DNA of 64,000 nt, from NCBI GenBank assembly GCA_015178975.1, contig WHVD01000009.1, positions 1,364,001 through 1,428,000 of the forward strand, written 5' to 3'. Below the pieces are notes generated by a model that saw only the letters and a program-made list of their open reading frames with translations, ran no database searches and was not told the DNA's origin. This stretch comes from Hysterangium stoloniferum. Its lineage: Eukaryota; Basidiomycota; Agaricomycetes; Hysterangiales; Hysterangiaceae. Position numbers and translations under genes: made by a program. This document shows positions 1 through 64,000 of the stretch, piece by piece; position 1 is the first letter of the stretch; each line of letters begins with the position of its first letter.

Positions 1-479
1 GCTCGAGTATTACCAGGGTATTCTAATCCTTACTACGAATTTGATTGCAAATTGCGACCCGGCTTTTGAGAGTGAGTCCAGCTGATTTTCGTCAATGGTT
101 TGCGTATGACGTTTGTTTTGTATAGGTCGCATACACTTCTCTCTCTATTATCCAGAGCTTGACTTCGATTCTCGAATGTCAATCTGGAAAACATTCTTCA
201 AACAGGTTGCCAAAAGCGGCGCTATGCCTATTATTTCCGAAGAGGATGTAGAACACCTGGCGAAACGTGCTATGAATGGTCGACAGGTGACTATCTTTCC
301 TAGTTTGCAAACTCAAACGGTTGCTGACAGCTATATATTATCAGATTCGAAACATTATCAGTAACGCACAAGCACTTGCGTTGGAATCGGGCTCGTCACT
401 ATCCATAGCGAACATCGATGAGGCGCTTAATATAGTGAGCGATTGGGAAACCGTGAAAGCTGCGATGCCTCCATTTTAA
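1..479 (+). CDS. AAA-family ATPase, C-terminal end (gene enters from left)
   Basis: This is the last part of an AAA+ ATPase, an ATP-driven remodelling enzyme. Exons read as <1-71, 126-286 and 345-479; the introns 72-125 and 287-344 are GT-AG, and every junction keeps the frame. The first exon ends in ILTTN...DPAFE, the strand and arginine-finger region that closes an AAA core. RIHFSLYYPELD and NGRQIRNIISNAQALAL follow, which are the small helical lid. The end is AAMPPF and TAA at 477-479. The wording matches the basidiomycete AAA proteins annotated only as P-loop NTPases, as recalled. Walker A and B lie outside the window. No frameshift or stop is seen in the visible part, so the gene may be functional. 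The exact substrate cannot be told. Confidence 0.85.
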
Positions 480-742
480 TATGACTAGCTCTATGAACGA
501 TCATGTGTCACAATTTTCTATTTATTCAGGTATCTCCTTATCAGAGAGTCTCAAGTTGTAGTATTTAAGTATTCCCAAATTCCATATAGTACATTTTATG
601 TATCAACCACGATAAGCTTGATAGTGAAAGGCTGCTGTCTAATGCAGCCTTACATTGGCATCGGTCTAGACGTTGATAGGACCAAACTGTATTCCTCGAG
701 AACGGCGAGTACGATACACGATGATGACGGTAAGTAAAACGA

Positions 743-1520
743 TTATGAAAAAACTACTATGCGCGTCTGTGATAATGTAATCAGTATGTCGTAAGCCACC
801 AGGCTTACAGATAGTCTAAGAGAAGTAGGCAGGAGAGCAAGTCGGAACGAAAACCAAAGAAACAGAACAAAAAATAGTGCAATCAGAGAGAAAGTCAAGA
901 AGAAGAACACAAAGATTTGGTCTGGAAAAAGGCGAAAATCCGCTCGGTTCAACTCGTTAACATCAAGATCATCGCTGAATGTAAAGGTCTGTTTGTTATT
1001 CCTTATGTCTCATCTAAACAAGATGTCAAAATGCATCCTCAAAAGGTTTATCATGAACGGAATCTTACCAGACTTTCGGTAGGAATGATAACCATGCTAC
1101 AGTCTGAGACTGATACAGAGTGTAGCCTGGCGATCCGGGACACAGAGGGGGTGCTTCCAATGGACAACAAAGCTGTTAGTTGGGACCGCTGGAGATCGCA
1201 TGAGCTCAGTAAGAGAAAATACATGGACGGGGAGGAACATAAACTTACACTTACATCATTGCAGGGGTGCCTTTCACCGGATTTTTCCCGTACGAGGTGA
1301 TACAGTCCGAGGTAGGCTGCTAACAGAGTTTGTCGCGGAAGGACAGGGCCGAAGCGAGGAAAGCCCTACGAAATCGGAGTTAGTAACCCGGTTTTGACGT
1401 CTTGCACACAAATTTATAGGTACATAGTGGTGTTAGTCTCTAACTCACGCCAAGGATAATAGACAACTCACTCGGTGTTAATTTTGAACATTCCCGCAGG
1501 TCTACCATCCAATGTTGAGT
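743..1520 (-). pseudogene. Unrecognised membrane-protein gene, copy A, 3' exons
   Basis: Read on the minus strand this holds the 3' half of a multi-exon gene that recurs at 5.2-5.9 kb and 7.4-8.5 kb. An intron of about 75 nt begins GTGAGT and is followed by exons aligned in all three copies. One conserved exon has the frame SQLTALLSIGSTPSVS and ends TESL before GTAAGA. The last exon ends in a strongly hydrophobic segment (FVFFFLTFSLIALFFVLFLW) followed by a basic stretch. The TM helix and conserved splice sites favour the minus strand over the plus-strand frame 917-1300, which is antisense. A stop codon lies in one candidate frame, so the copy is probably dead. Family not recognised. Confidence 0.4.
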
Positions 1521-1539
1521 CAGCTCAATACTATGTCGA

Positions 1540-2390
1540 TTTTCCGGGTGGGGCAGTCGTGGCTCGGGTACAGTACTGAAAAAATTGCGTTATACGAGAC
1601 CAAAGAAAAAATGAGAATGCTATGTACTTCACATAACTCACTGGTGTTATCTCCGCCTCAGCATGATTTTATCATTTATCCCTCACCAGTACATCTAGGC
1701 CAGTCAGTTCAAGGTGTTGGATATCCTGACCGACATGTCTACATCTCTTGGCTACCAGCTCCCAGGTTTCGACAGGGATTTTAGTCCCTTCGCGGCTGCC
1801 GTCACAGTGTTCAAGTTATTCACAAATATTCGTGTTGAACCTGTTGCAGGCTATGAGATCATTGGATTGGCTGCTCATGAGTGATGTACAACGCTCCCTG
1901 TATTTGGTTTGTTACAACGATGTGTAAGTGGCGGTGGCTCTTATTTGTTACCTGCTCCGTTGTCACTTACCCGTCGCGTTCTATTTAGATTGCATCCATT
2001 CCCAAAAGGAAACCTATAATCGCAAGGTTTCCTTTCGGGAATGGATGCAATCTAAAGAGAACGCGATCAGTCAATGCCAACATACCAGGCAACAAAGAAG
2101 AGCCACCGTCACTCACACTTAATTGTAATAAACCAAATACAAAGAGCACCTCACATCACTCATGGGAAGCCAACTAAATGATCTGATAGCCTGCTGCAGG
2201 TTCCATCCGAGGTTTAAGAGTAATCTGAACCATGTGAGGGCAGCTGCGAAGAGACTAAAACCAACTGGTGAAACATGGGAGCTGGTAGCCATGTACTGGT
2301 GAAGGATAAATGACAAAAATCTTCCTGAGGCGGTGAGAAGGAAGTGGGTTATGGTGTGGGTCGTTAAAATCCTCCTTTTAGTCTCCAAAA
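1540..2390. repeat. Nested inverted duplication of one exon, with hairpin centre
   Basis: The plus strand at 1590-1920 and the minus strand at 2390-2060 carry diverged copies of the same coding piece. The plus copy ends VFKLFTNIRVEPVAGYE and the minus copy reads HFLLTASGRFLSFILHQYM. At the centre, 31-nt arms at 1984-2014 and 2026-2056 pair with a single mismatch around an 11-nt loop. A third copy of the piece lies at 7440-7650. Confidence 0.7.
2029..2388 (-). pseudogene. Unrecognised membrane-protein gene, copy A, 5' exon
   Basis: This minus-strand frame starts METKRRILTTHTITHFLL and holds at least two hydrophobic stretches (SFILHQYMAT and FSLFAAALTWFRLLLNL), as expected for a polytopic membrane protein. 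Compared with the inverted copy on the plus strand at 1590-1890 it has a one-base deletion near the sequence matching AACCT, which changes the downstream frame. It sits upstream, on the same strand, of the 3' exons at 743-1520, and copy C shows the same order at 7440-8130. It is probably the 5' exon of the same dead gene. The start codon choice is uncertain. Confidence 0.35.
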
Positions 2391-2829
2391 ATCATAGATA
2401 AAACGTTGCTTACCAATGCAACGCAGGCACGTATACAGATCATTTCGCCTTCGGCAAAAAAAGGGCGCTCCGCTCCTCACACATAATTTGAGTATAACAT
2501 GTCCTGTATTTTTGACTGAAGACTAATACGCTAACTAGAGCCCCAGACAGAGCTCTCAGGTATAACAACGAGCTCGATGGTGTTGTGATCTTTCAGCTTA
2601 TCCTGTAATGTCTCGACCAAGTAACGCCCAAAATTTCCCAAAAGAGCTGGTGAGCGCGCTAGTCAAATCGTGAAAAATTAAATGAATACAAGGGGAATAT
2701 GTAATTTTTAACACCACGTGATCTCTTATCATTAATATGGTTTATAGAGTTAGGTTATCTTCTCCAGTGATAAGCTTACAAGTAAACTTCGGGAATCATA
2801 TACCCTGCTGATAGTCGGACCGTCGTTAC

Positions 2830-3600
2830 AAGGTATTATTCGGATTGGTTGCAGCTATTGGGTGTTTAGATACAATAGACGGAATCTCTGTGCAAAGAGT
2901 CTCATTATAGATAATTCAGGGAAAATCCGTGGGCAGTCCCTCCGGAAACGCCCAGCGGATTGTAGGAACTGGACTTCGGCACAGCACGACGCCCGATGGT
3001 GCATCGTTAATTTCGTTGTATTGGCGGGAGCGAATCTTAAATACAAAGACTGTACAGCCACGAACTCGCTTCGGAGACATGCGATCGGCAAGATGGGTTT
3101 CGATCCCCGCGTGGCGCCCAATGTGGCGTTTTGCTACCTTGCCGAAATTCAGCTGCAAGGCAAAGATGCCGAAAGAGACAGTTTGTTGAGGAAATTGTAT
3201 GAAGACCGGGCAAGAGTGTGCTTGAAGATTTACTTCCTAAAGGGGACCTGTGCCTAAGGAGGTAGCATAGCTCTCCTTTGCGTTGTCTACGAGTTCCGCT
3301 TATGTTTCGGTTAAAAATTAAGTCAGGCGTAACCCATCAAAATGAAGGGCTATTCCAATAGTTGGCATTTTGTCGGTTTTGGCTTGTACAATGGAAACAA
3401 TAGATAAGTCGGAGTTTGAGACCATGTGTTCAGTTTCCGCAGGGCGATGTGACTTGGATGCGATCGCTTCGCCCAAATTGGACGGTTACGCTACGCATGG
3501 ACTTTTAAGATACCTTAACAAGAAATTCGATCGGGCGAGAGATCAGAAAATAATGGTTATAAGTCACGAGTCAGCCATCCACTTCGGAGTCGCTTAAAAT
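2830..3600 (+). other. Inverted-repeat segment with small unassigned ORFs
   Basis: Open frames at 2862-3257 and 3370-3597 on the plus strand look plausible locally (LAEIQLQGKDAERDSLLRKL). The mirrored segment at 6560-6960 shares the DNA but breaks the same frame. I do not recognise a protein and cannot tell whether this was ever coding. Confidence 0.2.
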
Positions 3601-3799
3601 TGAACTGTACAAACGTAGGTAGCGTTCCGACAGAAGCAGCGCCCATCGCTACCGGCCTACCTTGCCCTTTCGCATTCCCGTACATACTTGCTTATCTCCT
3701 CTATATCGATGAATAATGCTGGTAGGACCTCCCAAAGCCAAGTAATCGGCCCGCAATTAATATGCAAAGCGCATATACCCAACAAATCCGCGGTAGACC

Positions 3800-4758
3800 C
3801 TAAGACTAATCTGGTCAGGAAGGAGGGTAGGTGGTCAACCACCAATACATTTTTCTCATCATTAAACAGTCTCCACACTTGACCCATTTATTCCGGCTAT
3901 TTCAGCCCTTCTGGCGATCCTCCACCTTTTGATGGGTGCTCTAAGCCTCGTGTGATTGTGACCATAGTTACCACTTTTTGTGAAAAAGAAGCCAAGTTAA
4001 AAGTGGAGACGACGTATCCATATGAAAACCACAATTCAAAAAGCAGGGGCAAATAAAGAATTGGATCCCCGAGAGGTCCGAGGATCGGCTCAAAGACTAT
4101 ACACGAGTCACGTGCCATATGACATGGCCTCCTATGACCGACACTGAACCTTCCGAAACGTTAGCAACTTTCCTATCATGGGTCCCAAGAGACCCACCCA
4201 TGACAGATTAAGTGTCATCAAAGGGCAAGAAGCATCTCTAGGCAAGGTGCTCCGAGCTTCCAACCCTTAAAACAGGCGATCCCGATCACACATGACTTGT
4301 ATCGATGTTTCATTTCCCAACCATCTGGTCTTTCTGTGTGTCTTGCCAAATGTAGGGTATAGGGTTTCCCTAGATCCAAAAGAGTGAATATAAATGCTAT
4401 TATCTTTGTCCATAACTAATGCAAAATTATCGTCATTCCCCTGATGTCAAATGAAAAAAATTGTTTCCCGATTTGTACTATTTTTTAATAGAAAGTAAAT
4501 GGAATTCCATAGCTTGATATATTTTAAGAACATGTGTCTGGCTGTACGGGAAATTTTGCAATCACTATTCATCGCCTGAATAAATATTTATGCAAACTGC
4601 GCAGCATTTCTTGATCTTCCAAGTTCTGATGCACAATTCTATCAACAATATTTATGGTGCTATAATATTGCCTATTGATGTAGTCTTGTTCCATACCACC
4701 CCAGGTTTACTTTGCACTGCTACCGATTTCAAGCACTTGAATTAACTTCTCACTTCTA
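3800..4758. other. No gene recognised
   Basis: AT-rich sequence between the left arm and the central palindrome. The short frames show no recognisable domain or splice pattern. Confidence 0.4.
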
Positions 4759-5124
4759 AAATGACGGTGAATCCCCTCGGTTTCACCAAACCCATCGTGG
4801 TTCTAAGCAGGAGCACTCTGACGGCCTTGATCCTCCCACCAGTGATCCTGTATCTTCTGTTGATGACACAGTTGAATTTCGTCCTATCCATCTTCATAAT
4901 TTCCATGTCCACTTGGAAATGATGTTAAGAAACATGGATAGCATGAAGTTCAACTGTGTAATCAATGGCGGATACGGGATCACCGGGAAGATCAAGGCCG
5001 TCAGAGTGATCTCGCTTAGGACTACGATAGGTTTGGTGAAACCGAGGGGCTTCATTGTCGTTGGAGAAGTAATGCGTGTATTCAAGTGCTTGGATCCTGC
5101 GGCTTGGTGCAACGGTACATCCAC
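4759..5124. repeat. Central palindrome: inverted duplication of a coding exon
   Basis: The plus strand 4759-4915 and the minus strand 5124-4930 both encode a protein starting with PLGFTKPIVVLS followed by a hydrophobic run. They diverge at scattered sites. The centre, near 4918, is also the symmetry point of the 0.7-8.5 kb inverted repeat. The frame looks like the N-terminus of a membrane protein, but the family is not recognised. Confidence 0.65.
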
Positions 5125-5194
5125 GCAAGGGCTTAATTGTAATCCCTCACTGCTGAAGTACTTGGCATTCTCATTTTTTTTTGGTCTCGTCTAA

Positions 5195-5870
5195 TGCGAT
5201 TTTGTTAGTACCGTGACCGAGGCACGACTGCGTCAGCACCCACTCCCGGCAATTCGACGTAGTACTGAGCCGACTCAACATTGGATGGTGGACCTTCGGG
5301 AATGTTCAAAATTGATACCAAGTGAGTCGTCTATCATCTATCCTATATATTGCGTAGGTTAGTGACTAACACCACTATACACCTATACATTTGTTTTCAG
5401 GACAGGTTACTAACTCCAATTTCGTATGGGTTTCCTCGCTTCTCCCCCAACCTGCCGCGACAAACTCTGTTAGCAGCCTACCTCGGACTGTATCGGCTCG
5501 TATGGGGACAATCTGGTGAATGGCACCCCTGCAATGATGTAACTGCAGGTTGATCTCCCTCCCGTAGAGTTATTTTCTCATACTGAACTGATGCGATCTC
5601 CAGCGGTCCCAACTCACAGGTTGGTTGTTCATCATAAGCACTCCCTTTGTGTTCTGTATCACCAGGTTATACTCTGTGTCAGTCTCAGACCGTAGCATGG
5701 TGATCAGTCCTACTGAAATTATGGTCAGCTTCCATTCATGATCCACCTCTTGGAACTGCATTCTGCATTCTGACATCTTGTTTAGATGACAAATAAAGAC
5801 TAACAAACATTCAGCGATGTTCCTGATGGGAACGAGTTGAACCTAGCCGAGTTTCGGCGGACGTTGCAGG
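5195..5870 (+). pseudogene. Unrecognised membrane-protein gene, copy B
   Basis: Plus-strand copy of the gene seen on the minus strand at 743-1520. It keeps the GTGAGT...TTTTCAG intron of about 75 nt (5322-5400), the following exon, and the exon that reads QLTGWLFIISTPFVF then SVSVSDRSMVISPTE. That frame is more hydrophobic than in copy A, which supports a transmembrane protein. The minus-strand frame 5570-5806 is antisense to it. The copy lacks the 5' exon seen in copies A and C and ends abruptly near 5870. It is an extra copy with no mirror partner on the left arm. Function unknown. Confidence 0.4.
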
Positions 5871-5989
5871 CAATCACAGAGGGGTGAATGCTGGCATGGT
5901 GGGGCGGCAGCCCTTTGTTAGGAGATATATTAACTGATAAATTAAATATTTATATTGTTAGTCAAACATGCGCGCGATGGTAACGTCAA

Positions 5990-8450
5990 TTTATCCGCGG
6001 ATTTGTTGCGTACATGCGCTTCGCATATTAATTAGGCGAATTATTCATAACAAGGCGCTCAATTACAAGGCCTTGAGAGGTTCTACCAGCGTTGTACATC
6101 GAGATAAGCAAGTGCGTACGATAATGCGAAAGGGCAAGGTATGAGGGTAGCGACGGGCGCTGTTTCTGTAGGAACGCTACCTATGTTTGTACAGGTCAAT
6201 TTTAAGCTCCTGCGAAATGGATGCTGACTCATGACGTATCACCATTCTTTCGCCCGATCGATAATAATTTGTTGTTAGGGAATGTTAAAATCCCATGCCC
6301 GATGTAGCCGCCCAATTTGAGTGAAGCGAGGGCATCCATTCACGCCACATCACCCTGCGGCAATTGGGCACATGGTGTGAAACTCCGACTTGATCAATTT
6401 TTTCCATTGTACAAGCCAAAACCGGCGAAAACGCCACCTATTGGAATGGCCGTCGATTTTGGATGTGTTGCCCCTGCGTAGCCTGACTTAGCTTTTAACC
6501 CAAACATAAACAAAACTCATGCAAACTCGCAGAAAACGCAAAAGAGAGCTATGCCACCTTCCCAAGCACAGGACGACATTAAGAAGTAAATCTTCAAGCA
6601 ACGCTCTTACACTTTTTGTAACCACAATTTCCTCAAAAAACTGTCCCCTTTAGCATCTTTTGCCTTGCAGCTGAATTTCGGCAAGGTAGCACAACGCCAC
6701 ATTGAGCGCCTCGCCGGGATCGAAGCACCACCTCCTACGCGAGCTCGTGACACTGCAGCTTTTGTACTTAGCCTTCGCTTCCGCCAGCAGCTACAACCAA
6801 ATTAAAGATGCGCCCCGCCCATCGGGGGATTGTGCTATGCCGAAGTCCAGTTCCTATTATCCGCTGGGAGTGGCCTTTCCGGTTGTGAGTTCCACCCGGA
6901 TTTTCCCTGAATTATCTATCATGAGGCTCGTTGGACAGTGACATCTATTTCATCTAAACACCCAAATGATGCAACCAATCCGGATAATACCTTGTGACGA
7001 AGTTCCGACTTTCAGCAGGACAAATGATTCGCGAAGTTAATTGTAAGCTTATCACTGGTGAAGCGAACCCGACTCTATAAACCACATTAATGATCAGAGA
7101 TCACGTGTCGTATAAAATATATTCCCCTTGTATTCATTTAATTTTTCACGATTTGACTGGGGCGCTCACTAGCTCTTTTGTGAAGTTTGGGGTAAATTTG
7201 GGGCGTTACTGGGTCGAGACACGACGAGATAAGCCGCAAGATCACAACAGCATCGAGCTCGTTGTTATACCTGAGAGCTCTGTCTGGGGCTCTAGTTAGC
7301 GTATTAGTCTTCAGTGAATGATACAGCCCCATGTTATACTCAAATTATGTGTGAGCTCCGCTTTTGGTCAAAGCGGAAATGATCTCTTCACGTACCTGCG
7401 TTGCATTGGTAAGCAACATTTTATCAATGATTTTTGGCGATTATAATGACTTGGAGTGTTTTAACCACCCACACCATAATTCACATGCTTCTCACCGCCT
7501 CAGCAATATTTTTATCATTTAATGAGGCAAATGAGGCGCTTGTTGTATTCGGTGTGTGAGAAAGATGAGTGAGTGGCGGTGACTCTTATTTATTGCCTGC
7601 TATGTCATTTACTGATTGAGTTCTAGTTATATTGCATCTATTCCCGAGAGGAAGCCTTGCGACAAGATAAATGAACAACCCACTTGAAGACCGACCGAGC
7701 CGCGTCCCGCACCAGCCAAACATGCCGGGTTTACACATCGCAGGAGACGATCTGTCATGAGCTCAACCAACAGTACTTTTTATATGCAGGACCGTATAGT
7801 GAGATGCTTGACAATCCTTGGGTATGCTTTTCTAGACATGCTGCGGTGATTGGTGACGCATGTATTGCATTTATGTGCATGGCTGTTGCATTGGTGCTCT
7901 ATGTTCAAAATTACCACCCAGTGAGTTGTTTATTATCCTATATATTGTGTAAGTTAGAGACTAACGCCACTATACACCTGTATATTTGTTTTCAGGACGT
8001 CAAGAACGGCTTACTAACTCCGATTTTATAGGGCTTTCCTGCGTTCGACCCCGGCCTCCGGCGACAACTCTGTTAGCGGCTACCTCTGACTGTATCAGAT
8101 GGTATGGGCAAAATCCGGAGAATATCAGCCCTTCAATATAGCGGTCCCAAATAATGGTTTGGTTGTCTATCGCCAGCACTCTCCCTCTGTGTCAGTCTCA
8201 CAGTGTAGCATGGTTATCAGTCCTACCGAAACTCTGGTAAGCTTCTGTTCACGATAAACGTTTTGATACTGAATTCTTATATCTCGTTTCGATGACGCAG
8301 AAGCATTAACAAGCCAGCGATGTCCTTGAAGTTGACAAGTTGAACCAAGCTGAGTTTCACCCTTTTTTCCAAACCAAATATTTTCATCATTCTACTTTCT
8401 TTGATTGTTCTGTTTGTTTTGGTTTTGGTTCCGATGACTTGCCACTTTCT
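5990..8450. repeat. Right arm of the large inverted repeat
   Basis: Reverse-complement partner of 743-3800. Identity is patchy, with many substitutions and small indels, so the duplication is old or was mutated heavily after it arose. Confidence 0.75.
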
Positions 8451-8470
8451 CTGCTGCCGACTTCTCTCAT
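7440..8470 (+). pseudogene. Unrecognised membrane-protein gene, copy C
   Basis: This copy preserves the presumed gene order on one strand. The HILLT-like 5' exon comes first (7440-7560), followed by a long frame from 7684 with a hydrophobic segment (CIAFMCMAVALVLYVQN). Then comes the GTGAGT...TTTTCAG intron at about 7920-7994 and the downstream exons to about 8440. The exon matching SVSVSDRSMVISPTE in copy B has an internal deletion here that shifts the frame, so the copy is judged dead. It mirrors copy A across the centre near 4.92 kb. The family is unknown; a polytopic membrane protein is an inference from hydrophobicity only. Confidence 0.4.
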
Positions 8471-9869
8471 ACTGTCAAGCTTCTCGCGCTTGAAACATAA
8501 AATGTACTATATGTAATTTATGAATACTTCAAAGCTTAACGGCTTGTCTCCTCCCACTTGGGTGTATTGTGAGATATAGAAGTCAAGACACTAGATAGAA
8601 TAATGGGAACTCGGTATTGTCGCCTTACGCACACTACAACTTCTTAGACTTATGTCAGGTAGGACCCTATCTCTCGAAGAGATGACATTGACCAATGTCC
8701 GAACGATACAATGACATATGTGTAATCATGAGTTAATATGCACCATTTTCGGGTTCGGCCTCTTCCACGTGCTCAATGCCGTACCCAACATGGCACAGTT
8801 GCTCAAATCAATGATTCAGAACTCACCTAAATCTTCGTCTTAATTTCAACAGCTGTGGTTGGTATAGCGCCAGGCACCTCTTATCGGGCAACTTATGCCG
8901 CCCCCCAGTGCCATTGCAGTGCCCACAGTGCGAGAATACGAGTCGAAGTGATGCGTGTATTGGTAAAGTTCGTTTGTAATAAGTCAGGTAGAGATTTCCA
9001 GTGCGAGTCGTTTGAGTCAAAGCTCAGTTTAGTATGTGGCGCCACTCCGGGGTCCATAACCTGACGGAAGAAACTATAATAGGGCACGAAATTCCTGCCC
9101 TCAGTCCCTGCTCAATGTTGGAGATGTAATTAGTATAATAGGGCACGAGTCACCTGCCTATATACATGAGTCATTTGGCACAAACATTTACGAAGTAAAC
9201 GCTTACCTAAGTCGCTACCCAAGGTTGGCGATGTAGCGACTATGGGATCGTAGTAAATATTCCTGTTATGTATGAAAGCGTGGGTGATAGCTACGCTCCC
9301 CACACGATGTCGATCAAAGCAAAGATGTGGTTCGGGATTCCCAGTATCAGTGATTGGTAGCGCTATCATTTGCTGTAATATTTGTCACAGAGGTCCCACA
9401 AAATTCAGGCCGCTTGACCTGGCAAGGGTACATGAAGAAACCGCATTGCCATTAGCCTGAGTAGACCTATCATTTCAACTGGGTTTCTCGTCATTAGACG
9501 ATTTGGTAGAATTACAGAACAGGAAGCGCACAATCTCGCCAGATATAGTCTGAGGCGGTTGAGGTAGCACCCAATGATCATCGCTCTGGATAGCATTCAT
9601 ACCATTCATAGCGAAGGCACTTCTCAGGTGATGGAAAATCCGTGGTGACGGAGTATCCGGATGGTTTCCAGCCTGGCGCTCAAGAACCCCAGGAATGCCG
9701 CACGATATGAGGTGACAACTACCCAAGCTATTTTTAGCCGCCGTGTGTGCTTGAGGCGGTGTTAGATGGTGTAACTAAGTTTAAGACATTGGTCTAAGAA
9801 ACTAGTGTAATATTTTAGCAACGTAATTTAGAGTATCCTGGAGTCTATATTTCAAAAAAAATGGGCGAA
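8470..9869. other. No gene recognised
   Basis: Unique sequence between the inverted repeat and a solo LTR. A minus-strand frame at 9475-9726 is open but has no recognisable domain, and nothing here shows convincing splice structure. Confidence 0.4.
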
Positions 9870-9874
9870 TGACA

Positions 9875-10080
9875 TGTTAACTTTTCAGCCAAAATATGAC
9901 CAGACCTATAGAGGACGAGCGCAATGCTGTCTGAGTGATATTGTTGGTTATAAACGCATGGGGGTCACATGCGTAACTACGGGGATTATAGTATAATAAC
10001 AAGAGCGCTAATTAATGTGAGCAGTAGTGCCCCCGGTCACTATACGACTCCGGCTGCTCGCTTTACCCGAAAATCTAACA
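9875..10080. mobile_element. Solo LTR, 206 bp family, copy 1
   Basis: Begins TGTTAACTTTTC and ends ATCTAACA, the TG...CA ends of an LTR. It is flanked by a perfect 5-bp duplication TGACA at 9870-9874 and 10081-10085. Sister copies lie at 29089-29293 and 43913-44120. No internal region of this family is present in the window. Confidence 0.88.
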
Positions 10081-10176
10081 TGACACGCAGAGGACGGCCA
10101 CAAGGCTGTACATTGGAATTAAGACTGTACCATAAGTACGGTCCCTTCTAGTGCAAGTACGACAGGCTGCCCACCA

Positions 10177-12090
10177 ATGTCTACTCCCGATGAGACGACT
10201 CTGAGCAAGGATGATATGGCACCGGCTGAAACTGTCCTCGAAGACGTTGAGGAGCTACCACCCTTGATTCCCCCAGGTCTATTGAACTCAGAAGAATTGG
10301 AGAAGATCTTTGAGAATGGAATTAAGGAACGACACAGGTTGAAGCTCCGAGAACAATGCAGGTGCAACGAACCCGGGCACGATATATGTTACCGGGACAC
10401 AGAAGACGACCAGCACATCCAACTGTCTGAAAACGATATAGAAGTTTGGGTGGACGAATGGGTGCGAAAAATAAAATAAAATAACCTTTTCGGGTACAAC
10501 TGTTGACAAACGTGGTGTTTTCAGTTTCAAGGAGAGAACATTTCCCACCACCCACCGAGTATTGTTAAGATACTAAGGAGGTCCCCCAACGCCACATCCC
10601 ACCTTAACCGATATCCCAGTCATGGCGTGGACTGTGGAACTGTCTCACAGCATGTCACAACTTCAAGTACCGAAATTGGACTCGGCTATTTCGGTGGAGT
10701 CGGCTTGGAAAGGATTGGGATGACAGTCCTTTACAGTGCAAGAATGGTCGCATTGCTGATAAAGTTGAATATATACCAAAAAATTGCGCGAGGGTCGAAT
10801 CCAGACATCCCGGGTTCTAACAAGTTTCTACAAAAGTACCACACGCTTCGAACACTTGGAATAATAATCCAAGAAACCATTGATTTATTAAGGTGGGGAT
10901 AACTCGGCGTTGAATATATATATACTCAAAATACTACATCTTCGTAGACCTCAATATCCTCGTCAAATTCAGGCACGAGCACAGAGTACTTTGATAGCAT
11001 TCATCGTATCTGCAATTGTTATGCAGGTGTCTACAATTGTTATGCCGGCGAGCAACAAAGCTTACCCTGCCGGGCTTATGATCCAATTGGGTCGGGCCTT
11101 CTCTGGGTGTCCCGGCGTTCTAGAAACAGGATCACCAACTTCGATTACAACATCACTTTACGGGGCTATAATCAACTCGCCGCTACACATTAATGTCCAT
11201 GGCGTTGCATCAACATTTATCGTAAAAATCGCCCATTATCTCACGAACTTCGATTGTCAAGAGACGGGTCGCGGATTGCTTTCCGGCCTTAGCTTGATCG
11301 TGCAACACGTCTCCCATACGCGTCAGCTGTCTGTAGAAGAAATAACGGCGATCAGAGAGTACTTCGAATTCTGGTTAGAAGCGTGCGTCGCGCCATGACA
11401 TATTTTCATCTTACCCACCAACACACTGTAATAGACCATATCACAAGCGAATGCCTTGGCTCTCTCTTTTTCATAGCCAGTTTATCGTGGATTGCCTCCA
11501 CCAAGATGTATGGTTTCGAGATATTGCTGGCGGTGTATTGGAGGTTATATTGGGCGACATCAACCAGTTTATTGGGGATTGCCTCCACCAAAATGAAGAT
11601 TTTCGATATCTTGCTGGCGCTGTATTGAAGGTTAGACTGGGCGACATCAACGTGAATATAGCATCATCGACAGCGTCATATGGCAGACTGTGGCATGACG
11701 CCGTGGCCTTGGTAATCTTCTTCAACAACGAAACGCTTCTCGCCGATCACATCAACCAGCTGAATCTGATTTCTACCTTCATTGGGCCCCTTGTCTGGTA
11801 TGTTGAACGTGTTTTATCTTCCAGCATCCTCTTACATTCGCCCATGAAATTGTCCTTCTAGTCTATTGCTGATACAAAAGAGTCCCAATTCGTTGCTTTT
11901 GAACTCTGTCGAAGGAATACTAGGTTTGACTATGCGGCTAATAGCTGAATCCTCCGACCCCGAATCGGCGTGCATCACAGTGTGCAACCGCGAGACCATC
12001 TCCATTCTTATTGTTCTAAGTCAGAATTTTGAAGAAATATGCGGCTTATTCAACGAACAACATCTGGAAAGTAGGAAGATCAGTAAGTAG
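10177..12090 (+). CDS. Five-exon gene of an unrecognised multicopy family (X0)
   Basis: Exons 10177-10461, 10525-10892, 10948-11382, 11477-11797 and 11862-12090 join without a stop to give 545 residues. All four introns (55-94 nt) are GT-AG, and the phases are 0,2,2,2. The same exon order and phases occur in X1 at 40.2-42.1 kb, which supports the model. Shared landmarks are EELPPL near the N-terminus, GYF.G..LERIG in exon 2, DLLR at the exon 2/3 junction, YF.FW at the end of exon 3, and LIQ at the start of exon 5. Exon 4 has a 29-residue tandem duplication. No signal peptide or clear membrane helix is seen, and no catalytic motif is recognised. The stop follows a GTAAGT that could be a further donor, so the C-terminus is uncertain. 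It is likely a lineage-specific family. Confidence 0.72.
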
Positions 12091-12800
12091 GCCGTCTATA
12101 TTGTCTAGAGCCATCTAGGAGAGCTAGCTTGCTCGGCTAGACTGGGCTAGACACACTACTTTCGCGAGATCCATATTTACTAGTCGGTATAAAAGCTTAC
12201 TATGGATATAGGTAGTCTAAGGAGGATAGGGAGGCTAAATAATGGGCGTAGACATTCCCAAAACCGTGATGAAGACACGCTCAAACGTTTATATTTCACT
12301 ACGCGTTCTTTACTTTCCATGGCCGCCCCACTTTTCACCGATGTGTCGGTAGGTCTAATTCAAACTCTATATCAGTGTTGAAAAGCAAGGTTTCCCTGAC
12401 AAAGGCCTTACGCCATCAATCGGACAGAACTCCGAATGATGTCTGGATAATGCCGACACATCTTACCCAAACCAGAAGGAGCACAATAGTTTTTCCCTGT
12501 ATTTAACACGCTTTTCAGCCTGGTTTACAAACCGTATAAAGCTATATATTTTGAGGCAATGTGAAAACGCATACAGTCAGCTTTTACCGTTGCTGCGAGC
12601 TCTGAAGCTTTTGCTTGCACTCATACATACATTGCATCCATGCGGGCGCACTAGCCGTGGCTACACTACACTTGCATCCGAATCATGAGCGATAATGATT
12701 TTGAATATACTATTACTTGAGGTCTATGAGGGGGATCCTCTGTCCGTGCTCACTCGACAGGATCAGTGATTTTATAGGCAAAGATTTTTTTTTCAATAAA
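12091..12800. other. No gene recognised
   Basis: Intergenic sequence downstream of X0. It starts with short repeats of the form TAGACTGGGCTAG. No open frame with splice support is seen. Confidence 0.4.
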
Positions 12801-12809
12801 CAAGGGCTT

Positions 12810-13131
12810 TTACACGGCGTGAGGCACGGTGTTGGCGGGCTCCTTAAACTCCTTCTCTCCCTTTGAAAACATGACACAGTGGTCCAGGGCGCCTTCCCAT
12901 GCTACCCGGCCTGAAACCACGACAATTCCAAGAGTGTCACAATACCAACGTTTCATTAGGAAGAAGGTTAGACTTACCCCAAACATGAGGTTGAAACTGT
13001 AGGAGTTGAATGGAGAGAGAGTGTAAGAGCTGACTCAGGGACAGGACTTACAGCTGTCAACTGGAAATAGTAAGAATCACCTCGTCAGGGGAGGCAAACT
13101 GAGACCGTATGGATGGATGAGGCGCCATCAT
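12810..13131 (-). CDS. Possible small three-exon protein, 56 aa
   Basis: Minus-strand exons 13131-13081, 12996-12978 and 12910-12810 give MMAPHPS...SPDE, then FQPHVWG, then RVAWEGALDHCVMFSKGEKE and an end at PHAV. Both introns (84 and 67 nt) have GT-AG ends, and the second donor is a strong GTAAGT. The reading frame crosses both junctions, including a 19-nt middle exon. The first donor (GTGATT) is weak, so the model could be wrong at its start. The size and charge resemble small nuclear-encoded organelle proteins, but I do not recognise it. No paralogue is seen in the window. Confidence 0.45.
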
Positions 13132-13239
13132 GCAACGCCGTTTGTTGGAGATCCAAAATTCTCACTGATGCAGGCAAGTGCGCTGCATCTTTGTCCTTCA
13201 GCTAGTCCAAAGGAGTTCCGGAATGGTCAATGTGGTCGT

Positions 13240-13720
13240 ATAATTAAATTTCGAGGTATTTCTGGAAGCCTTTAAGGCTTGCAAACAATCAATGTTGTCA
13301 TATGATTTTCATGCAAAAGCCTGTCAGTTACAAAAGGTATCCAATGACCCCTGTCTATTAAAATATTCATATTGTTACCATATATGGATATTACATAATG
13401 ACCTTTCATGTTACAGTGGTTCCTTATGGTGCCTTGGACTATACATGATAAAGCATGTTGGCAAATATTTTGGTGATTTCTATGATTTCATCTACTAGGG
13501 TATAAGCTATACAAGTTGAAACTGCAAAACATTGGATATATTTTGTAAGTCACTGTATATAATAATTTATAAGCTACTTACCTGAGAAGATAGTCCCTCC
13601 ATATGGTGGAATGTCAATTATTGTACCAGAATACATGCACAGTGCTAAACCAGTAATTCCCAGCCTATTTTCAAGGATTAAAATTCATATAATATATTTT
13701 AAGTAACAATAATATATGAG
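13240..13720. other. AT-rich stretch without genes
   Basis: AT-rich sequence into which the chromovirus E1 inserted. No coding or repeat structure is recognised beyond poor short frames. Confidence 0.45.
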
Positions 13721-13725
13721 GGAAG

Positions 13726-14268
13726 TGTTAAGTGCCGTGTCGGGAACTTATTCCAGAACTATCGGAAAGTCACCAGAAGTCAGGAACTATCGGATAGGGT
13801 CAGGACATCGGCTTCAGCTTATGTGCTGCGCCTCTACGCAAACACTCAAAGTCCTTAATTTCAGAAGTGAGACTTACGATGGAAGATATGGATATTCAGA
13901 GTTCCAAAGAGTTCCAAATATCGAGTGTACAGAAAGACGGGAGAAGGAATAAGAAACTAAGTCAATATCAGATCTAAGGTGAGGTACAAATTCGCGGAAA
14001 CTAATATAAGTCTTCTCGTTATTGTACTACAAACTAAGACCATAATAAGATGGAAACAGAAATAATCTTAAAATGGAAATACAATAAGACATATCAGGGA
14101 GACAATATTCCGAAATGGGAATATAAGAAACAAACGAGTGAATACTTGTCAACGGACAAATTACCAAATGCAGAACAAGGGAAGAATGCAGAAGATACGG
14201 TAACTATGATGTTCCGTAGTCGGAGATCGGAAGTCGGATATTGAAACATCTGGGAACGGGTCGTAACA
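13726..14268 (-). repeat. 3' LTR of E1
   Basis: 543 bp, TGTTAAGTG...GTAACA. It has an 11-bp tandem duplication (AGAGTTCCAA twice) relative to the other LTR. Confidence 0.92.
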
Positions 14269-14396
14269 GTACCCCCCTGTTAGGCCAAAATCCCATAGAG
14301 GCAATTAGGTACTGAGTGATTGAAGCGACGGCTGATTATTATGTGTCATGAAATTTACGCAATTCTGGAGGTGAGAGTTTCGGCTGATGTTCTGAG

Positions 14397-14404
14397 TATA
14401 AAAA
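14397..14404 (+). promoter_or_regulatory. TATA box upstream of the antisense gene of E1
   Basis: TATAAAAA lies on the plus strand 121 nt before the ATG at 14525 and outside the LTR. This fits an independent promoter for the antisense gene, although no start site can be proven from sequence. Confidence 0.45.
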
Positions 14405-14524
14405 CCTCCAAATATTCGAATTAATATTTTTGTTTCTTTATCCACAACTTGTATGTTGATTCGTCGGCCTCTATTCATTACTACCCCAGAAGATTCACAT
14501 ACCGAAATTGCTGTACTTCAAAAA

Positions 14525-15586
14525 ATGTCGAAGGTCACAGAACTTCAACAAAAACGACAAAGGATGGAGGAGTTGAAGCGATGACAGGAGGAGGAGGAGA
14601 AGGCATTGATGCAGGAGTTGAAAGATGCGGAAGAGGCGGAAAAACGGGAGTTGGAGCGAGCGAAGGCAGAAAATGAAGTGTGGATCCGGAAAATGGTGGA
14701 GGCTCAGAGAAAGAAGGAAGAGGCGGAAAAGTTACAGCAGGAGTCAGAGGTGGCGAAGAAACATGAGGAGATAAGGGAAGGAAAGGTAAGTGCCATCCAT
14801 AGATTCCATGGTTTCAACCGATAACTATTGGGTACAGCGAAAAGCTGTGGAGGTGGGGGTAGAGAGAGAGGCTGGACCTTCGAGTCCTAAAGTAAGTGCA
14901 TCTACAAAAGGCCAATATTTGATTGACTTCCGAAACAGAAGCCAAAGGTCAAGGCTCCAGAACAGATGGAAGTGGTCCATGAAAATCAGTGTTATCGATG
15001 TTCCATACGGAATATGACATGTTGGAAACAGAAGGTAAAATGGGGTGGAACTTGCTATCCCTGCACAGTTCTTAAACTTCCATGCACTCTTGCCTCGAAA
15101 AGGGTTCCAAAAGGTGAGAAGCCTCAGAAAACTAATGATGCGGAAAGTTCAGGAGCGGCCAAAGCTGTGGAAACTGAGGTGCCAAAAATGGATAGTACGG
15201 GCATGGAGCTCCTCAAGGATACCGTTGGTGTGTTAGTTTTTATCAGGACGGAAGTCAAGAAAATGCGGGATACACTAGATCGCCATAATGAAATCCAGGA
15301 AAAAGGCTTCCGTTCGTTGGTCTGAAACTTCCGGAGGCAAAATGAATTCCTGGAGAAAGTAATGGTTAGCATCGGTGTTATCGCAGTTTCTGAGAGATTT
15401 TCCAATAAGGCACGGGAACACCCTAATGATCCATTGGCAGAATGTGTCGAAAAAAGGTGGGAGTCAGGAAATGGGCCAGAAAGTGAAGATGAAGAGGTAC
15501 AGGATATGGTGGAAAGTGTAGAGATTGCGGATGATATGGGAGTAGAAATGGAAGGAGGATTCGGGGTGTCAGAGACTTTAAAATAG
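14525..15586 (+). pseudogene. Antisense Zn2Cys6-like coiled-coil gene carried by E1
   Basis: Exons 14525-14785, 14838-14891 and 14939-15586 (phase-0 GT-AG introns of 52 and 47 nt, both donors GTAAGT) give about 320 residues. It runs opposite to gag-pol. Order: a charged coiled coil rich in E, K and Q (residues about 5-87), a short linker, then six cysteines spaced C-x2-C-x6-C-x10-C-x2-C-x6-C in exon 3 (CYRC...C, then CYPC...C), then an amphipathic segment and an acidic tail. The cysteine spacing is that of Gal4-type Zn(II)2Cys6 DNA-binding domains, though the usual run of basic residues is weak. Two in-frame TGA codons (14582 and 15323) interrupt it. It ends 95 nt from the pol stop. The same gene with the same introns occurs at 54.4-54.9 and 62.7-63.6 kb. 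Confidence 0.75.
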
Positions 15587-15680
15587 ATGCGAATAAATTT
15601 GACTTGTATGATTTCAAAACGAGTGTGATATTGGAAGTATTGGAAGTGTCGGAAACTGAACAGAAAGAAAACAGAAAGGG

Positions 15681-16886
15681 TCAGAGTGATGATAAAGGAC
15701 CAGGTTTGCTTGGATAAGCTGTGTGGAAATCAGTAACAATTTCCATAGCGTGTCCGAGTTCCATGGCCAATATCCATGAAGTTTCCTCATTGGTACCTTC
15801 ATAACCTGCCCATTTGACTAAATAGAGCAATTTACAAGTACGTCAGCGATTGTCGATTTTAGAATCCAAAATTTTGGAAACTTCAAATTCGGGTTCTCCG
15901 TCAATGATGACCGGAGGGGACGGAGGTTGAATACATTCCGGGATTTTGTTAGGAACACAGGGTTCTAACATGGAAATGTGGAAAATGGGGTGAACTGCTC
16001 GCATACTATCGGGAAGTCGGAGAGTCCATGAGAGTGAACCGGCTTGTGCTATAATTTCAAAAGGGCGTAAGAATTTCTCAGCGAGTTTTTTAGAAGGTCA
16101 GGTAGTACGGAAGAATTGAGCTTTTACAAAAACCTGATCACCAATTTTAAAATTAGGAGGCGGGATCCTGTTTTTGTCTGCGGAACATTGATAATATTCC
16201 TGTGTGGAAGAAATAGCTTTCCGAAGTTCTTGATGTAATTCGTTGAGGTCGGTAATAAATTCTTGAGCACGGACAGAAGCCAAATCTCGTTCGGAATGTA
16301 CAGTGAGATTCGGATTACAGCCTTTGTTGGCAAAAAAAGGAGATACGCCGGTAGTTGCATTCGGAGAGTTGTTGTAGGTGAATTCCACAATCGGAAGAAG
16401 GGATTTCCAGTTGTCCTGTTGATAATTGCAATAGATGCGGAGATATTGTTCCAATGTTTGATTTACATGTTCCGTTTGTCCATCACCTTCTGGGTGATAT
16501 CCCAAGGTGAAGTGTAGTTTCATGTTGAGGGTTTTTCTGAGGGCTTGGAAGAAATGGGAGACGAACTTGGAGCCTCAATCGGAAGTTACATGAGACGGAA
16601 CTCTGTGATTGGAAAATATGTGAATAATGAAAAGTTCCGCTAATTGTAAGGACATGATTGTATCATGAGTGGGTATGAAAATGCCTTGTTTTGAGAATCG
16701 ATCCACAACAACTAGAATGGATGTAAAGCCTTCGGAAGTCGGGAGTTGTTCGATAAAATCCATGGAAATTGAGTTCCAGGGTTTTTCTGGTATCAGGAGT
16801 TGCTTGAGAAGGCCGTATGGCTTATGCCTCTGGGTCTTAGAGCATAAGCAGGTGGTGCATGACTTACAGAACTGGGTTATGAAATC
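15681..16886 (-). pseudogene. E1 integrase core and C-terminal chromodomain
   Basis: The minus strand reads the integrase of a Ty3 element. The catalytic triad appears as D in SMDFIEQLP, D in VPSHVTSD and E in GDGQTEHVNQTLEQY. After the core, a basic linker leads to a chromodomain (EFEVSKILDSKI, then LLYLVKWAGYEG and ETSWI), which binds methylated histone tails in related elements. The gene ends in TGA at 15683-15681. The stop after VTSD (about 16577) and the stop before PSKKLAEKF near 16098 break the frame, so active integrase is unlikely. Confidence 0.85.
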
Positions 16887-18762
16887 TCAGAGGTTGGGCC
16901 AAGTATATTCTCTACAGATTAAACCAAGGGTATTGTTAATGCCGTAATGTCCGGAGATTGGATGATCGTGTTTATACTGAAGTATGCGGAGTCGGAGATT
17001 GTTGGAATCTGGAACGTAGATACGTCCATCGAGATGGATAAAACCTTGAGAGTCTTGTGACCATTGGGGTTGGTTGGGATTGTCAGGAACTTCTAGGTGT
17101 GGCTTGAGAGCCGGATCGGAAGTGAGTGCGGAAAGGATATCTTGATGTAATTGCTCAATGTCCATAATCATGATGCTATGCATAATTGGATAGTAGAGGG
17201 AAGTTGCGTGAATAGATGTGGAAAGTTGTTGTGTTGTAAAGACTGGTTTCAAGTTATGTGGATTAACAATGGCATAGTTACTTTCCCCCTCTTTAGGATA
17301 GATGTCCCATCGTCGAGTCATGGCATCTGGTTTTCCACCAAGACGTCCGGGTCGGAAACGGATAATCATGTTGAAAGCAGAAAGGAATTCGGACCAGTGG
17401 GTCTGCTGGCGGGTTAAAAGTTTAGTGGTAGAAAAATATTTGAGATTTTTGTGATCAGTAACAACGTCAATGGGAGTTGTGGAACCTTCGAGATAATGGC
17501 GCCAATGTTTGAAAGCTTCAAAAATTGCCAAAAGTTCCTTATCATGAATGTCATAGACACTTTCAGTGTCTGAGAAAGAAATGCGACCGGATGAATTTCA
17601 CCGTCGGAATCTTGAATGGAAAGAATCGCGGCAATTGCATAATCAGAAGCATTGGTTTCCACAATAATCGGAACATCAGGTTTCCAATGGGAAAGAATCG
17701 GGGCAGAAGTGAAAGCATTTTTTAAAGTCTGGAAGGCAGAGTGGCATTTGTCGTCAAAAACCCATGGTTGAGTTTTATGGGTAAGACAAGTGAGCAGTAC
17801 TGTAATGTCTGAGTAGTTCCGAATAAAATGACGGTAAAAGTTGGCGAAACCTAAAAATGACTGAATGTCCTTGACTTTCCATGGTTCGGGCCAGTCATGG
17901 ACAACTTGAACCTTGGTTTCATCCATACAGAGACCATCAGGTCCGATAATGAAACCTAAGTATTCAATAGAATCCATGTCAAAGTAGCATTTTTTACCAT
18001 TGGTGAAAAGACCATTTTTACGGAGTCTTCAGAAGACTTCATGGACCTGTTCATTGTGAAGAGCGGGATCCTCGGAAAATACCAAAATGTCTCCAAATAG
18101 ACTATAACACATATGTCAAGCATGTCGGAAAATATATCATTAACAAAACATTGAAAAGCGGAAGGGGGATTGGTAAGGCCGAACGGCATAACCAACCATT
18201 CAAAGGATCCATAGCGAGTCCGAAAAGCAGTTTTCCATTCATCACCCTCGGCAATTCGGACCAAATGATAGGCGTGTTTGAGGTCTATTTTGGTGTAGAT
18301 CCGAGCTTTCCGTAGGGCATCGAGTAAATCGGTAATGAGTGGAAGTGGGTACTTATCTTTCCATGTGATGGAATTTAATCCTCTGAAATCGACACAGAGT
18401 CGAAGGGAGCCATCCTTCTTTCTGATGAAAAGGACGGGTGCTCCATACGGAGACTTTGAGGGATGGATAAAACCTATCGACAGATGTTCATCCAGGAACT
18501 CCCGAATAGACAAAAGTTCTGATTGGGATAATGGGTAAATAGGTCCTAATGGAGGGTTTGAACCGGGCTCAATATCGATTTTTAAGTTGTAGGGCCTATG
18601 TGGTGCAAGCCTGTCAGCTTTTTGCTTACTGAAAATGTCCATGAAATCATGGTATTTTTCGGGAACTCCTTCCAGGTCAGCTTTTAGCTCGGATAATTCT
18701 GGAGTCGCAAAACATCCAGATGCTTCATCAACTTTTAAGCTGATTGAAAAACACTGAACCAT
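16887..18762 (-). pseudogene. E1 reverse transcriptase, RNase H and integrase zinc domain
   Basis: The reverse transcriptase is clear from [28 protein letters not shown] and VMPFGLTN. The catalytic YLDD box is destroyed: at 18091-18096 one base is missing, so the frame reads VYLETFW where the E3 copy has VYLDDIL. The connection and RNase H follow in another frame (QSFLGFANFYRHF, TNASDYAIAAIL). The last frame, 16887-17531, holds the RNase H end and the integrase HH region ([10 protein letters not shown]). The copy cannot reverse transcribe. Confidence 0.88.
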
Positions 18763-18910
18763 CCAGTTTACTCACCCTAACAAATACCGAAGCGTTGATG
18801 AGAGAGATTTTTGGAGGCACGGAGGTTTCGGTAGAAGCTGGAGATGCCGCTGATGCCGAAAAGGCGTTGGCCAGAAGAGACGCTGCAGGAGGAACTGAAG
18901 TGTTGGGAAT

Positions 18911-19279
18911 TCAGAAATTAATACTGCCCAATACCCAGTCAATCAACGGATTATATCGGGTGAGCCAGTTGTATCCAAGAACTACCGAACAACTAGAGTC
19001 CAACTGTGTTATGAAAAAAGTAACCGTCTGGGATGTTCCACAAGGGAACCGGATAGACATGTCGCAGGCTTGGGTAATTGCCATATTGCTAGTGCCATCA
19101 AACAAACGCAAGGAAATTGCAGGAACAGAATGGAGTTTCAGATTATGTTTCGTGGCAAAGGTGGTATCTACAAAACAGTGTGTGGAGCCGGAATCTATCT
19201 GAGCTCGGAACACTAAATTACCAAGAAAGTCAGAAACGAGTTTTACAAATAATGAATCGGGATTAGAGAGAGTGGACAC
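18911..19279 (-). pseudogene. E1 aspartic protease
   Basis: Retroviral-type protease that would release gag and pol proteins. The active-site triad is DSGS in [19 protein letters not shown] and VVLGYNWL follow, as usual in Ty3 proteases. The segment is open, but it is out of phase with its gag and RT neighbours. Homologous segments occur twice at 56.0-57.2 kb. Confidence 0.85.
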
Positions 19280-19339
19280 GTTGAGACGGATAACCTCGGA
19301 AACACGGAGAGAGTCAACGCAACCCTCTGTCTGTGCAGA

Positions 19340-20581
19340 TTCTGGAGGGTTGCTTACTCTTTTTTCGGCTCCGTGGTGGGTTTTTCCTTAGACGTTGTAG
19401 TCATAGTGGAAGTTGCCGCGCAGGCCTTGGAAGAGTTAGATTTAACGGTACAGTCGAAAACCTTGTGTCCACCTTTCCCGCAGAAAAGGCAGAGGTTGTT
19501 GTCCATACATCATTGTTTCTCCTTCGGGGTGAGTTTACCGTCAGTACCCAACAAATGGGAAATGTCTGGTTTATCGGAAGTTGACTGTTTTTCCTTGTTG
19601 GATTTCTTGTCTTTCTTCCGGTCAGAGTTTGATTTGCCAGTATGAGTGCCAGAGTTGCTGGTGTTATTGCCTGAGTTGTTGCCAGAAGACTTGCTAGTTG
19701 ACGCCTTGTTATTCTGAGAACGTTCCGTCGGGTTCTCTCGAGAGACCTCGGCTTTCATTCCCAATAACGGGCATCGGATGTTTGAGCTTTAATCCACATG
19801 AGTTGGAGAGTTTTCGGCTTTCCATCTTTGCAGATCTCGTCTTTAAGGCGTGATGGAAGTCCCCTATAGAAATGGTGCCTGAGGGCGGAATCGTCCCATC
19901 CACATTGTGCGGCGAGGGTATTGAACTTGACGAGATAATCGGAAACTCGTTGATTGTCCTTCATCTTGAGCGTCATTAATTCATTTTCTGCTTCGCCAGA
20001 TTGATCATAAGGTCCGAAATTAGTTTCCAGTTCTTCCACAAAAGCGTCCCAGTCATCGGGCCATACAGGTGTCTCGTCGGATATTCCGGATAGTCCAGGT
20101 TCGAACCAATCTTGAGTGGTATCCTTGAGATAAGAGAGCGTGAAATTGACTTTTCAACTGTCGGATTTAAATGCGTGGGTCGATCACGGAAACTGAAACG
20201 GCATTGGAGAAGGAAATTCTTCAATTTTTTCGGATCCTTGCCGGTAAATGGTTTGGGTTCTTTGACTCCAGTGTGGGATGATTCTTTACTATCCTCAGCG
20301 TATTTCAAATAGTCAGTGAATTTCACAATGGAGTTGATAAACAACATTTCAGTCAGTTCATCGGAAGATTTCTTTTTCGATGTCTCCAGCTGATCTTCTG
20401 CTTCGTTGTTGGAAGTGTGGGGAATATTGGTGTCCCTCGTTACCTCGGTAACCTCCTCGGTGACTTCTTCGACTGAAGCTGATGTTGTCGGCTGAATTGG
20501 GGTTTCGGGTTGAGTGGTGTAAAGTTGCAACAGGGATTGGAGTTGGGATGGTCCTTCAGCAGCTTTGCATTTTGGACCCAT
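19340..20581 (-). pseudogene. E1 gag with CCHC zinc knuckle
   Basis: Gag starts at ATG 20581 (MGPKCKAAEGPSQLQ). The capsid region carries EPKPFTGKDPKKLKNFL and NFGPYDQSGEAENEL, typical of fungal Ty3 gag. The tail is rich in S, T, N and K. A CCHC knuckle (CLFCGKGGHKVFDC) lies near 19490-19450. There are frame changes around 20080-20180 and a TGA just before the knuckle, so gag is broken. It would package the RNA in a functional copy. Confidence 0.82.
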
Positions 20582-20612
20582 GAGCAAGTTGCAGAGTTGA
20601 GATCTGATATAC

Positions 20613-21145
20613 TGTTAAGTGCCGTGTCGGGAACTTATTCCGGAACTATTGGAAAGTCACCGGGAACTCAGGAACTATCGGATAGAGTCAGGACATCGGC
20701 TTCAGCTTATGTGCTGCACATCTACGCAAACACTCAAAGTCCTTAATTTCAGAAGTGAGACTTACGATGGAAGATATGGATATTCAGAGTTCCGAATATC
20801 GAGCGTACAAAAGATGGGAGAAGGACTAAGAAACTAAGTCGACATCAGATCTAAGGTAAAGTACAAATTCGCAGAAACTAATATAAGTCTTCTCATTATT
20901 GTACTACAAACTAAGACCATAATAAGATGGAAATGGAAATAATCTTAAAATGGAAATACAATAAGACATATCAGGGAAACAATATTCCGAAACGGGAATA
21001 TAATAAACAAATGAGTGAATACTTGTCAATGGACAAATTACCAAATGCGGAACAAGGGAAGAATGCGGAAGATACGGTAACTATGATGTTCCATAGTCGG
21101 AGATCGGAAGTCGGATATTGAAACATCTGGGAACAGGTCATAACA
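20613..21145 (-). repeat. 5' LTR of E1
   Basis: 533 bp, TGTTAAGTGCC...CATAACA. It is adjacent to the presumed primer-binding region (TATCAGA near 20603-20609, minus strand), which only loosely resembles the initiator-tRNA type. Confidence 0.92.
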
Positions 21146-21475
21146 GGAAGTAATCTATAAGTGGTAAACATTCAGGAAACATTATAGTCAGCACCCAGCA
21201 ATGCTCAGAAACTAAGTAAGTGATATGTCACACAATAGTTTTGCATTTGTTCTGCATCATGCTGGCTTTTCTTTTGTCATTGTTTTACTAGCATGCCTTG
21301 AAACATCCCTGAACATATGAGACAATGCCATAGATATACTGAAGACCTATGAAAATGTATTATACACATGAAGATCATCCTAGGACGAACAACTGAATTC
21401 ATCCACCATGAGCTTGGTATTCCACCACAAGTCATTGAACGCACTCTGAAGCTTTGGTGAGAAACTGGGGAGGTA

Positions 21476-22503
21476 ATGCCTCCTAGTCAAATTAAAAAGA
21501 CTAGAAGACAAAGGATAATGACAGACACTGAAATTCAAGTGAGTTCTCTGTATTTTAAGAGCCTTTGCATTTTCTCACCAATATCTTTCCAGTTCCTTTA
21601 TAGTCTCACAGAAAGGAATCCAGATATATTTTTGGATGAGCTTCAAGATAGTTTCAAAGCACAACATGGAATCATTGTTGGATTATCTACAATTTGGAAT
21701 ACATTGTCAGAGCTAAGATTGAGCTGCAAAAGGGTGAGTAATATCTTTGAAGTAATTGTCATCTCCTGTCTTATCTTTATTTAAGGTATGTATCTAAGAA
21801 CCCTGCTAAATACAATGAACATGCATGCTCCTGCTATCACTTCAATATTGGGGCTGAATTACCCAAGTAGCTGGTTTTCATTGATGAGAGCCAACTTGAT
21901 ATTCGGACAACTTACCGTCTATATGGGTAAAAGGTCAGAGAGCATTTACATCAGCTGAGTTTCAGTGGGGTAAAGGGTATGTGAGATTCTGACTTAATAT
22001 AACTATATCTAATTGTTCAGTATAGGTATTCCTTATTGCCAGCTCTATATACTGATGGAATCATCTACTGTGATATCAAAGCTGGATCTTATGATGGAGC
22101 CTCCTTTATATCCTATATTCAATCTCTCCTTCAACACATGAACTCTTGGCCAGAGCCACACAGTGTCTTAGTGATGGATAACTGCACAATCCATCATGTT
22201 GATAAAGTTAGATATTTATGTGAAGAACAGTGAGCCAAACTTATCATCTATGTCATATTTTACTTATTGTCTACTTAGTGGTGTGATTCTATATTTTTTA
22301 CCACCATACTCACCTGACCTCAATCTGGTTGAGGAGGCCTTCACATATGTCAAGTCTTATCTACATCATCATGGTGACTCATTTTGTACTGTCTTACGGT
22401 CTGACAACCAAGTAGCAATTAATGCCCAGCTTTATGCTGCATTGGGAACAATAACAGCAGACAAAGCACAAGGTTGGATGTGTCATTCAGGTTACTGGTG
22501 AAT
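21476..22503 (+). pseudogene. Tc1/mariner-type DDE transposase relic
   Basis: Cut-and-paste transposase of the fungal DDE_3 type. The first catalytic aspartate is in LVFIDES (codon 21883), the second in VLVMDNCTIHH (22177), and the third acidic residue is in PYSPDLNLVEEAF (22331). The coding sequence is split by several short intron-like segments, for example GTGAGT at 21540 and GTGAGT at 21734. TAG and TAA codons just before LVFIDES and after RLYG disrupt it. The C-terminus ends near 22503. I could not fix terminal inverted repeats or a TA duplication. Inactive. Confidence 0.8.
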
Positions 22504-22616
22504 TCAATATTTCATGATATTTACTTGTTGCTTCCATAATTATTAAATTATAAAGACTTGTTTATAAGATCTATCAATATCTATGAAGTTTTTGAGATGT
22601 GCATGCAGAGTTTATC

Positions 22617-22790
22617 AGAGGGTTTCTGGAGAAACCTGCAGGAAAGCTGGTAGGACTTGGCTTCAGCTTACAGGTTGTGCCCTTGCAAGATCATGTTGTC
22701 CAATTTCAGATGGGTGGATGGGAATCCCATGGAGGTTGAGGGGTCAGGCAGTGATAAGTTGGAGGTCAAGTAATAGATAGGTCGGAGCCC
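22617..22790. repeat. Dispersed repeat R, copy 1
   Basis: Contains the small palindrome GGTTTCTGGAGAAACC followed by GTAGGACTTGGCTTCAGCTT. A diverged second copy lies at 26236-26400. Identity of the parent element is unknown. Confidence 0.7.
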
Positions 22791-23011
22791 ATGGGCCCTG
22801 ATGAGGTAAATAGCAGTGTATTTCAAAGAGGAGATTAGAGTGGAAAATGTACTGAGATTACTGGGGGAAGTCTAAGCTGATTTTCTGACTGGATTGTAGG
22901 TACAACATCTGCCAGACTATATAGACTGTGGAATGTATGTCATACCAAATCCAGTAATAATGAAATCCAAACTAGTAATCATGAAATGAGATAAGTAAAT
23001 ACCAAATTTGG

Positions 23012-23566
23012 TGTTAGGAACAGAATGGAATGGAATGGAGTGCAGTGGAGTCCGGACCATGACAGGTCATTAGACCATAATGGGAACAGGGTGGGAGCAG
23101 AGTCCGAAATGTGACAGGTCATTAGACCATAATGGGAATGGGGCAGGAGTGGAGTCTGAAATGTGACAGGTCATTTGACCATAACAGGAATGGGGCTCAG
23201 TTAGAGGGCTAATGAGTTTTCTTGTTAAAACTGCCTCCACTGTCTCCAAGACCTTCTGGAACCTTATAGAACCTTCTAGAAGCTTCCAGCATGTTCCAGG
23301 GTATTCTTAGTTTAATTTCCCATGACAGCTGTCAATCGGCTGTCAGTTTGTATTCCAGCTGTCAATCAGCTGTCAGTTTCCATTCCAGCTGTCAATCAGC
23401 TGTCACTTCTGACAGCTGTCAACCAGCTGTCACTTTTGACAGCTGACAAGCCTACTGATGTATAACATATATAAGCTTGTAGTTAGTGACCTGAATAGTA
23501 ACAACTTTCCTCAGACTTGAGTGTGTCATGTGTCACTGTACTGTAAGTCACAGGTCACATTTAACA
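23012..23566 (+). repeat. 5' LTR of a copia element
   Basis: TGTTAGGAACAGAA...TTTAACA, 555 bp, followed at once by a primer-binding site GGTTATGGGCCC (23567). It contains three imperfect repeats of about 55 bp (23058-23200), an array of CTGTCA motifs (23323-23455) and a TATA box TATATAAG at 23468-23475. Confidence 0.85.
23323..23455. promoter_or_regulatory. Array of CTGTCA/TGACAG motifs in the copia LTR
   Basis: At least eight CTGTCA hexamers lie in about 130 bp just upstream of the LTR TATA box. Two are perfect 12-bp palindromes TGACAGCTGTCA (23323-23334 and 23410-23421). That palindrome is the known site of TALE homeodomain proteins; its use here is an inference. Confidence 0.55.
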
Positions 23567-23802
23567 GGTTATGGGCCCTGCACTCTAAGCACTCTAGTAC
23601 AGTATAATGTTTTGCAAACTTCTTTTGAGTAAGTTTCAACCTATACTTTATATTCCTCTGCCAGGCCCAGCCTTATTGCTCTTGCTAGTAGGGAGAACTT
23701 GTATGCCACTAAGGCTGAGTTTCCCTCGAGACTACTATGTGGACCTCAAGTTAAATACCTTTTTTCTCAACTTCTTTGCGAGTTTGCTCTGTCTATACTA
23801 CA

Positions 23803-24030
23803 ATGTCATCTTCCATCCCCCAATTCCCTAAACTCAACTCTCATAACTACAACACCTGGTCTGGTGAGATGCAGGCTTGGCTTCATGCCCAGGGTGTCTG
23901 GTGCATTGTTGAGGCCTCCTCCATTGCCCCTACACTATTCTCATCTCCCACCGAGGCCCAGAAAACTGCATTTGATGCTTGGGCTCTCAAATCAGACAAA
24001 GCGGTAGGGTGGATGTACATACATGTCTGA
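23803..24030 (+). pseudogene. Copia gag, N-terminal fragment
   Basis: The ATG at 23803 starts MSSSIPQFPKLN followed by NTWSGEMQAWL, the N-terminal motif of fungal copia gag (Retrotran_gag_3 / DUF4219 type). The frame stays open through KSDKAVGW and ends in TGA at 24028-24030. Sequence beyond has no copia integrase or RT, so the element is truncated to its LTR and gag start. It lies in the usual position downstream of the primer-binding site. Confidence 0.75.
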
Positions 24031-26235
24031 AAGGATGGGTGGAAAGAGCTAGGGAGGATGGCCTCATTTGCATATACACACAAAGGAGGTGGGAGGTGGT
24101 GGAAAATGACAAGTCCAAATCTTAGTAAGCAGGCACTCTTACCTTTCAAACTCTGTCCCATACCCTGACCTGCCACATTCATGACCCCCTTTGACCCCAA
24201 CTTCAAAGTCCATCAAGCATCCTTTCAAGCATATGCATATAAGATTCATAATGAAGACAGAATAGCCATCCTGAGATACTCAGTGGCTGGTATCAAACTT
24301 ATTTTTAGTGTATTTGGCTCAATGAATGCTCCCACTACATATGTTTAGGCCCTTCCATACAATTACTGACAGATATTAGCCATCACTCCCTGGTTCTCTG
24401 GGCAGATTCGGAGGAGGTGCATACCTGACAGTACACCAACACATCAGGAATCTGATTGATTAGGTAAATTTATGGTTTATTTTTGATACTATGCAGAGCA
24501 ATTCTTTTGACACATCATCTTGTTGAAACTGGTCACATCGTCAACGATAGTTCACTTCTCCCTCACATGTATATGTGAACACAATCCCTGGAACCATAGT
24601 GAGCTTAGTGGTGAGGGGCACTGCACTGTGGAATGCACTGCATCGTTGGTTCATGGACAAGGGATACAAATTGTATTCGACATGACAGGAGATGAGAATA
24701 CTGTAGAATTACATATGGTATACCTGTCTAACTGCATAAAGTTTACAATAATTATACTGGTTTCCCATATATACACATCAGAGGTGCTATGAGAACGGGT
24801 AGGGGCTTTAACAGCCCTTGATCTAGTGGCTCTGCTTTGGGTAATTTTCACATGGTAATTTCAGTGTAATGTCATTACTGAGGAATAGTAGGACTGGGTT
24901 GCTTATGCCCAGGATGCTCAGTCCCATCATGTTGCACTCAACTTTATTGAAGGTGGTTCAGACCATTACTGTGCTTTCCAATTTCTGGGTTCACCAAGTA
25001 GATCAATTTCCTTGCAGGATAATAGGGTGCTGAACTTTATTGGTGTTATCCATATTTTGAGGACAGTTCAGTTACCCCTTATGTGCAGCTCAGGTTGACA
25101 CACCACTCACAGCAATCTGGAAATGTCCTTACTTTTAGTAGTCTATGCACATTAATCTCATCTGCTCCATAATTCACCAACTTGCATGTTATTCTCTGTT
25201 GAAAAGTCCAGCAGACCATCAGGTTCAAGATGTAGGAAGACACTCATGTCTTGTGCTTGGGATCCCATTGAAAGGCTGTTGGTATCAGCCTCACTCAGTT
25301 GGTAACAGATAGGACAAAAGTATCCTTGTTGTAGATGATAGAGTGTAGTGTACATGATGAGTACTTGGTATGAGAGTGAAAGGTAGCTACTACATTGTGG
25401 AGCCTCTCTAAAGGAATATATATATTAGGGTGGAGAAGCAAAATAAGATATCTTGATTGGGGTGGACAGCCAAGAAGATTGATTGATGGTGATATCAAAG
25501 GTGGTGAGGCATCCAGGATTAGACCCCTCCCCCCTCTGAAAACTTTCCAACCAATTATCATTTTCCAGATGTCCAAGTATTGGGGTTTTTTTATGAGAGA
25601 TGGGGATTGGAGCACAGTGCAGCAACCATGCAAATGGAACCCTAAGGGTGAATGGGCAATTTTTGGATGAGTGGTGAGGTATTAGATGAGGGAGGAATAG
25701 TGGTTGTGATGGTAGGGGGAATTTTCCAGCTGTGGGGTGGCTCAAAAGAGGCACCTATACAACCCAAGAGAAGAGGTTTGTAAACTTCGGTTTCCCAAAT
25801 ATGGTTGGCTGGGGCCAGGTTGGAATACAAGTATAGAGGCTTGCTGTGTGGTTGGAGGGCATGTGATGCAAGAATTTGGGTGGTGGGATAATTTCAGGGA
25901 GGCTGTATATAATGTTGGGGAAAGAGTGATAATCTCTGGATAGAAATCAGTCTAAGGTAGGTAGAATTGGCTCCAGTGATGTGATAAACTGCTGGTCTGG
26001 TATAGACCAGGTGGAACTGAATGTATGTATGTACATATTGAGGAGCACTGGGTGGGATGAGATGTCAGCAACAAAGGAGGGACACAAATTCTGAGGGTAG
26101 GAGGATGTGGATGTGATGGTAGTTTGATACATCCTGACCAGTTTATGATGTCTCTCACTGTAACACTTGGCTGTGTTCTCATTCTCAACATCTAGGTCCT
26201 CTTTGGCTCATTGTTAAGGGATGTGTGGAGCTTAG
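24031..26235. other. No gene recognised; degenerate sequence
   Basis: Several open frames on both strands, but none with a recognisable domain or a consistent splice pattern. TG-rich stretches resemble decayed transposon DNA. Confidence 0.4.
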
Positions 26236-26400
26236 CAGAGGGTTTCTGGAGAAACCAGTGGGTAATCCAGTAGGACTTGGCTTCAGCTTATAGGCTGTGC
26301 CCTCACAAGATCATGATGTCCAATTTCAAACAGGCAGATGGGAAACCCAGGGAGTCTGGGAGTAATTGATAGGTTGAGAGGTCAGGGGGTGGATGTGGGG
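26236..26400. repeat. Dispersed repeat R, copy 2
   Basis: Diverged copy of 22617-22790, including GGTTTCTGGAGAAACC. It directly precedes the truncated WD40 exon, so it may mark the insertion that cut that gene. Confidence 0.68.
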
Positions 26401-26465
26401 AATCCGTTGTGATCAGTGATTGATGCAACCAGTTTGTGGTTGACAACAACTTGGGTGGCTTCAGC

Positions 26466-26819
26466 TTACACCAACTGGATGATGGTGCATACATTTGTAT
26501 GTTCTCAACAGGATGACCAAAGAAAGGGATCCCAAAACAAGTAGCTTTTGGAGAAGACTCTAAAGTCATTGTTAGTGGCAGTGATCATGTGGCCATGTAC
26601 GTGTTCAACAGGAGGACAGACGCAACATTGGATGTCTTTCACCACGCAGATGAAGGCTTAGTGCAGACCTTGACAGTATCATTCCCGTCTAATTGCAATA
26701 TTCGCCAAAGTAATGCGCACTCATTACAGACTCATGAGAATGCCGGGAAAAGCATGATTGTCACAGCATCTTCTGGTTTTTGCCACAAGTCATCCATTTG
26801 CCTCTGGGCTCGGTTCTGA
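26466..26819 (+). pseudogene. WD40-repeat protein, C-terminal fragment
   Basis: Exons 26466-26675 and 26730-26819 with a 54-nt GT-AG intron. The product reads QLDDGAYICMFSTG, then PKQVAFGEDSKVIVSGSDH and HHADEGLVQTLT, and across the intron HENAGKSMIVTASSG to LWARF. This is the last blade or two of a beta-propeller and matches WD40 proteins common in mushrooms, as recalled. A TGA at 26514 sits where an arginine would be expected, and the 5' part is missing at the repeat R boundary. Downstream it abuts an X-family fragment. The remnant is inactive. Confidence 0.7.
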
Positions 26820-27175
26820 ATTATTATTCTGATAGCCGAATAATTTGACACGAGAAGCCCGCGATGGTGTAGCTGTGGACTCACTGCAATATTTTAACCG
26901 CGATGGAAACAATGAGATTAATTCGATAAATGTTTTCCGCCAGCAATGTGCTATCCTTAAATAATCCATCGAATTCCTTTATAATGCATTTATAAGTCAG
27001 GTCCGTAAAACGTCAAGCGCTATATCCAATAGAGTCCCATAAATGCTGCGGAGCCGAGCATTCTGTGTGAAACAGTAGGAGAAAATCGATATTTGGTCTG
27101 GAATTACTTCCGTCTGTCCAGGTTGGTTTCGATCGTATCTACATATTTTTCATTTCGGCCATGGGAAAGTACATC
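26820..27175 (-). pseudogene. X-family fragment X4 (exons 4-5 region)
   Basis: Matches X1 at 40566-40950 on the same strand. It keeps the end of exon 3, exon 4 and the start of exon 5, with the intron acceptor ...GGCTATCAG. A deletion removes the middle of exon 4 (the SFARADPSRYI part of X1), and the tail of exon 5 is absent. The left breakpoint falls at a CTGAATTA shared with the WD40 exon end, which suggests a microhomology junction. Not functional. Confidence 0.75.
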
Positions 27176-27607
27176 GGAAGCGTAAACTAATATCTAAGAC
27201 CTAACATGACAATTTTAATTGACTTGAACAGTACTTGGACGATCATTATCAGTGCAGAATGTGGGTGACCTCTCTGGTCCTGTACCATATTGACCCCTTC
27301 CCGTTTAGATATTCTAGGGGGCAAGAGTATGGTATCTAATTTTATCTCTAAATATTGAACTCAAAAGGCAACAATTTACGACAGATATACGCTATCTACG
27401 ACTGTAACAGACCACTACTCTATCTCTTAATTGGATTCGCCACACTTGATTTTATTTTGTAACAGTAATCATGCACTTTTGTCAAAACCAGCGTTCGTAC
27501 ATCTTTTATCTCAAATATAAAATCGAACGAGTACCGTTATAATAGTACATCCACGCCAAACACCGTCAAAATGCTATCCAGACATTCGTCCAGGGTTTAT
27601 GTTTACC

Positions 27608-28218
27608 ATGTGGTTACCTCCAATATGCTTTGAAACCACGTTGTTGCTGCTCATGCTGTACAAAGCCTGGACTTTATATCACGAAAAGTGAGACTTCCCA
27701 ATGCTCCGTACCCTTCTTCGCGATAGGTGGGTGTCTAAACAAATATAAAAACGGTGTGGTGCATGGTAAATGAAGTTCTAATGCATCAATCTTTGCAGCA
27801 TTATATATTTTTTCAGGTATATTTTTACACTTCCCTATCCGGTGTAAAATGCATGGTGATCATGAGAGAACTTAATCAGTACTCTCGTCGCGTTTCTGGT
27901 TTCAACTGCTTTTATGGCTGCCCTGCCACACTCAACGTGGTCGACGCTTAGTCAGATGGCCAATGGGTATGTCTATATCGTAGATAATAATTCCTACTAA
28001 TACGTCTCTCCAGTTGGGTAATTGCCATACCGAGTGCAATGGTCGGCCGCTTACTCCTGAATATGCGTCGCGAATATTATGACCGATTGTCATCAACGGG
28101 TTCTTCCTCCAATCAAGCTTCGAGCGACATGGAGTTGACTTCGCTCAGGGTGGGTTGCTTCCCTGGAAATATCTTCCAGGAGAATGGAAACGGAGTCATC
28201 TTTTCAATAGGACTTTGA
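27608..28218 (+). pseudogene. Fungal 7TM membrane protein (DUF6533-like), decayed
   Basis: The frame from 27608 reads MWLPPICFETTLLLLMLYKAWTLYHEK, which begins like a transmembrane helix of the basidiomycete DUF6533 class. DFPMLRTLLRD follows after a TGA at 27689. A later exon, ending at 27966, reads VAFLVSTAFMAALP and is joined by a 47-nt intron (27967-28013) to WVIAIPSAMVGRLLLNMR. A Ser-rich cytosolic tail ends at 28218. The membrane topology and motif order fit the family as recalled; its function is unknown even when intact. In-frame stops between the exons show decay. Confidence 0.5.
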
Positions 28219-29088
28219 GGTGACTGTGATATGATACTCCTCATCGGAGAATGGAAATATATCACTCAAATGAACGGGGCATTTTTATATATAGTAAAGG
28301 TAGTAATTGTTCTCGTAATAGATCCTTGGAAGGGTTTTTTTGCACAGGTCCGACCATAAATAGGACTTAACCACCTTTGGCTCTGTGTTAAACCTGATAC
28401 GCAAGTTGTCAGATAGGGATTTTAGAAAGTTCATGTTTGCTTTTCTCTCTCTCAAATGACGCGTTCAGTGTATTGGCCCGGTGAAAACATGGGGCATCTT
28501 CGGCTCCCTGGAGATCTAAGGTTAAAACACATTTGTTGTGTTGATAATAATAAGCATCTGTTCAGGCTTAGTGTTGTCGGAGTCCCTAAAATCTCTTGAA
28601 CCTGCCCAGGTCTGACCATCAAATTCCTAAGTTAGTCCAAGCTCTGCCTGATTAACTTTAATGAAGAATAAAAAATACAAGCGGTATGTTCCATAAAAAA
28701 ATATAGTAGAATAAACTGTACTATGGGAGGATCAAGCGGTGTTAATTAACACCCAAGCCCTACAGAGGGCAAAGAGAACCATTCGTAATATCAATACTTA
28801 CTCTCTGCTAATACAGTGTATTTATGTTTTCTAAATATATAACGCATGGCACTGATCCTAAAAGAGTTTTTGTCAAACTGTTTTACTGCTGCCCTTATCA
28901 CCGCTGCAGCGTTCCAACCAGGGTAAAGGGTACGTCTGGAAGTGGTTAAATTACTGTTAGCTAGCCTGGGCTTGAGGGCTCGGCTCGGCTTTAACCGAAA
29001 CCCGCCTGTTTCGGCCTGTTTCGGTTCGGTTCGGTTCGGCTTTGAGTTGGGTACACGAGAGCTCGTTGGAAAAGCCTAAGGAACATAG
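28219..29088. other. No gene; short TTCGG tandem repeat
   Basis: No coding structure is recognised. A run of TTCGG units lies at about 29010-29042, immediately left of a solo LTR. Confidence 0.45.
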
Positions 29089-29293
29089 TGTTAACTTTTC
29101 GGCGAAAATATGACCAGACCTATAGAGGATGAGCGCAATACTGTCTGACTTATATTGTTGGTTATAAATGCATGGGGGTCACATGCGTAACTTCGGGGAT
29201 TATATATAATAACAAGAGCGGTAATGCATGTGAGCATTAGTGCCCCCGGTCACTATACGACTCCGGCTGTTCGATTTACCCAAAAATCTAACA
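29089..29293. mobile_element. Solo LTR, 206 bp family, copy 2
   Basis: TGTTAACTTTTC...ATCTAACA, 205 bp. The flanking 5-mers are CATAG (29084-29088) and CACAG (29294-29298), a target duplication with one later substitution. Confidence 0.85.
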
Positions 29294-29725
29294 CACAGTA
29301 CAAATAGGTAGATTATATACCTAACTACAGGTAATGTTAGAATATAGGGCTGTGCGAGCATGCATAAGGTGCTACACCGGCAATTTGCCACCCCATTGTT
29401 CAGCGTAACCTTTTGTTGCCATACGTCTATTGTTCTCAAGGCGTATATAACTAGTATAGATTTTTGTATTTACGCTATCCGTTTGCCTCCTACGAGACAC
29501 AGAGGGTCAAACGGGAATCACATTCGTCCTTGTTTCTGATTGTTGCGAGATTTTATTCCAACAGGTAATACATAACCGGTTACTTGTCCATCACGTGCGA
29601 CATTTTTCGCAATCCAACACCCTGCTCTAAGACTTTACATACCAAGTCAACACTGGCTAACGGTTGGTGCCCCGAATTCGGCTATCAGGTTCCAGTACCC
29701 GAGCCTGGAGGTTCGACCTGGACCT
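29294..29725. other. No gene recognised
   Basis: Intergenic sequence between the solo LTR and the promoter of the secreted-protein gene. Nothing recognisable is seen. Confidence 0.4.
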
Positions 29726-29732
29726 TATATAA
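29726..29732 (+). promoter_or_regulatory. TATA box of the secreted cupin-like gene
   Basis: TATATAA lies 46 nt upstream of the ATG at 29778, a typical fungal core-promoter distance. Confidence 0.5.
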
Positions 29733-29777
29733 TCGAGCATACTTCAATTCAAGTTGATTAATCTCGTAGCCTTCACC

Positions 29778-30358
29778 ATGCTCAATTATCTCCCTGTCTG
29801 GGCACTGTTATCGCTCTATGTCACATCAGTCCTAGGCTCCATTGAACTTGACGCTACAAGTGTCCTCGTTAGTTCTCTTCTAGGCAAAAACAACGCATCT
29901 GCATACAAGTGCTGGAGGGTGCAGCCGCCCTTCTCCATTTCAAGTCAATCTGGGACAGTCGGAGCTAAGATTCAGCAAATTGGGGACATTAAAGGAGGCA
30001 ATGTAGTTTTCTTCAACCAATCGTCCGTCACACACGCCGGTCTGCACAATGCTCCTTCACCACAGTAAGAACCACTTCCTGTCTCTCGGGCTTCATATTT
30101 CCATGCTAAACAACAAACCACCAGATGGGTGACAGTCCTGGCAGGGAATTGCACTGTCACTCTACCAACCACAGGCCAAAACTCGCACTCCCACTCGGGG
30201 CGTTGATAGTCGCCAACGATACCGCTGAGGTTTCGAAGATAGGGCATAACACGGATTGGGCAGTGGGTTCTATCGCAATGCAGCTGCTATTTTCAAACGG
30301 GGTTCTTAACCATACCGTTGTCCATGAAGGTCCTTGTGTTACACACGACCATCATTAG
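29778..30358 (+). pseudogene. Small secreted cupin-like protein, single frameshift
   Basis: Exons 29778-30064 and 30125-30358 with a 60-nt GT-AG intron (branch CTAAAC). The start MLNYLPVWALLSLYVTSVLG is a signal peptide, so the product would be exported. The body reads WRVQPPFSISSQSG, then a QWVTVLAGNCTVTLP strand, then ALIVANDTAEVSKIGHNT and NHTVVHEGPC. This resembles mushroom small secreted cupin-fold proteins, as recalled. Reading through the intron, the frame is lost at the G run 30197-30200 and recovers in the next frame until TAG at 30356. Either this is a one-base mutation or a sequencing error; with a corrected count the protein would be complete at about 170 residues. The preceding TATA box is intact. 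Confidence 0.65.
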
Positions 30359-30478
30359 ACTCGTGGACTTTACTATCTGTTTGAATGGATGGGAGAGGGT
30401 AAAGCGGATGAACAATACATTCCTACTTCGATGTAGATTCAACAACCATAATAGTTTGCGAACTGTTTAATATGAAAT

Positions 30479-30691
30479 TGTAATCCCGTCGTCAATTGGG
30501 ATCACTGGCGGTCACACAAGTTGACAGGACCACGGTGTATTGTCCAGAACAAGAACAGGATACAGGCAGATGCAGCGTATGGTAAGGTAAGAGAAGGAAA
30601 ACTACCTAGGCTTTATATACTGTGATCACATGGTAGAACAAAAGGAGTGGAACAAAGGGACAATGAGTAAGACTGGGGCACCAGGCTTACA
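30479..30691 (-). repeat. 3' LTR of the gag-only element
   Basis: 213 bp. It is nearly identical to 32029-32254 but lacks a 13-bp tandem duplication (GGAGTGGAACAAA). Confidence 0.9.
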
Positions 30692-30972
30692 CCCCTCCCC
30701 ACACAAAAATAAATCAACTACTCAAAATAACTAAAACTAAAAAGTTCATGCACGCAAGGCTGGATTGTCACACTCACGACCCTCCCCACACAAAAGCCGA
30801 CCCACTACCTCAAATTCAACCCTGGTGGACCTCCTTCACAAGTATGGAACTTCAGGTGGCAGAGTCCGTGAACCTGGTCCAGAAAAATGCACGATGATGA
30901 TGGAAATTTGACACGGCAATTAAAAGGTGAGCTAACATAAAAAAAAAAAACCGATTTGTGGTCACATTGGCA

Positions 30973-31900
30973 CTAGGCATCCGAATCTGTGTTGTCGTCC
31001 CAGTATGTGGGAGAGGAGTCATCAGCATCCAGTAAAACAGCACCCATGTGGTCTGTTTTGATGATAGGTGTTCCAGGAGCAACAAAATCAGGGCCAGGGG
31101 ATACACCTTGGGTGGGATCTCTGGGGCAAGTGAGACTGACATGTGTGGTCCAACCCACATTGGTGGGGACCTTCCAGCATCTCCAGCACCCTCCAGCTGT
31201 CGAAAGACGTTCACGCTCAGTAATACTAAGTGGACTGCGATGAGGGGGTGTAATGCTGGTGGTGGTTGATGGAGCATGAGTGGGGTTGGGTCTAAGGGTC
31301 AAACGAGTAGCAGCAGGGATCTCCATTATTAGGCTCTCCCACTGCATGGACATGAGGGCAACGACATTGTTGAAGGTGATGTCCTCGAGGTCAAATTCAG
31401 GGATGGCCATGATACGAAGGAGGAGCATGGGATGGGAATGGAAAAGAAGTTGGTACTTGTAAATGTTGCTGGTGATAATAGTGGGTCCTAATGCAGTGTG
31501 AGCATCTGCAAGACTGGCTGCATAATCCAAAAATGGCTGCTGATCTTGTAGCCCTTGGGCATGAAGCGGTTGCGAATCTGCTTCTCGAAGCTCTCCCATG
31601 ATGTCAACCTCAAATACTCTGTGCGGCCAGCATTCCACCAGGCGGCCATTGTCAACTCCTGCATGTTGGTACCTGCAAGTCGGATCTTGGTCTCAATGGA
31701 CAGGTCTGGGGCCTTCTCAGTTATTGTACAGGCATATATAGCAAACCCATCCTCACACTGGCCAAGCCAAGCTTCAATAGCAGTTGGCATGAGAGGGCCA
31801 GCAAATGGGGGTGACAATTTTTGATGCCATAGTTGATGTGTCACAGTCGTCGTTGTCGTCCATTTGGAGAAGTATGGGTGCCAACAGGGGTTGCCATCTC
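30973..31900 (-). pseudogene. Gag of the short LTR element
   Basis: Two overlapping minus-strand frames make one gag. The N-terminal frame (31844 to 31488) holds AIEAWLGQCEDGFAIYAC and TEYLRLTSWESFEKQIRNRF, a capsid region like that of fungal Ty3 gag. It passes, with a frameshift near 31530, into the frame 31638-30973, with QLLFHSHPMLLLRIMAIPEF and a knuckle-like C-x2-C...H-x4-C (CWRC...HVSLTC) near 31180-31120. The end is acidic (DDSSPTYWDDNTD). It lacks a clear ATG in the first frame. Gag would bind and package the short RNA. Confidence 0.7.
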
Positions 31901-32028
31901 TTAGGAAGAGACAAGGGAGTGTGGAGCGCTAGGGAATGTGAGTGGGCGGTCTGACAAGTGAACCGAGGTACAGCGGTGTTGTCCAGAATGAAGGAAGTAG
32001 TAAGAAGTGGCCAGTGTCAAAAAAAAAG

Positions 32029-32254
32029 TGTAATCCCGTCATCAATTGGGATCACTGGCAGCCACACAAGTTGACAGGACCACGGTGTATTGTCCAGAAC
32101 AAGAACAGGATACAGGCAGATGCAGCATACGGTAAGGTAAGAGAAGGAAAACTACCTAGGCTTTATATACTGTGATCATGTGGTAGAACAAAAGGAGTGG
32201 AACAAAGGAGTGGAACAAAGGGACAATGAGTAAGACTGGGGCGCCAGGCTTACA
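32029..32254 (-). repeat. 5' LTR of the gag-only element
   Basis: 226 bp LTR followed on its outer side by the target duplication GAAAT. Confidence 0.9.
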
Positions 32255-32448
32255 GAAATCATGTGATTGAGCGAAAAATCCAAAGACGACGTGGAAACTA
32301 TGGCTCAGCCTATGTCTCCTTTTGGAACATGCCACTCCAAGCCAAAAAAGAGGATCACTTGTGCCTTTCCATAAGTTGCTGTGATCTTGGTGTCGGCCTC
32401 TTCCTCCATTGAAATTTTTTGATCTACAACAAATATTGGCTAGATATT

Positions 32449-33215
32449 TTACCGTAGATTCCCCGCAATGATCTCATTATTACTTAAAGTAGCACTGGCA
32501 TGATAAAATGAGGTTGACGCTAGACCAGAGATTGCGCTTCTCCAGACAACGCCAGAGCACTTTGCTGTTTCGATCACCAGTTTCCACACTGACCTAACTT
32601 CCTGCTCGCTAGCCCCGTTCCTCATCGCACCTCGCAAATGCCACTCGGGTCTGTAGAGGTGTGTCGGAGGCGATTAAAGCAGTTATCATCACGAACGATG
32701 TTTCCACTATTGTTAAGACCTTACAAAAACGGTTTGTGTAGCCAGATGCAGAAAAGTACTCTGTGAGTGGGAAAGAATTTCACCGTCGGCCTTGCAAGCA
32801 AATGGAATATCTTCGGCATACCGGGATCAGGATATATATCCTTTAATAAATTTTGAACAAATTTCGAAGCGGTTCCATATGGCTTCGATAAGCTTGTCCG
32901 GTACGATTGATGTCTGTGATAGATGCAATGATATCACTTAAACTGTGTCCGAGTTTCATGACAGTAAGTGCCATTTGTGATTTTGACCGTCTTACCGTAA
33001 CGGGGTTATATCTCGAAGGCCATCGGGCATGACGTTGTGCAACAGAATGAGAACGTTAATAGCCCAAGTAGCACAGCCTATGTCAAAAATTTTCGAGTAT
33101 TAAGATAGGCAGAAATTCTGCGTACCTTTGGAGACCCAGATAACATTCCTGATTTAAATATTGCACCTTTAAGCTTCCGTGCAAAGGTTAAACGCTCATC
33201 GTGAGTGTTCGCACT
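32449..33215 (-). pseudogene. AhpD-like / carboxymuconolactone decarboxylase family, decayed
   Basis: The minus strand carries scattered exons of an AhpD-like fold protein. First comes FARKLKGAIFKSGML ending SPK before GTACGC (33126). Next is AINVLILLHNVMPDGLRDI before GTAAGA near 33000. Then come TSFVMITALIASDTPLQT and WHLRGAMRNGASEQEVRSV, followed by SGVVWRSAISG. The order matches fungal family members as recalled. The join between DTPLQT and WHLRGA needs a one-base shift, and the acceptor before AINVLI is not canonical, so the gene is dead. Members with the CxxC motif reduce peroxides; no such pair is visible here. Confidence 0.55.
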
Positions 33216-33620
33216 TCAGAGCATATTGAAATACGACTGGCGCCGCTTCAGGGTGGTGGATAAAACGATTTTAAATGAGAAAGGAATTCGTCAGTGGGTG
33301 GATTAGGCATTATTATCTCTTTAAAAAAAGATATCGAGCTTAATGAAGAGGTTGCGGGGTGCGAATCTTGTTGTGGAGTATCCATGACTAGAGGTCGCCA
33401 ACTGAGCAGCCTCAGGCTCCGCCCAGGATTGATGTTAATCGTCCAACTAGGAAATCTTTCCTAAATAGAGGTTAGTTCTTCTTTCTTGTCCCCCTTTTTC
33501 TTTTCGTTAGCCAGTCATTTAAAATAAATATTCGACCCCCGGATTCAAAATCAGACTGCCCCCGGCCAGATATCTTGATGTGACTGGTACGGGGATGCAA
33601 CACAGTCCGTCGAGGTTCAC
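33216..33620. other. No gene recognised
   Basis: Space between the AhpD-like relic and the rhodopsin-like relic, which diverge from it. No feature is seen. Confidence 0.35.
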
Positions 33621-35115
33621 ATGATTAGTGCGCAGCTTCTATCTGTCATATTACTGATTGGTTTGACGTGTTTGCCACGAGGTACTGTATCTTTACATTT
33701 CAGACGCTACATTCATAAATCCATGCCACAAAACTAGGGCTGTGTTGTTCAATAGGAGTTATGCTATTCACCATTACTAGTTAACGAGGGGCGTTTTTCA
33801 GTTCAGAGCTACGAGTCTTGAGTTGAGTTCGATAACGGGCCATATCGCTATCTTTGCAGGGCGGTCGAAGGATGTAATATATTATATCATTGATCACCTT
33901 CTCAACACCTTCGCCAAAACATCCTGTATATTGCAAGGATCAGATCCAAATACGCACGTCCCTTAAAAACACCTCCCTCTTGCGATCTCAAATATTCAAG
34001 AAGATGTTCGACATACACGACCAGCTTGTGCAGATGAAGAGTAATTATTAGCCATTTGATATTCATTCACGTTTTTAAGCGTTTCTGCAGTCACGAGCGT
34101 TGTTTGCTCAGTCGTCGCAATCGCGTCAACTATATATCGACTCATAATCCGGAGGGGTCACTATTGGGCTGACGATGTAAGCAACGGCATATTTTCCTTC
34201 TTGAATTTTTTATTAACCTTAATCAGACCTGCGCGTTGTTCTCCATGCTCGCGCTTTGCGTCCAAGTCGCTTCCGTATTCATGCATGTTCACAATCCTGG
34301 TATATTGCTATTAGTATATATCACTATTTATCTGCCATGCTAACTATGTAATAATAGCCGATGTATCCCGCTTGAATAGAGTCGCTGCATATTATATTTT
34401 GGCAGCGACCTTTTATGCTACAATAGGGTAAGATGAATCCTTTATCTTCTAACCACATAGCAAACGTGTGTTCTCGTAGGTCAGCCCGATTATCTATTTT
34501 ATTTTCCATGATCAGGCTAGACCACAGCGAAAATCGTAGAAGACGTCTCTTTTATGTTGCTGGTCTATATCTCCTCGTTGCTGTCATCTTAGAATCTCAA
34601 CTCTTTTGGGTATGTGAATTGGAACCGGGATGGAAGGATAAGCCAATTCCCCAATGTATACTCAATAAACAAGTTGTAATTTGACAATTGGTCTGTCAGT
34701 ACTTTTTGCACCAGAGTTTTTTATGTCCCGTATTGACGAACCCCCACCAGCGGATATCATTGCTGACCTAATTTCAATCACTGTGCCCCTTAAACTCCTG
34801 GCAGGTCTCCAGGATCAAAAGCTCCGGATTCGCTTGATTTTCATTTTTTTCCACTTCCATCGTAACTACAATCGTCTACCTCGTTCTTATTTCTGCACTA
34901 GTTGAAGTGTGTGCTCACCCTATGTTTTACCATCTCCACGTACGGCTGTCACGGTCATTATGACCACAATCACAGACAGTACCCAAACGATACCCGATTA
35001 TGAACACGAACATTCGACAGAAGCGGACGCAGACGAGGAGCAATCCATTTCTCAGGCGACGCATATGGACGGGCGTGAGGTGCGGGATTTTGATGATAGA
35101 GCGCACACTATTTAA
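33621..35115 (+). pseudogene. Fungal rhodopsin-like 7TM integral membrane protein, decayed
   Basis: Helices appear in order: an N-terminal MISAQLLSVILLIGLTCLP, then ALFSMLALCVQVASVFMHV, then AAYYILAATFYATIG. A GTAAGA...CGTAG intron (about 34430-34480) leads to SARLSILFSMIRLDHSE, LFYVAGLYLLVAVI and FWVCELEPGW. After a TGA at 34681 the frame continues with QLV, crosses a 55-nt intron to DIIADLISITVPLKLL and LRIRLIFIF. A one-base slip in a T run shifts the frame, and TSIVTTIVYLVLISALVE follows. A charged tail (MTTITDSTQTIPDYEHE) ends at 35115. The pattern fits the fungal rhodopsin-domain membrane proteins, possibly receptors. The stop, the slip and a deletion before LISALVE mark it as dead. Confidence 0.65.
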
Positions 35116-35126
35116 TGTTCCAGATT

Positions 35127-35368
35127 TGTAATCCCGTCATCAATTGGGATCACTGGCGGTCACACGAGTTGACAGGACCACGGTGTATTGTCCAGAACAA
35201 GACAGGATACAGGCAAGTGCAGCGTACGGTAAGGAAAGAGAAGGAAAACTACCTAGGCTTTATATGCTGTGATCACATGGTAGAACAAAGGGAGTGGAAC
35301 AAAAGGACAATGAGAACAAAGGAGTGGAACAAAAGGACAATGAGTAAGACTGGGGCGCCAGGCTTACA
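35127..35368. mobile_element. Solo LTR of the gag-only element family
   Basis: 242 bp, TGTAATCCCGTC...GGCTTACA, flanked by the perfect duplication AGATT (35122-35126 and 35369-35373). It inserted 12 bp after the stop of the rhodopsin-like relic. Confidence 0.9.
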
Positions 35369-35723
35369 AGATTCGTCTTTCCCACGCATTAGTGTATACT
35401 CCCTTTAGGCTGTGCATATGTATATGTCTGTAATGTTATTGTATAAGTATGTTACGCTTAGTCCCAAGGTTCAATGGTAGTCTTACATGTTTCGCGATGG
35501 ATAAACTGCAAGGTCGGAAACCCAACCACAATCAGGCTCCAGGACAGTATTACGGAGAATGGACGACTCTAACAGAATCCCAAGCATCAGGGTAACATAA
35601 ACAGAACTAGAGCAGCTGTTTAGAGTTTGAGATGGATCAATCACGTTGTGAACACTAGGTTGTCAGCCTCCATTGTGCGCAGGGATAAAATGTACGAGTC
35701 ACATGATACATAGGATGGCTAAA

Positions 35724-35886
35724 TGTAAGCCTGGTGCGCCCCAGTGGATTGGTTACTTATGTAAACATCCTGTTTTTCCCGCTGCCCAGCCATGTATACT
35801 GTTCGTTAGTTCGTCGAGCAATACACCGTGGTCCTATCAACCCATTTGACCTGGACCCAGTGAGCCTACTTGACGACAGGGTTTCA
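35724..35886. repeat. Diverged inverted LTR of the gag-only family
   Basis: Begins TGTAAGCCTGG and contains CAATACACCGTGGTCCT, the reverse complement of the LTR at 35127-35368. Its centre is deleted or replaced, and no target duplication is found. Confidence 0.65.
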
Positions 35887-35889
35887 TCT

Positions 35890-35986
35890 CTAGTCATAAA
35901 CATATATTCATTTGGTGAGATTCCAATGGGTAAGAGCAGGATTAGATGGATACTGAGATAGTTTATTGACCAAATAGGCGATATCA
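35890..35986. repeat. 97-bp LTR-like fragment, copy 1
   Basis: Near-identical to 50461-50557 (CATTTGGTGA, GGGTAAGAGCAGGATTAGAT). On the minus strand it resembles the end of a copia LTR. Confidence 0.65.
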
Positions 35987-35999
35987 ATGTTAAATTTGC

Positions 36000-37790
36000 T
36001 GATGAAACACACCTTTTTATAGGGGGAGTCCACCAATTATTGCAACTTTTCATATGAAGATGCTAATTGTGGACCATGCATTTGGAGGTTAATGTGTGTC
36101 AGAACCACTAATAAATGGGTGAACTGCCCCTAGGAAAAGGGTGGTTTCATCACCAATTCCAACACTAACCTACTCCCGATCTGATGTGAGACTACAAGAG
36201 TACTCCGGGACGACTTGAAATTGTTACGGATGAATGTGTATTGACAAGAAATAAATGTCCAACCGTATGACCTACCACCCGAGTCGAAGATGCTCACGTA
36301 TTTATCATGAGGAGTGAGTAAACATTGTAGTGGGAATCGCATTTGTTGGGCAAACCTGAAGCTCGGACTTTCTCACTGGCGATAGTAGTATACCTGAACA
36401 ATTTTCGAACCATCACAGCACGAGGTGGTCGCTTATGATTGAGGCAGATGAAAAATAGCGATTCCGCCAGCTACTCTTTCTATGTCGGAAAAATCCGAAA
36501 CCTTCAATCGTGAACACGCCGATCAGACGCTCAGGTACCGATCACCCAGATTTGGTCGCAAGCAGGGAGCCGGCTTCTGACTAATCCCGTCCAAGCTTGG
36601 ACAGCCCACCTCAGCTGGGCAATAAAAAGGTCGTCCCGCTGGTTGATTAGTTATTACCTTATTTGTTAGTTTTGGGAATTCGGGTAAGCGAGGACTCGAA
36701 CCATACCGGGATTAGTAAGCAGTTACTGGGCTATATAAGGATGATTCATGTATTATAGTACTCAGACAAACGGAAAGTTATACGGTCTAGGAACAGCACC
36801 ACCGAAAAATTAACATTTTTTGCCCGCCCAGGCCGAAAACGTGGTAAATTGGAGATTTCTTGAATACGGGAATTGCAAGCGCCACTAACAAAGCCTAGTA
36901 ATACAGCATACTTCGGTCTTACACTTAAACCTCAAGACCTATATCACCACATGCTTCTTTTAGCCCAAATCACCATCATCAACTGGGTCACCTATTATAC
37001 AATAATAACAAATATATCATTGACAACGACCCCCCGCTTGGTCCTATGATCACACTGTGAACCAGTATATTTGCTAGTACGTTGTTAGAGTAATACAAGG
37101 ATGCATTATCTCACCAGCTAAATTATATATATTAATATTATACTCATCAATGAATTGACGTTGAGTTTAGACTGTGACGGCGCGATCAGTTCCGCCCCCA
37201 TCCCCCCCATGATATCACCCCTTGGCTTCCCTTTGGATTTCTCTGCCCCCCTTTCCCACTTTCAGCCAACACCACTTCCTCAGTAAACGAGCGATAAACC
37301 TTTACGTGAAACAACAGAGTTTGACGAGGAAAACCGCACTTAACCACAAGTATGAGTGTTGGAGTAGGTATATAGTAGAACGGTCTTAGATATGTTTAGT
37401 TGAGAAGAACTGGGGTAAAGTGAGGGGTACGGAGATCACGTGTTCGAATAAACAGGATGGGTGCACGATGAGCAGAAGGAACCAGAAGACCAAGAGGCAA
37501 TGTGGGGACTGGTTTATTACATAATTTCACAGCACCTGCTTGTAATGAAAAAAAATGAAAAAGGAAGATCAAAGTCGAAGGCGACAGATATAAGAATAAC
37601 TCACTCCCTTAAAAGGATCGTAGAAGAACTCATAATTTCTCAGTTGCCTTTCATCTCCGGACGTCAAGCCAGGGCCAACCTCCAGCCAAACGATTAATGT
37701 GTCAACTCAACCCAAGAACCGTACTTCACCACCAGTCATCATGAATCGCTTTTCGTGTTGGTTGGTTTTGGGGGCTTGGAGGTAAGGCTG
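36000..37790. other. No gene recognised
   Basis: Mostly unique AT-rich sequence. It contains a perfect 14-bp palindrome GTCCAAGCTTGGAC at 36589-36602 inside CTAATC...GATTAG (36581-36650). A frame at 37461-37697 is open but unrecognised. Confidence 0.4.
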
Positions 37791-38350
37791 TGGTTGCCCC
37801 TAGGGTCCCAACCATAAACGTTCCCATCCCACTATGAGCCGTCATATCGGGATACGCCGGGTATGTTTTCGGTCACCAGCAGGGAGGATAGGACGAAAGA
37901 CAATGGCCCAGGGGGCATTAGACCTCCAGAAAGGCACAGTGGCAAGTACAAGGGAATTGGAGATGGGGAATAACGGGTTGATTTCCGTTCTTGTACAGAC
38001 TTTTCATGTTCTCTGTCTTCTCTCGTTATTCTTGACCACAACTCTAACCAAAGACGGTCGCTGCTTTGTTGTCCTGTAAAGAAGACGAAGCGAAGCGAGG
38101 CGTTAGTCAACCCAATTAAAGCCAACGATGAAAAAAAAGGCATCAATCTTCTCGACAGCTTTCGCACGATGATTTTATACGGTAACAGACTATCTCTTTC
38201 CACTCTTCGAATCATTGATTGGTCCGCACCGGACTGTCGTTGTGGCCTGCAGCGGGTGCTCCCCACCGGAATGAAAAGACGCTCTGGGTCCCGCTTTGTA
38301 TGCGCAGTCGAAACGAGCCCATGAAGGCCTTAGCGGCCGACGTAAAAACA
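37790..38350 (+). pseudogene. Segment P, copy 1 (unknown gene)
   Basis: Plus-strand paralogue of 43376-43870. The shared frame reads HYEPSYRDTPGMFSVTSRED and SGKYK; further on, PVKKTKRSEALVNPIKAND aligns with copy 2. Two stops break the first frame here. Copy 2 shows that the part after the hydrophobic stretch continues as TVTDGLGPAF. It starts duplication unit 1 (order P, S, X, D). I do not recognise the protein. Confidence 0.4.
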
Positions 38351-38630
38351 CTAATCGTGACGGGCGAGACGAAAGAGAAAGGTGTAGAGTAAATTGAAAG
38401 GTGTAGAGTAAATTGAAAACCACAGGAAGGTACAGTAGCCAGTGAAGCGGTGCGGAAAGGGACAATGGGGTGATTTCCAGTTCGTGTACAGGCACCTTTT
38501 GCACTTTGGCTTTTCTTTTTCTTTTTTAGCCCGGGTCGTAGCCAAACACACCGGGAAAAGCCCTTGCTCCAAAATTTTTTGGGATCCTCAGTAGAGGCTT
38601 AGTTTATATAAACGCCGCCAATCTCTCATC

Positions 38631-38665
38631 GGATCCTTAACCGATTTAAAGTCGGTTAAGGATCC
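38631..38665. other. Perfect hairpin, 14-bp arms
   Basis: GGATCCTTAACCGA and its reverse complement flank a 7-nt loop. A degenerate second version (GGATCCTTAAAAGATCC, then AACCGAGTTAAAATCGGTT) follows at 38703-38745. Confidence 0.8.
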
Positions 38666-38749
38666 AACATGTGATTGGCGGGTTTAGAATCCAACGAACT
38701 TTTGGATCCTTAAAAGATCCATAACCGAGTTAAAATCGGTTAACCCAGG

Positions 38750-40225
38750 GTTACTTGCGAGCTAACTGATCGCGCTTGTACGTCGAGTTACAACAGGCTC
38801 CATCGGTTGTAACGGCGTACGTGGTGACGGAATGAATAACGCCTTGAATGTCGATGGAGCTGATTGCTTTGGCGCTTGAGGAGAGGGTGCAGGATCCTGA
38901 TGCGGAAGCTTACCGTCCCATTCAGGGGAAGTGGGGAGCGAGAGAGCTTCTAGTTGTCAACACCCATGGGCGGTTGTGGCAACTGTGATGCTTCCTCTGG
39001 ATATTCGAGGTAAATTTTTTGCCCGTACCCTCTTGTCTTGTTGCATCTGTTGCATCTTCCTTCTCTTTCTCATTCTTCTTCTCTGGACTTTACGCGGGTT
39101 TCGACGAGACATGCTGGTTAAACGTTAAACGAAAGAGCTTCTGATACGTTGTCAACTATGAGCAGATGCTGCGACTGCGACGTGACTTTTGAATATTCGA
39201 GTTGAACGGTATTCTCCCACGTTCCTGGTTCTTCTTCTCCTTCTCTGGGCTTTTCGCGGATGTCTGTCACCATGGTTCTGGCCATATTCCTGTGGACATG
39301 GTAGGAAGATTAGGAAAACCCATGTATCCCATGAGTTCGTGCGTCTGGGTGTGTCAGCGCTGTCGGACATGTTGGGCCATCACCGGAGGATTATTTAGGT
39401 TGACCGTAAGATGACTTTTAGGTCACCGAAGTAATGATTGAGGACGTCTTCAGAATAATCGCGATAGTCTTGTTCGGCCGTCAAGGTGCAGTGTTTGGCA
39501 GGTTGGGCTTTGAGCATGGCCTCACCTCGTCAATATGCCCGAAGGCGACACTCGACAAGACTTGACCATGTACAGAAATAAAGAAAAAATGCTGGTCAGT
39601 TGCAATAGCATGGATTCAACTCGTCAACCAAATGGCACAGCCTGCGAGTCGGTGACTCCCCTGTCGGCAGGGAACTGGAGGCTGCCAGCGCCTGCGCAGA
39701 TCTGAGCCGACAGCTATCTGTACAGGCTTTATCATGCTGCGTGACCGTTGTGGCAGGCTGTGTGACCTTGCAGAGCCGTCAGCCTGATCCCTGGATGCCC
39801 CAGACACGATCATTCGGCTGGCTCATGACTTGAGCAGCGGGACTCGGGGACGCTGGCACCTCCCAACACGGCTGATCAGGATTTTCGGTTTTTCGCAACA
39901 CTTCTGCCGAACCGTGCCTCCCATCTCTCCGCATACCAGCACCGTTCTCCACGCAGACCTTGTGAGTATCAATTTACCCGTAAGTGATAGATCGTTATAT
40001 AATCCTTTATGAATTTGAAAGGTTTATTCCCCAACGGAACGCTCAATTATCTAAGGGTGCTTACTGTTAAATAACAGGTGTAATAAGGCAAAGTTCCAAG
40101 TCATAGGGGTAGCAATATTAAAGCATCGTTTGAACACTTTAAGCAATGAGGAAACCATCCTTCGGAGATGATACTTTGCGTTTCTCTTTAAAGAATCTCA
40201 AGCTAGGTCCATCATCATTTTAATG
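38750..40225 (+). repeat. Segment S, copy 1
   Basis: Repeated at 44690-45730 and 51845-53330. In all three copies the plus strand keeps a frame with HPW.V..TVMLPLDI followed by a Cys- and Leu-rich hydrophobic stretch (38931-39128 here), and a short MSRCCDCD frame near 39158. VCQRCRTCW (near 39350) is kept in copies 1 and 3. These hint at a small Cys-rich or membrane protein gene, but I could not resolve exons. It lies head-to-head in space with the X gene that ends at 40236. Confidence 0.6.
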
Positions 40226-40235
40226 AATAATTACG

Positions 40236-42142
40236 TTAGTCATATGGAACGGTCCGTCCGTGCTTCTTCAAGAGGGATAAGTAGTTTGTGTTGGAACTTG
40301 GGCAGACCCCTACAAATGGAGTCGCAAGCAGACAGAGGAGTGAATGGACTTCGTCCATCAAAACATTCAACCTCCTCGCCAAATTCTCCTCCTCAGGCAT
40401 ATAGACAACCCTCTCAGAAAAGGCCAGGAGGACAGGGATTGGGTTATCCTCTCGCACTGCCATACAGGCAATTTCGGGTTCTGGAGATTGTGAAATTAAC
40501 GACGATGAGCCCCTTATTAGCATCCTGGCCCCATCAAACACTAAAGTGTCTGATTTTGCGCCCTGAATTAGTATTCTGATAGCCGAATAACTTTGAGACG
40601 ACAGGTCGGCGATGGTGTAGCTGTGGACTCACTGCAGCATTTTAACCCCGATGGAAACAATGATATTGATTCGATCAATGTTTTCTGCCAGCAATGTGCC
40701 ATCCTTAAATAATCCATCGAGTTCATTTATAATGCATTTATAAGTGATATAGCGAGAAGGGTCAGCACGTGCAAATGAATCGATCTTCGTCTGTAAAAGG
40801 TCAAGCGCGATATCCAATAGAGTTCCATAAATGCTGCGGAGCCAATGATCCTGTGTGAAACAGCAGGAGAAAATAGATATTTGCGGGTAAATCAGTTCCA
40901 GGTGTCCAGGTTGGGTTCGATCGTATCTGCATATTTCTCATTTAGGCCATTCTCCAAATACAGCAACGGTAAAACGTACGACCTCATCCAGAATCTGAAA
41001 TAATTTTTGATGACATTGAAGTCCTTATGTGACAAGCGCTGTGCATCTTGCACCCCCTGAATAATAAAGGAGAAACAGTGAGTAATAATAGAATATCGTA
41101 AAGTGGTGAGGGTGGCAGCCGACGGGGCACAGAGGTATTCGCTAAGGTGTGATATGAATTTCGAGGCGACAGCATAGCAGTCCCCAGGAAGTTGTGACCC
41201 GACCAGGGCAGTGTAGAGCATAGGAACCATTTTAGCTGATTCATCCTCAATATACGCCATGAAATCGATTACATTCGCCATATCTACTATAACTCTGCCG
41301 GTTTTTGCTTCTTCATTACTACCAAACCGGGATCTAAAGGCTCTATGCGTCTTCATGAGAAGCCACTTCGCCCGATATCGTATTTTATGCGGGTAAGATG
41401 GTCTTCATTACCATGATTTCAGCATGAATTAATGGATTTCATCAGAAGAGGACATGCCTCAAGAGATCCACCCCCTCTGTAATGATTTTGCTCAATTGCC
41501 GCACAGTTAGCTGTTTATTGAGCAGTCTCGTCGCTATTTCATCGGGCGTGAATACGAGCGTTTGGGCAACTCTTTGGTACTCCTCCACACGCCTTGTGTT
41601 GAAGAAGCACTTTCCACCCAAAATGGATATCTTGGTGCCGTACAGTAGTTTCGTCCCTATCCGCTCTAATGCCAAACCACAAAAGTAACCGGGGCCGACT
41701 TCGACTTGCGTTGGATGACGAATAACGGGCGCGAACCACATAGTCATTGCATCTCTTTCAAAGTCGGACATGCCTTCCTCAATCCCTGATGAATCCAGTA
41801 AGCCTTGAGGCGGTTCTATGCAAGCTGCAAAACCACGGCACTAAACGAACAAAAAAAAGTCCGACACATTGAAGTCAATCCTCGAAACAAATATTAACAT
41901 ACAATTTGCTGAACCCATGAATCAAGCGCGTCCTTGTTGATCGGTACATGATCGTCACGACCTGGTCTGTGGTAACAGAGGCCGTGACTGTCTCTATTAC
42001 ACGCCCATAGTCTCTGGAGTATATCCTGAAAATGACTTTCGAGGACTGCGATCCGTTGAGATTCGAGGGCAGCAGGCGAGAACAATGGGGGTAGCTCTTC
42101 GACATGGTCACGGTGACTAGGTACCACCTCGTGGTTAGACAT
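40236..42142 (-). CDS. Five-exon gene of the unrecognised X family (X1)
   Basis: Minus-strand exons 42142-41903, 41840-41458, 41342-40980, 40926-40633 and 40575-40236 join to 539 residues without a stop. The intron phases are 0,2,2,2, exactly as in X0. Introns 1, 3 and 4 are GT-AG; intron 2 starts with GC (GCATGT). Key points are VEELPPLFSPAALES in exon 1, GPGYFCGLALERIGTKLLYG in exon 2, and KNYFRFWM at the end of exon 3. Exon 4 has DHWLRSIYGTLLDIALDLL and exon 5 has EIACMAVREDNPIPVL. The C-terminus (NTNYLSLLKKHG) is longer than in X0. No known domain is seen; predicted soluble. It is part of duplication unit 1 and probably functional at sequence level. Confidence 0.72.
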
Positions 42143-42454
42143 GGGACACGTGAGATATAGCCAAGAAGTGAGTCACAAAAATGGCAAGATAGTCGTTGAC
42201 AAGATTCATCAGGCGTCTTCTAATTTTGTGAGACACCGCTTTCAAATTGCGAATTAAGTCTACTAAGTGACTGGAAGAGGCCCGGCATCCAAAGGTACTG
42301 TTAGCCGAGATGAGCTTTCATCGCCGAGAGTCAAAACAACTGTAAATGCAAAAAATAATAAATAAATTATAATAAATAAACTGAAAAAGAAAAAGGCTGT
42401 TTAAGTATGTACAACACGGGTCTGTTCTCTTCATCTGAAGATTTCCGTGCGTAT
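42143..42454. other. No gene recognised
   Basis: Region upstream of X1, so any X1 promoter lies here. No TATA box stands out. Confidence 0.35.
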
Positions 42455-42990
42455 CGACAAGGGACTTTGAACTTCGCGTCACGCAAACATCAGTAAGGGA
42501 ACCTTTTCTTTCTATCCTTCTGCCGACGTACCGAGTCGTGCGGCCGAGTTAAACTCCGCCATCCTCCGGCTCTTTCACTTATGAATAAATAAATAGAATG
42601 GGCTATAATTCCATTCAAAGTAATGACAGCAAAGGAGGAGTATGAACGTTTATGATGAACCCACATGAAAAGTAATTACGCCGGTATCTTGACTGGAAGC
42701 CCACCCTCTGTTGTTTATTAAATTGGCCTTCTTAGAACTTTTCCACATATTTCATTTACACGGATACCATGATCTGAGCGACTTCAATTATGTCATGTTT
42801 TCAGGAAAATCCTTATACCCCTTTTCTTCCATAGTTATCACTATCCATATTTTCCATATTATCATGACCCACGTTTCTCACAGTATCACTACCCATATCT
42901 CTCACATGATCATTGTTCCTATCACCTGTCGTAACAGTCCCACAGATGGGCATGGGCTCCGCCGGCTCCACCTCCACGCACCTCCACCCT
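42455..42990. repeat. Segment D, copy 1
   Basis: Matches 49485-49998 in direct orientation, including GGAGGAGTA and ACCCATATCTCTCACAT blocks. No coding function is recognised. Confidence 0.7.
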
Positions 42991-43375
42991 CCCCGGTCTG
43001 TCCAGTAGTCTACTGGGACATTATTTCCTGGAATATACTTTTATCTCAAACAGAAAAAAACAACATTCGTGACTAGTGGATACTTATTACTCATGTTATA
43101 CGTAACATGGACAATCCGCGAAGAAACAAGAAAATACCCATCAGAGATGACAATCATTTGGCATGTATTCGCGCACAACTCTATATCTTTCCTTTCTAGA
43201 GATAGATGTAATGGGGAATCACCCTCTTCAGACAAACATTCTTTTCCGCAAGAGCCCATCCATTGCACTCAGATACAAACTATGTGAGCTATACAACTCA
43301 ATTCATTGGAAGATGTAGAGTGTGGCTCATTTTCCAGCACCCTAAATAAATAAAATGAGGGAACACACCCCCGCC
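42991..43375. other. No gene recognised
   Basis: Junction between duplication units 1 and 2. Nothing is recognised. Confidence 0.35.
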
Positions 43376-43870
43376 ATTGCCTCTAGTGTCCCGACCATAC
43401 ACCTTCCCACCCCATTACGAGCCGTCCTATCGACATACGCCCGCTATGTTTTCGGCCACCAGGAGGGAGAGTGTGACGGAAGGAAATGGCGCCGGGGTGG
43501 TATTAGACCCTCGAAACGCCAGTGGCAAGTACAGAATTGAAGATGGTGGATCATGGGTTGATCTTACGTTCTTGTTCAGACTTTTCATGTTCCATTTCTT
43601 CTTTCATTCTCTTTGATTATCCTGTTAAGAAAGCGAAACGAAGGGAGGCATTAGTGAACTCGATTAAAGCCAAAGATGAAAAAAAAACCATCGATCGATT
43701 CTTCGCACGCACTGCCATCAAGTTCAACGTCTTTCACATAGAACTCATCTTCTTGACAGCTATCACAGCACTATTTTCTACGGTAACAGACGGACTGGGT
43801 CCCGCTTTTTATGCACAGGCGAAACTAGCTCATGTAGGTCTTAGCCGACAAGATACAAATACTGTGTGAT
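43376..43870 (+). pseudogene. Segment P, copy 2 (unknown gene)
   Basis: Best preserved P copy. The frame from 43377 reads RPYTFPPHYEPSYRHTPAMF, then NASGKYRIEDGGSWVDL and a hydrophobic run to 43614. A second overlapping frame (43522-43869) carries YPVKKAKRREALVNSIKAKD, then IELIFLTAITALF and TVTDGLGPAFYAQAKLAHVG. The change of frame may be an intron or an indel. The mix of hydrophobic and basic parts suggests a membrane protein. Family unknown. A further fragment of it (VNKTRRRSEALRNPIK) lies at 44350-44425 after the solo LTR. Confidence 0.4.
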
Positions 43871-43912
43871 GGAGCAAACGATGTTGTTGTGACAAAAACC
43901 GGTAATGCTCAT

Positions 43913-44120
43913 TGTTAACTTTTCGGCGAAAATATGACAAGACCTATAGAGGACAAGCGCAATACTGTCTGAGTGATATTGTTGGTTATAAACGCATAGG
44001 AGGGTCTCATGCGTAACTACGGGATTATATACTCAGAAACAAGAGCGGTACTGAGTGTGGGTAACAATGACCCCAGTCACTATCCGACTCCGGCTGCTCG
44101 TCTTACCCAAAAATCTAACA
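43913..44120. mobile_element. Solo LTR, 206 bp family, copy 3
   Basis: TGTTAACTTTTC...ATCTAACA, 208 bp, with the perfect duplication CTCAT at 43908-43912 and 44121-44125. Confidence 0.9.
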
Positions 44121-44329
44121 CTCATACCCTAAACGCGGGAACACTGCCAGATCGTATATCGGACTAGACCACCCGGATATATTTTGCCTTTTATCGTACG
44201 AGCGCATTTTTCACACACGCGTCTATATATATGCGATGCTATGGAGTGCAACCTCAGTCGTTTCCTTACAGCCCCACTAGGCAGCGACTGAGTCTTGGGC
44301 ATCCGCTACCCCTTTTCTGTTCTAGCTCG

Positions 44330-44580
44330 TCCAATTTTGTCAGTTGTGCCGTCTTTCATTGTCCTGTAAATAAAACGAGGAGAAGAAGTGAAGCATTACG
44401 CAACCCGATCAAAGGCAAACCATGAAGGCAAAATATCCATCGACTTGGCGCACCTACTTGTGAACTCCGAAATCAAGCTCGGCCTCTTGCACTTTTACTT
44501 CATTTCCTTCCCATTCACATTCAATATCCTCTTTTTTGTCACGCTCGTTGCATTATGAATAGGCTCCATCTTTGACAACG
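44330..44580 (+). pseudogene. Segment P-like fragment
   Basis: Carries NKTRRRSEALRNPIKGK and, further on, LHFYFISFPFTFNILFFVTL, aligned in order with the second half of segment P. It is broken at both ends and lies between the solo LTR and segment S copy 2. Confidence 0.4.
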
Positions 44581-44689
44581 TCCTCCTACTCTCCCAACTT
44601 CCCTACATCCCCAAACCCAAACCTGTCCCTTCAAAATCCGCGATGATGTCTATTTCCACGAACCTCGTCGAGAAATCACTGACCCGGTG

Positions 44690-45730
44690 TTACTTGCGAA
44701 CTAACTTGTATGTCGAGGGATTGCAGCATGCTGCATCGGTGTAACGGTGTACGTGGTGGGGGGTGAACAAGGGCTCAAATGTCGATGGAACTGATTGCTT
44801 TGGCGTTTGAGGACAGGGTGCAAAATCCTGTTGACGAGGCTTATGATCCTATTCAGTGGAAGTGACGAGAGAGAGAGCTCCTGGTTGTCGACATCCATGG
44901 ACGGTTACGGCAACTGTGATGCTTCCTCTAGATATTCAAGATAAATGGCACACCTGTACCCTCGTCTTGTTGCATCTGTTATATCTTCCTTCTCTTTCTC
45001 GTTCTGCTCTCTGGATCTTGCGCGGGTTTAAACGAGACACTGGTTAACCCAAAGAGCTTCTGGGACTTTGTCAGCTATAAGCAGGTGCTGTGACTGCGAC
45101 GGGACTGTTGGGAATTTTCTTGTTCGGCCGTGGTGGTGCAGTGGTTGGCATGGCTTAGGCTTTGGGCATGACCTCGACTCGTCAACATACCTTATAGAAG
45201 GCGACGCGCGAGAAGACTTGCCCATGCTGCGTGTCCCTGGTGGCAGGGCGTGTGACCCTTACTGTGGGATTCTATGCTGAACCGTTAGCCTGATGCCTGG
45301 ATGCCCCAGACACGATCAGTCGACTGGCTCAGGACTTAAGAAGCGCGGCTCGGGTAAGCTGGTACCTATTCAGGCCGACACAGCTGTTCAGGATATTCGG
45401 TTTCTTCCGATACTTTTACCAAACCGTGCCTCCAATTTCTCCCCATGCAAACATTATGAGTATGGATTTAACCTCAAGTGATAGAGCCTTATAATCCTTT
45501 ATGAATTTGAAGAGTTTATTCCCCAACGGAACGGTCGATAGTCTAAGGGTGCTTGCTGTTAAAGAACAGGTGTAAGAAGGCAAAGTTTCAAGTCAAAGGG
45601 GTAGCAATATTAAATCATTGTTTGAGCAATTTAAAGCCTGAGTAAACCATCCTTCGGATATCCTACTTTGTGTTACTCCTCGAAGAATCTTAAAATAGGT
45701 CGAACTTTATTCAGGCAATGAGTAAATATG
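44690..45730 (+). repeat. Segment S, copy 2
   Basis: Shorter S copy, lacking most of the block that in copy 1 contains VCQRCRTCW. It keeps ISRCCDCDGT (near 45075) and the HPW...TVMLPLDI frame (44856-45047). Confidence 0.6.
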
Positions 45731-46440
45731 CTAATTAGATGGAATATCACACCCCCATCTGTACTTCTTCAAGAGGGATAAGTAGTTTGTGTTGGAACTT
45801 GGTGAGACCCCTACAAATGGAGTTCCAAGTAGACATAGGAGTGAATGCACTTCGTCCATCAAGACATTCAAGCTCCGCGCCAAACGCTCCTCCTCGGGCA
45901 TATAAAAAACTGTCTCAGAAATGGTCAAGAAGTCGTGGAGAGCAGGGATTGGGTTATCCTCTCGCACTACCGTACAAGCAATTTCTGGTTCTGGAGATTG
46001 TGAAATTAACGATGATCTGCAGCTTTTTAACCCCGATGGCAACAATGATATTAATTCGAGCAATGTTTTCTGCCAGCAATGTGACATCCCTAAATAATCC
46101 ATCGAGTTCGTTTATAATCCATATATAAGTGATGTAGCGAGAAAAGGCGGCACACGCAAATGAATTGATGTTGGTCTGTAAAACGCCAAGCGCGAGATCC
46201 AATAGAGTTCCCTAAATGCTGCGGAGCCAAGGATCCTGTGTGAAACAGCAGGAGAAAATCGTTATTTGCGCGACAACCGGTTCCATGTGTCCAGATTGGT
46301 TTCGACCGTATCTGCATATATCCCATCTCAGCCATTCTCCAAAAACGGCAACGGTAAAACCTACGACATCATCCAAAATTTGAAATAGGTTTTAATCACA
46401 TTTAGGTCCTCATGTGACAGGCCCCTTCTGGATCGCCCCT
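45731..46440 (-). pseudogene. X-family copy X2, exons 3-5, interrupted
   Basis: Minus-strand copy in unit 2. Exon 5 is close to X1 (SSLISQSPEPEIAC, EDNPIPAL, GTPFVGVSPSSNTNY). A deletion at 46016-46022 removes intron 4 and the first 25 or so codons of exon 5, joining AAGCTGCAG directly to ATCATCGTTAA. Exon 4 and the end of exon 3 follow, and the copy stops near 46440 where Ty3 fragment E4 begins. Exons 1 and 2 are lost. Not functional. Confidence 0.75.
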
Positions 46441-46455
46441 GGAGCATCCATCACA

Positions 46456-48030
46456 GGTGAGGAGCAAAACACCAAATACATCTGGTCATCAAGATTATGT
46501 TGAACGGCCTTCTTCACGAGTGACAATGGAGGGTGGGTTACCTGAGTTGCCTTCAGATTTTCTACTACCAGAAATTCCATTGGAGGGCCACTCAGGATTG
46601 GACATCCCAGAAGTCCTACAACGACAGTATGGATCAGACATTTTCTTCTCTAGGATATGGGCAATGCTGCAGGAGTATAAGGGCTTTACATCGCAGGACA
46701 GTTTTGTGTTTTTAAATCTGGATGGTGTCAAACTACTTTGCATCCCTGATATTACCATTGGGAATCGACAAGTGCGGGAAATTGTTATCTCACATGCCCA
46801 TTCCATCTTGGCACATCTAGGGGCAAGGAAAACCGCCACATATTTGCAAACCAATGTGTGGTGGCCGTCATTAACCAAGGATGTCGAATTATTTTGCCAG
46901 TCATGCAGCGTGTGTGCCACTTCAAAATCTGAAACACAGAACCGCAGAGACAACTTCGCTCAATGGAAGTGCCATCACAGCCATGGGAGGCAATTGGGAT
47001 TGATTTTGTAGGATCCTTGCCAGTGTCCAGGAATTGCCTTGGAGAGTTCGATAGTATCTGTGTTATTATTGACCATTTAACTTGCATGGTCCATTTGGTA
47101 CTGGCATGCAGCAACTATACTGCTATTCAAATGGCTGAGGTGATCTTTGACCATGTTTACAAGTTGCATGGGCTGCCAGACAAAATCATTAGCGATCGAG
47201 ATTCACTATTTACAAGTATCTTTTGGAGACAGCTTCATTGGTTGATAGGAGTCGAATTGCGGATGTCTTCATCATACCACCCCCAAACAGATGGTGCTAC
47301 CGAACATGCAAATCGGACAATGACTCAAATTCTTAGGCAATGTGTAGCACCAAACCAGAAAGATTGGGTGTCAAAGCTGCCAGCTATTGAGTTTGCTATG
47401 AAGAATGCTACATCAGAAACAACTGGATTCTCACTGTTTTTTCTGAATTATGGTAGGCTGCCATGGCCACTGCTCTGGGAAAACAACATGAAGTATCCAG
47501 GGGTCCTTGAATTTGCAGAACGGATGAAGCTAGCAATCATGAATGCACATGATGAGATACTGACAGCCAGGGTTAAGCAGACACGGCAGGCAAATTGACA
47601 CTGGAGGTCTGCTGCATTTAGCATCAATGATTTGGTTTATCTGTCCACAAAGAACTTACATTTACCAAAAAATTGGGCACATAAACTGCTGCTGAAATAT
47701 ATTGGGCCTTTTAGGGTCAGCTGGGTACTGGAGCCAGGAGTGACATACCAGTTGGAACTGTCAAGGGAGCTCAAGTAGCAGGGGATTCACCCTAGTTTTC
47801 ATGCCTCATTGCTTTGTATACACATTCCAAATAATGATCATCTGTTCCCAGGGAGGCAGCTGAGGCAGATTCCTGGTTTTGGTAGTCAGCCTCGTGAGTG
47901 GGCATTCGAGAAGATTCTTGCTCATTCAGGCAAGGGCCTCGAGGCTTTTTTGAGGTTTTGTGGAACACTGGAGAAACTACCTCATTGCCATATCAAGGTG
48001 TTCAGCACATTCATCCATTGAAGGCTTACC
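46456..48030 (+). pseudogene. E4 integrase
   Basis: The zinc-binding part reads SHAHSILAHLGARKTATYL and FCQSCSVCAT (HHCC type). The catalytic triad is D in IGIDFVGSLP, D in KIISDRDSLF and E in HPQTDGATEHANRT. The two parts lie in different frames that shift near 46950. After 47598 (TGA) the tail continues with AFSINDLVYLSTKNL and KYIGPFRVSWVLEPGVTYQL, the usual DNA-binding C-terminal barrel, with a TAG at 47776. Once an active insertion enzyme, now broken. Confidence 0.82.
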
Positions 48031-48840
48031 TGGAGGAAGTAGGTGTCACAAGTGCTCGATCATTGCCCAGGGGCCAAGGGTGGCTCTCGAATCGCATCAA
48101 AATCGCCAAGATGTCTTTGAGCTCAGAGTGTCATCAGGAAGTGTCTTGCAAATCAAGTGCTGAGGACTTACCTTCTATTTATGTTGGTTCAGCTGTCCCA
48201 ATCATTGGGCAAGAATCACCCACTATGGATGCTCAGGATTATCCAACACAAGTATCCATGGAGTTTCTGATGACTACAATGGCTGCTGTTCGAGGCATTC
48301 AGGTGGCCTGGGAATTGTGTATGGAGCAATTCGAGACCATGCAGTGTCAACTTCTCAAAGCACAGCAGAAGAATAACATACCACAACCCACCTCTGCTGT
48401 CACCCCTTGTAGAAGGGAACAGACCTGTGCCTGGAGGGAGAGACAACAACCTTCATCACTACTAGATAGGTTGTCTCCATGGCCAGACGTACCGGGAAGC
48501 CTAATGTCATGGCACCAAAACCAGGCCTCAACTGCTACCTGTCGCTAGAGAAGGAGGCAGCAGCAGGGTACTTCCATGCTGTTGGAACTGTCATTTTTGC
48601 ACTGCCGTGAAACAGCCTGGGACAGGTGTGCCAGCTCTAGGTTCTCAAAAAGGATCGCGAGCAACGGAGAGGTGCATAAGGGAGGCGGAACAATATCAGT
48701 TGACGAAAGATGGGTCGGATGCATTGACTCATCAAGTTGATCATGGTCGACAGGAGAAGATGGACCTCGATGGAGGTTACGTGAGTGATGACCTAGACGA
48801 GCTGGAGCAGGGGGTGTTGGAATTGCATTGTTGAACCAGC
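48031..48840 (+). other. E4 3' region with unassigned sense frame
   Basis: A frame running through 48548 (QDYPTQVSMEFLMTTMAAV, then WELCMEQFETMQCQLLKAQQ) looks like a short coiled coil. It may be a small extra gene of the element or part of its pol end. Unlike E1-E3, its coding sense is the same as that of pol. Uncertain. Confidence 0.3.
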
Positions 48841-48892
48841 CCGCTGTGAATTGCACACTGCATTGCAGTGTGGGAGGGTGGGTGTAACGGGA

Positions 48893-49090
48893 GTGGACCT
48901 GGTGGCAGACTTGGCATGGAGTGGTCTACTGCCATTCATCAGTAAAATGGTATTTGTTCTGGACGACTCCCGGAGGAGATCCCCCCATTCTAGGAAGCTC
49001 CTGGATGTTGTGGAGCGTGTGGAGCATCCCAGAATAGGGGTACCTCCTCCCAGCATTTAATACCATTTTACTGATGTTGTCTCAGGGGGT
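48893..49090 (+). repeat. 3' LTR fragment of E4 with long hairpin
   Basis: Begins TGTAACGGGAGTGG after a purine tract. It contains perfect 18-bp inverted ends at 48937-48954 and 49059-49076 (CATCAGTAAAATGGTATT) and further pairing inside (GGAGGAGATCC against GTACCTCCTCC). The 3' end of the LTR is not defined. Confidence 0.65.
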
Positions 49091-49484
49091 AAAGAGAGGG
49101 TAGATAATTTTCCGATCATTACACTGTTTCATTTCTATTATCTGTCGTTAGGGGGTTTAGTCTACGAATGCTAGCATAAATAGGGAAACCACCCATTAGC
49201 TACAGGAGTCTTTTTCGAATTGGAGCCTATTCCTACTCTTCGTTCCTCTTTGTAAGAGCTCAAACCAAAGGATTACGCTATCTCTAAAGCCAAACCTTTA
49301 CAACTTACCACAACGCACCTTTAATATTTAGTATCTGACTTCCTTAGATAATTAGGATAAATGCGCGTAGTAGTTTTTTCATCATCTTTTTATTTACCGT
49401 CACTATCGTGTACTGCCATCTCCGTTCATAGACGAATATACTCGAGTCCTATCAACGTTTGGACTGAGACACCATGAGGCTATC
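49091..49484. other. No gene recognised
   Basis: Between the E4 LTR and segment D copy 2. Nothing is recognised. Confidence 0.35.
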
Positions 49485-49998
49485 AACAAGGGGCTTTGTA
49501 CTTCGTGTTGATGTAAACAACAATAGGATGAGAGAACCGTTTCTTTCTGTCCTTCTGCGGATGTATTGACTGGTGTGGGTGAGTTGGGCTCCACCATCCT
49601 CAGCTTTCACTCTTCATACTTTTTATTAAAAAATAAATAGATTGGGCTACACTTACATTAAGAGTAGAGATGCAAAAGGAGGAGTAAGCACGCTTATGAT
49701 AAAGCCACATGAAAAACATAATGATGTCAGCTTCCCTTTCCTGCCAATGTGCATTTGGCTGGCAGCTCATCCTGTGTTGTTTATGAAATTTGACCCTGTC
49801 AGAACTTGTCCACCTATTTCATTTACATGGACACCATTATCTGAGCGACTTCAATGATGTCATGCTTTCTCTGTTCTTCCATATTAATCACTATCCTTAT
49901 TTTCCATATTTTCATTAACCCATGCATATTATCGCTACCCATATCTCTCACATTATCATTATTCATATCTCCCATGACAACAGGCCCACAGATGGGCA
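49485..49998. repeat. Segment D, copy 2
   Basis: Direct copy of 42455-42990. With X2 and E4 to its left it shows that E4 sits inside unit 2. Confidence 0.7.
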
Positions 49999-49999
49999 G

Positions 50000-51795
50000 A
50001 AGGAAATAGACCAATACGATGCATATAATAAATGTGTGTTGATGTGGATAATGGTTTTGTAAGTATGTTGCCAATCATTTCTTTGTTAAGCGGTAATGGA
50101 GTTGTATGATGCCATTTTCAATTAAATGTTGAATAAAGTGGTCTTTGACTTCGCTGTCTTTCATTTGGTGTTGTGGACATTTATTAGAAGTGTATTATCA
50201 TTCCTTGATTGTCTCTCAAAGTAGCCGTTGGTTCTTCATGTATGATATTGAGTTCTTCTAAGAAGTGTCTTGTCCACATGACTTTGCAGGCAGCTTCTGA
50301 AAGTGCCATGGTAGTCTGTGTTCTGGATGACATCCCAATCCAAGAAAGATTATGTATCCTCTCATCAATCACCTATCCTCAGTCTCCCCAGCAAAATCGC
50401 AATCTGAATATCTATGTACATATGCATAAATCTCCTACTCCTACACATAATTCTTGCTCTCTAGTCGTAAACAGATATTCATTTGGTGATATTCTAATGG
50501 GTAAGAGCAGGATTAGATGGATAATGAGATAGTTTATTGACCGAATAGGTGATATCAGGACACGATAGGACAGCTGTGAACATGAGACTTCCAATAAGCT
50601 CTCGATAGGGCAGGTTGGTTGTTTCTTCTTTTTCCTCACTATCTCCTGGCTGTGTGATGGAACTATAATTGACAAGTGGGATAGGAGATCATGTTGATTT
50701 AGAATTCAGTATGGTGCATTTTTCCGTGATATTTTCGATATAGGGAGAGATACTGATTTAGATTTTGTGTCATTCCAGATACTCATTCATAAAATCCAGT
50801 GCAGTTCACTTTCTCTCAAAATTCCAAATCGTTCATTAAATGCCTTTTTTAGCTCTAGAAGAAGTCGATCTTCATCACCCACTAATGTGGCATTGTCAAC
50901 CCAGAAAACTACAGCCCAAATTCCATCTTCCCACAACCTGAAAAATACTGCACTGTCATAATCCGAACATGTTCAATTAAGTTCCTTGATATAAAATCAA
51001 ATAGAGTTTCTTGCCATTTATTTCCCATTCCTCGTACAGCATCTTGTGCACATTGTGGGGACCTGAATGCATACCTGCCTCTCCTTACAGCAAATGCTGA
51101 ACCTTCTGAGAAAGTGGGGCCAACCTCTTGTCTTATTTAAATTTGTCACAATTCATTGACAATTTCTTCGATTGTGTCCAATTAATAGTCAATTGCAACA
51201 TCAAACACCTCCAGCAACATACTCATAAACAGGCTGAGATAGTCTGTGTCTTCTATAACATGATTCACTTCTAATAGTTTCAATCTGATTGAATCCATTT
51301 GGACGTTATATTCGATACTATCCATTCCATCATAGCGCATTCAAACAAGTGCTGACAATAATATTGTTCGACTATTGGTTAAATACATTCTGTACATTGT
51401 CTTTCAATTGTCCCATGCATCCCTTGGATCGTCATTCACCATATTTACTACCCTTGGTTCATCTTAAATGTGCAACATAATTGGCTCTTTTCTTTCGAAG
51501 ATGCTACGCCTCTTCAATTTGTAGCTTCTCCGGTTTAGGGGGTCTCAAATCTGCATGTAGTAAGTTCCCCAATATCTATTGTCCATTGATTTAATGGTTC
51601 CAGTATGGTCTTCATATTCACACTCCATGTGAAATAATTATCTTTTCTCAGCTTGGAAGACTTGATAAGCACTCCAAGTGCGAATTTCTTAATATTTGAT
51701 TTGTATCGAGAGTAACCCTAATGAATACACAGATTGAACTGGGTAACTAAAACTCAAGGTCAGTGATAGATAGGGCTGGGGCCCATAACCTGAAG
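50000..51795 (-). mobile_element. Copia element relic (RT and RNase H)
   Basis: The minus strand holds ordered copia pol remains. A primer-binding-like CAGGTTATGGGCCCC lies at its 5' end (about 51790). RT includes AVVFWVDNATLVGDEDRLL and ERFGILRESELHWIL (about 50950-50780). RNase H includes MSSRTQTTMALSEAACKVMW and FLEELNIIHEEPTATLRDNQ (50372-50190), and the C-terminal end HYRLTKEMIGNILTKPL lies near 50070. The catalytic YVDD-like box is WVDN here. The 97-bp LTR-like fragment at 50461-50557 interrupts pol. Stops and deletions throughout; 5' LTR missing. Confidence 0.75.
50461..50557. repeat. 97-bp LTR-like fragment, copy 2
   Basis: Near-identical to 35890-35986. It lies within the copia pol relic between RT and RNase H. 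Confidence 0.65.
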
Positions 51796-51844
51796 AAAAT
51801 TTAAATATCCCAGCGGTGAAATAGTGCTGAGACTCGTTGGACTA

Positions 51845-53330
51845 AAAAATACAAGTATACGAGGCATTACAACAGGCTGCATCGGTTGTAACAGCATACA
51901 TGGCAGCAGCTTGAACAATGTATCGAATGTCCATGGGACTTATTGCTTGAATATGTATGTGAGGACAGGGTGCAGAATCCTATTGTGGAGGCTTATAATC
52001 ATGTTCAGTGGAAATGGCAAGTGAGAGAGCTTCTGGGTTTCAACATCCATGGGTGGTTGTGGTAACTGTGATGCTTCCTCTATATATTCAAGGTAAATGG
52101 CACACCTGTACCCTCTTGTCTTGTTGCATCTGTTCTATCTTCCTTCTCTTTCTCATTCTTCTCTCTGGACTTTCTGTGAGTTTTAACAAGACATTCTAGT
52201 TAAATGAAAGAACTTCTGGTACATTGTCAACTATGAGCAGATGCTGTGACTGCGATGGAACCTTTGGGTATTCGAGTTGAATAGTATGCTTGCACCTTCC
52301 TGCTTCCTTTTTTTCCTTCTCTGGCTGTTTTTCGGGTAGCTGCCACCAGGATGGGGAGCTGGAAAACTTGCATGACACTCTTCCTGTGGACATCGTAAGA
52401 TGGTTAGCAAGACCAATGTATCCCATGAAGTTTTGGGTATGGCTGTGTCAGCGGTGTCGAATATGTTGGCCTTTGAGAGATCACTGTAGGGTTATTTAGG
52501 TTGACCAGAAGATGATTTTAGTCCATTAATGTAAGAAGGATTGAGGAAGACGTCTTTAGAAGAATCATGATACTTTGGTTGGGTGGTCATGGTGAAGTGT
52601 ATGGCAAGGCTTAGGCTTTGGGCATAGGCTCAACTCATTGACATAACTTATTGAAGGTGATGTGACATAAGACTTGCCCAATTACAGAAATAAAGAAAAA
52701 ATGCTACACAGTTTCAATAGCATGAATTCAACCTGTCAACCAAAATGCAGATCCTACAGGTCAGTGACTTCTCTGTCGTCAGGGAACTGGAGGCTGCCAA
52801 CATCTGCATAGATATCAGCCAACAACCATCTGCACAGGCTTGATCATGCTGTGTGACCCTTGCTGTGGGATTCTATACAGAACCATCAGCCTGATGCCTG
52901 GGTGCCCCAGACACAATCAGTTGGCTAGCTCATCACTTGGGCAGTGAGCTGATCAGAATTATTGGTTTTTTCTACCACTTCTACCAAACTGTGTTTCCAA
53001 TCTCTCCATATACTAGCACGGTTTCCTATGCAAACCTTATGAGCATGGATATACAAATGATAGATTGTTATACAATCCTTTATGAATTTGAAGAGTTTAT
53101 TCCCCAATGTGGGATGGTTGATTATCTAAGGATGGTCGTGGTGTAAGAAGGTGAAGTTCCAGCTCATAGAGGTATCAATATCTTCCTTAAATTATCATTT
53201 TAGCCCTTCAAGGATTGAGGAAACCATCCTTTGTATATCATACTTTACATTACTCTTCGAGGAACCTTGAAATAGGTCGAACATCATTTGGACAATGAGT
53301 AAATACATTAGCCATATGGAACAGTCTAGT
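51845..53330 (+). repeat. Segment S, copy 3
   Basis: Most A/T-shifted S copy; many CpG sites of copies 1 and 2 read TpG or CpA here. It keeps the HPWVVVVTVMLPLYI frame (52008-52199), MSRCCDCDGT (near 52232) and VWLCQRCRICW (near 52437). Confidence 0.6.
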
Positions 53331-53332
53331 CA

Positions 53333-53690
53333 CATCAGTTTCAAGAGGGATAAATAGTTTGTGTTGGAACTTGGTGACACCCCTACAAATGGAGTCGCAA
53401 GCAGACATAGGAGTGAATGGACTTCATCCATCAAAACATTCAACATCGTCACCAACATCTCCTCCTCAGGAATAATAGAAAACCCTCACAGAAAAGACCA
53501 GGAAGTCATGAAGGGCACAGATTGGGCTAGCTGATCAACCTGCCATGCACACAATTTAGGGTTCTGGAGATTGTGAAATGAACAATGATGAGCCCCTTAT
53601 TAGCATCGAGGCTGCATCAAACAATGAAGTGGTTGGCTTTTGGTTCTGAATTAGCATTCTGATTGCTGAATCATTTTCAGATGACATAAT
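53333..53690 (-). pseudogene. X-family fragment X3 (exon 5 and acceptor)
   Basis: The minus strand matches exon 5 of X1, including the intron 4 acceptor and the block for MLIRGSSS. An in-frame TAA replaces the Glu codon of PEPEIAC (reads PEP-stop), and further small deletions follow. The rest of the gene is absent; AT-rich unrelated sequence begins near 53690. It closes duplication unit 3. Confidence 0.7.
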
Positions 53691-54380
53691 CCTATTATTG
53701 CATCACCATAAATGGACATATGACATCATGGTTATGTAATCAACATCTAGTGATATTAGAGCATCTATCACAATTTATTCAGAATCCTTAGAATTTATTT
53801 TGGGCTAATGCTAAAGGATCTTTTCAAAACAAAGAAACATCTGAATGGTTTTGTTGCCTCCTGTAACTACAGTTTAGCTTTTAAAAACAAATTACTAACA
53901 AAAGTATTAGCAAGTATTTACATAACTTGGAAAACTATATACAATAGGTTCTGTTAATTGACTCTGAATTGTTTAGGATGTAACATGGAGAATTATTTCT
54001 CAAGGTTGGTGGTTAACAATATAATAGTCTCAGAATAGATACTGCTATTTAAAGATGAAGTTTTGTAGCAATATTGCTTTTATTAGTAAACATTTGATAT
54101 TATAATAATTACAGACAACTTCCTTAATTTTGGATATTTTGTGGGTTTTCTTAAATTTCTGCATATAAAGATAAATAATAAAGTATATATATTTTTGTCA
54201 GTCATCTAGGACTATTATGGGCCCCAGTAGTCCCACCTCTACAAACTCCTTATGCAATTCCTGTACCTCTTCAGGGCCCACAGATATGTCCATTTCCTCA
54301 GAACCCTCAGAATCCCTGGCCTCAGACTCTTCATAGTCCTTGTAGTCCTTCAGGAATTCCTGGAATAGCCAGCAGAAATC
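53691..54380. other. AT-rich stretch without genes
   Basis: Very AT-rich to about 54190, then GC-richer sequence belonging to the tail of the antisense gene of E2. Confidence 0.4.
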
Positions 54381-54900
54381 CTAAATGCAATCTACCAAGG
54401 TACTCTGCACATTGTTGTCATGTTGCAACAAGGTGTTTTGGGTCTCAATGCCTGCTGCAATCCACCCCAATACCTCCTCCAAAACCCCCTGCTTTTCTGT
54501 GTGACCACCCACTTCCCAGGAACCGGAACCTGAGGCATCCTGCACCAGTGAGCACTTGGCCTTCAAGGGTGCACCTGGCCAGCAGCCTGGGCCCTGACCA
54601 GCCTTCTGTTAACAATCCACATTAGTCATGACAACTGGACCACTGGATCATTCTTGGTTTCCAGCTGGGCTGCAGCATTTTTCCGAGTCTTCTGTCAATA
54701 ATAAGTCAGTGGGACATTTACCAAGGACTACCCACTTACCTTTTAAGGACTTCCCTGCTCCCCTTCAGATTCCATCTTGATGTCCGCAGCTTTGCACTAT
54801 CAATACTGTTAGTAAGGACTTAAACAATTAAAATGTTTGACTTACCTTTCCCACAGCTACCATGGATGCCTTGGCATGTTACCAACAAACTCTAATGAGT
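54240..54900 (-). pseudogene. Antisense gene of chromovirus E2 (two introns conserved)
   Basis: The minus strand has exon 1 end at 54846, exon 2 at 54796-54740 (57 nt) and exon 3 from 54691. Introns 54797-54845 and 54692-54739 are GT-AG, phase 0, and sit at the same places as in E1 and E3. Exon 2 ends SP-stop-K where E3 has SPQK, a CAA to TAA change. Exon 3 carries QGPGCWPGAPLKAKCSL, matching the second half of the Zn2Cys6-like motif of E3 with one Cys lost, and then VLEEVLGWIAAGIETQNTLL. The coiled-coil exon is mostly missing. It lies directly before the E2 polypurine tract and LTR, antisense to them. Confidence 0.7.
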
Positions 54901-54925
54901 TCTAGGGCCTCTATGGGATTTTGGC

Positions 54926-55236
54926 CTTAAAGGGAGGGTGCTGTTAGGATGGGGAAACCTGCCAGGACCTGGAACACACCCTATAAGTATTTGTCTCTCT
55001 ATATCACATGAACTAGCCACAGGACTCTGCCTGGACATCCTGGACCCCTTGTTCCCAATCTGTCTTTACCCATTTGATATCTGGTTCAGTCTGCCCTTTG
55101 GCTCAAATCCATTTGACACCTGGCTTATTGTCTTATTGTACTCTTGTTATGTCTTGTTGTATGTCTGTTTTAGTAGTACAATAATCTACTAGTGTATATA
55201 GCCAAATAGCTATTTGTCTATACAATCTGATCAGAT
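54926..55236 (+). repeat. E2 polypurine tract and 3' LTR start
   Basis: AAAGGGAGGGTGC is followed by TGTTAGGATGGGG at 54942. GCCTCTATGGGATTTTGGCC upstream is shared with E1 (minus strand, about 14285-14305). The LTR runs into a Tc1 relic at about 55237, so its end is lost. Confidence 0.65.
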
Positions 55237-55690
55237 TCAAGGGTTTAGATCTGGAGACTGTGCTGGCCATTTCATAACCGTGTAGTCATGGTCATCAAAC
55301 CACTTTTGAGGTAGTTTTCTAGTCTTTGGATCATTATCCTGCTGGAAGATGATATCAGATGGAGTTTTTTTGTAAAACTCAAGAGATTGCTGAAGTTCAT
55401 CCTCCAAGATGGAGCAGTAAAGCTGTGAATTCATCTTCCCTTCAATTCTAGTGGTATATCCAATGCATTCCCAAAGTATGCAACCCCACATCATCACACT
55501 ACCACTACCAAACTTCAACATTCTCTCTACCTGCCTATCAGTCAACCCCTCCCACCACCCTTTTCTACACCCACTTCCTTCCATCTGACCCAAGATTATT
55601 GATTTTGGTTTCATAAGAGAATACAACTCTCTTCCAGTCCTCCAGAGTGTACTTCTGATGTCTCTTTGCCAACTGTAGTCTCTCCCTCCT
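55237..55690 (-). pseudogene. Tc1-like transposase fragment
   Basis: Minus-strand transposase of the Tc1 type, different from the one at 21.5 kb. It reads MKPKSIILGQMEGSG, then VERMLKFGSGSVMMWGCILW and IIFQQDNDPKTRK (second catalytic Asp), and WPAQSPDLNP, where the third acidic residue should follow. A one-base loss right after NP ends the frame, and the C-terminus is absent. The N-terminal DNA-binding half survives only as a short piece near 55690. It lies between the E2 LTR and a gag-protease fragment. Inactive. Confidence 0.78.
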
Positions 55691-56352
55691 GTGAGATCAT
55701 CTCAGAAGAGGGCACTTTTTCTTCACCACTCACAGACAAGCTCGGGCCTGATGAATTACCCCACAAGAAAGGCAGTATGGACAACAACCTTTTTCTCTTG
55801 TGTGGAAAGCCTGATCATTGAGTTCTGGAATGTCCATTGGTGAAAGCAAACTCTGCAAAAGGTTGTGTAGCCAAGACTCCCTCCACAGAATCCCCATTGA
55901 TGGACAAACTGTGTTCTGATCCAAAAAAGAGTAAGCAACCCCACAGACTCCATGCAGGTTGGGGGTTGCATTACCTCTCCACACATTCATGAGTTTACTC
56001 ATCTTAACACATCTACTCTTTGGAACTCTGACTTGGTTTTTATTAAACTTATGTCTGATATGATCCTGAAATTTGTTTTTTCAGCACTCATAGATTCCGG
56101 CTCAACTCATTGCTTTATAGATACAAAATTCACACAAAAAAAATCTGTTGTTGACTACCTGATAAATCCAGTCAGACTCCGACTTTTCGATGACACAAGC
56201 AATTTGGTTATCACCCAAGCTTGCAACCTATCTATCTGGTTCCCATGTGGAACATCCCAGTTGGTCACTTTCTATGTATGTGACCCAGTTAGACTCAAGT
56301 TGCTCAGTTGTCCTAGGACAAAACTGGCTTACCCAACACAATCCATTGATTG
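55690..56352 (+). pseudogene. Ty3 gag knuckle and protease, copy 1
   Basis: The plus strand starts in the gag tail (SEEGTFSSPLTDKLGPDE). A damaged zinc knuckle follows (NLFLLCGKPDH, stop, VLEC; one Cys replaced by Phe). The protease has [16 protein letters not shown], then LRLFDDTSNLVITQACNL. It ends abruptly at NPLID-like PTQSID where an LTR starts at 56353. The same stretch is repeated in copy 2 at 56673-57200, so this is a tandem duplication around an LTR. Confidence 0.75.
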
Positions 56353-56672
56353 TGTTATGACCAGAATTTCTGCCAGACTCCAGGCACTAACATATATGCA
56401 CCTGCACCCTATACACACCAATTGTCAGTTTACCAGAATTCCTGCCGGACTCCATACATCAGACCTGTCCACGTCTGACTTTGTTACTTTATATATCAGT
56501 CACCAGAATACCCACTGGACTCCATCCCTGTCTATCTCCGACCCTGTCCCACACATCAGTCACTGGACCCTACTCGGAAAACCTGTCAGCTCTAACTGAG
56601 CCCCATTCCCATTATAGTCAAATGACCTGTCATGATTTGGACTCCACTCCCGCTCCATTCCTGTTATGGTTA
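56353..56672 (+). repeat. LTR of the E3 family inside protease
   Basis: Starts TGTTATGACCAGAATT as does the E3 3' LTR at 63901. It contains the 55-bp-repeat-like TGACCTGTCATGA block seen (inverted) in the copia LTR at 23.1 kb. About 320 bp; the exact end is uncertain. Confidence 0.65.
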
Positions 56673-57483
56673 AGCAAATCTGCAAAAGGTTGAACAGCCA
56701 GGACTTCCTCCATGGAAACTCCATCAAAGGACAAACTGGCTTCCAACTCGAAAAAAGAGTGAGCAACCCCACGGACTCCGTGTGGGTTGAGGGTTGCATT
56801 GCCTCTCCATGCATTCAAGAGTTTACCCATCTCAACGCATGCACTCTTTCGCATTCTGATTCATTTTTTATTAAACTTATGTCTAATATGATTCCGAAAT
56901 TCGTTTTTTCAGTCCTCATAGATTCCGGCTTGACTCATTGTTTTTTAGATACAAAATTCATATAAAATAATCTGTTGTCAACTTATCTGATAAATCTTGT
57001 CGGCCTCCGACTTTTCAATGGCACAAGTATGTAATTCTGTTGTCACCCAAGCTTGTGATTTATCCATCTGTTTCCTGTGTGGAAGATCCCAGTTGGCCAC
57101 TTTCTATGTGACCCAGTTAGACTCAAGTTGCTCAGTTGTCCTAGAACATAACTGGCTTACCCACTACAATCCATTGATTGACTGGGTAGCTAACAGTATA
57201 ACTTTCTGGACACCTGCAGCTTCTGAGGGAACTGTACCTGACACAGCCTCCACAGCACCCATGGCCTTCCCAGCCCCTGCAGTCTCAAGGACTCCTGTGA
57301 TCCCTACAGCATCTCTGGAACCCACAGCACCTCCATCTATTTCTCTGATTAATGCTGCAGCTTCTATTAGAGCTACAAAAATGGACAGGTCCCAGGCGTT
57401 CACTATCAATTTAAAAATTGATATGAAGCAACCAGTCATTTTTCAACCCTGGTATCCGAATCTGAGCAACCTGCCAATCTAGA
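56673..57483 (+). pseudogene. E3 gag end and protease, copy 2
   Basis: Second copy of the gag tail and protease (VLIDSGLTHCFLDTKF; the DSGS serine is changed to Leu). CNSVVTQACDLSICFLCG and [18 protein letters not shown] follow. A Pro/Ala-rich linker leads to SNLEGIPEKYHDF-type sequence and RT. It is frame-broken before RT (stop near 57483). Confidence 0.75.
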
Positions 57484-59166
57484 AGGCATCCCAGAGAAAT
57501 ATCATGACTTTGTGGATGTTTTTAGTCAGTGGAAGCTCACCGGCATCTGCCCCACAGAGAATATGACTTAAAAATTGACCTCAAAGAAGGCGCCCAGCCA
57601 CCCCTTGGACATATTTACCCCCTCTCATCCACGGAACCTTCCGCAATCCACAATTTCCTGGATGAACATTTGTCCATAGGTTTTATCAGACCCTCTAAGT
57701 CTCCTTTTGGAGCACCTGTTCTATTTGTCAAGAAAAAGGATGGATACCTTAGACTATGTGTTGATTTCAGAGGACTCAATGCTGTCACAAAAACGGATAA
57801 GTATCCACTTCCACTTATATCTGACCTCCTCAATGCTCCACAGAATGCCCAGATTTACACCAAAATAGATCTTAAACATGCTTATCATTTGGTCCAGATC
57901 TCCATGGGAGATGAATGGAAAACGACCTTCAGAACCCTTTATGGGGCTTTTGAGTGGTTGGTGATGCCTTTTGGACTCACCAATGCTCCATCTGTTTTTC
58001 AGAATTTTATCAATGTCATTTTCTCCAACATTCTCAATGTATGCATCATTGTTTACTTGGATGACATTCTTATCTACTCCGAGAATCCCACGGAACATGA
58101 CAAACAAGTCCGTGAAGTTCTCCAGAGACTCAGACAACAAGGCTTATTCACAAATGGTAAAAAATGTGCTTTTGACATGGACTCTGTGGAATACCTGGGC
58201 TTCATAATGGGACCCGACAGACTCCGCATGGATGAAAGTAAAGTACAAGTCATCAAAGATTGGCCAGAACCCCAAAAAGTCAAAGATATACAATCCTTCC
58301 TCGGCTTTGCCAATTTTTACAGACGGTTTATCTGTGGATATTCCGACATCACGGTACCCCTTACCCATCTTACGTGTAAGAATACTCCATGGAATTTTAA
58401 CGATAAGTGTCAAAAAGCTTTCAATCTTTTAAAAAATTCTTTCCCTTCAGCTCCTATTCTGTCGCATTGGAAACCAGACTTCCTGCTCATTGTCAAAATG
58501 GATGCCTTGGGCTATGTGCTTGGAGCCATTCTGTCTATCCAGGACTCCAACAGAGAAGTCCACCCATGGCTTTTCTGTCCCAGACATTTACCGGAGCAGA
58601 GCTCAACTATGACGTTCATGATAAGGAACTCATGGCAATTTTTTCAGCTTTCAAAGCATGGTGACACTACTTGGAAGGCTCAGGAACTCCGATTGACATT
58701 GGAACAGATCACAAAACCTGGAATACTTTTCTATCACAAAACCTTTGACCCGTCGGCAGGCCCGCTGGTCTGAATATCTATCTGCTTTCAATATGATTAT
58801 CCGCTTTCGACCTGGCCATCTTGGCAGCAAACCTGACACTTTAACTAGACGATGGGATGTCTATCCTAAAGAGGGGAGCAACGACTATGCCACAGTAAAC
58901 CCACAAAACCTGAAACCTATTTTCATGAATCAACAACTTCCCACATCAGTCCACGCAACTTTCCTCATCAATCCCATTGTCCATGGAATTATCATTATGG
59001 ATATCAAGAAGTTACATCAAGATATTCTATTGGCAATTCTGCTAGACCCCATTACTAAACCTCACCTTGACAATCCCATGGACCCTGATCAACCCTGGTG
59101 GTCTCTTGATCAGCATGGTTTCATTAGACTTGACGATCAGATCTATGTACCAGACTCCGACGGCCT
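57484..59166 (+). pseudogene. E3 reverse transcriptase, RNase H, integrase start
   Basis: The longest intact pol frame in the window is 57529-58773. It has [42 protein letters not shown] and an intact catalytic box VYLDDILIYSE, then QSFLGFANFYRRF. RNase H continues with one frameshift after 58560. The integrase N-terminal frame (58745-59166) reads [17 protein letters not shown] and [20 protein letters not shown], then is cut by a GGATTGGGA minisatellite. The integrase core is missing. RT itself may still fold, but the element cannot integrate. Confidence 0.85.
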
Positions 59167-59172
59167 CCACCT

Positions 59173-61728
59173 TGGGAGGATTGGGGGGGTTGGGAGGATT
59201 GGGAGGATTGGGGAGATTGGAGAGATTGGAGAGATTGGGGAGATTTTGGGGATTGGGAGGATCAGAGAGATTGGAGGAATTGGAGAGAGTTGAGGAATAA
59301 TTCAACTCAAACCTAAACCTAATCCCTCTGTCCAACTCCTTGATATATTTCCCTCCATCTCCCTCCCAATACTCCCATCCCAATGTCCTCAATCACTCTC
59401 CCAATACCTCCAATATCTCTTCTAATACCTTCCATCTCTCTCCATATACCTCTAATTCTCCTGCCAATACCTCCAATGTCTCTCCCAATACTCCCAACCT
59501 CTCTCCCAATACCCCCTGTTTATTCTCTCTGAGATTTGTAGGGAGTTTAAAATAGGGTCTCATTATTTTTCTCTATAACAAATAGCATTACTACCAATTA
59601 AGAATTAGTATGCTAATGTAACAAATAGACTAAGTTGTGAATAATGTACCTTAGTCCACATGATGGGGAAAATTGACTGAGGTACATATGAGAGATTAAA
59701 AGGGGGTAATGATAGGAAAAAAAAAACAATTGAAGTAAAGATTAAGTGGTGGTAAGATGTGGAATAAAGCAAGGTTGATAAATGATGTGATACATGATCA
59801 AGGGTTTTCTTATTATTCTCAGGGACACTCCAACTCCACCACTCTCTCAGGTACATTTAAATATCAGTTCACAACAAGTTCACATGTGGCTGCACAAAAG
59901 CTGTGGTTTTTTCTCTCTCAGTACTCCATCTATTAGCCATTTGGATCTCTTGCAGATATTAGTTCTACACTGTTCAACTGGTCTAGCTGTAGAACTACTA
60001 CACCATTGAAACAGTTCTAAATAAATGAACATGTCATACAAGTAAGGAAGAAATGTTATTCTGCTGGAAACAAGGTTTGCCTTGCACTAACACTTTTTAT
60101 ATATTATCCTACTGCCACCAAAACTATAAAGATCATGACTGGAATTCTGAATTATTGTAACGGAGTATACCAGAAAGTGCTCTATAAGCCAATGAAACAT
60201 ATATCAAGAGAAGGAAATATCATTCTAATAGTAATAGGAATTTATCTTACTACAATAGTTTACATATATTCTACACAACTAAAGAGAATGGTGATAACCA
60301 TTATAAGATTATGATACAGATCATCACAAAAATGATATTATTTATAACAGAACCTTCTGCACATTCATCCCTCAGATAGCAATTATTCTAGCTGTTATGC
60401 AGTTGTTATTTGAATCACATTGGTAGCAATTTTTAGTTTGGCTATACTTTGCCATGTTTCAACAGTGCAACAGTTGAATAGTGTAAGACTAATATCTGCT
60501 GCAAATAAAAACAGCTAATAGATTGAGTGATAAGGGGGAATAAACCACTGCTTTATGCCAACCACATGTAAAGATACATTTGGAGAATAATGGAAAGAGA
60601 AGAATGATGAGAGCCTATTACCACCTCACAGTGTATGGTATGTCACTACCTTACACATTCTGGGTATTCAAATATTGACTGCTTTTAGTGAAACTTCTAG
60701 ATGTAGAATGCATTTGATACTAAGGAGGACAATACAGAGGAACAGAACAGATGTCACTAAGGATGTTGAGTACATAGTGGGATACTATGAGTATAATGGA
60801 ACAGATAGAATTATGCAATTGGTGAAATGTGGATAGACATGATTACACATTACAGCGTTATTGATATGGAAGTATTGGGAGGAAATTAGAAGTCTTTGGG
60901 AGGAGATTGAGGGTGTTGGGAGAGAGGTTGGGAGTATTAGGAGGGAGGTTAGACATTGGGAAGGAGGTTGGAGGTACTAGCAGAGAGAGATAGAAGGCAT
61001 TAGAAGAGGTATTAAGGTATTGAAGTTGATTGAATGGTTTGGAAGGCACTAAAAGAGATACTGAAGGTATTGGGAGAGTGATTGAGGACATTGGGATGGG
61101 AGTATTGGGAGAGAGATGGAGGGAAATATATCAAGGAGTTGGACAGAGGAATTAGGTTTAGGATTGAGTTGAATTATTCCTCAACTTTCTCCAATTCCTC
61201 CAATCTCTCTGATCCCCCCAATTCCTCCAATTCTCCCAATTCCCCCAATTCCCCCAATTCCCCCAATCTCCCCAATCCCTCTAATCCCTCTAATCCCCCC
61301 AATCCCCCCAATCCCCCCAATCCCTCCAATCCCCCTAATCCTTCCAATCCCTCCAATCCCCCAATCTCCCCAATCCTCCCAATCCTCCCAATCCCCCTAA
61401 TCCCCCCAATCTCCCCAATCCCCCCAATCTCCCCAATCTCTCCAATCCTCCCAATCCCCCTAATCTCCCCAATCCCTCCAATCTCCCCAATCTCTCCAAT
61501 CCTCCCAATCCCCTAATCCCCCCAATCTCCCCAATCTCCCCAATCCCTCCAATCGCCCCAATCTCTCCAATCCTCCCAATCCCCCTAATCTCCCCAATCT
61601 CCCCAATCTCCCCAATCCTCCCAATCCTCCTGATCCTCCCAATCCCCCCAATGTCCCTAATCCTCCCAATCCTTCCAATCCTCCCAATCCTCCCAATCCT
61701 CCCAATCCTCCCAATCTCCCTAATTCCC
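59173..61728. repeat. Foldback structure with minisatellite ends
   Basis: Left end 59173-59291 is a run of GGGAGGATTGG-like units. Right end 61190-61728 is the same in reverse complement, much longer. Next to them, 59292-59420 and 61065-61185 are inverted copies of unique sequence. The 2.56 kb unit interrupts the E3 integrase. Open frames through the arrays are low-complexity artefacts. Confidence 0.8.
59550..60860. other. Foldback interior, no gene recognised
   Basis: AT-rich sequence without credible frames, transposase or splice pattern. Confidence 0.45.
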
Positions 61729-61784
61729 ATAAGGCTTTACTCTATGTATTTGCTTAAATATCTCTAGATCAGCTGTATTTGATT

Positions 61785-62185
61785 CACCCTAGGAATCTTG
61801 AGAATCACCTTAGTGTAGACATCCATATAATCTGTATATCACGTTCTGTGTATGTATATTAAGAATCTCAAGAATTACCTTTGTGTGAATTATCTTATAA
61901 TCTGTATATCACTTGCTGTGTATGTATCTACCCTAAAAATCTCAAGAATCACTTCTGTGTGAGTATATCTATTTTTGCATAGCATGTAGGATGTATTTAC
62001 CCCAGGAATCTTAAGAATCATCTTAGTGTGGGTACCCATATAGTCTGTATATCATAGTTTGTGTATATACACCCAGAATCTTAAGAATCACCTCTGTGTG
62101 AATACTGCTATAATCTGCATATTACATCCTATGTATCTACCCTAAGAATCTCAGAAATCACATCTGTGTGAGCTCCCTATATACT
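61785..62185. repeat. Tandem repeat, about 75-bp unit
   Basis: Five to six imperfect units, each with AATCTCAAGAATCACCT, TGTGTGA and TATAATCTGTATATCA. They lie between the foldback and the E3 chromodomain. Confidence 0.8.
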
Positions 62186-62261
62186 GACCCATTTCCATCA
62201 GTTAATACACAGAATCTTAAGATGCCTTATTGACATGTGGTGCTTGTACTGCCAACACTAT

Positions 62262-62523
62262 CCCGGATCGCATGCAATCTCTGCCTCCTCTGGTCATTAT
62301 TGACAAAGAACCCGAGTTTGAAATCTCGCAAATTTTAGATTCGAAAATTGACAAGCATTGACGCACTTGTAAACTGCTTTACTTGGGCAAGTGGGTAGGT
62401 TACGAGGGCACCGATGAAGAAACCTCTTAGATTTTGGCCACGGAACTCAGTAATGCCACGGAAATCGTTACTGACTTTCATACAGCTTACCCACTCAAAC
62501 CCGGACCACTATTGTCTCTCTGA
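62262..62523 (+). pseudogene. E3 chromodomain, pol C-terminus
   Basis: Reads PPLVIIDKEPEFEISQILDS, then KLLYLGKWVGYEGTDEET and HTAYPLKPGPLLSL with TGA at 62521. It aligns throughout with the E1 chromodomain. TGA and TAG codons (after IDKH and after EETS) break it. The integrase core that should precede it is gone. Confidence 0.82.
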
Positions 62524-62717
62524 CTGCACTCCACAGACACTGTATTACGTTTGGACTCATTTTCATTTTTCCCTGTTGCTCTATGCCTCTCTTTGCTTTT
62601 ACAGGTTCTGACATGTTTTCAAGTCCTTAAGCAGATTTTCTGCGGACTTTGATTTCTTATGTTTTCACGCCTTACTTTTATTTTCAAAAAAAAAAAATTT
62701 ATTAAACTTTTATTATT

Positions 62718-63600
62718 TTATTCATCTACATTTATGGGACTGTGTTTTTTCCCTGCCTCCTCAGCCATCTCTTGAGGAAGCTCCGCTACCTCTGCGAGCA
62801 CCCCATCCTCATCTGACCCAGCACCCTCAGAACTCCCAGCTTGCGGCTCCTGATATATATATCCGCCACACTCCGCTAGGAACTTCCAAAATTCTGAGCG
62901 GAGCCCACAGAGCTCATTCGCCACTATGATCTGGACCTTGTTGCTTTTTCTGAGCAACTTGTTCTGGGCCTCAATGCCCTCAGCGATCTGCCCCAACACA
63001 TCGTCCAACCCAGACAACCTGTCTGTCCCGCTAACGTCACACACCCCGGATCCCGTGGGTTGCTCGTGGACAACAAGCACCTCACCTTGACATGTGCACA
63101 TTGGTAGCATCCTGGTCCCTGCCCGGATTTTTGATTGCACTCTGTGTTCCGGTCATTGCAACTGGAACACCACAGATCGTTCCACATCGGAAGACAGACT
63201 GATGCCACCTTCTGTGCCTTCTGTTGATATGGTTAGTTCTATGGAAATCCCACAGACTCGAGACTTGCCTTTTGGGGGCTCTCCGGCTCCCCCGCAGACT
63301 CCGACTCGACCTCTGTCACCTTGTGCTGAAAATGACAAGTCAGTCAAGAAAAAAAAATGACAAGTTGAAAAAATTGGGACTTACTTTTCCCATGACAACC
63401 GCAGCTCTGTCCGCAGCCACCCATGCTTTCTCCACAGCCATCCACACAGCCTCCTACTCTTCTCTCTTCTTTTGCCTTGCAGCCTCTTCCTCTGTGGCCA
63501 ATGCCACCTTGTACTCTCTGTCCAAACCCTCCTCAGCCTCCCTGGCCTCCTTCTCTGCTTCTTCATGAAGTCAGCACTGCTCTTCTTGCTGCACCAAAAG
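62718..63600 (-). pseudogene. Antisense Zn2Cys6-like coiled-coil gene of E3
   Basis: The minus strand has an exon 1 coiled coil ending VVMGK at 63385. Exon 2 is 63269-63325 (57 nt, ending SPQK), and exon 3 runs from 63220 to 62718. Introns are 63326-63384 (GT-AG) and 63221-63268 (GC-AG), both phase 0. Exon 3 starts KAQKVASVCL and has C-x2-C-x6-C-x9-C-x2-C-x6-C (WCSSC...C, then CYQCAHVKVRC). After one frameshift comes LDDVLGQIAEGIEAQNKLL and an acidic tail ending SPINVDE. Exon 1 has TGA and TAG codons. It is tail-to-tail with pol, as in E1. The best preserved cysteine motif of the three copies is here. Confidence 0.75.
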
Positions 63601-63885
63601 TTGGGCCACACTGAAAGGTGCCCAATATGGAGTGCCTGTGGAGGGCCTGGCAGTTGGCTTTGCCCCTTCACAGTGTTGGTTTTGGTCCCATAGTGTCAAC
63701 GGTGGGGGTAATAAAGACGAAGAAATTTCATTTTTTCAAATTTTTATATAGGCTCATTGCATCTGAACCTTACCTTCCAGATCACCTGACTCTTTGACAC
63801 ATACATGTAACTGACATGACCTTTGACACATGCGCGTAGCCAACAAGAACCTTATCGAGGTCTAGAGCCTCTTTGGGACATCGGC

Positions 63886-64000
63886 ATAAAGGGAGGGTAC
63901 TGTTATGACCAGAATTCCCACCAGACTCCAGGCACTAACTTATATGCACCCACACCCTATATGCACCCATTGTCAGTTTACCAGAATTCCCGCTGGACTC
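63886..64000 (+). repeat. E3 polypurine tract and 3' LTR (runs off window)
   Basis: AAAGGGAGGGTAC is followed by TGTTATGACCAGAATTCC from 63901 to the window end, matching the LTR at 56353. Confidence 0.85.

Follow-up and report, generated by a model that had tools for sequence, protein, structure and literature searches.

An intron-bearing antisense protein gene carried by chromoviruses of Hysterangium stoloniferum, with a possible role in regulating its own element

A chromovirus and the gene on its opposite strand

A complete, LTR-flanked retrotransposon lies on the minus strand at 13726–21145 of the window, that is, of the whole 64,000-nucleotide stretch of H. stoloniferum DNA that was analysed. 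The host is a truffle-like fungus of the Hysterangiales (Agaricomycetes, Phallomycetidae). A 5-bp target duplication, GGAAG, is found at either flank, and with it the insertion spans 13721–21150. The 3′ LTR (13726–14268, minus strand) has TGTTA...TAACA ends next to the duplication and is 94.4% identical to the 5′ LTR (20613–21145, minus strand); 27 of the 30 differences between the two are transitions. The same tendency is seen in all nine elements having two usable LTRs (L009, L010, L011, L014, L015, L021, L025, L026 and the window element), where transitions make up 86–100% of LTR-pair differences, as expected from cytosine deamination. A probable polypurine tract (14269–14279, minus strand), which reads CAGGGGGGTAC, adjoins the 3′ LTR, and no other 20-nt block of LTR and leader is as well conserved as 14265–14284, with its diversity of 0.006. 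The 3′ part of pol (15681–17369, minus strand) encodes the integrase and the chromodomain. It is in pieces in the window copy, and the frames of this copy put the chromodomain last and the end of pol at 15681–15683. RVT_1 and Integrase_H2C2 were recognised in two of the five window pol pieces scanned, the latter in this 3′ part, and two sister copies, L048 and L052, were scanned as well and both gave Pfam rve, SH3_Tf2-1 and Chromo above cut-off. With integrase followed by chromodomain, paired LTRs and a short target duplication, the window element is a chromovirus, i.e. a Ty3/Gypsy element with a chromodomain.

Between the chromodomain and the 3′ LTR the plus strand carries a further gene, which opposes gag-pol and is tail to tail with pol. 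Such a gene had been proposed from the DNA letters without database searches (the sequence-only reading), and it is indeed present there. Of 38 copies looked at, 32 were alignable at the TATA box that this reading assigned to it (14397–14403), and 29 of these read TATAAAA. Exon 1 (14453–14785) begins with an ATG present in 34 of 36 copies and encodes a short N-terminus followed by a Glu/Lys-rich, probably helical segment. Exon 2 (14838–14891) encodes 18 amino acids of the pattern RKA.EV..EGE..SPK. It stands between intron 1 (14786–14837, 52 nt, 51–57 nt among copies) and intron 2 (14892–14938, 47 nt, 46–51 nt among copies), both of which are in phase 0 and run from GTAAGT to CAG. Exon 3 (14939–15586) encodes the domain with six cysteines, spaced CX2CX6CX10CX2CX6C (14990–15085, first to last codon), then a C-terminal region and an acidic tail, and ends with a TAG stop. 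Right after the stop there is an AATAAA (15592–15597), a possible poly(A) signal of partial conservation: 22 of 36 copies have one close to the stop. All these features are on the plus strand. The helical segments, called a coiled coil in the sequence-only reading, are probable ones, judged from composition alone. The window copy of the gene is non-functional because it has two in-frame TGA codons, at 14582 in exon 1 and at 15323 in exon 3.

Copies, splice sites and selection

The genome searched comprises 111.1 Mb in 554 contigs. A DNA search found at least 40 copies of the antisense gene at 90–100% identity, the window copy counted. Two protein searches scored 150 places each, out of 887 and 894 candidates, and copy numbers given here are therefore lower bounds. 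After removal of duplicates, 36 distinct copies including that of the window were aligned; in later counts the rearranged copies L025 and L036 were left out and the divergent L059 and L060 taken in, which again gives 36. Codon counts also leave out L033, L037 and L050 and are based on 33 copies. An uninterrupted spliced frame of 334–350 amino acids is present in 10 of 36 copies; the integrase segment compared has an uninterrupted frame in 8 of 32. For exon 3, 114 of the 150 scored relatives in the genome are without a stop in the matched stretch (counted by eye).

Comparison among copies indicates that both introns are genuine, as the sequence-only reading had supposed. GT-AG borders are present at both introns in all 36 copies, the donors being GTAAGT or GTGAGT. 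The acceptor is CAG in 36 of 36 copies at intron 1 and in 35 of 36 at intron 2, and a branch-like TTAAC occurs within intron 2 in 31 of 36. With the window copy as reference, insertions and deletions were scored in 32 others (L025, L033 and L037 excluded). In exons 31 of 44 are multiples of three (17/22 in exon 1, 0/1 in exon 2 and 14/21 in exon 3), as against 0 of 38 in introns; the 3′ spacer has 14 of 77. It had been argued that introns can last in such an element because the gene is antisense to the genomic RNA. All 36 copies retain the two introns, which is what this argument leads one to expect: the genomic RNA would be the complement of the antisense gene, and retrotransposition would not remove its introns.

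The copies decay mainly by transitions, and we therefore used a null in which the same mutation types are placed at random with CpG context kept. Over 150 pairs, pN/pS of the antisense gene is 0.27 compared with 0.64 under the null (ratio 0.43). A value near one was looked for and not found. The same test on the integrase/chromodomain segment gives 0.28 versus 0.57 (ratio 0.49). Purifying selection thus acts on the antisense gene with about the same strength as on the integrase segment of pol. By the Nei–Gojobori method and over 33 copies, pN/pS is 0.28 for exons 1 and 2 counted from 14525 and 0.26 for exon 3.

Codon positions point the same way. Mean pairwise differences at positions 1, 2 and 3 of exon 3 are 0.083, 0.081 and 0.211 (33 copies), and those of the two introns are 0.185 and 0.192; third positions of exon 3 therefore change like introns, and first and second positions at less than half that level. 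For exon 2 the values are 0.029, 0.027 and 0.160. The contrast is weaker in exon 1 (0.092, 0.124 and 0.173). The stretch from the TATA box to the ATG diverges by 0.053, which is below the introns. As to the gene model, the exons and introns of the sequence-only reading stood and its start codon did not. That reading began at 14525; the stretch 14453–14525 has a pN/pS of 0.17 and codon-position differences of 0.085, 0.058 and 0.237, and since the stretch between both ATGs is under selection, the start is taken to be the ATG at 14453, 72 nt (24 codons) further upstream.

Two other causes of low pN/pS were considered and rejected. Transition bias does not account for it, as the signal stays (0.26 versus 0.62) under a null that keeps mutation type and CpG context; of 150 pairs drawn from 528, 139 fall under all 30 simulations, and so do 41 of the 45 pairs formed by the ten uninterrupted copies. 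Overlap with pol does not account for it either, as pol ends at 15681 and the antisense gene at 15586. Low values (0.24–0.41 in three regions) were also found in one minus-strand frame; they stem from third positions shared with the gene, and this frame has many stops.

Could the locus be an antisense noncoding RNA whose reading frame is due to chance? Retrotransposons of another fungus, Blumeria hordei, have spliced antisense transcripts, and the part of that study seen reports them as noncoding, without apparent meaningful peptides (PMC10648671). The H. stoloniferum gene differs from them in its strong coding constraint. Its codon pattern contradicts a noncoding origin, pN/pS being 1.34 and 0.98 in the two wrong plus-strand frames (1.3–2.0 times their null), and so do the frame-preserving indels and the near-invariant cysteines. 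We give practically no credence to a chance frame, and the existence of a protein-coding antisense gene is near certain.

Synonymous divergence is about twice as high in exon 3 (0.36, 28 copies) as in the pol segment (0.16, 32 copies). Trees of the antisense gene (14939–15586) and the integrase (15684–16799) have three conflicts among splits of support 95 or more. Both observations may reflect exchange or recombination between sublineages.

Linkage to the element and a second family

A chromodomain query gave 1716 candidates, of which 150 were scored. Beside 110 of these 150 matches the antisense gene is found at a set distance and on the opposite strand, and a same-strand match to it within 1.5 kb is found beside none of the 150. 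Partners were taken from the 150 scored places of one protein search and 19 more of the other, picked by eye; 40 of the 150 chromodomain matches have no partner in this list. Fourteen chromodomain matches lie in a pol frame of at least 1200 amino acids. Twelve of the fourteen are partnered, and by eye all twelve are stop-free in exon 3. L064 (G000:C522:184380-184880) belongs to the 40 unpartnered matches and has an open pol frame of 1237 amino acids; a C-terminal part of its antisense gene is kept, and other sequence stands in place of the cysteine half. An open pol frame thus does not always go with an intact antisense gene.

These counts bear on whether the gene belongs to the element or to the host. 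The element might have captured it from the host and carry it as a passenger, or the host might have domesticated it, and the genome does contain 42 canonical Zn_clus domains above cut-off from which a capture might be imagined. None of these 42 places is within 3 kb of the 150 scored antisense-gene places, and a host gene would hardly recur 110 times at a fixed position next to a chromodomain. Moreover, selection is seen between separate insertions, so it acts on the element lineage and not on one domesticated locus. We consider a host origin of either kind very unlikely. The antisense gene goes with the element, and two or more divergent families of elements possess it.

The second family is also represented in the window, by an element at about 57–64 kb on the plus strand with pol from about 57.0 kb. 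We take it to be a chromovirus, from its RT similarity and from a chromodomain judged by eye. Its homologous antisense gene occupies the equivalent place on the minus strand (63691–62718), with ATG at 63691, TATA at 63750 and the cysteine spacing CX2CX6CX9CX2CX6C, and is frameshifted in the window copy; it was aligned with its relatives L061 and L062. Intron 1 of this copy (63384–63326, minus strand) begins with GTAAGT. Intron 2 (63268–63221, minus strand) begins with GCAAGT in the window copy and with GTAGGC in L061 and L062. The latter, a second-family copy, has an open frame through three exons, a TATA box and cysteines spaced CX2CX6CX9CX2CX6C in exon 3. Its exon 1 encodes 109 amino acids, rich in Glu, Ala and Arg, and the 19 amino acids of its exon 2, RKATEVESESEGEPESPQK, form a motif similar to RKAVEVEVEGEAGPSSPK of the first family. 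Intron places, intron phases and the six cysteines are common to both families. Exon 3 is 30% identical between them and the RT segment 68% identical over 186 amino acids. The antisense gene thus seems to be older than the split of the families and to change faster than RT.

Two genome searches gave 816 and 823 second-family candidates. Many copies in the latter are equal-scoring, which suggests recent spread. Open second-family frames of 341 and 339 amino acids were considered as possible intron-less retrocopies, which might have given genomic proof of splicing. This was rejected for L061, which keeps both introns and is merely stop-free in one frame; the 339-aa frame sits at G000:C93:151851-152138.

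Around the second element we noted the following. Its pol is split by an apparent insert: the RT part stops near 59.15 kb, the chromodomain resumes near 62.29 kb, and the insert holds a 9-bp minisatellite with an inverted partner (59172–59298 and 61040–61720). A probable relic of the C-terminal part of a third antisense-gene copy lies at 54381–54608 on the minus strand, identified by eye from similar wording. Genome-wide, 150 relatives of this relic were scored, 43–73% identical apart from the relic itself. It is adjoined by a minus-strand frame at 55237–55701, MKWPAQSPDLNP, which resembles the end of a Tc1/mariner transposase.

The six-cysteine domain and a possible regulatory role

The six cysteines are the sole near-invariant motif of known type in the antisense protein. 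Five of them are present in 33 of 33 copies and the first in 32; a seventh cysteine, outside the motif, is present in 25 of 33 copies only. All six are invariant across the 21 members of an alignment (A1) in which one member is of the second family. Zn(II)2Cys6 domains (PF00172) follow the spacing CX2CX6CX5-12CX2CX6-8C, and the spacings of both families fall within it. The sequence-only reading had called the cysteines Gal4-like. The spacing and its conservation bear this out, and the label stands for spacing only, as the Pfam Zn_clus cut-off is not reached (10.2 bits for L062 against 21). Zn_clus gave a weak match in 8 of the 21 members scanned, with a best E of 0.87, and was still the most frequent family matched. 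In a single hhalign comparison of shallow profiles with Gal4, Lac9 and Ppr1 the six cysteines were aligned, with a probability of 2.3% and E of 0.0074; a control with the halves swapped gave 1.7% and 0.012. In canonical zinc clusters, basic residues that contact DNA lie between the second and third cysteines. Such residues are absent from alignment A1, which reads SIRNMT, SVRDIT or NDRNTE there; a conserved Lys is found between cysteines 5 and 6 instead. The antisense protein thus resembles Gal4-type factors in cysteine spacing next to presumably helical segments, and differs from them in its score under the Pfam cut-off, in lacking the basic stretch and in having the domain in mid-protein. 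Because Zn_clus stays under cut-off and the profile comparison is not significant, we call the protein zinc-cluster-like and not a member of Zn_clus, and its zinc binding is putative.

Several features fit a nuclear regulator: a TATA box of its own by the 3′ LTR, the opposite strand, a cysteine domain by helical-looking segments and an acidic tail. In the mechanism that we propose, a TATA promoter of the gene's own, within the 3′ end of the element, would drive its transcription. The protein would dimerise through the helical segments and bind zinc through the six cysteines. It would then enter the nucleus, bind direct CGG repeats in the LTRs and regulate transcription of its own element. Judging from sequence features, we give about half of our belief to a zinc-cluster-like nuclear protein that is carried by the element and regulates the element's LTR. 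H. stoloniferum elements may in this manner bring their own regulator.

Canonical zinc clusters bind CGG triplets. The 3′ LTR of the window element has a CGG direct-repeat stretch at about 14219–14240, the copy number of which differs between copies. On the coding strand of the antisense gene, all ten LTRs tested have more CGG than expected (12–25 versus 6.2–13.5), i.e. 1.7–2.2 times the shuffled expectation in tests chosen after seeing the sequence. Part of this first-family excess is due to a 7-bp repeat that varies in number from copy to copy. CGGN4CGG is in excess (P<0.05) in seven of the ten LTRs and absent in two. The LTR stretch of the second family has 28 CGG versus 18.0 expected and four CGGN4CGG versus 0.5. 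CGG is also in excess (P<0.05) in five of nine internal tiles of one element, and in none of seven tiles elsewhere in the window; CGGN4CGG was seen once in an internal tile. It is therefore mainly the CGGN4CGG spacing that points to the LTR, and the CGG array as a regulatory target is suggestive only.

If the arrays are the target, a more specific model can be put forward. A zinc-cluster-like DNA-binding protein would recognise CGG arrays in its own LTRs and lift or set silencing there; protein and arrays would co-diversify between lineages, and the system would be a counterpart of HBZ and VANC. We hold this model tentatively and as less likely than not. As to the sign of a regulator, counteracting silencing or activating, as VANC does, is somewhat more likely than repressing, as HBZ does.

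Silencing pressure itself is likely, as the predominance of transitions in LTR pairs described above fits methylation-linked decay. The protein could also suppress host silencing without sequence specificity, acting, for example, on the RNAi or methylation machinery. Pfam scans of the antisense proteins found no similarity to a known silencing suppressor, and 30% identity of exon 3 between lineages fits element-specific targets better than a general suppressor. We regard such a suppressor as unlikely.

Six cysteines can also serve RNA binding. The protein might thus work outside transcription, as a zinc or coiled-coil protein that teams up with Gag, the integration complex or the genomic RNA. 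This would suit selection on the gene much like that on pol and the fact that Zn_clus homology is not established. On the other hand, the own TATA box and the opposite strand would separate the gene from Gag-Pol dosage, which would suit a regulator better than a part of the particle. An accessory protein of this kind appears improbable to us.

An LTR-regulating antisense protein would have several partial parallels. The antisense gene of the plant element Grande is reportedly driven by its own promoter. Retand elements have antisense ORFs between pol and the 3′ LTR, with the TRP28 domain in 97% of clusters; antisense ORFs are reported for Grande and RIRE2 too, the Grande protein is reported to be nuclear, and DNA binding has been proposed (PMC11963269, as far as the text searched goes). 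The position of the ORF is the same in the fungal element. The plant elements differ from it in host, in belonging to a non-chromovirus lineage and in the TRP28 domain, and introns are not mentioned in the text searched of the same source (PMC11963269). In our Pfam scans of the antisense proteins TRP28 (PF04195) gave no match at E up to 10.

HBZ of HTLV-1 is a spliced antisense gene at the 3′ end; for the fungal gene, splicing is predicted from the conserved splice sites. HBZ overlaps the pX region. According to the passages seen of PMC10186651, HBZ is transcribed antisense from the 3′ end of the provirus, its protein is nuclear and counters Tax, and of the related APH-2, APH-3 and APH-4 the last two suppress transcription driven by the 5′ LTR. 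There are differences: HBZ is a retroviral protein with a bZIP domain (absent in the APH proteins) where the fungal protein has six cysteines, and the HBZ promoter is TATA-less and lies in the 3′ LTR (PMC10186651), whereas the fungal TATA box is just inside the internal region.

A further partial parallel is VANC, the anti-silencing protein of Arabidopsis VANDAL, which is also element-encoded. VANDAL is a DNA transposon. In the text seen of PMC5735166, the targets of VANC are motifs of the same orientation in noncoding DNA of the element, their number varying between copies, and it is through such arrays of changing number that the targets evolve; the guessed CGG targets of the fungal protein are similarly arrayed and variable. 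Binding has been shown for VANC (PMC5735166) and is conjectural for the fungal protein.

In the portions of the literature surveyed no fungal LTR element with an antisense protein gene was found, and the passages shown of 'LTR Retrotransposons in Fungi' mention none (PMC3248453). Compared with known antisense retroelement genes, the present one is new in host kingdom, in bearing introns and in its protein domain. Accessory genes are a step from a simple retrotransposon to a complex, retrovirus-like genome. Plant antisense accessory ORFs of unknown function and deltaretroviral HBZ are earlier cases, and the fungal gene adds a further, apparently independent one. Since one genome contains ten or more uninterrupted copies, and introns that would escape removal through their strand, the function of antisense retroelement genes would become testable in a fungus.

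Relatives in databases are few. An IMG/VR scan gave 18 pattern matches, none of which was confirmed. A protein search needing shared 5-residue words, which distant fungal relatives could escape, found no homologues beyond two proteins, both hypothetical H. stoloniferum proteins and relatives of the second family's gene. That such related fragments are catalogued as hypothetical host proteins suggests that annotation overlooks these genes. One public gene model, BU17DRAFT_86143, joins exon 1 to exon 2 at the equivalent place.
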